A DNA stretch of 34,824 nt from Chloroflexi bacterium HGW-Chloroflexi-1 (GTDB lineage Bacteria; Chloroflexota; Anaerolineae; CG2-30-64-16). The stretch covers positions 7,520 through 42,343 of the forward strand of contig PHCA01000016.1 of the NCBI GenBank assembly GCA_002842085.1. Reading direction: 5' to 3'. The notes under the pieces are model-generated. The model saw only the letters and a program-made list of their open reading frames with translations, did not search any database and was not told where the DNA came from. Positions 1-34,824 of the stretch are shown one piece after another; position 1 is the stretch's first letter, and each line of letters opens with the position of its first letter. A program made the position numbers and the translations under genes.

Positions 1-1
1 A

Positions 2-3000
2 GTGACCGACGATGTCGCCTGGCCGTTGGCTTTGGAACAGGCCGGTGGAGACTCCCAACAGGCGCTGGAGATGGTTTCAGCGCGCCCGGCCCTGGATCAA
101 GCTGCTGGCCTGACCCTCAACTTCGGCCTGCAGAGCTTCCTGGTCAGCGGGACCGCCCCCAGGCCCGAGCCCGTCGTGATCATCATGAGCTGCCAGGAGA
201 CGGTGGTCGCGAATGCCACCGCCATCCCCATCCCAGACGCGGCCGGTCGCTACTTCTATGCCGCTTACCCGGCCCGCACCTGTTACCAAGACAGCCCGTG
301 TGGCTGTCGATACCCGCTGGTCCGGACTGGCAACGTCCTGCAGGCGATTCAGGCCGGACAGGCCGTCTCACTGACCATCCCGCCTCTCACCGCCCTGGCC
401 GAACAGGCCACGACGACCGTCTACGGCCAGACCCCACCCACGGCCAGGCTTGACATCTACGCCTATCGTTTCGACGATCCGGCCGTCACCTTCCAGCAAA
501 CAGTGACCACCACGGCCGCTGGCGATTATCAGGCCGACTTCAGCGGCCTGACGGGGTTCGCGCCGCGCGACTACGGCTACGTCTTCTATGCGGACGCGGC
601 CGGCAATCACGTCTATACCCGCTACAATGTCCCCTGGCTACGCACGGGGATTGGGTATAATGGGTATGACCAGGTCCACGGAGTCGTCGCTCCCTGGGCC
701 CTGATCACCGTTACGCTTCACGCCACCACCGGGGGCGATCAGACTTTTTGGGGGTTCTCGGATTCTCAAGGCGCCTTCGACATGTACGTCTCTGGGCCCC
801 ACATCGGTGACACCCTTGTCGTCACGGCGGCCGGGCAGGTCGTGAGCATGACAGTGCCGCCGCTCACAGTCCATGTCGATCAGAAGAGCGACGTTGTCGA
901 GGGCCACACGTTGCCGAATGCGCCGGTGCGGGTCGACCTATACAACGGGCCGTTCCCGGCCAGGTATGAAAATCCGGACTGGCTAACGGATGTCCCAGAC
1001 TTCAGCATTTCCATCACTTCCACATCCGCCGGCGACTACACGGCCGCTTTCGCCGGCCTGGCCGATATCACCGCGGGCAACTACGGCGTTGTCTACGTGA
1101 CTGATGCAGCCGGTTATCAGGCCTATCAGCGTTTCGTCCTGCCCTTTCTGCAGGCACGTCTGGGCCCTTATCAATTGAGGGGGCAAGTCAGCACCGGCGG
1201 GCCGCTGACGGTCACCGTGCAAGGCCCCAGTGGCATCATCCGCGACGTGCGCAAGACGTGGTCGAACAGCGATGGCTTCTTCGAAGATTCCGGGGGAGAA
1301 AGTAGATCACGGCTATTGGCCGGCGACCGGATCACCATCAGCCCATCCGATGGCCCGGCAATCAGTCTGACGCTGCCCATGCTGACAGCCGCTGCCGACT
1401 GGGTGCGCGGACGGGTTTCCGGCCAGGCGCCGCCGAACAGTCCGTTGCGGGTGGGCCTGAATGCCATCGGGCACAATTACCCATCACCCCGGCCTACACA
1501 ACCACCAACGGCGGCGCCACACCCAGCCGGTGGCGGCGGTTATCCCTACCCTTCTTACCCATACAATGTGCAGGTCACCAGCGCCGCCGATGGCAGCTAC
1601 ATGGCCGACTTCAGCACCCTGGTCGAGATGTGGCCAGGCGATGAGGGCGCCGTCTTCTACATCAACCCCGACGACCATGAGGTGTATCTGGAGTTCAAGA
1701 CGCCGGCCGTAAATGCCCGGATCGGCAGCAACTACGTCACAGGTGTGTTGCCAGCCGGCGCCGAGAGCGGGACTGTCACGCTGCGCGATGCGACCGGCCA
1801 GATCAAGGCCACCGCATCGACCCAGCCCCAGTACACGTATCCCAGATCATTCCAGGCCTGGCTCTACCAGGGCGGAGGGCCGGCGATCATCGAGGCCGGG
1901 GACAGCGTGGAGGTTTTCGCCAGGGGGACGCGCATCGTCGTAGCAGTGCCGGAGCTCACGCTACAGTCTGACCGCTCGACCGATAGCATCTCGGGCCGGG
2001 CGCCACCGGACTCACCGTTGATCGTCACCTGGTATGCTGGCGATGATTGGGTTTGGCCGAGGAGCCGCACCTGGAACATCACCTCGACGATCAGCGGCAC
2101 GTATGAGCTGGACATGGGCGAATTGGTAGATCTGGAACGGAGCAATCAGGTCGAAGTTACATATACCAACGCGGACGGCAATCAGATCTGGACCAGTGTT
2201 CACGTGCCCGGCCTGCAAGCCCGGTTGCATGATAGAGGCGTCACCGTGTACGGCGCCCCTTACAGCCCGTTGAACCTGAGCGTGCTGAACGCCGCAGGGG
2301 CGCCAGTTTACACCACGACCAACACCATCAGGGAAACCGGAAGTATTGAGCTCGGCGCAGGTGGTCCCGACTTCATCCTGGAAACCGGTCAGACGTTGGC
2401 CGTGGCCCTGCCTGGCGAAGCCATGACGCTCACCTTGCCCCACCTGACCGCGGTGGCCGATCCCCTGACCGACGCAGTCTCGGGCGAGGCGCCACCGGGC
2501 GCGCGATTGCTCGCTGGTCAGTTCTTTTGGTATTCTCAGGGATACCTGGCGATTACCGCTACGGTCACCGGGACATACTCTGCGAATTTCTATGGGACGA
2601 TGGCCCAAGGAAGTAGCAACAGCGGTTCTGTGATCTACCTGCATCCGGATGGCTATCGCGTCACGTTGGCCTATGCTGCACCGCACATTCGCGTCATCAT
2701 CGGACAGGCAATGGTCGGCGGCACTCCTCCAGGCCCGGGGCCGATAACCGTTGAATTGCGCGATCCCGAAGGCAGGTCGAAAGGCCGTGGCAGTAGCAGC
2801 AGCAGCTACGGCAGCTTCGCCGTCTACCTGCGGGATGTACAACAGCAAGCCGCGCCGGTGACATGCGGCGACGTGCTCGTCGTGACATCCGCCGGCCGGG
2901 TCGTGACCTTCACCGTGCCATTGCTGACGGCCGTCTTCGACCCCAAAACCGCCGTCTTGACCGGCGCCGCGCCGCCTGGGGCATGGCTGGATGTCCAACT

Positions 3001-3184
3001 CCCAGATGGCCAACGCCACGTTCAGGTTGATCCTGAGGGTTTCTATGCCATGGATTGGAGCGACATAGCGCCCGCGGCCGGCGCCCCGGGCAGCGTTGTG
3101 TACACCGATGAACTGGACAACCAAACCACGCTAACATTCTGCGTTCCATATTACAAACGCTACTTCCCGCTCGGGGGAGAATAA
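2..3184 (+). CDS. Large beta-repeat protein, 5'-truncated by window edge
   Basis: The frame is open from the first bases of the window, so the true start and any signal peptide probably lie upstream; 1060 residues are visible. The protein is built from about six degenerate repeats of roughly 160-190 residues. Each repeat boundary has a motif like PLTAVADPLTDAVSGEAPPG (near residues 126, 287, 460, 650, 813 and 973), followed by a short hydrophobic strand, a GDY/GSY-type turn, and a V(I)FYTDAAGN-like strand. This reads as tandem Ig-like or carboxypeptidase-regulatory-like beta-sandwiches. The chain ends in YYKRYFPLGGE, like the YLPL-type C-termini often seen in secreted Chloroflexota proteins. 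Function is unknown; a surface or extracellular role is inferred. A hairpin follows the stop, and the papain-like peptidase gene begins 66 bp downstream. Confidence 0.75.
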   Translation: MTDDVAWPLALEQAGGDSQQALEMVSARPALDQAAGLTLNFGLQSFLVSGTAPRPEPVVIIMSCQETVVANATAIPIPDAAGRYFYAAYPARTCYQDSPCGCRYPLVRTGNVLQAIQAGQAVSLTIPPLTALAEQATTTVYGQTPPTARLDIYAYRFDDPAVTFQQTVTTTAAGDYQADFSGLTGFAPRDYGYVFYADAAGNHVYTRYNVPWLRTGIGYNGYDQVHGVVAPWALITVTLHATTGGDQTFWGFSDSQGAFDMYVSGPHIGDTLVVTAAGQVVSMTVPPLTVHVDQKSDVVEGHTLPNAPVRVDLYNGPFPARYENPDWLTDVPDFSISITSTSAGDYTAAFAGLADITAGNYGVVYVTDAAGYQAYQRFVLPFLQARLGPYQLRGQVSTGGPLTVTVQGPSGIIRDVRKTWSNSDGFFEDSGGESRSRLLAGDRITISPSDGPAISLTLPMLTAAADWVRGRVSGQAPPNSPLRVGLNAIGHNYPSPRPTQPPTAAPHPAGGGGYPYPSYPYNVQVTSAADGSYMADFSTLVEMWPGDEGAVFYINPDDHEVYLEFKTPAVNARIGSNYVTGVLPAGAESGTVTLRDATGQIKATASTQPQYTYPRSFQAWLYQGGGPAIIEAGDSVEVFARGTRIVVAVPELTLQSDRSTDSISGRAPPDSPLIVTWYAGDDWVWPRSRTWNITSTISGTYELDMGELVDLERSNQVEVTYTNADGNQIWTSVHVPGLQARLHDRGVTVYGAPYSPLNLSVLNAAGAPVYTTTNTIRETGSIELGAGGPDFILETGQTLAVALPGEAMTLTLPHLTAVADPLTDAVSGEAPPGARLLAGQFFWYSQGYLAITATVTGTYSANFYGTMAQGSSNSGSVIYLHPDGYRVTLAYAAPHIRVIIGQAMVGGTPPGPGPITVELRDPEGRSKGRGSSSSSYGSFAVYLRDVQQQAAPVTCGDVLVVTSAGRVVTFTVPLLTAVFDPKTAVLTGAAPPGAWLDVQLPDGQRHVQVDPEGFYAMDWSDIAPAAGAPGSVVYTDELDNQTTLTFCVPYYKRYFPLGGE

Positions 3185-3193
3185 CGCAGAGCA

Positions 3194-3226
3194 GATGGCG
3201 GCTGGCTTCGATCGCCAGCCGCCATC
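3194..3226 (+). terminator. Perfect 13-bp hairpin between two genes
   Basis: GATGGCGGCTGGC (3194-3206) pairs perfectly with GCCAGCCGCCATC (3214-3226) around a 7-nt loop. It is followed by ATTGATT rather than a clean T-run. It lies just after the stop of the repeat protein and before the peptidase ribosome binding site, so it probably terminates or attenuates transcription between them. Confidence 0.55.
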
Positions 3227-3250
3227 ATTGATTGCTGAAAGGAGCCACTC

Positions 3251-5170
3251 ATGACCCCACCCGAGCTGATTCCGCAAGGCGCGCCACTCTCCGACGTGCC
3301 GGAGTTCACCGAGGCACAGGTCAAGGCGCTGGCCGGCGCCTGGATCGACACCGCGCAGGAGTTCGTGGCGTTGGCGAAAACCCCCCAGACGATCCGCGAT
3401 CTGCTGGCGAGCGCGCTGGGCGTGGATCAGGCCGGACTGGCTCGCCTGGTCCAGGCCGCGCAAGCCGCCATCCCGCCCACGCGCGACGTCCGCAGCGCCC
3501 AACTGGAGCTGGAGGCTGCGGCCGTCGACTACGGGTTGGGTGCGCTGCTCGACGAACCGCCCGAGGTGTTGGCGAGCCGGCTGACCTTGCCCGCGTACGA
3601 GCCGCCGGCCGGGCGCTTCGTGTTGCCGGCCAGCGTCAGCCACCTGGACCAGTTGCCGGCCGTGCGCAACCAGGGCAGCCGCGGCACCTGCGTGGCGCAC
3701 GCGGTGCTCTCGGTGCGCGAACAGTTGGAGATGACCGCCGGCAGCTCCGCGGACATCGATCTCTCCGAACAATTCATCTATTGGTGGTGCAAGGAACACG
3801 ACGGCATCCCGACTGTCTCGGGCACCTATGTGGTCGTGGGCATGCGCTGCCTGGAGGAGCTGGGTGCGCCGCTGGAGGACACCTGGCCCTACGTGAGCTA
3901 CGAACGCGGGGATCAAGGCCAGGGGCCGCCCCCGCCCGCGGCCGAAAACGGCGATCCGGGCCTGAAGACGCTGCGCACCCTGCCCCTCAACCGGACCGAC
4001 ATCACCGGGATCAAGACCTGCCTCGCCGAGGGCCGCGTGGTCGCGTTCTCCATCCCCGTCTTCGATAGCTGGTACCATTCGTCGGCCACCCGGCGCTGGG
4101 GCAAGATCACCCCGCCGCTGCCCAGGGAACGGCCGGACGGCGGCCACGCGATGGCGTTGGTGGGCTACCAGGATGACCCCGCCGCGCCCGGTGGCGGCTA
4201 CTTCCTGGTGCGCAACTCCTGGCAACCCTGGTCCTACGACGGCGTCTGGCAGGAGGGCTACGGTTACATCCCCTACACCTACATCAGCCAGCATGCGACG
4301 GCCGTCTTCAGCGCCGACCGCATCCCCGGCGTCGACGTGGCCTTACGCGACAGCGCCACGGACACGGGCGCCCGGCCCACGACCGGGCTGACCTGGAACA
4401 GCCCCGACATCTGGCTTCGCCGCACTGCCGATGGCGGGGAAGCGCACCAAACCCCCGCGGCCGGCCAGCCCAACGCCCTCTACGTCCGCGCACACAACAG
4501 CGGGCCGGCCTACGCCTACGATGTGCGCCTGGAGCTTTTCGCCGCGCCGCTGGCCCCCTACGTCCGGCCCGACGACTGGCAGCCGATCGTACGCAAACGC
4601 CTCGAGTGGCTGGCGCCGGGCGAACAGATCCTCGGGCCGCTGACCTGGACCCCGGCGGCCGCGGGCCAATACGCGTACCAGGCCCGCCTCACCAGCGCGG
4701 AGGACCCCCTGCCCGCCCAGCCGGACCCCGCGGCCACCAACAACGTCGCGGCGCGGCGCTCGTGGCCCGTGGATCTGGCGCCCGGCGCGAGCGCGGAGGT
4801 CGCCTTCGAAGTGGCCGGGGCGGCCGGGCACCTGGGTTTGGCCGGTTTTCGAGTCGACCGGGCGGGCCTGCCCCCGGATTTCAACGTGTCGCCGTTGAAG
4901 CTGGAGCGGACACCGTGGGGCCAACCCGGCGAATCAACCGGCGAGCCCGTGACCCGCGGCGCCGTCGACGACGCCGTGTTGGGCGCCGCCGTGCACGGCG
5001 CACTGACCGGCGGCATGATCCTGGGGGCGAGCCAACGCCATCGGGCGAGCCTGACCATCACTCTGCCGCCGGCCGCGCAACCCGGCGCCCGCTACACGCT
5101 GGTCATCAGCCAGTTGCAGGGCGAGACGGTGGTGGGGAAGCTGACGGTGGAAATGGCTGTGGCGGGATGA
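3251..5170 (+). CDS. Papain-family (C1-like) cysteine peptidase with C-terminal beta domains
   Basis: A 639-residue protein with a full papain-type active site. The oxyanion Gln141 and nucleophile Cys147 are in NQGSRGTCVAHA, with the papain Q-to-C spacing of six. The catalytic His299 is in GGHAMALVGYQ and Asn322 is in VRNSWQPW. Residues 1-130 are a helical region of unknown function, the peptidase spans about 130-355, and residues 390-500 look like a CARDB/Ig-type domain (NALYVRAHNSGP...NNVAARRSW). A last beta domain ends at residue 639. There is no N-terminal signal peptide or membrane segment, which is unusual for a papain-like enzyme and suggests a cytoplasmic role or non-classical export. 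The start is supported by GAAAGGAG about 6 nt upstream. Substrate unknown. Confidence 0.85.
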   Translation: MTPPELIPQGAPLSDVPEFTEAQVKALAGAWIDTAQEFVALAKTPQTIRDLLASALGVDQAGLARLVQAAQAAIPPTRDVRSAQLELEAAAVDYGLGALLDEPPEVLASRLTLPAYEPPAGRFVLPASVSHLDQLPAVRNQGSRGTCVAHAVLSVREQLEMTAGSSADIDLSEQFIYWWCKEHDGIPTVSGTYVVVGMRCLEELGAPLEDTWPYVSYERGDQGQGPPPPAAENGDPGLKTLRTLPLNRTDITGIKTCLAEGRVVAFSIPVFDSWYHSSATRRWGKITPPLPRERPDGGHAMALVGYQDDPAAPGGGYFLVRNSWQPWSYDGVWQEGYGYIPYTYISQHATAVFSADRIPGVDVALRDSATDTGARPTTGLTWNSPDIWLRRTADGGEAHQTPAAGQPNALYVRAHNSGPAYAYDVRLELFAAPLAPYVRPDDWQPIVRKRLEWLAPGEQILGPLTWTPAAAGQYAYQARLTSAEDPLPAQPDPAATNNVAARRSWPVDLAPGASAEVAFEVAGAAGHLGLAGFRVDRAGLPPDFNVSPLKLERTPWGQPGESTGEPVTRGAVDDAVLGAAVHGALTGGMILGASQRHRASLTITLPPAAQPGARYTLVISQLQGETVVGKLTVEMAVAG

Positions 5171-5207
5171 CAGGCTGCCGGATACCCTTCGAGACAGGAT
5201 CAGGCAC

Positions 5208-5330
5208 GTGACGATCCGGGACATCCACGCTGCTGTCAAGAATTCTGGCCGGCACGACGATTGGGTTCCCAAGTTCGCGGAGAGGTATGGCCTTCGACGA
5301 CCGGCGGGCTGGTCGCATGAGGCGGAGTGA
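5208..5330 (+). CDS. Possible 40-residue protein, unrecognised
   Basis: A GTG-initiated frame of 40 residues (VTIRDIHAAVKNSGRHDDW... ending GWSHEAE) stops 3 nt before the start of the next gene. AGGATCAGG precedes the GTG. The composition looks protein-like (amphipathic helix, then a WVPKFAERYGL segment), and the frame is also open upstream without a clear start, so it could be the surviving 3' end of a decayed gene. I do not recognise the family. Confidence 0.3.
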   Translation: MTIRDIHAAVKNSGRHDDWVPKFAERYGLRRPAGWSHEAE

Positions 5331-5333
5331 ATC

Positions 5334-5984
5334 ATGACCGAGCCTGAAGCGCTAATTCCCAAACACGGTGGCTACCGGAACCTGAAGAGCTTCCAGGTGG
5401 CGCAACTGGTCTATGACGTCACGGTGCGGTTCTGCGACCGCTACATCGATCCGCGCAGCCGGACGCACGATCAGATGGTGCAGGCCGCGCGCAGCGGCGT
5501 CCAGAACATTGCCGAGGGGAGCCAGGCGTCGGGGACGTCGAAGAAGATGGAGCTGAAGCTGACGAATGTGGCGCGGGCCAGCCTGGAGGAGCTGAGGCTG
5601 GATTATGAGGATTTTCTGCGGCAGCGAGGACTGCCTCAATTGGCGCCGAACCACCCTGCGCTGATGCGCTTCAAAGCGAAGCGCTGTGCCACCTTGGATG
5701 AAGTACGCGCTTGGGTGGAGAAAGAACGCAGCCGGACACGGACAAACACAGATGAACAAGAACGGGTCGCTGGGGCTGAATCGTCCGTGCCGGTCGGTGG
5801 CGATCCGTGGCAGTCCCTATCCTCCTCAGTACTGGTGGCCAATGCGGCACTCTCCCTACTGAATCTCGCATGCTATCTGTTGGATCGTCAATTGGCTGCT
5901 CAAGCCGCTACCTTCGAAAAGGAAGGCGGCTTCACCGAGCGGCTCTACCGCGTCCGCAGCGCGGCACGAAAGGGCAAACCATGA
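5334..5984 (+). CDS. Four-helix-bundle protein (S23/IVP-like) with suffix domain
   Basis: A 216-residue protein. The first ~125 residues match the four-helix-bundle family related to the 23S rRNA intervening-sequence protein (SFQVAQLVYDVTVRFCDRYI, QMVQAARSGVQNIAEGS, ASLEELRLDYEDFLRQRGL). The last ~45 residues (ALSLLNLACYLLDRQ...FTERLYRVR) match the C-terminal suffix domain found in a subset of the family. The linker (about residues 125-155, ERSRTRTNTDEQ) resembles repeat-derived sequence. Start ATG 5334 has GGAG 6 nt upstream. The stop overlaps the ATG of the apparent hsdR remnant by 4 nt (ATGA), so it probably belonged to a restriction-modification operon. Molecular function is unknown. Confidence 0.8.
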   Translation: MTEPEALIPKHGGYRNLKSFQVAQLVYDVTVRFCDRYIDPRSRTHDQMVQAARSGVQNIAEGSQASGTSKKMELKLTNVARASLEELRLDYEDFLRQRGLPQLAPNHPALMRFKAKRCATLDEVRAWVEKERSRTRTNTDEQERVAGAESSVPVGGDPWQSLSSSVLVANAALSLLNLACYLLDRQLAAQAATFEKEGGFTERLYRVRSAARKGKP

Positions 5985-6095
5985 CCGTCTTCACCGAATC
6001 CGTGGTCGAAGACGCCGCCCTCGCCTGGCCAGGCGGTGCTGGCGGGTCGGCTGCGTATTATTGATTTTGACTTCAATAATATCAAGGTCAATGCG
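5981..6095 (+). pseudogene. Probable remnant of type I restriction subunit HsdR
   Basis: The ATG overlaps the four-helix gene stop (ATGA) and encodes MTVFTESVVEDAALAW, which resembles the conserved N-terminus of HsdR proteins. Normal HsdR sequence would continue with a GLGY...GPDIAP segment. Here the frame instead runs into GGAGGSAAYY and stops at 6064. In the other frame the DNA reads AVLAGRLR then RIIDFDFNN, resembling later HsdR segments (VVL..RLRAAL and RVIDFD.P.NN) with the sequence between them deleted. So the gene seems reduced to about 115 bp by internal deletions and a frameshift. The first motif is fairly convincing; the two downstream matches are from memory and weaker. Confidence 0.5.
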
Positions 6096-6097
6096 GA

Positions 6098-6138
6098 GAA
6101 ACCAGGTTTCGCCCAGAAGACCTCCGGGTCTTCTGGGC
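6098..6138. terminator. Double hairpin between convergent genes (KPGF repeat family)
   Basis: GAAACC-A-GGTTTC (6098-6110) is followed directly by a perfect 12-bp stem, GCCCAGAAGACC (6111-6122) with GGTCTTCTGGGC (6127-6138), loop 4 nt. It lies between the hsdR remnant and the convergent end of the opine-dehydrogenase-like gene, so it may act as a bidirectional terminator, although the T-run is short. The left part (GCGGAGAAACC...) is the same repeat type found in frame inside polA at 21408-21440. Confidence 0.5.
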
Positions 6139-6150
6139 TTTCGTCCCGCT

Positions 6151-7266
6151 TCACGCCAGCAGCTCCCCTGCCATGACGTAAGCGGTCAGCTCGCTCACGC
6201 TGTGATGGGCGATGCCGAGTCTGTCCAGGGTTCGCCCGCGGCGCCAGTAGTCGGTGCGGTGGATGATGCACGCCAGGCGGATGATGGCGTCCATGCCGCG
6301 CACCGACACGCCGTGGCGCTGCCCCAGAGCGGCAATGGGTACCAGGCTCATCGGCACGTCCTCGAAGATGTAGCGGTGGTTCAGGGTGTGGGGCGCCTGG
6401 ATGCCGTAATAGCCGGTCTGATTGTGAATCGCCTCATTCAAATCCTGACCGGTGGTGCCGTAGGCCAGCTCCAGCCACTCCATGGCCGTGCGCGCGCGAA
6501 TGCCCAGGGACGCGGCCACGGTCACCCGCTCGCGATCCAGCACCTCCAGCACGCGCGCGATCGACGGGGTCACGCCGTCGACGTAGAACTGGAAATCGCC
6601 GAAGGTGGACTCGATGCGGCCGGCGTTGAGCAAGGTCAAGGTCGGGTGGAAAATGGCGCCCATGTTGTTCAGGCCCGTGTGCAACACGCTCACGCCGTCG
6701 ATGTACTGGGGATAGGCCGGCGCCAATACGGCCAGCACTTCTGGCGTACGCGTGGCGGGCAGCGCCGCCACCGGCACCGCCTCCTTGATGCGGAAAATGC
6801 GCGCCTGGGCCGGTCCCTCGGATCGGCTGGCATAGATGAAGGTTTCCGTTTCGGCGATGATGACGTCAGCAGCGCCGCCCAGGTCGCGGTAGATCTTGTC
6901 GAACTCGAGCGCACCCCCGGTGCGGCCGGGGTGCAGGACCACGATCTGCCCGTCCCGCAGGTGGGGCGCGGCGGCTCGGGCGATCTCGACGTGAGCCGAA
7001 GAGGGCACGACGACCATCACCACATCGGCCCCGGCCAGCGCCTCACCCATGTCGGAGGTGACGGCCGCCAGGTGGCCGAAGCCGTGCGGGCCTCCATCAT
7101 AACTCTCCAGATCAATGCCCCCGCGCATCTTGATGACAGCCACGTGTTCCGGCGTCCGGTTGTACAGCGTCACCCCAAAGCCCATCAGCGCCAGATGGGC
7201 CGCCATGGTCTTGCCGCCGTTGCCGGCGCCAAGGACGGTAAAACGCGTGCTTTTCTCGTCCATCAT
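6151..7266 (-). CDS. NAD(P)-dependent opine (octopine/nopaline) dehydrogenase family protein
   Basis: A 371-residue protein with an N-terminal Rossmann dinucleotide-binding motif (VLGAGNGGKTMAAHLALMG) and a C-terminal octopine-dehydrogenase domain with the characteristic LNNMGAIFHPTLTLLNAG segment near residues 195-215. Family members reductively condense an amino acid with a 2-oxo acid, or run the reverse oxidation; the substrate here is unknown. ATG 7266 is preferred over the in-frame TTG at 7269 because AGGAGGGG lies about 8 nt upstream. That site is inside the 3' end of the cobalamin-protein gene, whose stop is 3 nt upstream, so the two are likely translationally coupled. It is the last gene of the minus-strand operon. 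Confidence 0.85.
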   Translation of the reverse strand: MMDEKSTRFTVLGAGNGGKTMAAHLALMGFGVTLYNRTPEHVAVIKMRGGIDLESYDGGPHGFGHLAAVTSDMGEALAGADVVMVVVPSSAHVEIARAAAPHLRDGQIVVLHPGRTGGALEFDKIYRDLGGAADVIIAETETFIYASRSEGPAQARIFRIKEAVPVAALPATRTPEVLAVLAPAYPQYIDGVSVLHTGLNNMGAIFHPTLTLLNAGRIESTFGDFQFYVDGVTPSIARVLEVLDRERVTVAASLGIRARTAMEWLELAYGTTGQDLNEAIHNQTGYYGIQAPHTLNHRYIFEDVPMSLVPIAALGQRHGVSVRGMDAIIRLACIIHRTDYWRRGRTLDRLGIAHHSVSELTAYVMAGELLA

Positions 7267-7269
7267 CAA

Positions 7270-8931
7270 CTACCCCTCCTTTGCGTGTTGCGAATTGCGT
7301 ATAGCGTATTGCGTGCGCGGGTCCACGGCGACACAGGCGCCCCGCTCGTCGATCCGCGTGCTGATCTGGCCGCGGGCAAAACGATTGGCCTTGAGATGCG
7401 GCGCGTCGAGCAGACCCGAAGTCACGGCGCGAGCCAGGGTCCGCGGGTCGGTCAGGGGATCGGCCACGCCCGGCCCGGCCAGCCCTCGCATGGCCTCCAG
7501 CGTGACCTGCGCTTCGGCGATCAGCTCGGCCTGGCGCGCTTGCACTCGTGGATCAAAAGCCATGTCCGGGGCGCCGCGGAGCGCGTTTTCGATGGCGCGC
7601 CGCGCCACTTTACAGGCGGCGATCACGTCATCGGCGGTGGCGGCGTGGTCGGCTTCGGTGTGGCCAACCACGTGGACGATGTGGGGCTTGAGCGTCATCT
7701 GGAGATAGGTGGCCGCGGCCAGGTGCCCGCGCGCGGCCTCGGGATCCAGGGGATAGCTCAACAGGCCAACCCGCGTTTGCCGCCAGATGCGAAAAGTGTC
7801 ATCTTGACCCGCGTTCCCGGCCCCAACTTCACCTCCAATGATGAGAGTCAGGATAGCGAGCATCTTGGCCAGGTCCATCGCATCGGAGAGGCCGGGCGGG
7901 CTGTTGAACATCATCTGGGCGATGTAGTCGCGGACGCCGAAGGCGCGGGCGTTATAGGCCGCCAGGTACGCCGCCACCACGTAGATCACGTCGGGGGCGT
8001 CGCGCATGCCCCAGTGGTGGGGCTCGTTGAGCTCGACCGGGATGCCGCGTGCGCCGTACCACGCTATGAGCTGTTGATGCTCGCGGATGGAGGATTCTAA
8101 ATCGTGCGGGCCGCGGCCGTCCATCGCGTTGAACCAGAACAGCGGCACCGCGGCCCAGGCGATGTGGAGGGTCGCCACGTACATCTCGGCCAGCCGGATG
8201 AGGTCGTCGGCGCCGGAGTAGGTGCGCATCAGGGGGAAGTTGCCGCGGCGGGAGGCCGCGTACAGCGCCCGATAATCGTCGGCGTTGCGCACGGGCACGC
8301 CGCCGGCGCCCGTGCGCCGCGGGTCCTGCCTCTCGGGGTGGTAGAAGTTCTCCTGGGCGTCCTGGTCGATGCCCAGCGAGATGACATCCAGCACCCGGGC
8401 CGCGGCGATCCGCTCGATCCCATGCCGGGTCGCTTTTAACGTGGGCAGCCCGAAGTGGTGCCGCAGCAGTGGGTAGGGGGCTTTCCCGGCGATGCGATCG
8501 ACCAGGGTTTGCGGGTAATCGGCCGCGGTGGCGGTGCGGGGCGCCCCACGCAAATAGGCCAGGACGTCGTCCGGCGTCTCGGCGCCGTCGAAAACAGCGT
8601 CGAAGAAGCCTGGGAAAGCCCTGGCCCGCTCGGCGACCGGGGGCGTGCCGCCGAAGGCAAACCGCACGCCGGCCGCGTGCAATTCATCGGCAGCTTCGGC
8701 GAATTCGGCCAGCAGCCGCTCGCCTGTCTCCGGGGTCAAGCGGTAGGAAACGCCCACCAACGCCGCTCCCTGGGCGCGCGCCGCGCGCAACATCTCCTCG
8801 ACCGGCACGGCTGGCCCCAGGAAAACAGTCCGCCAACCGGCCTGCTCAGCAAGACGCAAGAAGTTCACCACGCCGGCCACGTGGACGCACTCGCCCAACG
8901 CGCCGGCCACAACGACTGGCTGTGGGTTCAT
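7270..8931 (-). CDS. Cobalamin-binding-domain enzyme, probable mutase-like protein
   Basis: A 553-residue protein. Residues 1-135 look like a B12-binding Rossmann-type domain: ALGECVHVAG contains the histidine (His17) and HxxG of the DxHxxG cobalamin-ligand motif, then ALVGVSYRLTPE and FGGTPP, where this fold usually has its GG turn. Position D of the motif is Cys15 here. The remaining ~400 residues are mixed alpha/beta (SLGIDQDAQENFYHPE, AMDGRGPHDLE, ELNEPHHWGMRDAPD, FRIWRQTRVGLLSYPLDP) and could be a TIM barrel of the adenosylcobalamin amino-acid mutase type, but I cannot assign a specific reaction. The gene is 9 nt downstream of the c-di-AMP-receptor gene. The C-terminal ~15 residues come from a heptamer repeat, so the natural end may have been changed. 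A methyltransferase-type role is the main alternative. Confidence 0.7.
   Translation of the reverse strand: MNPQPVVVAGALGECVHVAGVVNFLRLAEQAGWRTVFLGPAVPVEEMLRAARAQGAALVGVSYRLTPETGERLLAEFAEAADELHAAGVRFAFGGTPPVAERARAFPGFFDAVFDGAETPDDVLAYLRGAPRTATAADYPQTLVDRIAGKAPYPLLRHHFGLPTLKATRHGIERIAAARVLDVISLGIDQDAQENFYHPERQDPRRTGAGGVPVRNADDYRALYAASRRGNFPLMRTYSGADDLIRLAEMYVATLHIAWAAVPLFWFNAMDGRGPHDLESSIREHQQLIAWYGARGIPVELNEPHHWGMRDAPDVIYVVAAYLAAYNARAFGVRDYIAQMMFNSPPGLSDAMDLAKMLAILTLIIGGEVGAGNAGQDDTFRIWRQTRVGLLSYPLDPEAARGHLAAATYLQMTLKPHIVHVVGHTEADHAATADDVIAACKVARRAIENALRGAPDMAFDPRVQARQAELIAEAQVTLEAMRGLAGPGVADPLTDPRTLARAVTSGLLDAPHLKANRFARGQISTRIDERGACVAVDPRTQYAIRNSQHAKEG
7281..7315. repeat. Heptamer tandem repeat (TTGCGTR-type, 5 units)
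   Basis: Five degenerate 7-nt units (TTGCGTG, TTGCGAA, TTGCGTA, TAGCGTA, TTGCGTG). On the minus strand it codes the last residues of the cobalamin-binding protein (RTQYAIRNSQHA) and lies just upstream of the ribosome binding site of the next gene. It belongs to the same heptamer family as 13761-13795 and 24719-24753. Confidence 0.8.
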
Positions 8932-8940
8932 GGGATATCG

Positions 8941-9645
8941 CTAGACCCGAATCAGCCGCGAGGCGTCCAACACAAAAATGGTCGCGCTGTGCATCGGCAT
9001 GCCGGTCTCCAACGGGCTGGGTTCCTCGCGGCGCCGGCAATTGGCCTTGATGATCTCCAGCACTGCATCCACTTTAGCCTCCTCGACCCCGATCAGTAGC
9101 GTAACGTTGCCGCGGCGCAAAAAGGCCCCGGCGGTGTTGATGCGCGTCACCCGATAACTGGCCCCCAACAGCGCCTGGGTCACGGGGTCGGCGTCGTCAT
9201 TTTGGACCAGGGCAAGCACAAGATTCATGCGTTCGGCTCCTTCCAGGGCAGCGGCGGTCGGCCCTGCCTCACCTCGAGGAGGCAGTGTCTCGCCGGTTTC
9301 TTTGACGGGGACGCGCAGAAAACGTTTGACCGGGAAGGTCAACACGGTCGCGCCGCCAATCTGCACCTCCAGCGGCATGGCCGGCGCGGCCAGCGCGAGA
9401 TGGATCGGCTCGGTGCCCAGCGGCGTGGGGTTGATGTAACTACGCCGCGTGTGACAAGTCGCTTGGATCACCGCCAACACAGCCTCGACCTGTTCGTCTT
9501 CCACGCCCACCAGGATCGTGAGGTTGCCGCGCGCGAGAAAGCCACCCACGGTGCTGATCCGGGTGACCCGGAACCCTTTGGCGTTGAGCCGCTTGCACAG
9601 GGTATCGGCATCTTCGTCCTGGACAATCGCGAGCAAGAGTTGCAT
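8941..9645 (-). CDS. Tandem PII-like cyclic-di-AMP receptor (two DUF970 domains)
   Basis: A 234-residue protein made of two copies of the DUF970/PstA (DarA) fold, each normally a stand-alone protein of ~110 residues. Copy 1 has MQLLLAIVQDEDADTLCKRL, RVTRISTVGGFLARGN and TILVGVEDEQVEAVL. Copy 2 (from about residue 139) has MNLVLALVQNDDADPVTQAL, RVTRINTAGAFLRRGN and TLLIGVEEAKVDAVLEIIK. The RVT..T.G.FL.RGN segment is the region that contacts c-di-AMP in characterised members. A trimer of single domains is normal for the family, so a duplicated chain implies different assembly. ATG 9645 is chosen because AAAGGGAG lies 7 nt upstream; upstream codons are repeat-derived. It is first in an operon with the cobalamin and opine-dehydrogenase genes, suggesting second-messenger control of that metabolism. 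Confidence 0.85.
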   Translation of the reverse strand: MQLLLAIVQDEDADTLCKRLNAKGFRVTRISTVGGFLARGNLTILVGVEDEQVEAVLAVIQATCHTRRSYINPTPLGTEPIHLALAAPAMPLEVQIGGATVLTFPVKRFLRVPVKETGETLPPRGEAGPTAAALEGAERMNLVLALVQNDDADPVTQALLGASYRVTRINTAGAFLRRGNVTLLIGVEEAKVDAVLEIIKANCRRREEPSPLETGMPMHSATIFVLDASRLIRV

Positions 9646-9663
9646 CGGCATCTCCCTTTCAAG

Positions 9664-9787
9664 GTATCCTCTCAAGCGACAGCCATAATCCGGGGTGGCT
9701 GTGGCCGGTCTCCTGACCGAGCCACGGTGGCTCGGTCAGGAGACCGGCCACAGCGAGCGATGATTCCCCGAAAAATTGAGAAGATAC
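9664..9787. repeat. 124-bp palindromic element (REPIN/MITE-like) in operon leader
   Basis: The element is bounded by GTATC (9664-9668) and GATAC (9783-9787). It has a perfect 28-bp core inverted repeat (9698-9725 with 9727-9754, 1-nt centre) and imperfect outer arms. Each core arm is itself a hairpin (GCTGTGGC...GCCACAGC with CGGTC/GACCG inside). Related copies are at 17740-17796 and, as one half, at 18161-18218. It lies between the minus-strand promoter (9825-9853) and the ribosome binding site of the DUF970 gene, so it should be transcribed into the leader. Confidence 0.85.
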
Positions 9788-9824
9788 ATCAATACCACCA
9801 ACCGGGGGACTCAATCCTGGCATG

Positions 9825-9853
9825 ACTATACCATAACTGGATTGGGGCGTCAA
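9825..9853 (-). promoter_or_regulatory. Sigma70-like promoter of the DUF970/cobalamin/opine-dehydrogenase operon
   Basis: On the minus strand, TTGACG (9853-9848) and TATAGT (9830-9825) are separated by exactly 17 nt. The predicted transcript start is near 9818, giving a leader of about 170 nt that contains the palindromic element. Confidence 0.6.
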
Positions 9854-9863
9854 ACAGTTTCAG

Positions 9864-9892
9864 TTACGAATTAAAGCCAACTGTGCTATAAT
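9864..9892 (+). promoter_or_regulatory. Sigma70-like extended -10 promoter of the CBS/NhaD operon
   Basis: TTACGA (9864-9869), a 17-nt spacer and TATAAT (9887-9892), preceded by the extended -10 TGC. Its -35 lies only 10 bp from the -35 of the opposing promoter, so both could share a control region. The predicted leader is about 275 nt. Confidence 0.55.
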
Positions 9893-9920
9893 ACACCCTG
9901 ATTGCGCGGTCCGGGAGGAC

Positions 9921-10140
9921 GGTTGCGGATTGCGGATTGCGGACTGCGGATTCTGGAGCTTCAATCCGAAATCCGAAATCCGTTTAGGGCTAAGGACTAA
10001 ATAACTTACTCATCTGCTCCGGCAAATGAAGGGGGGACTTGCGCAAGTTATTTAATTCTCAGTCCTTAGGGCGCAATCGTTCTCAACTCCCAGGGGAAAA
10101 TTCGCCACGAATTGCACGAATTGGCACGAAAATAGAAGCC
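9921..10140. repeat. Repeat-rich leader before the CBS-protein gene
   Basis: The leader contains, in order: four TTGCGGA heptamers (9923-9950); three AATCCGA heptamers (9963-9982); an imperfect inverted repeat of CTAAGGACT/AAATAACTT (9990-10007) with AAGTTATTT...AGTCCTTAG (10035-10059), where the right arm carries a 7-nt insertion; and a CACGAATTGCACGAATTGG direct repeat near 10107-10130. I see no gene in this stretch. Confidence 0.65.
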
Positions 10141-10173
10141 ACCGTCAGGCGGCGAAATTAAGGAGCTGACTGA

Positions 10174-11061
10174 ATGTCTCAACTACTGATCGTGATCCTC
10201 GACGACCTGAAACCCTTACCGGATTTGCTCCAGGCCTGGCGCGCTATCGGCGTGTCGGGCGCGACCATCCTCGAAAGCGTGGGGGCCTATCGCGCCGAAA
10301 ACTGGCTGAGTCGGGCCGGCCTGGGCGCGTTGAGCCGCCTGTTCGAAGCCGAAGAGGTGCGCCGGCGCACGATCCTGACCGTGGTAGACGACGACCTGCT
10401 GGACGTAGCGATCGCGGAGACGGACCGGGTAGTCGGCGGCTTCGACCGGCCGAACACCGGCGTCATATTCGCCGTGCCGATCACTCGTTCGATAGGCACG
10501 CGCCTCAGGCCGGCGGAGACGACAGCACGGACCTTGCCGCCCGCGGTCAAGGCCGGCTGGCTGGGCCAGCGCGACACACCGGTGGAGAAGATCGCGGCGA
10601 CGTTGGACCTGCAGCCCGTCATCGTGCGGACCGACACCCCATTGGATGGCGTGATCCAGGAGATGCTCAAATCCCCCAACGTCCACGTGGCTTGCGTCAT
10701 GTCAGGCGAGGGGCGGTTGGTAGGATTGTTATCTTTGCAGGCACTCGCCGATCACCTCTTCTTCCACATCCTGCCGGAGGAATTCTTGAGCGAGGTCACC
10801 GACCTGGAGCGCGTCATGGAGTTCGCGGACCGCAGCCGCATGCAGTTGGCCGCGGATGCCATGCAGGAGCCGGTGTGGGTCAAGCGCGGGGAGACGGCGA
10901 AGGATGCCTTCAAACGCATGCACGAGCAGCGCATCAGTGGGCTGCCGGTGGTGGATGACCACTATCACGTCGTGGGCTACATCAATCTGCTGGAGCTGCT
11001 GGCGGTGTGCGCGGCGGACCAGGACCCGACCACGCAGGGCGCGGGAGGATCGCGTCCATGA
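10174..11061 (+). CDS. PII-like / tandem CBS domain regulatory protein
   Basis: A 295-residue soluble protein. Residues 1-105 resemble a PII-like ferredoxin-type fold (QLLIVILDDLKPLPDLLQAW, GVSGATILESVGAYR, RRTILTVVDDDLLDVAIAE, NTGVIFAVPITRSIG). Residues ~148-197 and ~228-280 are CBS motifs (VIVRTDTPLDGVIQEML...GLLSLQALADHL; WVKRGETAKDAFKRMHEQ...GYINLLELL). CBS pairs bind adenine nucleotides (ATP, AMP, c-di-AMP or SAM) and often gate transporters. The gene overlaps the downstream ion-transporter gene by 4 nt (ATGA), so the natural inference is a nucleotide-sensing regulator of that transporter. The bound ligand is unknown. Confidence 0.8.
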   Translation: MSQLLIVILDDLKPLPDLLQAWRAIGVSGATILESVGAYRAENWLSRAGLGALSRLFEAEEVRRRTILTVVDDDLLDVAIAETDRVVGGFDRPNTGVIFAVPITRSIGTRLRPAETTARTLPPAVKAGWLGQRDTPVEKIAATLDLQPVIVRTDTPLDGVIQEMLKSPNVHVACVMSGEGRLVGLLSLQALADHLFFHILPEEFLSEVTDLERVMEFADRSRMQLAADAMQEPVWVKRGETAKDAFKRMHEQRISGLPVVDDHYHVVGYINLLELLAVCAADQDPTTQGAGGSRP

Positions 11062-12371
11062 ACCTGGTGTGGATCACCGGAGGCGTCTTCCTGATCACCT
11101 ACGCCCTCATCGTGACGGAACGGGTCCATCGCACTCTGGCCGCGTTGCTGGGCGGTGTCGTCGTGCTCCTGCTGGGCGTACTCCCGCAAGATCAGGCGTT
11201 TGCCGCAGTGGACTGGAACGTGATCTTCCTGCTGGCGGGGATGATGGCCATCGCCAACGTGCTGCGCGAGACCGGCCTTTTCCAGTGGATCGCGGTGCAG
11301 GCCGTGCGCCTGGGGCGAGGCAGACCGTTCCTCATCCTGGTCATCCTGTCGTTGGTCACGGCCGTCAGCTCAGCCCTGCTTGACAACGTCACCATCGTCG
11401 TGCTGGTCGCGCCCGTGACCCTCTTCGTGGCCGCCAGCCTGCGGGTCAGCCCCGTGCCGTTTCTGATCGCCGAGATCCTGGCCTCCAACATCGGCGGCGC
11501 GGCCACCCTGATCGGCGACCCGCCCAACATCCTGATCGGCAGCGCGGCCGACCTGGATTTCCTCACGTTCGGCAAAAACATGGCGCCGATCAGCATGATA
11601 ATCCTGATCGGCTTTCTGATCATGGCGTGGTTCCTCTTCAGGAAGGATCTGCGCGTACAGCCGAAGACCCCCCGCGCGACCGGGGAGAGCGCGGCCCCTG
11701 CCGCGGCGGAGGCCGACGCACTGTCGAACCTGCTGGCGCTGGATACGGCCGCGCTGATCACCAACCGCGGCATGTTGCTCCGCGGGCTGATCGTGATGGG
11801 CGGGGTCATCGTGGGCTTCACGGTGCACGGGTTACTCCATTTGCAGCCCGCGACCATCGCCCTGACGGGCGCCACAGTGCTCATGCTCTGGACCCGCAAA
11901 GACCCGCACCACGTGTTGCGCGATGTGGAGTGGACCACCCTCTTCTTCTTCATCGGTCTGTTCATCCTCATCGAGGCCGTAGTACATGTCGGGATCATCG
12001 ATAGCGTGGCCCGGGCCGCGCTGCGGCTGACCGGTGGCAACGTCCGGTTCACCACGATCTTACTGCTCTGGCTTTCGGCCGTGGCCTCCGGCGTCGTGGA
12101 CAACATCCCGTACACAGCCACCATGATCCCCGTCGTCAAGAGCCTGGCGGTCAGCATGCCGGCCGAGCCGCTCTGGTGGTCGCTGGCCCTGGGCGCCTGC
12201 CTGGGTGGCAATTCGACGCTCGTGGGCGCGTCGGCCAACGTCGTCGTTGCCAGCCTGGCCGAGCGCAGCGGGCATCGCATCAGCTTCAAGACCTTCTTGA
12301 TCTACGGGTTGCCCGTGACACTGATGTCGCTGCTCCTGGCGACCGCGTACGTGTGGGTGCGCTATTTATAG
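11058..12371 (+). CDS. ArsB/NhaD (SLC13-type) ion transporter
   Basis: A 437-residue integral membrane protein with about 11 hydrophobic segments. It has the ion-transporter superfamily signatures: SNIGGAATLIGDPPNILIG in the first half, and paired DN motifs (ALLDNVTIVVLV and GVVDNIPYTATM), typical of ArsB/NhaD/P-protein members. A charged, alanine-rich cytoplasmic linker (near residues 205-225) separates the halves. The start at 11058 overlaps the CBS gene stop (ATGA); an upstream in-frame start would add 17 unlikely residues. It could be a Na+/H+ antiporter, an oxyanion or a dicarboxylate transporter; the sequence alone does not decide. No ars genes are nearby. Confidence 0.85.
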   Translation: MNLVWITGGVFLITYALIVTERVHRTLAALLGGVVVLLLGVLPQDQAFAAVDWNVIFLLAGMMAIANVLRETGLFQWIAVQAVRLGRGRPFLILVILSLVTAVSSALLDNVTIVVLVAPVTLFVAASLRVSPVPFLIAEILASNIGGAATLIGDPPNILIGSAADLDFLTFGKNMAPISMIILIGFLIMAWFLFRKDLRVQPKTPRATGESAAPAAAEADALSNLLALDTAALITNRGMLLRGLIVMGGVIVGFTVHGLLHLQPATIALTGATVLMLWTRKDPHHVLRDVEWTTLFFFIGLFILIEAVVHVGIIDSVARAALRLTGGNVRFTTILLLWLSAVASGVVDNIPYTATMIPVVKSLAVSMPAEPLWWSLALGACLGGNSTLVGASANVVVASLAERSGHRISFKTFLIYGLPVTLMSLLLATAYVWVRYL

Positions 12372-12392
12372 CGCCGCTATTTGTAACAGTGA

Positions 12393-12425
12393 AGACCTGA
12401 CAGGTCTCAGAGGCCTGTCAGGTCT
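12393..12425 (+). terminator. Perfect 12-bp hairpin after the transporter gene
   Basis: AGACCTGACAGG (12393-12404) pairs with CCTGTCAGGTCT (12414-12425) over a 9-nt loop. No T-run follows. The same GACCTGACAGG word is found at 24690-24700, after the HEPN gene, so it is a dispersed repeat that may serve as a terminator. Confidence 0.5.
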
Positions 12426-12477
12426 GGGGGTAGGTCTGGGGGTAGGTCTGGGGGTAGGTCTGGGGGTAGGTCTGGGA
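12421..12477. repeat. 12-nt tandem repeat GGTCTGGGGGTA
   Basis: Four exact copies of GGTCTGGGGGTA plus a partial fifth, growing out of the right arm of the preceding hairpin. G-rich on the plus strand (runs of five G), so G-quadruplex formation is possible. Confidence 0.9.
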
Positions 12478-12508
12478 TGGCCTCCAGCAAATTCTAATGA
12501 AATCCTAA

Positions 12509-12537
12509 TGATCATCCGCTATGATCCCCGGTATAAT
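12509..12537 (+). promoter_or_regulatory. Weak promoter candidate for the ABC export operon
   Basis: A perfect -10 TATAAT at 12532-12537, with only a poor -35 (TGATCA at 12509-12514, 17-nt spacing). It is the only consensus -10 seen in the gap before the ATPase gene. Confidence 0.35.
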
Positions 12538-12592
12538 ACCTGGTGGACTTCCGCTCGCCCGCGGCCGGTCCACCTGCTTGCAGTCCTTGACT

Positions 12593-12648
12593 CGCCGATT
12601 CGCCGATTCGCCGACTCGCTGATTCGCTCATTCGCTCATTCGCTCATT
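12593..12648. repeat. Octamer tandem repeat CGCYSATT (7 units)
   Basis: Seven consecutive 8-nt units (CGCCGATT changing to CGCTCATT) end 18 nt before the ATPase start codon. The frame is open through it to 12508, which could mislead a gene caller into adding a 53-residue N-terminal extension. Confidence 0.85.
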
Positions 12649-12666
12649 CTCTTCGAGGTGCACCAC

Positions 12667-13587
12667 ATGATCGATGTTACTGAACTGACCAAGGCCTATG
12701 GCCCCGTCGAAGCGTTGCGCGGGGTCAGCTTTCAGATCGCGGCCGGCGAAATCGTTGGGCTGCTGGGTCCCAACGGCGCCGGCAAGACCACTATCATCAA
12801 GATCCTGACCGGTTACTTGCAGCCTGACGGCGGCGCGGTCCGGGTGGATGGTCTGGATGTGTTGACCCACACGCGGGAGGTGCAGGCCCGTATCGGCTAC
12901 CTGCCCGAAAACGCGCCGCTCTACCCCGAGCTGTCGGTCCAGGCTTATCTGCGGACGATGGCGGAGCTGCGCCAGATCCCTGAAGACCAACGCCTGGCGC
13001 GCCTCTCCGAGGCGGTCTACGCGACCGGCTTGGCCGATGAGTTGACGCGGCCGATCGGCCAGCTCAGCAAGGGGTTCCGGCAGCGCGTTGGGCTGGCGCA
13101 GGCCATCCTGCATCAACCCAAGATGCTGATCCTGGACGAGCCCACGCTGGGGTTGGACCCCACCCAGATCGTCGAGATCCGCCGGCTGATCCGCCGGCTG
13201 GCGACGCACAGCACCGTGCTCTTCTCCACGCACATCCTCTCCGAGGTGGAGGCGCTGTGTGATCGCGCCATCATCCTGATGAATGGCCAGGTCAAGGCCG
13301 ACGCCCGGCTGGCCGATCTGGAGATGACCACCGATGCCGTGCTGGTGCTGGGGGAGCAGGCCGCGGGGGTCGAGCGCGCGTTGCGGACACTCAGCGGCGT
13401 GCGCGGGATCGAACCGACCCGCACGCACGACGGCTACCCGGCCTACCGCGTCCTGGGCATGGGGGATGTCGATCTGTGCCCGGCCATCTACGAGCTGGCC
13501 CGGCGCGGGGACTGGCCGCTGCGCGAACTCCGCCGCGACGTACGCACGCTGGAAACGGTGTTCAACCAGTTGGCGACAGGAGCGTAA
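12667..13587 (+). CDS. ABC transporter ATP-binding protein (GldA/NatA-like)
   Basis: A 306-residue ATPase: Walker A GPNGAGKTT (residues 34-42), ABC signature LSKGFRQRVGLAQA in the LSKGFRQ form typical of ABC-2 exporter ATPases, Walker B LILDEPTLGLDP, and H-loop STHILSE. The C-terminal ~80 residues form the extra domain seen in GldA-type ATPases. ATG 12667 is chosen because GAGGTG lies 6 nt upstream and the homology starts at once (MIDVTELTKAYG); the open frame upstream is tandem-repeat sequence. It is the first gene of a three-gene exporter operon and should energise the membrane subunit encoded next. The transported substrate is unknown. Confidence 0.92.
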   Translation: MIDVTELTKAYGPVEALRGVSFQIAAGEIVGLLGPNGAGKTTIIKILTGYLQPDGGAVRVDGLDVLTHTREVQARIGYLPENAPLYPELSVQAYLRTMAELRQIPEDQRLARLSEAVYATGLADELTRPIGQLSKGFRQRVGLAQAILHQPKMLILDEPTLGLDPTQIVEIRRLIRRLATHSTVLFSTHILSEVEALCDRAIILMNGQVKADARLADLEMTTDAVLVLGEQAAGVERALRTLSGVRGIEPTRTHDGYPAYRVLGMGDVDLCPAIYELARRGDWPLRELRRDVRTLETVFNQLATGA

Positions 13588-13616
13588 CAGACTGCATACT
13601 ACGTACTGCGTACTAT

Positions 13617-13753
13617 GTAGCCAGGTAACTACTCAGCTTGTCATTGCGAGGAGGCGTTTTTTGCCGACGAAGCAATCGGGATTGCGGCAATCCGAGATTG
13701 CTTCGCAAAAAAACGCTCGCAATGACACGGCGGCTGAGTAGTTACGTAGCCAG
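13617..13753. mobile_element. MITE-like 121-bp inverted-repeat element with 8-bp target duplication
   Basis: The element (13625-13745) has perfect 13-bp terminal inverted repeats GTAACTACTCAGC/GCTGAGTAGTTAC, inner TGTCATTGCGAG/CTCGCAATGACA arms, and GCGTTTTTTGC/GCAAAAAAACGC arms. It is flanked by identical octamers GTAGCCAG (13617-13624 and 13746-13753), a direct sign of insertion with target-site duplication. It encodes no protein. Partial relatives are at 19383-19530 and 32611-32634. It separates the ATPase and permease genes of one operon. Confidence 0.85.
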
Positions 13754-13760
13754 TGCTTTT

Positions 13761-13795
13761 ACGCAACACGCAATACGCAATACGCAATACGAAAT
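13761..13795. repeat. Heptamer tandem repeat ACGCAAT (5 units)
   Basis: Five 7-nt units (ACGCAAC, three ACGCAAT, ACGAAAT) just after the MITE-like element and 25 nt before the start codon of the permease fusion gene. Confidence 0.9.
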
Positions 13796-13820
13796 ACTTG
13801 CCTGACAAGGACTCACGTCT

Positions 13821-16745
13821 ATGAAACAAACCCTCTCCATCACCCGCAAAGAGCTCAGCACCTGCTTCGGCTCGCCGATGGCGCTGCTTTTTGTGTTCGC
13901 GTTTCTCGTCGCCACCCTGGCGGCCTTCTTCTGGGTCGACACCTTCTTCGCCCGCAACATCGCCGACGTCCGCCCGCTCTTCCGCTGGATGCCGATTCTG
14001 ATGATCTTCCTGGTGGCCGCGCTCATCATGCGCCAATGGAGCGAGGAACAGCGCTCCGGCACGCTGGAGGTGCTGCTCACGCTGCCGATCAGCAAGGTCC
14101 AATTGGTGGTGGGTAAGTATCTGGCCGTGCTGGCGCTGGTCGCGCTGGCGCTGGCGCTGACCCTCTTCCTGCCCATCACCGTCTCGATCCTGGGCAACCT
14201 GGATTGGGGGCCGGTGGTCGGCGGCTATCTGGCCGCGCTGTCGATGGCCTCCGCCTACATCGCTATCGGCCTGTTCATCTCCTCCCGCACCGACAACCAG
14301 ATCGTGGCGCTGATCCTGACGGTCCTGTTGGGCGGCGCGTTCTACCTGGTGGGCGCGAATGGGGTCACCAGCCTGGTGGGCCGCGGCTTGAGCGACGTGC
14401 TGCGCGCGCTCGGCGCGGGCAGCCGCTTCGAGAGCATCGAGCGGGGGGTCGTGGACCTGCGGGATCTCGTCTACTACCTGTCGCTGACCGGCATCTTCCT
14501 GGTGCTGAACACCCTGTCGCTGGACAAAAAGCGCTGGAGCATCGGCCCGAGCACCACGGCCTATCGCCGCGGCGTCATCGTGACCTCCCTGCTGCTGGTG
14601 GTCAACCTGGTGGCGGTCAACTTCTGGATCTACCCTCTGAGCGGCCTGCGGCTGGACCTGACCGCGCAGCACGAGTACAGCCTCTCGCGCACCACCAAAG
14701 ACCTGCTCGCGGGTCTGCGCGAGCCGTTGACGATCCGCGGCTACATCAGCGCCAACACCCACCCGCTGCTGGCGCCCCTGATCCCGCAGATCACCGACAT
14801 GTTGCGCGAATACGAGATCGCCGGCCGGGGTCAGGTGGATGCTGGGGTGGTGGACCCCATCAAGAACCCGGATGTCGAGGCCGAGGCCAACCAGACGTAC
14901 GGCATCCAGCCCACCCCGCTCCAGGTGGCCGGCCGCTATGAAACCTCGGTCATCAACGCCTACTTCGACATCCTGGTGCGCTACGGTGACCAGAACGTCG
15001 TGCTCAATTTCCGCGACCTGATCGAGGTCGAACAGCATCGGGATGGCACGGTGGAGGTCCGGCTGCGCAACCTGGAGTACGACCTGACCCGCTTGATCAA
15101 GAAGGTAGTCTACGGTTTTCAGAGCCTCGATGCCGTGCTCGCGGCCATGAACGAGCCGGTCAAGCTGACCCTGTTCGTCACACCCGACACGCTGCCCGAA
15201 TCGCTCAAGACCGCGCCGGATACGATCCGGAAAGTGGCGGGGGATCTGCAAAAACAGTCGGGCGGCAAATTCGCGTTCGAGGTCATCGACCCGGATGCGC
15301 CGGACGCCCCGGTCACCCGCCAACAACTCCTGGACATCTACAAGCTGCGCCCGATCGCGGTTTCGCTCTTCTCCGGTCAGAGCTATTACCTGGACATGGC
15401 GCTCCAGGTGGGCGACCCTTCGACAAACGCCGCCCAGATCCTCTACCCCACCGGCGACCTGAGCGAGGCCGACGTCCGCACCACGATCGAGTCAGCGCTG
15501 AAGCGCTCCGCCACGGGCTTCCTGAAGGTCGTGGGGGTGTGGACCCCACCGGAAACGCCGACCCAGGACATGTTCGGCCAGACCCAGCCGGCGTTGCGCA
15601 CCTGGCAATCGGTCAGACAGCAGTTGGCCCAAGACTACACCGTGAAGACCGTGGACTTCGCCACCGGGCAGGCGCCGTCCGATGTGGATGTCCTGGTGGT
15701 CATCTCGCCCGCTGGATTGGATGACAAGGCCCGCTATGCCATCGACCAATACCTGATGCGCGGCGGCGCGGTGATCGTCGGGGCCGGCAACTACAGCCTG
15801 GCGCTGGACCAGATGGCCGGTAACCTGACACTGGAGCCGATCACGGCGGGCCTGACGGACATGCTCGCCAGCTACGGCATTCGCGTCGAGCAGGCGTTGG
15901 TGATGGATCCCCAAAACGAGCCGTTCCCCGTCCAGGTGGATCGTAAGGTGGGCAGCATGACCGTGCGCGAAATCCAGGCGATCGACTATCCGTTCTTCGT
16001 GGACGTGCGGCCCGATGGCATGGACCGCACCAGCCCGATCGTCGCCAACCTGCCGGCTGTGACCATGAACTGGGCTTCACCGTTGACCGTGGACGAGACC
16101 AGGAACCAGGGCCGCCAGGTGGACGTCCTGCTGAAATCCAGCGCCAATTCGTGGCTGCGCACCAGTCCGGACATCCAGCCCGACCTGACCCAGTACCCCA
16201 ACGTGGGGTTCCCGGTGGAGGGGGAGAAAGCCGCGCGGCCCTTGGCGGTGGCCGTGCGCGGCAGCTTCGAGAGTTACTTCAAGGATAAGCCTTCGCCACT
16301 GCAAGCTTCCGCTGCCGTCACCGACACAACCCAGAGCCAGACGACTGTGGCCGGTGGCGCCATCGAGGCCTCGCCTGAGACAGCCCGGCTGGTCGTCGTC
16401 GGCAGTGCGGATTTCCTGACCGACATCGTGTTCCAGATCTCATCCAGCCTGACCCCTGAGCGCTACCAGAACAGCCTGCAACTGTTGCAGAACGCCGTGG
16501 ACTGGTCGGTGGAAGACCTGGACCTGCTGAGCATCCGCTCGCGCGGGACCTACGCGCGGGTGCTGGCGCCCCTGACCGATGGCGAGCAAACGTTCTGGGA
16601 GATCCTGAACTACGGCCTGGCGCTGCTGGCGTTGATCGGCATCGCCGTCACCTGGAACCTGCGCCGGCGCAATGAGCGGCCCCTGGCGCTGGTTGCCCCG
16701 GCCGCAGAGACCGCGAAAGGCGGAAAGGGGTACACATCGCCATGA
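13821..16745 (+). CDS. ABC-2 permease fused to GldG-like periplasmic domain (GldFG fusion)
   Basis: A 974-residue protein. Residues 1-245 are an ABC-2 type permease with about six membrane segments (KELSTCFGSPMALLFVFAFL, RQWSEEQRSGTLEVLLTLPI, VVGKYLAVLALVALALALTL), like GldF. A further membrane segment near 258-278 leads to a large external region resembling GldG / ABC_transp_aux (YSLSRTTKDLLAGL, GRGQVDAGVVDP, LEYDLTRLIKKVVYG, DVDVLVVISPAGLDDKARY). A final membrane helix (LNYGLALLALIGIAVTWNL) and a basic tail end the chain. GldF and GldG are separate proteins in gliding Bacteroidota; fusion is common elsewhere. AAGGA lies 9 nt before the ATG. The stop overlaps the DUF4340 gene (ATGA). The three proteins likely form one envelope complex; gliding itself is not implied. 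Confidence 0.9.
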   Translation: MKQTLSITRKELSTCFGSPMALLFVFAFLVATLAAFFWVDTFFARNIADVRPLFRWMPILMIFLVAALIMRQWSEEQRSGTLEVLLTLPISKVQLVVGKYLAVLALVALALALTLFLPITVSILGNLDWGPVVGGYLAALSMASAYIAIGLFISSRTDNQIVALILTVLLGGAFYLVGANGVTSLVGRGLSDVLRALGAGSRFESIERGVVDLRDLVYYLSLTGIFLVLNTLSLDKKRWSIGPSTTAYRRGVIVTSLLLVVNLVAVNFWIYPLSGLRLDLTAQHEYSLSRTTKDLLAGLREPLTIRGYISANTHPLLAPLIPQITDMLREYEIAGRGQVDAGVVDPIKNPDVEAEANQTYGIQPTPLQVAGRYETSVINAYFDILVRYGDQNVVLNFRDLIEVEQHRDGTVEVRLRNLEYDLTRLIKKVVYGFQSLDAVLAAMNEPVKLTLFVTPDTLPESLKTAPDTIRKVAGDLQKQSGGKFAFEVIDPDAPDAPVTRQQLLDIYKLRPIAVSLFSGQSYYLDMALQVGDPSTNAAQILYPTGDLSEADVRTTIESALKRSATGFLKVVGVWTPPETPTQDMFGQTQPALRTWQSVRQQLAQDYTVKTVDFATGQAPSDVDVLVVISPAGLDDKARYAIDQYLMRGGAVIVGAGNYSLALDQMAGNLTLEPITAGLTDMLASYGIRVEQALVMDPQNEPFPVQVDRKVGSMTVREIQAIDYPFFVDVRPDGMDRTSPIVANLPAVTMNWASPLTVDETRNQGRQVDVLLKSSANSWLRTSPDIQPDLTQYPNVGFPVEGEKAARPLAVAVRGSFESYFKDKPSPLQASAAVTDTTQSQTTVAGGAIEASPETARLVVVGSADFLTDIVFQISSSLTPERYQNSLQLLQNAVDWSVEDLDLLSIRSRGTYARVLAPLTDGEQTFWEILNYGLALLALIGIAVTWNLRRRNERPLALVAPAAETAKGGKGYTSP

Positions 16746-17722
16746 GCAAACTACATCAGATCCTGATCGCCATCCTCGTGGTCCAACTGGCGCTGGTCGC
16801 CGTGGTCTTCTGGCCCAGGCCGGCCCCCGCCAACGCGGTCGGCGCGCCGTTCTTCAGCGAAATCAACGCGGCGGACGTCACCTCGCTGGTGATCCGCGAC
16901 GACCAGGGCCAGAGCATCCAGCTCAGCAAGCCGGCGGGACAGTGGATCCTGCCCGAATTCAGCGATTATCCCGTCCAGGCGGATAAGGTTACGCCCTTGT
17001 TGACCAAGATCGCCGATCTGACCAGTGATCGCCTGGTGACCCGGACCGAGGCCAGCCAGAAACAGTTGCAGGTCGCCGACGACAAATACGTGCGGCGGCT
17101 GGAGCTGAAAACCTCCGGCGACATCAGCCAGGTCCTCTATCTCGGCAGCCCGGCCGGCGCGCAGACCGTTCACGTGCGCGTCGGCGGCCAGCAGGAGGTC
17201 TATCAGGCCAGGGACCTGAACACGTGGGATTTCAGCACCGATCCCCTCTCCTGGGTCGACCCGGTCTATCTCAGCGTGCCCCAGGAGACCGTGGTCACCC
17301 TCACCCTGGGCAACGCCAACGGCCAGTGGACCTTCGAGAAGGACGCCAGCGGGAATTGGACCATGCAAGACCTCGCGCAGGGCGAGACGTTCGACACCAA
17401 CAACCTGACCACCGTGCTGAACCAGGCGACCTCCGTGCGGATGACACGGCCGCTGGGCAAGACCGCGGAGTCCAGCTTCGGCATGGATCAGCCCAGCGCG
17501 CTGGTCACCCTGAAAACACAACGGGACGGCCAGGAAAAGACCTGCACCCTGACCATCGGCGCCAAAGATGCGACTGACAGCAGCTACGTCGTCAAGTCGT
17601 CCGAGTCGCTCTACTACGTCAAGGTAGCGGAGTACAGCGTCAAGGACCTGGTGGAAAAGACGCGGGACGGGTTCTTGCAGTTGCCGCCGACGCCAGCAGT
17701 GACACCAACGCCAGGAGCGTGA
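16742..17722 (+). CDS. DUF4340 domain-containing membrane-anchored protein
   Basis: A 326-residue protein with an N-terminal membrane anchor (QILIAILVVQLALVAVVFW). The external region contains two DUF4340-like repeats: one around residues 40-165 (DVTSLVIRDDQGQSIQLSKP...GQWILPE, LVTRTEASQKQLQVAD), another around 180-310 (VVTLTLGNANGQWTFEKD, SSFGMDQPSALVTLKT). DUF4340 proteins are typically coded next to GldG-type genes. The 4-nt overlap with the preceding gene indicates coupled translation, and it is probably the accessory subunit of the exporter. The C-terminus is proline/threonine-rich (LPPTPAVTPTPGA). Biochemical role unknown. Confidence 0.88.
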   Translation: MSKLHQILIAILVVQLALVAVVFWPRPAPANAVGAPFFSEINAADVTSLVIRDDQGQSIQLSKPAGQWILPEFSDYPVQADKVTPLLTKIADLTSDRLVTRTEASQKQLQVADDKYVRRLELKTSGDISQVLYLGSPAGAQTVHVRVGGQQEVYQARDLNTWDFSTDPLSWVDPVYLSVPQETVVTLTLGNANGQWTFEKDASGNWTMQDLAQGETFDTNNLTTVLNQATSVRMTRPLGKTAESSFGMDQPSALVTLKTQRDGQEKTCTLTIGAKDATDSSYVVKSSESLYYVKVAEYSVKDLVEKTRDGFLQLPPTPAVTPTPGA

Positions 17723-17739
17723 AGCTCAAGCTGTTTGCC

Positions 17740-17796
17740 GCTGTGGCCGGTCTCCTGACCGAGCCACCGTGGCTCGGTCAGGAGACCGGCCACAGC
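17740..17796. repeat. REPIN-like palindrome (28-bp arms)
   Basis: A perfect 28-bp inverted repeat (17740-17767 with 17769-17796, 1-nt centre), identical in its arms to the core at 9698-9754. It starts 17 bp after the DUF4340 stop, so it may act as a transcription terminator or mRNA 3'-end stabiliser for the exporter operon. Confidence 0.9.
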
Positions 17797-17838
17797 AAGC
17801 GAGAGCGTGGCATCACAGGGCGTATCTCGGCCCGGCAA

Positions 17839-17881
17839 TGTGATATAGGTCATACAGAGATGTGCGGCAGGGTGCTACACT
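17839..17881 (+). promoter_or_regulatory. Candidate Crp/Fnr-family operator and promoter of the ferredoxin gene
   Basis: TGTGA-TATAGG-TCATA (17839-17854) matches the TGTGA-N6-TCACA layout of Crp/Fnr sites at 9 of 10 half-site positions. TACACT (17876-17881), preceded by extended -10 TGC, puts the start near 17888, so the operator centre falls near -41.5, the class II activation position. The -35 (TACAGA) is weak, as expected for an activated promoter. Confidence 0.4.
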
Positions 17882-17945
17882 AGCACGGAACAGCAACCAG
17901 GGGCCGTCATCGAGCCCCGGCATATCAAAAACGGAGGCAACACCC

Positions 17946-18146
17946 ATGTTCGTCATCACTGTTGATGTTGAAAAATGCCAGGCCTGCGGGGATTGCATCG
18001 ACACCTGCCCCAATGAGATCCTGGAGCTGGTCGAGGAGAACGGCAAGAAGTCCGCCATGCTCACCGGCGACCCCGACGATTGCATCGGCTGCTACTCGTG
18101 CGAGGCAAGTTGCGAAGAAGACGCGATCACGGTTACTGAGATGTAA
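17946..18146 (+). CDS. 2[4Fe-4S] ferredoxin
   Basis: A 66-residue protein with two complete cluster motifs: Cys11-x2-Cys14-x2-Cys17-x3-Cys21-Pro (CQACGDCIDTCP), and Cys46-x2-Cys49-x2-Cys52-x3-Cys56 (CIGCYSCEASC), where the usual following Pro is Glu. The acidic composition (ELVEENG, CEEDAI, VTEM) is typical of low-potential bacterial ferredoxins that carry electrons to oxidoreductases. ATG 17946 has GGAGGC 7 nt upstream. It is a single-gene unit between two repeat elements; its redox partner is not encoded nearby. Confidence 0.92.
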   Translation: MFVITVDVEKCQACGDCIDTCPNEILELVEENGKKSAMLTGDPDDCIGCYSCEASCEEDAITVTEM

Positions 18147-18160
18147 ATTAGTTCCAGAAA

Positions 18161-18218
18161 GTATCTTCTCAATTTTTCAGGGAATCGCTCGCTGTGGCCG
18201 GTCTCCTGACCGAGCCAC
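18161..18218. repeat. Half copy of the palindromic element
   Basis: From GTATCTTCTC through the 28-nt hairpin unit ending at 18218, this copy matches the right half of the 9664-9787 element (reverse complement) almost base for base. It is followed by AGCGGC instead of the second arm. It forms one hairpin with a 13-bp stem (GCTGTGGC-CGGTC / GACCG-A-GCCACAGC), like a single REP unit, just after the ferredoxin gene. Confidence 0.85.
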
Positions 18219-18255
18219 AGCGGCTAAAGCCTCGATTCCAGCACGCTAGGGCTGC

Positions 18256-19314
18256 CTACGGAATCTGCTTCGAGCTATAATCATCGATGCACAGCGCGGG
18301 TGTCTCGCCCGGCCGCTCGACCAGCCAATATGTGTAGCTATGCCGTTCGCGCGTGGAACGTCCCCCCCGGCCAACGTAGGTCCATGTCTCCACCTGCTCG
18401 ACACGCCACCGGTAGTCAAGCTCCTGAACCGGCGGCTGGGCATCGGAAACGATGTAAGTCGCCGTGACCACGCCCCTGTGCGTCTGCGCCACCTTCGTGA
18501 GGAAGATTGTCACCTTACGCCAGGCCGCGATCCCGCAATAGTACGTCCGGAGTTCCTCTGCAGACTGCGCCAGGTTCAGCATCGCCGCTACCAACGCTTC
18601 GTTCGCGTCCACAAGCGCTGTTTTGACCAACTCTTCCGCCCGGGGGGTCGCGGTCGCGGTGGGGAGCGGCTGCGGGCTCGGCGACGGCGGGGATGTAGGC
18701 AGAGCCTGGGTTTCGGTCGGTGATGGGATGGGCGTGGGCGGCATGGGCGTCGCCGTCGGGGGGATCGCGGTTGCGGTCGCCGTTGGCGGCGCAACCGGTG
18801 GTCGCGTAGGCGTGGGAGAGGGTATCATCGTGGTCGGAGCCGATGCCGGTGTGACGGTTGGCGGAGACGCGGGGGATGCAGTCACGGTCGAGGGCAAGGC
18901 CGTTGGCGATGCGATGGTCACCGCAGTGATCGTGGTGTGCGGCGGAGGCGCCGTCGGCGCCGGCCATAGCCCCGCCAGCGCGGCCACAGCCAGCCCAATC
19001 AACAAAACGACCATCACACCGCCGATCATGATCTGCCAACCGCGACTGCGCCCCAACCCGCGCAGGATGTCACCCGCGCCCAACTCATCCTGCATGATCA
19101 ACAGCGCCGCGGGCACGAAGAACACGATCCCGACCAGGCTCAATACCAGCGCCAATGTCCCCAGCGCGCGCGGGTTGCCCGCGGTGACCAGCCAGAAAGC
19201 CCCCAGAAACAGGGCGCTGTCTGTGAGCAATAACACCGCGAAGAGGCAGCCCCGGCGACCGTCGCCGGCGCTGGTCCGTTTCTGGCGCGTCGATGGATGA
19301 TGTCCGCCTTGCAT
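18256..19314 (-). CDS. Membrane protein with Pro/Thr-rich linker and C-terminal globular domain
   Basis: A protein of about 352 residues, family not recognised. After a basic N-terminus there are three membrane segments (CLFAVLLLTDSALFLGAFWL; LGTLALVLSLVGIVFFVPAA; IMIGGVMVVLLIGLAVAALA). Then comes a ~110-residue Pro/Thr/Ala/Ser linker of the TPTATATP kind common in extracellular linkers of Chloroflexota. A C-terminal domain of about 120 residues (AEELVKTALVDANEALVAAM...TYYCGIAAWRKVTIFLTKV...WTYVGRGGRSTRERHSYTYW) is probably outside the membrane. ATG 19314 is chosen because GGAGG lies 9 nt upstream; an in-frame start 13 codons further up lacks one and lies in repeat sequence. Confidence 0.65.
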   Translation of the reverse strand: MQGGHHPSTRQKRTSAGDGRRGCLFAVLLLTDSALFLGAFWLVTAGNPRALGTLALVLSLVGIVFFVPAALLIMQDELGAGDILRGLGRSRGWQIMIGGVMVVLLIGLAVAALAGLWPAPTAPPPHTTITAVTIASPTALPSTVTASPASPPTVTPASAPTTMIPSPTPTRPPVAPPTATATAIPPTATPMPPTPIPSPTETQALPTSPPSPSPQPLPTATATPRAEELVKTALVDANEALVAAMLNLAQSAEELRTYYCGIAAWRKVTIFLTKVAQTHRGVVTATYIVSDAQPPVQELDYRWRVEQVETWTYVGRGGRSTRERHSYTYWLVERPGETPALCIDDYSSKQIP

Positions 19315-19334
19315 CGCGCATCGCCTCCGAGCTA

Positions 19335-19722
19335 TCGTATTACCCTGTAACATTCGCGTTGATCGCGAGAATCTTCGACGGCGTCATTGCGAGTGGTTTT
19401 TGCGAAGCAATCAGAGATTGCGGCGGTGGGATTGCGGCAATCTCTGATTGCTTTGCTTCGTGCCTCGCAACCGCAAATGGCGCTCCTCGCTGTGGTGAGG
19501 CCCTCGCCACAGCGAGGCCCTCGCAATGACGGCCTTGCCTGGTTGCGGCTGGAGGCCGCGCTATAGTATTACCCCGCGACATTCGCGTTGATCACGCAAA
19601 TCTTTCAACGCAAAGACGCCAAGGCGCAAAGACCTTTTTAATTTCTTTGCGTCTTTGCGCCTTTGCGTGGAAAACGCCTTTCGTTGAAAAGGGTTTGGTT
19701 GCGGCTGGAGCCGCGCTACGTT
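19335..19722. repeat. Mosaic of dispersed repeats, no gene
   Basis: The gap before polA's 3' end holds several repeats. A GTATTACC...ACATTCGCGTTGATC word occurs twice (from 19337 and 19566). An inverted-repeat element bounded by GTCATTGCGAG (19383-19393) and CTCGCAATGAC (19520-19530) is related to the MITE-like element at 13625. Nested in it is a CTCGCTGTGG...CCACAGCGAG hairpin (about 19488-19518). An imperfect inverted repeat of CGCAAAG words spans 19605-19672. GGTTGCGGCTGGAG...CCGCGCTA occurs twice (19540 and 19698). I see no coding sequence or RNA gene here. Confidence 0.75.
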
Positions 19723-22629
19723 CTACAGCGAAACGCCGGCCATCTCATACCAGTTCGGCCCGGCCTCCAGGTCCACCACCAGCGCGGCTTTGAGTTTATA
19801 CGCGCCTTCCATCGTCTCCTTCACCAGCCGGCCGACCGCGGCCAGCTCCGCGTCCGGCGCCTCCAGCACCAGCTCATCGTGCACTTGCAGCGTGATGCGC
19901 GTCCGATAGCCGCCCTGCTGCAACGCCCGGTGGAGCCGGATCATGGCGATCTTGATGATGTCGGCCGCGCTGCCCTGGATCGGATGGTTGATCGCCGCGC
20001 GCTCGGCGGCCTGGCGGGTGTTGAACGCGCGATTGTCGGTCGCGGTGGTCTTCAGCACCGGGAAATAGCGGCGCCGGCCGAGCAGCGTCTCCACGTAGCC
20101 GTGCTCGTAGGCGAACGCTTTGGCTTCCTCCAGGTAGCGCTTCACGCCGGGGTAGGTGGCGAAATAGCGCGCCATGAACTGTTCGGCATCGGCGCGGCTG
20201 AGCCCGGTGCGTTGCGCCAACCCGTACGCGCTGACCCCGTAGGACGTGGCGAAGTTCATCATCTTGGCTACGCTTCGCTGCTCCTTGGTCACCTGGCTGA
20301 GCGGGACCCCATAGACCTTGGCCGCCGCGCTGGCGTGGATGTCCTCGCCCCGCGCAAAGGCCGCCAACAGGTACTCGTCGCCGGAGATGTGCGCCAGGAT
20401 GCGCAGCTCCACCTGCGAATAGTCGGCCGAGAGCAGTTGCCAGCCCGGCTCGGCCACGAACGCCCGCCGGATCTCCCGGCCGATCTCGCTGCGCACCGGG
20501 ATGTTCTGCAGGTTCGGCGCGCTGGAGCTGAGCCGGCCGGTCTCGGCGCCGGTCTGGTTGAATGAGGTGTGCAGCCGGCCGGTGCGCGGGTTGACCATGG
20601 TCGGCAGCGCGTCCACGTAGGTGCTGAGCAGTTTGCTCAGTTGGCGCTGCTCCAGGATCAGGTCGATGATCTCGTGCTTGCCGCGCAGCCCCTCCAGCAC
20701 GTCGGCGGCCGTGGAATAGGCGCCCGCCTTGGTCTTCTTCAACCCCTCCGCGGGCAGGCCCAGTTTGCCGAAAAGCACGTCGGAGAGCTGTTGCGTGGAG
20801 TTGATGTTGAACGCGTAGCCCGCGATCTGCTGGATCTCCAGCTCGATCTGCCGGAGTCGCGCGGTCAGCTCGGCCGACATCTGCGCCAGGTAGCCCACAT
20901 CCAGCTTGATGCCCGCTGTCTCCATCGCCACCAGCACCGGTACCAGCGGCATCTCTACGTCCCGGAAGAGCGACGTCAGTCCCCGCTCTTCCAGCTCCGG
21001 CAACAACACATCGACCAGGCCCAACGTCATAGCCGCGTCCGCGCTGGCATAGGCCGCGGCCTGGGCCGCCGGTACCTGGTCCATGGTGATCTGGTGCTTG
21101 CCGGTCCCGATCAGCTCGCTGATGTGGGTCATCTCGACCTTGAGCCGCGTCCACGCCTGGTCCTTCAGCCCGAGCCCGCGGCTGCCGGGGTCGATCAGCC
21201 ACGCCGCGATCATGGTATCCACCAGGTCGCCGGCCACGGGCAGGCCGTTGCGGGCCAGCATCGTCAGATCGTAGCTGGCGTTGTGCGCGACTTTGGTGAT
21301 CCGCGCGTCGGCAAACGCGGGTCCGAGCGCCTGGCGCACCACCTCCCAGGGCAGCGGGGTCACGTCGCCGTGCCGCACCGGGATGTAGGCGGCATTGTGT
21401 GCGGCGGAGAAACCCGGTTTTTCGGAAAAACCGGGTTTCTGTTCCTGCCACGCCAGCGCCACCCCCACCAGTTCGGCTATCTGCGGATCTGTGCTGGTGG
21501 TCTCCGTGTCGAACGCGATCATCGGCGCGGCGGCCAGCCTGGCGGCCACATCGGCCAGCGTCGCGGCGTCGGTGACCAGGGCATTGGTCGATTGGTAGAT
21601 TGGTAGATTGGTAGGTTGGTAGATTGGTAGGTTGGTAGATTGGGAGGCCGGTTCGTTGGTGGATTGGGGAGTCGTCTCGGTGGGGAACAATGCCATCTGC
21701 TCCTCCGCGCCTCCGCTCTCGTGTATCCGCTTATCCGCTTCAATCCGTTGCCTCTTCTCCGGCGCCGGCAGGCGATCCACCAACGACCGGAACGCCAGAT
21801 CCTGGAACAGGTCGATGACGCGCGCGCGGTCATAGTCGCGCGTGTGGCAGGCCGCCAGGTCGAGCCGGATCGGCACGTCGGTGATGATGCGGCCCAGCTT
21901 CCGGCTCAACTCGGCGCTCTCTGCGCCTTCCTGCAGCGCCTTCCTGGTCCGCTCCGGCGAGATATCATCCACGTGCGCATAGACCGCGTCCAACGTACCG
22001 TAGGCTTGCAAGAGATTGGTAGCCCCTTTTTCACCCACACCGCGCACACCGGGGATGTTGTCTGACTTGTCGCCGATCAGCGCCTTGAGGTCCACCAGTT
22101 GGTCGGGGCGCAACCCGTACTTCTCCTGCACGCTCTCCGGGGTGTAGACGATGGTGTCGGAGAACTTGCGGCCCGAAGTCAGCACGCTGATGTGGTCATC
22201 CACCACCTGGAGGATGTCCCGGTCACCGGTGACGATCAGGCTGTCCACGCCCTGCGCCTCGGCCTGCCGCGCCAGCGCGGCCAGCACGTCATCCGCCTCG
22301 AACCCTTCTTTGGTGAAGATAGGGATGTTCAGCGCCTCGACGACTTCCTTGATGCGCTCGATCTGGGTGCGCAGCTCATCGGGCATCCGTTCCCGGTGGC
22401 CCTTGTACTCCGCGTACATCGCGTGCCGGAAGGTCTTGCCCACGTCGAACGCCACTGCCACGTACACCGGCTCATGGTCGCGCAGCACGTTCAGCAGCAT
22501 CGACACAAAGCCGAATACCGCGTTGGTCAGCTCGCCGGTGGGCGCGGTCAGGGTCAGCGGCAAGGCGTGAAACGCGCGGAACGCCAGGCTGTGGCCGTCG
22601 ATCAGAACCAATGTGGGTCTGTCTGACAT
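19723..22629 (-). CDS. polA: DNA polymerase I with 5'-nuclease and proofreading domains
   Basis: A 968-residue family A polymerase. Residues 1-290 are the 5'-3' nuclease (VLIDGHSLAFRAFHAL, EADDVLAALA, TGDRDILQVV, GDKSDNIPGVRGVGEKGA). The 3'-5' exonuclease (about 365-540) keeps all catalytic motifs: FDTETT, VAHNASYDLTML and YASAD. The polymerase domain has motif A SADYSQVELRILAH, the O-helix RSVAKMMNFATSYGVSAYG and motif C QVHDELVLEAP. It should repair and fill DNA, process Okazaki fragments and proofread. Two repeat-derived insertions are in frame: an octamer repeat in the linker (residues ~327-349) and a palindrome in the exonuclease (~396-407). AGAGGAG lies 8 nt before the ATG. The first 28 nt overlap the upstream retropepsin-like gene. 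Confidence 0.97.
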   Translation of the reverse strand: MSDRPTLVLIDGHSLAFRAFHALPLTLTAPTGELTNAVFGFVSMLLNVLRDHEPVYVAVAFDVGKTFRHAMYAEYKGHRERMPDELRTQIERIKEVVEALNIPIFTKEGFEADDVLAALARQAEAQGVDSLIVTGDRDILQVVDDHISVLTSGRKFSDTIVYTPESVQEKYGLRPDQLVDLKALIGDKSDNIPGVRGVGEKGATNLLQAYGTLDAVYAHVDDISPERTRKALQEGAESAELSRKLGRIITDVPIRLDLAACHTRDYDRARVIDLFQDLAFRSLVDRLPAPEKRQRIEADKRIHESGGAEEQMALFPTETTPQSTNEPASQSTNLPIYQPTNLPIYQSTNALVTDAATLADVAARLAAAPMIAFDTETTSTDPQIAELVGVALAWQEQKPGFSEKPGFSAAHNAAYIPVRHGDVTPLPWEVVRQALGPAFADARITKVAHNASYDLTMLARNGLPVAGDLVDTMIAAWLIDPGSRGLGLKDQAWTRLKVEMTHISELIGTGKHQITMDQVPAAQAAAYASADAAMTLGLVDVLLPELEERGLTSLFRDVEMPLVPVLVAMETAGIKLDVGYLAQMSAELTARLRQIELEIQQIAGYAFNINSTQQLSDVLFGKLGLPAEGLKKTKAGAYSTAADVLEGLRGKHEIIDLILEQRQLSKLLSTYVDALPTMVNPRTGRLHTSFNQTGAETGRLSSSAPNLQNIPVRSEIGREIRRAFVAEPGWQLLSADYSQVELRILAHISGDEYLLAAFARGEDIHASAAAKVYGVPLSQVTKEQRSVAKMMNFATSYGVSAYGLAQRTGLSRADAEQFMARYFATYPGVKRYLEEAKAFAYEHGYVETLLGRRRYFPVLKTTATDNRAFNTRQAAERAAINHPIQGSAADIIKIAMIRLHRALQQGGYRTRITLQVHDELVLEAPDAELAAVGRLVKETMEGAYKLKAALVVDLEAGPNWYEMAGVSL
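21408..21440. repeat. In-frame 33-bp palindrome within polA
   Basis: AGAAACCCGGTTTTTC (21408-21423) and GAAAAACCGGGTTTCT (21425-21440) are perfect 16-nt arms around one base. On the minus strand the element codes QKPGFSEKPGFS, a duplicated pentapeptide, in the proofreading domain just after the strand VGVALAW. It belongs to the same family as the intergenic hairpin at 6098-6138. Confidence 0.9.
21583..21646. repeat. In-frame octamer tandem repeat ATTGGTAG within polA (8 units)
   Basis: Eight 8-nt units (ATTGGTAG with G/A variation at the first base). Read in the polA frame they give TNLPIYQ-type heptad/octad peptide repeats (24 nt equals three units) in the linker between the 5'-nuclease and the 3'-5' exonuclease. 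Confidence 0.92.
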
Positions 22630-23039
22630 GAGTCGGCTCCTCTTGGCAGGGCCAGTCCACTATTGAGCAGCCTCACAAGGCCATGGGGGCCGTCCAACAG
22701 CAAGACTAACCGGTTGAGGACATTCCGCCCCAACACGATTTCCTGCCCCCATTCATCGCCGACAACTTCGACGCCTGGCAAGCGCATCTCACCGACACCG
22801 ATGTCAACGGCGAATACAGGCGCATTGCGCCATTCGCCCCAATGGCTACGGATACGCACGTCATCGACAAAAGGGGCGCCAACGTCCTCGATCAGGACGC
22901 GGGGGATCAGTGTGCCATCTGCACCAGTATCGACGATGGCGGTCACGGGCCCGACTGAGAGCACGCCTGCTGGATATCCAAGGCTGATCTGCAAGGCGGG
23001 CGCCGGAGGTGCGTAGTCGGAAAGATATGCGTAGTTCAT
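22602..23039 (-). CDS. Retropepsin-like aspartic protease
   Basis: A 145-residue soluble protein with the retropepsin-like signature IVDTGADGTLIP (catalytic Asp37 in DTGA), a hydrophobic beta core (VRIRSHWGEWRNAPVFAVDI) and the later IVLGRNVLNRLVLLLDG segment, which corresponds to the ILGRDXLN motif of the fold. Bacterial members are small, probably act as dimers, and mostly lack known substrates. It overlaps the upstream DUF5678-like gene by 4 nt and the polA start by 28 nt, so the three genes form a tight overlapping set on the minus strand. Confidence 0.8.
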   Translation of the reverse strand: MNYAYLSDYAPPAPALQISLGYPAGVLSVGPVTAIVDTGADGTLIPRVLIEDVGAPFVDDVRIRSHWGEWRNAPVFAVDIGVGEMRLPGVEVVGDEWGQEIVLGRNVLNRLVLLLDGPHGLVRLLNSGLALPRGADSCQTDPHWF

Positions 23040-23407
23040 AAGCGCCCCGGCTCAACTGATGGACTACGAAACGTCAGTACGCGTTCGGGCTCTGGTTCCA
23101 CTCGACGCAACAAGACCGGTTGACGGCCGTATTTCTGCCGCACGCGAGCGTGCAAAGCTTGAAAGTCCTCATCATGATCCACGACCGCGCCATTATGGAT
23201 CGCCACATATTTGGCAAGATACTCTTTGGCCAGCCGGTCATGCATCGCTCGGAACGCGCTTGCCTCTGTCCTGATTTTTTCTTGCTCCACCTGTCGCAGA
23301 TAAACGCGGACGGCAGTCTCCAATAAGTCACCAGATCGCACACGACGCTCGGCTGCGACATCCTCTAGTTGCTCCACGAGCTGAGATTGCAGTGCTACAG
23401 TTGTCAT
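23036..23407 (-). CDS. DUF5678-like small protein with N-terminal RHH-like region
   Basis: A 123-residue protein. The first ~45 residues (TVALQSQLVEQLEDVAAERRVRSGDLLETAVRVYL) look like a ribbon-helix-helix DNA-binding segment. The rest (EYLAKYVAIHNGAVVDHDEDFQALHARVRQKYG) resembles DUF5678, which often accompanies small aspartyl proteases. GGGAGGT is 6 nt before ATG 23407. The stop overlaps the start of the retropepsin-like gene (ATGA), so both are co-translated. An antitoxin- or regulator-like role is possible but unproven. Confidence 0.7.
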   Translation of the reverse strand: MTTVALQSQLVEQLEDVAAERRVRSGDLLETAVRVYLRQVEQEKIRTEASAFRAMHDRLAKEYLAKYVAIHNGAVVDHDEDFQALHARVRQKYGRQPVLLRRVEPEPERVLTFRSPSVEPGRL

Positions 23408-23435
23408 GCGTTTACCTCCCTCAAACCGCCGCCGC

Positions 23436-23651
23436 CTACCTCCTCCGGGACGGTTGCACCTTGACTTTGCCCGCGTCGACCAGTGCCACGAGCTGCGGTT
23501 GCTGCAGCGCCGAAGCGGTCATCCGCAGCGTGCGACCGCTATCCAAACGCAGCGGGCCGCTGTCCAGTTCCAGCGAGATGTTCTCGTCGCTGGCGTTGGC
23601 GACCTCGATGACGTCGGAGGGTTTCCAGGTGAACGGTTGTTTCTGAGCCAT
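23436..23651 (-). CDS. Small conserved-looking hypothetical protein
   Basis: A 71-residue protein (starting MAQKQPFTWKPSDVIEVANA) with alternating beta-type sequence and no membrane segment or metal motif. GAAGGA lies 4 nt before the ATG. It is 28 nt upstream of the DUF5678-like gene on the same strand and may start that operon. I do not recognise a family; the codon pattern and ribosome binding site support it as real. Confidence 0.6.
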   Translation of the reverse strand: MAQKQPFTWKPSDVIEVANASDENISLELDSGPLRLDSGRTLRMTASALQQPQLVALVDAGKVKVQPSRRR

Positions 23652-23781
23652 GAATCCTTCCCAAATCAGCGTTGAACGTTGGCGCGTTGCAAATCTAACG
23701 TGCTGCCACCCATTTTACCCTGCCAGCCCCGGAAAGTCAACGCGACCGCAACCGCCCCGATTACCGGCCCACGCCGCGATC

Positions 23782-23790
23782 TGCTATAAT
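23782..23790 (+). promoter_or_regulatory. Extended -10 promoter of the MNT/HEPN pair
   Basis: TGC-TATAAT at 23782-23790 is a perfect extended -10 element; the -35 region at this distance (TACCGG, 23762-23767) is poor. It lies about 50 nt upstream of the nucleotidyltransferase start, in the divergent gap. Confidence 0.5.
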
Positions 23791-23840
23791 AAGGCTGGCG
23801 GACGGAAGGGACCCCCTGGGGTAAGCAAACGGTGGTTGGA

Positions 23841-24215
23841 ATGGCTCTCGATATCACACCCGAACAAATGGCAGTCTATCAAGCAACGGCACGGCGCCGG
23901 CGACAGCAAAAAGCTCAAGCGTTGGCGGCGCGACATCAGCGCGCCTGGCAGGTGGCGCGAGAAGGGGCACAGTTGTTGAAGGAGCGATTTGGCGCCAGGC
24001 GAGTTGTTGTCTTCGGGTCTGCGCTCTTTCCGGAGAAATTTTACGTCCGCTCGGACGTGGATTTGGCGGTCTGGGGGGTACCGGAACGCCTCTATTATCG
24101 CGCCGTGTCTCGCCTGCTCAGCCTGGACCCAGGCATCTCAGTAGACCTGGTCGAGGCTGAACTGGCGCCGCCTGAACTGCTGGCAACTATCGAACGAGAA
24201 GGAGTAGTTTTATGA
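23841..24215 (+). CDS. MNT-type nucleotidyltransferase, probable antitoxin (MntA-like)
   Basis: A 124-residue minimal nucleotidyltransferase. After a basic helix (RRRRQQKAQALAARHQRAW) comes VVVFGSALFPEKFYVRSDVDLAVWG, containing the GS motif and the paired catalytic aspartates (DVD); a third acidic residue is in ISVDLVEAE. MntA-type enzymes neutralise their HEPN partner by adding AMP to it. ATG 23841 is preferred to GTG 23832 because GGTGG then sits 5 nt upstream. The gene overlaps the HEPN gene by 4 nt, as expected for a toxin-antitoxin pair. Confidence 0.85.
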   Translation: MALDITPEQMAVYQATARRRRQQKAQALAARHQRAWQVAREGAQLLKERFGARRVVVFGSALFPEKFYVRSDVDLAVWGVPERLYYRAVSRLLSLDPGISVDLVEAELAPPELLATIEREGVVL

Positions 24216-24697
24216 GCGCGGATCAAATCGCTCTAATTGGTCGCCTGGACGCGGAGTTGATCGAATTGGAACGAGTTCTCGCTCGAGCTGAGCGCTTGAT
24301 GGCCAAGGCCCGGGCGCAAGGCGACGAAGACTATCTGGATGGGGCCGCGCTGAACTTGCATAGCTTCTACGCTGGCGCTGAACGCATCTTCGAGGAGATA
24401 GCCAGGGAAATTGATGGCTCTGTGCCCACTGGCCCTGAGTGGCATCGAGATCTTCTCATGCAGATGTCGGCCGAGTTGCGCGGGACGCGCCCGCCTGTCA
24501 TCGGGCGCAACACACGCGATTGTTTGGATAACTATCGCGGATTCCGCCATGTCGTCAGGAATGTGTATACCTTCAACTTGCGCCCATCGCGCCTGCAGGA
24601 ATTGGCAGATGAGGCACGCCCCTGTTACTCGGCTCTGGTCGAAGACATGACTCGCTTCTATGATTTTCTGGAAAAGCAGGAACTCGCCCAGACCTGA
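24212..24697 (+). CDS. HEPN-domain protein, probable RNase toxin (HepT-like)
   Basis: A 161-residue all-helical protein of the HepT-like HEPN group. The typical core is GAALNLHSFYAGAERIFEEIAREID, then the active-site region NYRGFRHVVRNVYTFNLRPSRLQEL. HEPN toxins use an R-x4-6-H motif; here the arginines and one histidine are present, but the position I would expect to be the second histidine (RHAY in relatives) is Asn in RNVY, so activity is uncertain. AAGGAG lies 8 nt upstream of the ATG, which overlaps the MNT gene stop. Together they resemble the type VII MntA/HepT module. Confidence 0.8.
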   Translation: MSADQIALIGRLDAELIELERVLARAERLMAKARAQGDEDYLDGAALNLHSFYAGAERIFEEIAREIDGSVPTGPEWHRDLLMQMSAELRGTRPPVIGRNTRDCLDNYRGFRHVVRNVYTFNLRPSRLQELADEARPCYSALVEDMTRFYDFLEKQELAQT

Positions 24698-24753
24698 CAG
24701 GTTTTCGAGGTCACTTTTCAATACGCAATCCGCAATCCGCAATCCGCAATCCG
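24690..24753. repeat. Hairpin word plus heptamer tandem repeat CAATCCG (5 units)
   Basis: GACCTGACAGG (from 24691) matches the arm of the hairpin at 12393. It is followed by CAATACG and four CAATCCG units (24719-24753), ending 16 nt before the dnaE start codon. No clear Shine-Dalgarno sequence lies between the repeat and the dnaE ATG. Confidence 0.85.
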
Positions 24754-24769
24754 TACTCCCAGATGACCC

Positions 24770-27700
24770 ATGCCCGACGATTTTGTCCATCTGCACGTCC
24801 ACAGCGAATACTCCCTGCTCGACGGCCTGGGCAGCACCCGCCGCCTGGCCGAGCGCGCGGCCGAGCTGGGTCAGCCGGCCCTGGCGATCACCGACCACGG
24901 CGCCATGCACGGCGCGATCGAGTTCTCGCGCGGCGTGCGCAAGGCCGGCATCAAGCCGATCCTGGGCGTGGAAGCCTACCTGACCCAGTACGGCCGGCCG
25001 ATGGCGGGTCGCGATCCCGAAGCGGACAAGGGCCGCCATCACCTGTTGTTGCTGGCCCGGAACATGACGGGCTACCGCAACCTGCTGAAGATCTGCAGCG
25101 ACGCGCAGTTGCAGGGCTACTACTATCGACCGCGCATCGACGCCGACTACTTGGCCGCGCACAGCGCCGGGCTGATCTGCACCTCGGGCTGTCTGGCCGC
25201 GGAGCTGCCCACGCTGCTCAAGAACGGCCAGGAGGAGAAGGCGCTGGCCCGGTTACAGTGGTACCGGGACGTGTTCGGGCCGGAGCGGTGGTACATCGAG
25301 TTCCAGGAACACAACATCCCCGAATTGACCCAGGTCAACAAACAGCTCTTCGCCTGGGCGCGGCAATACGACCTGCCCATGATCGTCACCAACGACGTGC
25401 ACTACGTCCGGGAGGAGGACGCCGGCCCGCACGACATGCTGCTGTGCGTCCAGACCTCGTCGCTGGTCACCGACCCCAAGCGGATGCGTTACGACGGCGC
25501 ATCCTACTTCCTCAAGTCCCTGGCCCAGATGCGCCAGACCTTCCTGTCGCTGGTCGATCTGCCCGACAGCGCCTTCAGCAACACCGTCAAGATCGCCGAG
25601 ATGTGCGACGTCGATCCGGAGGACAGCACCTACCACCTCCCGGACATGGCCATCCCCGATGGCTACACGTATCAAACCTACCTGCGGCGCCTGACTGAAG
25701 AGGGCATGCGTCACCGCTACCGAGATCGCGCCGATGACCCCGAGGTGCTCGCCCGCAAGGAGCACGAGCTCAAGATCATCCACGAGATGGGCTTCGACGT
25801 CTACTACCTGATCGTCTGGGACCTGTGCATGTACGCCAAACAGCGCGGCATCTGGTGGAACGTGCGCGGGTCGGGCGCCGGCTCTATCGTGGCCTACGCC
25901 CTCGGGATCACCAACCTGGACCCGCTGCGCAACAAGCTGATCTTCGAGCGCTTCCTGAACCCGGGCCGCGTCACCATGCCCGACTTCGACCTGGATTTCC
26001 CCGACGACCAGCGCGAAGAATTGATCCGCTACACCGTAGACAAATACGGCCAGGACCAGGTGGCCCAGATCGTCACCTTCGGTCGGATGAAGGCCCGGGC
26101 CGCGGTGCGCGACGTGGGCCGGGCCATGAACGTGCCGTTGCCCGAGGTCGACAGCCTGGCCAAGATGATCCCGGCCATCTCTGGCAAGCCGGTGACCATC
26201 AAGGACGTGCTCACCGAAGGGAACGAGTTCTACTCGGCCGAGCTGCGCCAACGCTACGACAAGGAGGAGGACGTCCGGCGGTTGTTGGACACAGCCAAAG
26301 ACCTGGAAGGCGTGGCGCGGCACTCTTCCATCCACGCCGCGGCCGTGATCGTGGCTGATAAGCCGCTGACCCACTACACGCCGCTGATGCGGCCGCCCAG
26401 GTCCGCGATCACCGAGACCGTCACCCAATACGAGTATCCGATCCTGGAGTCGATCGGGTTGCTCAAGATCGACTTCTTGGGGCTGGCCACCCTCACGCTG
26501 ATGCGCGAGGCCACCCGGCTGATCCGGGAACGCCACGGCGTCGAGTACACGCTGGAGAACCTGCCGATCGACGACCCCACGACCTACGAGCTGCTGACCA
26601 GTGGGGATGTGCTGGGCGTGTTCCAGGTGGAAGGGCAAGGGATGAGGCGCGTGCTGATGGACCTGCGCCCGACCGAGTTCGACCACATCACCGCCACCAT
26701 CTCGCTCTACCGCCCCGGCCCGATGGAGTTCATCCCGGATTTCATTGCCGTATTGCATGGCGAGCAGGCGGCCCACTACGTCCACCCGATCCTGGAGCCG
26801 ATCCTGGCCGAGACGATGGGGGTGTGCGTAAGCGGCGACGCCCTGGTGATGGATGTGCGGACTGGCCGTCGCTGCCGACTGGATCAAGTTGGCGACATGG
26901 CGGAGATGGTCATCCAGGGCATCGCCGAGGACTGGCGTCCTGCTGCCGGCCGCGTGACACACTGGATCGACAGCGGGTCTAAGCCCGTTTTCAAGGTAAC
27001 GCTGCGCAATGGCGCACACCTCAAGGTCACTGCGGATCATCGCTTGCTGAGTGAGGATGGTTGGCGTCCGCTCAACGAGTTGCGACCAGGTGATTACATC
27101 GGCACTCCGCCTGCTTTGCTTGGCCCAGAGGAAGGCGTCGGTCTGGTCTGCGACCACCGCAAGTTGCGCGCCCTGGCTTACCTGATCGCCGACGGCAGCC
27201 TGACCAGTGGCGCCATGGTTGATTTTGTCTCGAAAGAACCAGCCATGCTGTCTGAGTACACCCGTTGCCTGGCAGCGTTCGATGACATCTCGCCTACCTA
27301 TGTGAACCAGGTGCGGGATGTGACCCGCATTGGCGCAGCCAAAGCCATGCGGGAGGGGCTGCAGTATCACGCGCCCAACAGTCTATTGTCATGGCTGCGT
27401 GAACTTGGTCTAAAGTATCCGCCCGGCGCGCGGCCAGGCGGCGTTCATAGTCGCGACAAGCTCATTCCCGACTTCGTTTTCGAGCTCGCCGAGCCTGATA
27501 TTGCGTTCTTCCTCGCCTCGCTGTGGGATGGCGACGGCTATATGGGCAGCAGGGTGTGTCACTACAGGACCATCTCCCGGCGCCTGGCCGAAGATGTGCA
27601 GACACTCTTGCTGCGACTTGGCGTTGGCTCGACCATTTACGTCAACTACTACTCGGTCCAACGGGAGGACAATGCCCCTCAAAGGCTACCGAGTTACCAG

Positions 27701-30076
27701 GTGACGATTTATGATACGAAGCGGTTGGCCGAATTGTTGCAGCCTCACATGGTCACAGCGAAAAGGGAGGTGATGTGCCGCGGAGTTGCCGAGCCTGATG
27801 TTTCGCGTGCCCGTTTCATGGCAGAGTTAAGCGAGGCGTGGTCGGGCACACAAAAGGGACTCATGCGGGCCACGGGTTTTGATCGCCAGCACTTCAGGAG
27901 CGCCAGCCGACAGCGCGAACGCATCCCTGACCGGGTTGCGGCATCTGTCGTACGAAAGCTCGATATGCCAGAGACAGCCCAGCGCATGAACGTGGCCTGG
28001 CAGAAGATCATGTCTATCGAGCCAATCGGCATCGAACACGTCTATGATCTGACCGTCGAAGGTCTTCACAGCTTTATAGCCAATGATGTTATCGTCCACA
28101 ACTGTGTCTATCAGGAACAAGTGATTCAAATCCTGGCCGACGTCGCCGGCTACACCCCGGGCGAGGCTGACCTGGTGCGCCGCGGCATCAGCAAGAAGAC
28201 CAGGAAGGTGCTGGATGAGCACCGGGAGATCTTTGCGGCGGGGGCTGAAAAGAAGTCGGGGTTGAAGCGCCACGAGGCGGATGAGATCTGGGACGCGCTG
28301 ATGGGTTTCGCCCGCTACGGTTTCAACAGAGCCCACGGCGCCGACTACGCGGTGATCGTGGCCCAGACCGGCTACCTCAAGGCCCACTATCCGGCCGAAT
28401 ACATGGCCGCCCTGTTGACCATCGATCGCCACAACACCGACAAGGTCGGCGCGCTGATCGGCGAATGCCGGCGCATGGGCATCGAGGTGCTGCCGCCCAA
28501 CGTCGATGTCAGCGCCAACACCTTCACCATCGAGCAGTTGCCGGCCGACCGAACGCCCCCCCCACAGGTGACCGCGTTCCCCTTCCCTGTGCCGGCCGGC
28601 GCGGCCATCCGCATGGGCCTGGACGCAATCAAGAACGTGGGCGAGGGCTCGGTGGAGACCATCCTCCGGGGCCGGCGCGACCGGCCGTTCACCTCGCTGG
28701 CCGACTTCGCCGACCGGGTAGACCTGCGCCAGGTGAACCGCCGCGGCCTGGAGTGTCTGATCAAAGTGGGCGCGCTGGACGAATTCGGCGAGCGCGGCCG
28801 ACTGTTGGCCGCTATCGACCGCATCTTGGGCGCCAGCGTCAAGGCTCACGAGGATCGCGAGATCGGCCAGATGAACCTGTTCGGGGAGATCGACGCGAGC
28901 ACGGACGAGGATCTGCTCGCGTCGCTGCCCGATGAAACCAAAGTCAGCCCCAAGGAAGCGTTGGAGTGGGAGAAGGAGTTGGTCGGCGTGTACGTTTCCA
29001 GCCATCCATTGCAACAAATGACCGTGGACCTGAAGCATGTAATCACCCACAGTACGATGGAGATCACCGAGGAGCTGGCCAAGATGCCGGTCGTCATCGG
29101 CGGTATGATCGCCGACGTTCGACAGATCACCACAAAAAAGGGCGATCCGATGGCGTTCGTCCGGTTGGAAGACCTCCAGGGCGCGCTCGACGTGACCGTT
29201 TTCCCGAAGTTGTATCAGGAGACCCGCGCGTTGTGGGCGCTGGACAAGATCGTGGTGGTGCGCGGCAGGGTGGACGTGCGCAACGGCCGGGTCAGCGTGC
29301 TGGCGGACTCAGTGCAGGATTATGTCGAGGGCGCACAGGTCATCGAAGACACCAGCTCAGTGGCATATCGCTACCGCAACGGTGGCGCGGCCAACGCGCG
29401 GCCGCAGGTGAACGAGCGGGCGGCCCGGCGCTACACGCCTGCCTCGATGATGGAAACCGCCGGGGTCGGGGCTTTCCCCGGGGAAGCCGAAGATGACGCG
29501 GACTATGGTGAGGAGAACCCCTTTGCGGACGACAAGCCCGAGTGGTTCGCGGAGCGCGACGGGGAGCCGAGCGGCCAGGGGGCCGGAGAGCGGGGGAGCG
29601 GAGGGGCAGAGGAGCGGGGAGGCAGAGGAGCTGGAGAGCAGATGAGCGGGGGAGCGAAGGCGCAGGGAGACACGCCCCAACCGGAGGTAGACGCCCCCAG
29701 TTCCGCTGCGCCCGAACCCACACCCATCAGTTCCCTGAGTTCCGTCAGGCCCGGGCCTTCCCTTGAGTCTGCGCCGCAGGAGGACAGCGCCCCCGCCCCA
29801 CGGCTGGGTGACGCCTCGGCAGCGCCCAAAGGCCCGCGCACGGTGCACATCACCTTCCAGCGCAGTCGCAGCCTCGACCTTGATCGCAAACGGTTGGCTG
29901 AGTTGGTCAACCTGGTGTCGAAGTACGCGGGGGACGACCGCTTCCGAATCATCGTCGAGGCCAACGGCAGCGCCTGCTATCAGCTTGACTTCCCCAACAA
30001 TCACACCCGCATTTGCCGGGAGTTGCAGGATGAATTGACGCAGCGTTTGGGGGCGAGTGGGTGGCGGGTGGAATAG
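24770..30076 (+). CDS. dnaE: DNA polymerase III alpha subunit, intein-containing precursor
   Basis: A 1768-residue precursor; about 1342 residues remain after removal of the 426-residue intein. The N-terminal PHP domain (about 1-240) keeps the metal-site motifs [34 protein letters not shown] and TNDVHY. The C-family polymerase core has PDFDLDF (Asp405, Asp407, Asp409 region) and KIDFLGL (Asp568) as catalytic acids. After the intein come GVYQEQ-type fingers sequence, a helix-hairpin-helix region and an OB fold (about 1435-1500, [20 protein letters not shown]). A Gly/Glu-rich low-complexity linker (about 1600-1635) precedes a final conserved ~80-residue domain. It is the replicative polymerase catalytic subunit. 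Start ATG 24770 matches the family N-terminus ([12 protein letters not shown]). Confidence 0.97.
26825..28102 (+). other. Intein with LAGLIDADG homing endonuclease inside dnaE
   Basis: Residues 686-1111 of the precursor. The N-terminal splice residue is Cys686 ([10 protein letters not shown], block A). Block B is [11 protein letters not shown] with the TxxH motif, block F is [16 protein letters not shown], and the C-terminal residues are His1110-Asn1111, followed by Cys1112 as the +1 nucleophile. The exteins join as [15 protein letters not shown], rebuilding the conserved DnaE GV.VYQEQ motif. Two dodecapeptides, [10 protein letters not shown] (801-810) and [10 protein letters not shown] (914-923), each with the catalytic Asp, mark a LAGLIDADG endonuclease that could spread the element into intein-less dnaE alleles. 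All splicing residues are present, so it should be active. The DNA looks less GC-rich than the flanking dnaE sequence. Confidence 0.95.
29571..29668 (+). repeat. Purine-rich in-frame low-complexity repeat in dnaE
   Basis: Degenerate GGAGAGCGGGGGAGCGG / GGGGCAGAGGAG units on the coding strand encode a Gly/Glu/Arg-rich linker ([19 protein letters not shown]) between the OB fold and the C-terminal domain. Nearly pyrimidine-free on the plus strand over this stretch. Confidence 0.8.
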
Positions 30077-30106
30077 TGGGCCGCACACGCGATTGAAAGG
30101 AAAGGA

Positions 30107-30849
30107 ATGAAACAACAGTCGATCTTGGATAACCTACCGGAAGCAGTCTCTCGGGCCGTAGCACACTACTGGCGCACCCGCCAGGCACAGCGTGAGCGCC
30201 AGGCACAAAGTGGGAACAGCGACCAAGGGGCGCGTAGCGCTGTAACCGGCGGCGCACAGATGCAAGGTCTTATTGATCTATTTACGGTTTGATCGCAGAG
30301 ACGGGCATCAGAAGACAATACATCTATCACCCTGCTGCCCTCCAACTTCCGGGATACTTTCGTCCTACGAAGGAATGGGATTTGTTGGTTGTTCGTGATG
30401 GAAGATTGCTTGTTGCGCTAGAGGCCAAATCACAGGTTGGTCCCTCATTCGGCAACAACTTCAATAACCGGACAGAGGAGGCGATGGGAAGCGCCTTGGA
30501 CCTGTGGACAGCCTTTCGGGAAGGCGCATTCAAGAATAGCAGTCAGCCGTTCCTCGACTACTTCTTTATGCTGGAAGATTGCCCGGCCTCCAGACGCTCT
30601 GTCAGGGTCGAAGAACCGCACTTCAGTGTATTTCCAAAATTCAAGAATGCATCCTACATGAAGCGATACGAGCTCTTCTGCAGGAAGCTTGTCAGGGAAC
30701 GACACTACACTGCCACGGCTTTTCTGACATCACAGAACACAAGTGGCTTGAATGGCGTCTATGAAGAACCAGCAGAAGACCTGTCCCTCAAATCTTTCGC
30801 GCGGATCCTCGTAGCTCATACACTAGCGTACGTTTCTGGAGAACAATGA
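30107..30849 (+). pseudogene. Frameshifted type II restriction endonuclease (PaeR7I/XhoI family)
   Basis: Two overlapping frames together make one PaeR7I-like enzyme of about 246 residues. The first (30107-30292, 61 residues) carries SRAVAHYWRTRQAQRERQ and GARSAVTGGAQMQGLIDLF, then stops. The second continues from about 30289 with IAETGIRRQYIYHP, FRPTKEWDLLVV, LLVALEAKSQVGPSFGNNF, NNRTEEAMGSALDLWTAFRE and YELFCRKLVRE. Restoring one base near 30286-30291 would give LFTVLIAETGI, so a 1-nt deletion explains the break. The PD-(D/E)xK-type site (EWDLL ... EAK) lies in the second frame. Family members cut CTCGAG; that specificity is assumed. AAGGAAAGGA precedes the ATG. It could be a real mutation or a sequencing error. 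Confidence 0.8.
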
Positions 30850-31766
30850 TGGAAAACGATCGTACAGTCCACCGTCTGATCCTTGGCGATGCGCGCGACA
30901 TGAGCTTTATCGAAGATGAAGCCGTACACTTGGTTGTTACCTCGCCGCCATACTGGACACTCAAACGATACAACGAAAACCCACACCAGTTGGGGCACAT
31001 CGATGACTTCGAGCGATTTGTTGAGGAACTGAACAAGGTCTGGCGAGAAGCATTTCGTGTTTTGGTGCCTGGGGGACGGCTTGTCTGTGTAGTCGGAGAT
31101 GTCTGTCTCTCACGACGCGCCTATGGCCGTCACGTAGTTGTGCCGCTCCATGCAGATATCTGCGTATCTTGCAGAAAAATAGGGTTTGACAATCTCAATC
31201 CTATCATCTGGCACAAGATATCCAACGCCAATTACGAGATCAGCAACGGGGGCAGGTTTCTTGGTAAACCATATGAACCGAACGCGGTGATCAAGAACGA
31301 CATAGAATTCATCCTGATGCAAAGGAAGCCTGGTGGATACCGCAAGCCAACGGCGCATCAACGTGAAATGAGCATGATCGACAAGAAAGACTATCATGCC
31401 TGGTTCAGGCAGTTCTGGAACCTCGGCGGAGCTTCAACGCGTCAACATCCGGCCCCCTTCCCGTTTGAACTGGCATATAGACTGGTTCGGATGTTCTCGT
31501 TTTACGGCGATACTGTTTTGGATCCGTTTTGCGGAACTGGTACCACAATGATAGCGGCTCTGAAAGCGGGGCGAAACAGTCTGGGAGTCGATATTGATCC
31601 TGAATACTGCCGTATGGCGGCCCAAAGGTTAAAAGGGGAGGCTAGTACTCTGTTTGCTCGTGCTGAGCTAATCTTCCAACGTAGTGAGTTGACACACGAG
31701 GGTTCGCCAGAACTACGCGAAGCCCAGGAGTTCTATGAAGTCGGAAAAGGCAAGACGCGTGACTAG
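30846..31766 (+). CDS. Site-specific DNA methyltransferase, beta class (SPPY)
   Basis: A 306-residue SAM-dependent DNA methyltransferase. The catalytic motif IV TSPPYW (Ser33-Tyr36) comes before the SAM-binding motif I DPFCGTGTTMIAALKAGR (from Asp226), the beta-class order. The region between holds the target-recognition sequence and the FRQFWNLGGASTRQHPAPFP segment typical of this class. SPPY is most often N4-cytosine, though N6-adenine members exist. The start overlaps the endonuclease stop (ATGA), and GGAGAA lies just upstream. It is the intact partner of the frameshifted PaeR7I-like nuclease and would protect the same site; it may now be an orphan modification enzyme. Confidence 0.9.
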   Translation: MMENDRTVHRLILGDARDMSFIEDEAVHLVVTSPPYWTLKRYNENPHQLGHIDDFERFVEELNKVWREAFRVLVPGGRLVCVVGDVCLSRRAYGRHVVVPLHADICVSCRKIGFDNLNPIIWHKISNANYEISNGGRFLGKPYEPNAVIKNDIEFILMQRKPGGYRKPTAHQREMSMIDKKDYHAWFRQFWNLGGASTRQHPAPFPFELAYRLVRMFSFYGDTVLDPFCGTGTTMIAALKAGRNSLGVDIDPEYCRMAAQRLKGEASTLFARAELIFQRSELTHEGSPELREAQEFYEVGKGKTRD

Positions 31767-31883
31767 ACTGCACCGTAGGTCCCGCCATGCCGACAGATTG
31801 TTCTTGCTGTGACCGGCTTTTGCCTGAGGCTCAGCGCAATGGGAGTCTTGATCGCAGGCCGGGAGATGAAGTCCGCCCGAGTT

Positions 31884-32576
31884 CTACCCCGTCTGCCGCA
31901 ACGGCTCTAGCCCAGCCCGCCTGGCCAGCAGCAATTGCGACACATTGAGCACATAGTGCGCGGCCAGCGGCGCCCAGATGCTGCCGGTGGCGAGAAAGAG
32001 CAGGGAGAGCGCGATGCCGGCCAGCGTCGTGCCGACCACACCCCAGCCGCCCTGCGGCCAATGCAGCAGCCCGAAGGCCAGGGCCAGCGGCCACAACAGC
32101 CAATGGGGGGGGATCAACCATCCCAGGCCGCCCAACGGCAACGAGCGAAACAGCAACTCCTCCAGCGCGGCCGCCGGCAGCAGCGCCAGCAGCACCCCGA
32201 CCCACTCCCGGCCGTTTGCGGGCAGGATGCACTGCAACATCTTCGTAGAGTAAACGGTCTCTCCCCAGCGCCGCGCGACGGCCTGTCCCGCCAGGCCCAG
32301 GCCCCAGGCCAGCGCCACGCCCAGCCCAGCGCCCCACAGCAAATCTTGCCCCAGGTAGGTGGTGCGCCAACCCAACATCGCCGGTCCCGGCCCCAGCGTG
32401 TAGCCCAGCGCCAGGCCCAGGCCGACCAGCGCGATGCGCAACCCGTTGTCCGGCGGGCTGAGCAGCAAGTTGTATGGGGGGGTCCAGGTGCGCAGTAGTT
32501 GGCCGGACCGAACCGTGCCGACTGCGACCAACGCCATCAGGATGCCGACGCCGCCGGCGAAAAACCAGTGAGTCAC
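31884..32576 (-). CDS. CPBP-family intramembrane glutamic protease (Rce1-like)
   Basis: A protein of about 230 residues with around seven membrane segments. It has the three conserved CPBP motifs: ALEELLFRS (EExxxR), FGLLHW (FxxxH) and HYVLNVSQ (HxxxN), whose Glu and His residues form the intramembrane active site. Bacterial members are linked to maturation or immunity proteins, but the role here is unknown. The frame is open to 32627, but that part (MRAFFAPCAQHESEN) is coded by dispersed-repeat sequence, so GTG 32576 (VTHWFFAGG) is a more likely start; ATG 32537 is also possible. No strong ribosome binding site decides between them. Confidence 0.8.
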   Translation of the reverse strand: MTHWFFAGGVGILMALVAVGTVRSGQLLRTWTPPYNLLLSPPDNGLRIALVGLGLALGYTLGPGPAMLGWRTTYLGQDLLWGAGLGVALAWGLGLAGQAVARRWGETVYSTKMLQCILPANGREWVGVLLALLPAAALEELLFRSLPLGGLGWLIPPHWLLWPLALAFGLLHWPQGGWGVVGTTLAGIALSLLFLATGSIWAPLAAHYVLNVSQLLLARRAGLEPLRQTG

Positions 32577-32610
32577 GAGTGTGTTTTCGCTTTCATGCTG
32601 AGCGCATGGT

Positions 32611-32634
32611 GCAAAAAACGCTCGCAATGACAGC
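32611..32634. repeat. Fragment of the MITE-like repeat end
   Basis: GCAAAAAACGCTCGCAATGA and following bases match the right-hand inner arm of the MITE-like element (13704-13727). Only one end is present. It sits at the 5' side of the CPBP gene. Confidence 0.75.
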
Positions 32635-32713
32635 TTGCGGTTCTGGCTTCTAATGCACTCGTTTGATTTCCGACCAGTATACAGCGCATGTCAGTTTTCG
32701 GCTTCGCTCAGTC

Positions 32714-32759
32714 ACACCCGCGAACGCGGGTGTCCAGGCGCCTGAATTCCCGCGTTCGT
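32714..32759. repeat. Hairpin-forming dispersed repeat
   Basis: ACACCCGC-GAAC-GCGGGTGT (32714-32733) is a perfect 8-bp hairpin. It is followed by the 10-bp palindrome CAGGCGCCTG (32735-32744) and CCCGCG-TTCG-TGGG. This type of CCCGCGAACGCGGG repeat is widespread in bacterial intergenic DNA. No gene is seen here. Confidence 0.65.
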
Positions 32760-32785
32760 GGGAACGACGCGTGCGCGGGGATGCC

Positions 32786-32881
32786 GCGCGGTGAAGTTTC
32801 AGCGTGCGCCTGGCATAACCAGTGTCAGCGCGCGGTGAAGTTTCAGCGTGCGCCTGGCATAATCAGTGTCAGCGCGCGGTG
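32786..32881. repeat. 44-bp tandem direct repeat overlapping a gene's stop codon
   Basis: A 44-bp unit starting GCGCGGTG occurs at 32786 and 32830, and its first 8 bp again at 32874, with one C/T difference between the copies. The third start lies inside the last codons of the metalloprotease gene (stop at 32869-32871, minus strand), so the gene's 3' end appears to have been copied into the downstream region by tandem duplication. Confidence 0.9.
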
Positions 32882-34824
32882 ATGGTGTAATCGTACGCAG
32901 CCGGCTCGGTAGTGACGGGCGTCAGCGCCGAGATCACCAGCACCGCCTCATTCAGGTCGCCCAGCCCATCCAGCGTGAGTCGGCCGCGGCCGTCCGCGCC
33001 CACGGTCATGCGCTGCAAGGTCAACTGGTTGCGACCGACCCCCAGCAACTGCACCAACCAGCGCTGTTGTAGGAGGTTATCGGTCAGCACCCATCCCGCG
33101 GCCTCCCAGCCACCGGACCCGGCTTCACCGCCATCGGAGTAGCCCGGCTCTGGAATGGCGATGTCGTCGAGCAGGAAGCCAGGCTTGTTCACCGCGTCAT
33201 CGGTGACGTACTCGAAGCGCAGCAGGATCTCCTGGCCAGTGAACGACGTTAGATCGACCTGCTCATCCACCCATGCCGGCGCACTGCCACCGCCGCTCAT
33301 GCCGGTCCAGCCAACACCGAACGCGTTGCCCACCGGGTTCTCATCGGTGGTGTAGCGAGCGGGCAAGATTTGCCAGCGCGCGCCGCCGTCGGTGGACACC
33401 TCCACGTATGCATAATCCCAGCCCTCTTCGATGTCGTACCAGGCCGAGAAGGTCAGGGTCGCCGTGGTCAGGTCGCGCAGATCGAACGCGCGGGTCAGGG
33501 TCGCGTCGCTGTCGTCGCCGCGGTTCGACCACCAGGCATAAGTCCCCTTCGGTTGCGCATCTACCAGGCCGACCTGCTGCTGGCCCTGGAATTCGATGGT
33601 CAGATCCCCCTGGCCCTTGAGCCGGACGTAATCCGCGCCATACTGGCTGACCTGGCTATTGGCCGATGCGGGGAACCGCTGATAAGTCTCGCCCACGCTT
33701 GGGGTGTCCGGATCCAGTTCCGTGTAGCCGTAACGTCCTTCTGAATCCGCCTCCGGCCGGTCGAGGTAGTTCGCGATCACCCAATCGGCGAAGATGTCGT
33801 CGAACCGCTCCGGCCGGCCCGCTTTCTCCAGCGCGCTATTGAAACCGGCCACGCCGTTCTCCGGCGACGCCACGACCGCCTTGGTCAGCTCCTCACCGAA
33901 CCGGTCCAGGAAATAGGCCATGAACAGATAGGACGCGCCGTAGTGCTCGCCGTTGCCCTCGCTGGGGTCGGACCAGGTGGTCAACTGCGTGTCGGGTTGC
34001 TCGGTGTAGGCGATATCGGCCCCGCCGCTGTCGAAGCTGTTCAGATGTTCCGCCAGCATCGCCATCCCCTCGTTGACCCAGGAATCCTCGTTGCGGTCGT
34101 TGGCCCAGTGGATCATGTGCTGGAATTCGTGGGCCAGCGAGTCGTCGTAGAAGGAGCTGTTGGGCTTGGCGCTGCCGGAATCGACCGAAATGTAGAACAT
34201 CTCGCGTTCGTTGGAGTACGGGTTGATCAACTGCGAAAACTCGTCGGCCGACGAATAGTAACCCGCCACCGTCTCTCCCAGTCCCCGGGCGTGCAAGATG
34301 GTCAAATGCACGTCGTTGTCCACGCCCGGGCTCCACTCGCTGCCGAAGAACTCGCGGTTGGTTGGGTAGGTCTGTGTCTCAAACCGCTCGGCCGAACGCT
34401 CCAGATCCGCCTGATCCAGCTGCACTCCCTGCTCGACCCACATGTAGAGGTGATCGGTGATGTAGCGCAGCTCGGCGGTGATCTGCCGGTTCTCCTGCGT
34501 ATCGTTATTGGAGATCCAGAATTCGGCCGTGTCGCCCACCTGATAGGTTGGCGGCGTGGGGTTGACCACCAACGGGATGCTGGTCACGTCGGGGTTGAGC
34601 CGCAGCGCCAGATCGCGCAGATCGCGCTCCGGCATCTCGGCCTGCGCCAACGCGGCCTCGGACTCGCCGCCCGGCGCCGCAGCGACCGGCGGGGCCGGGG
34701 TCAACATGACGCCAGGCGCTGACTCGGAATTGGCGCTGTCTGAGATCGCGAAGATGCCGATCAGGCCCAACACCACCAGGCAGCAACAACAGAGCAGCAA
34801 TACTGCGGCGAGTAGGATCAGTAA
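32869..34824 (-). CDS. Secreted HExxH zinc metalloprotease, 5' end beyond window
   Basis: About 651 residues are visible and the frame stays open to the window edge, so the true start probably lies outside. A hydrophobic N-terminal helix (LLLCCCCLVVLGLIGIFAIS) is a signal or membrane anchor, then an Ala/Pro-rich linker. The catalytic domain has SLAHEFQHMIHWAND (HExxH) and, further on, WVNEGMAMLAEH, whose Glu is the likely third zinc ligand; this is the immune-inhibitor-A/M6-like arrangement. The C-terminal half has an extracellular beta domain (DLRDLTTATLTFSAWYDIEEGWDYAYVEVSTDGG...QEILLRFEYVTD) of the MAM/jelly-roll type also seen in immune-inhibitor-A proteins. It is probably an exported protease that degrades environmental protein. 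The stop lies in a 44-bp tandem repeat. Confidence 0.85.
   Translation of the reverse strand, partial: LLILLAAVLLLCCCCLVVLGLIGIFAISDSANSESAPGVMLTPAPPVAAAPGGESEAALAQAEMPERDLRDLALRLNPDVTSIPLVVNPTPPTYQVGDTAEFWISNNDTQENRQITAELRYITDHLYMWVEQGVQLDQADLERSAERFETQTYPTNREFFGSEWSPGVDNDVHLTILHARGLGETVAGYYSSADEFSQLINPYSNEREMFYISVDSGSAKPNSSFYDDSLAHEFQHMIHWANDRNEDSWVNEGMAMLAEHLNSFDSGGADIAYTEQPDTQLTTWSDPSEGNGEHYGASYLFMAYFLDRFGEELTKAVVASPENGVAGFNSALEKAGRPERFDDIFADWVIANYLDRPEADSEGRYGYTELDPDTPSVGETYQRFPASANSQVSQYGADYVRLKGQGDLTIEFQGQQQVGLVDAQPKGTYAWWSNRGDDSDATLTRAFDLRDLTTATLTFSAWYDIEEGWDYAYVEVSTDGGARWQILPARYTTDENPVGNAFGVGWTGMSGGGSAPAWVDEQVDLTSFTGQEILLRFEYVTDDAVNKPGFLLDDIAIPEPGYSDGGEAGSGGWEAAGWVLTDNLLQQRWLVQLLGVGRNQLTLQRMTVGADGRGRLTLDGLGDLNEAVLVISALTPVTTEPAAYDYTITAR

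Follow-up and report, generated by a model that had tools for sequence, protein, structure and literature searches.

The window, the whole stretch of 34,824 nucleotides that was analysed, comes from an Anaerolineae (Chloroflexota) MAG of 4.45 Mb in 419 contigs. The first-pass annotation had described five genes in two divergent groups, and all five were found where it had placed them and on the strands it had assigned. The genes and the elements between them are as follows.

6151..7269, minus strand: A, predicted opine dehydrogenase (Octopine_DH, 6.7e-47; 1bg6, E 2.4e-77)
7270..8931, minus strand: B, predicted single-chain mutase with a B12-binding (MutS-like) part and a MutE-like barrel (B12-binding, 7e-11; AF2 model)
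8941..9645 (open reading frame to 9675), minus strand: C, tandem DarA/PstA-type cyclic-di-AMP receptor (two CdAMP_rec, 1e-53)
9687..9765, no strand: leader of C, inverted repeat with 39-nt arms (belongs to a dispersed repeat element)
9825..9853, minus strand: promoter-like site for C-B-A (TTGACG-17-TATAGT with extended -10; consensus scan)
9887..9892, plus strand: TATAAT, possible -10 for D-E (read in the sequence)
10174..11061, plus strand: D, PII-like domain (~1-115) and CBS pair (~135-280) (CBS, 2e-16; AF2; alignment)
11058..12371, plus strand: E, CitMHS/ArsB/NhaD-type transporter (CitMHS 4.6e-94, MamN 6e-67, NhaD 6e-8)

On the minus strand C lies 9 nt from B, and B and A are separated by 0 nt, spacings that make a C-B-A operon plausible; C probably starts at 9645, as judged by its ribosome-binding site, the first start of the open reading frame being at 9675. 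On the plus strand the ATG of E overlaps the stop of D (11058-11061), which is the ATGA coupling that had been claimed for this pair. Between C and D is a divergent region of about 500 nt that contains one promoter-like site, one TATAAT and a palindromic repeat. The back-to-back promoters described earlier are supported in part, by the promoter-like TTGACG-17-TATAGT (9853..9825, minus strand) on the C side, the one site found by the consensus scan against 0.4 expected; on the D-E side a bare TATAAT with no good -35 was left unflagged by the same scan. The repeat in C's leader is a palindromic copy of a dispersed element. Riboswitch control was rejected, as neither ydaO nor any other Rfam family passed its gathering threshold, either in the window or at six loci.

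C matches Pfam CdAMP_rec in two stretches (180.6 bits against a curated cut-off of 27, E 1e-53) and the NCBIfam DarA equivalog NF058593 (189 bits against a cut-off of 140, E 2e-56). PstA structures match it at E 1e-22, and each half separately matches PstA/DarA, so that the "double DUF970 protein" of the first-pass annotation is a protein with two CdAMP_rec domains and the sensor families had been named correctly. In Staphylococcus aureus PstA, mutagenesis has shown that T28, the GGFL loop and N41 are important for c-di-AMP binding (PMC4316997). Residue comparison finds all three intact in the first half of C; the second half keeps T28 and N41, with the loop altered to GAFL and HSA replacing GGA. 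The diadenylate cyclase that the same annotation proposed to look for is present in the genome as a CdaA-type enzyme, encoded by a cdaA gene that is followed by a ybbR-like gene (ybbR being named from a reading of its sequence), and a separate, canonical single-domain DarA is encoded at C52. Because the binding motif is kept and the genome has CdaA, the signal read by C is likely to be c-di-AMP.

D contains two CBS repeats that form a pair (Pfam, E 2e-16), and its AF2 model matches CBS pairs including that of OpuCA with c-di-AMP (5ks7, E 1.2e-8). D itself has no Pfam P-II match; its N-terminal ~115 residues fall in a family in which single-domain relatives do match P-II (1e-6 and 2e-5), and the AF2 model of the N-terminal part is moderate. 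E is CitMHS/ArsB by Pfam, in keeping with the ArsB/NhaD-type transporter proposed for it. Its best NCBIfam matches are MamN, ArsB and NhaD, none of which reaches its cut-off (MamN 226 bits against 500, ArsB 90 against 457, NhaD_1 32 against 80), and we regard E as a predicted member of the superfamily that is Na+/H+-antiporter-like and falls within no curated subfamily. Members of PF03600 also transport citrate, arsenite and other anions. In 9/9 genomes with a full-length D, eight relatives and that of the window, E comes after it, and in all eight relatives the pair sits away from B-A.

The cobalamin-binding and opine-dehydrogenase-like enzymes of the first-pass annotation are likewise borne out by profile matches. 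B matches Pfam B12-binding (7e-11) and, weakly and toward its C terminus, MutE (E 1e-3). The MutE match of 18.2 bits lies under the cut-off of 26.6, and a genome search with PF06368 did not recover B. The AF2 model of B (mean pLDDT 84.9) has glutamate mutase chain E as its best PDB match (1cb7_B, E 2.9e-16, TM 0.57/0.65), its B12 domain matches the S chain of glutamate mutase (1i9c_A), and hhalign against real MutE proteins gave 94.5% over 389 columns. On these grounds B is predicted to be a one-chain B12 enzyme of the glutamate-mutase fold, remotely homologous to MutE. Its B12 motif is CxHxxG instead of DxHxxG, with the lower-ligand His and the Gly kept, and EC.H..G recurs in 87/93 relatives; on this motif and the sub-threshold MutE profile match, the reading of B as a bona fide glutamate mutase was rejected. 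The arginines that we take to form the glutamate-binding claw of MutE have no clear counterparts in B, as judged from the MutE profile alignment, and the substrate may therefore not be glutamate. No MutL chaperone was found in the window genome; elsewhere MutL lies within the same gene run as the B homologue (L061 and L062) or is fused to it (L080).

A scores 159.7 bits against a cut-off of 30 for Octopine_DH (E 6.7e-47), with the Octopine_DH and Rossmann domains both above cut-off, and its closest solved relative is N-(1-D-carboxyethyl)-L-norvaline dehydrogenase (1bg6, E 2.4e-77, residues 7-355). The two enzymes travel together. There are 408 relatives of B in GTDB, and A lies within 400 bp of B in 77 of 80 GTDB loci; among 60 relatives, B and A occur in essentially the same genomes and adjoin each other wherever a single contig carries both, while in G003 and G015 they fall on two. 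The pair is also present in a cultured relative, Anaerolinea thermolimosa (L109). The pair had no match in the open-access literature searched. A peptide-type ABC importer adjoins B-A in L061, L062 and L080, an arrangement that would rather fit a catabolic role.

The literal five-gene set was found nowhere else among the 60 relatives and 80 GTDB loci sampled: D-E stands beside C-B-A in this genome alone. An ancestral conserved block was rejected, since every other genome with D-E carries the pair at another place. The first-pass annotation had named the lack of such neighbours in relatives as a refutation; that outcome applies to the literal set of five and not to a functional one in which other antiporters stand in. 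In L042 (G007) an NHX gene diverges from C-B-A in the very place of D-E; in L058 this place is taken by a CitMHS fragment together with an RpiR-type regulator.

The pairing of sensors with antiporters recurs in the Chloroflexota. Of the small PII-like genes matched in a phylum sample drawn regardless of B, all (21/21, the window's D and a further PII-CBS protein among them) have an NHX, NCX or NhaD-type transporter as neighbour; a second search independent of B gave 11/11 beside an antiporter. Runs of NHX-PII-CdAR-CdAR occur in five loci (L056/L284, L282, L283, L285 and L139), and in L139, L151/L192 and L191 a C-terminal CdAMP_rec domain is fused to the Na_H_Exchanger itself. The fusions are limited to a few genomes of one lineage, the same family occurs unfused in L193 as neighbouring NHX, CdAR and short CdAR genes, and no viral relatives of the fused antiporter were found. 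Canonical DarA genes were ruled out as antiporter neighbours (0/30), so that the association is specific to the DarA paralogues.

The same families gather around B-A. Within 8 kb of B-A at 80 loci, five antiporter and sensor families turned up 44 times over 861 kb, whereas 800 kb of arbitrary DNA yielded 0. In this comparison the loci lack independence, contigs often stop near B, and the background consists of few stretches (arbitrary 20-kb pieces of six single-contig genomes and one more stretch). One of the neighbours, in L147, is an NHX-TrkA_N-TrkA_C protein, the architecture of CpaA. A chance arrangement of five functionally unrelated genes would agree with the uniqueness of the exact set among the samples searched, but the conserved sub-units B-A and D-E and the enrichment near B-A make this very improbable.

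Placed on a tree of B, 23 loci are linked to a sensor or antiporter and 23 are unlinked, with 10 changes of state and 35 loci left unjudged at contig ends. These changes suggest that the linkage arose and/or was lost repeatedly, with differing antiporters and gene orders, and the 23/46 assessable loci that have none nearby indicate that B-A can work without sensors and antiporters. It is here that a second explanation has to be weighed, in which the sensor-antiporter module is real and B-A is merely a frequent Anaerolineae neighbour, through shared ancestry of the region or a common hot spot in the genome, and does not answer to the same signal. The module is missing at half of the B-A loci that could be assessed, PII-like/antiporter pairs occur in many genomes that have no B-A, and C lies beside NHX or NCX in two genomes, G005 and G008, that lack B. 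However, in the window, L042, L045, L057 and L058 B is directly preceded, on its own strand, by C or by a small PII-like gene, a CdAR gene heads the MutL-opDH-opDH-B run of L061/L062, and the 10 changes and varied orders are not those of a single frozen ancestral arrangement. We consider this explanation possible and, given these arrangements, rather unlikely.

The closeness of C to B invites the converse proposal, that C serves B-A by bringing it under c-di-AMP control and that D-E is a separate, adenylate-gated transporter adjacent by chance. The 9-nt gap, the separate placement of D-E in the eight relatives that encode the pair and, in L061/L062, a CdAR gene grouped with those for MutL, opDH and B all speak for it, as does the suggestion that DarA of Bacillus subtilis is linked to glutamate metabolism (PMC7857571). 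Yet homologues of C adjoin NHX or NCX where B-A is absent, and NHX occurs fused to a DarA domain; the proposal seems to us doubtful.

On balance, and from sequence and gene context, we think it more likely than not that the window locus belongs to a recurring Chloroflexota module for ion homeostasis, in which sensors would control antiporters and B-A would be a co-located amino-acid or opine pathway. Counting against it are the altered loop in the second half of C, the small number of genomes with fusions, the B-A loci that have no sensor or antiporter nearby, the restriction of D-E beside C-B-A to one genome, the anions carried by other PF03600 members and the unclear match of B to the MutE claw. 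Coupling of sensor to antiporter is well supported by the gene arrangements, and joint control of B-A with ion transport is what we infer from them. In this module D and C, as predicted PII-fold adenine-nucleotide sensors, would control adjacent cation antiporters (here E; elsewhere NHX/CPA, NCX/CaCA or NhaD-type), the step best supported because of the fusion and the near-perfect adjacency. D would bind AMP/ATP or c-di-AMP; C would bind c-di-AMP, which the genome's CdaA would supply, and report it to the C-B-A operon and/or the antiporter. The sensors may act on the transporter through protein contact, as in GlnK-AmtB and SbtB-SbtA, and E would exchange Na+/K+ for H+. B would carry out the adenosylcobalamin-type carbon-skeleton mutase step of the two-enzyme unit, and A would link amino acid and 2-keto acid or cleave the product. 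B-A would then most likely form or remove an anionic amino-acid or opine solute that tracks the cation balance, a role suggested by its fold, pairing and neighbourhood, and it is perhaps an osmolyte pathway. The fullest version, in which Chloroflexota DarA and PII-like proteins are gating subunits of antiporters and the same c-di-AMP signal controls an unrecognised B12-mutase/opine-dehydrogenase pathway for an amino-acid-derived counter-ion or osmolyte, is speculative, and we would not expect it to hold in full; were it true, it would at once give DarA-type receptors a class of targets and reveal a new osmolyte route.

The locus is no new kind of machine; the combination and the domain fusion are apparently undescribed. 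DarA/PstA is a widespread c-di-AMP receptor for which PMC7900238 and PMC7857571 give no known function, and the NHX-DarA fusions, together with operons containing antiporters or the glutamate-mutase-like enzyme, name candidate targets for it. These candidates fit the K+ and glutamate phenotypes of B. subtilis, where homeostasis of both is under c-di-AMP control (PMC7857571), and through the paralogues the role of DarA-type receptors becomes a testable question. B-A is in addition a broadly conserved, uncharacterised B12 enzyme system.

C is of the same family as DarA/PstA of Bacillus, Staphylococcus and Listeria (PF06153/NF058593), with T28..GGFL..N41 and the PII fold, but it is a two-domain tandem inside an enzyme operon, and its relatives adjoin antiporters or are fused to them. 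B has the fold of glutamate mutase (MutS/MutE with MutL), including S and E parts, and in distant relatives (L061, L062, and L080 by fusion) it has MutL as a partner. It differs in joining S and E in one chain, in CxHxxG for DxHxxG, in the lack of a detectable MutL in the window genome and in substrate-binding residues that appear to have changed. A is homologous over nearly its whole length to the CENDH-type opine dehydrogenase of Arthrobacter (1bg6), from which it differs in being paired with B. As in GlnK-AmtB and SbtB-SbtA, a small PII-like protein and a membrane transporter share one operon, and SbtB binds AMP, ATP, cAMP and c-di-AMP (PMC10117731); in contrast to both, the Chloroflexota partners are antiporters drawn from three unrelated families, D has an extra CBS pair, and the sequences are only distantly PII-like. 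The closest parallel on the transporter side is with c-di-AMP-gated cation/proton antiporters, namely CpaA and the NhaS pull-down hits from Synechocystis (PMC10117731). Like CpaA, the Chloroflexota systems place a predicted cytosolic nucleotide-binding module on an NHX-type antiporter; in place of RCK/TrkA_C, however, they use either a DarA domain or a PII-like protein encoded separately.

In the one-chain B12 enzyme of glutamate-mutase fold (B, window 7270-8931) and its relatives, Cys replaces the Asp of the DxHxxG cobalamin motif virtually family-wide. One related locus joins a B homologue to MutL, the partner of glutamate mutase:

L080:5524-19651, MutL fused to a B homologue, then an opine dehydrogenase

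This stretch continues with a peptide-type ABC transporter (SBP_bac_5) and an MTTB methyltransferase, and in it a tandem DarA domain and an AAT acyltransferase domain share a single open frame.

Other neighbours accompany the tandem DarA genes and the window's opine dehydrogenase gene (A):

L065:6231-7493 and L066:2189-3451, tandem DarA gene adjoining a mandelate racemase/enolase-superfamily enzyme
window 5334-5984, a protein similar to the four-helix 23S rRNA-intervening-sequence family, scoring slightly below its cut-off

Both genomes with the first pairing belong to the window's own family; the second gene has A on one side and a gene for a papain-like protease on the other.

A dispersed palindromic element, GGCCGGTCTCCTGACCG, has eight near matches against 0.27 expected, and the leader of the tandem DarA receptor gene carries one copy:

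window 9687-9765, 17745-17791 and 18196-18212, copies paired as inverted repeats

The DarA (CdAMP_rec) domain is also found fused to the C terminus of Na+/H+ exchangers:

L139:15003-16904, L151:3795-5855 and L191:1384-3399, exchanger-DarA fusions

B-A lies near or adjoins the fusion gene in L139 and L151. A short DarA-like companion gene is close to the fusion, with N41, a ligand-binding residue in S. aureus PstA, changed to Val in L139/L151. In L147, the gene immediately downstream of B-A codes an exchanger of CpaA-like architecture:

L147:12833-14851, NHX-TrkA_N-TrkA_C protein
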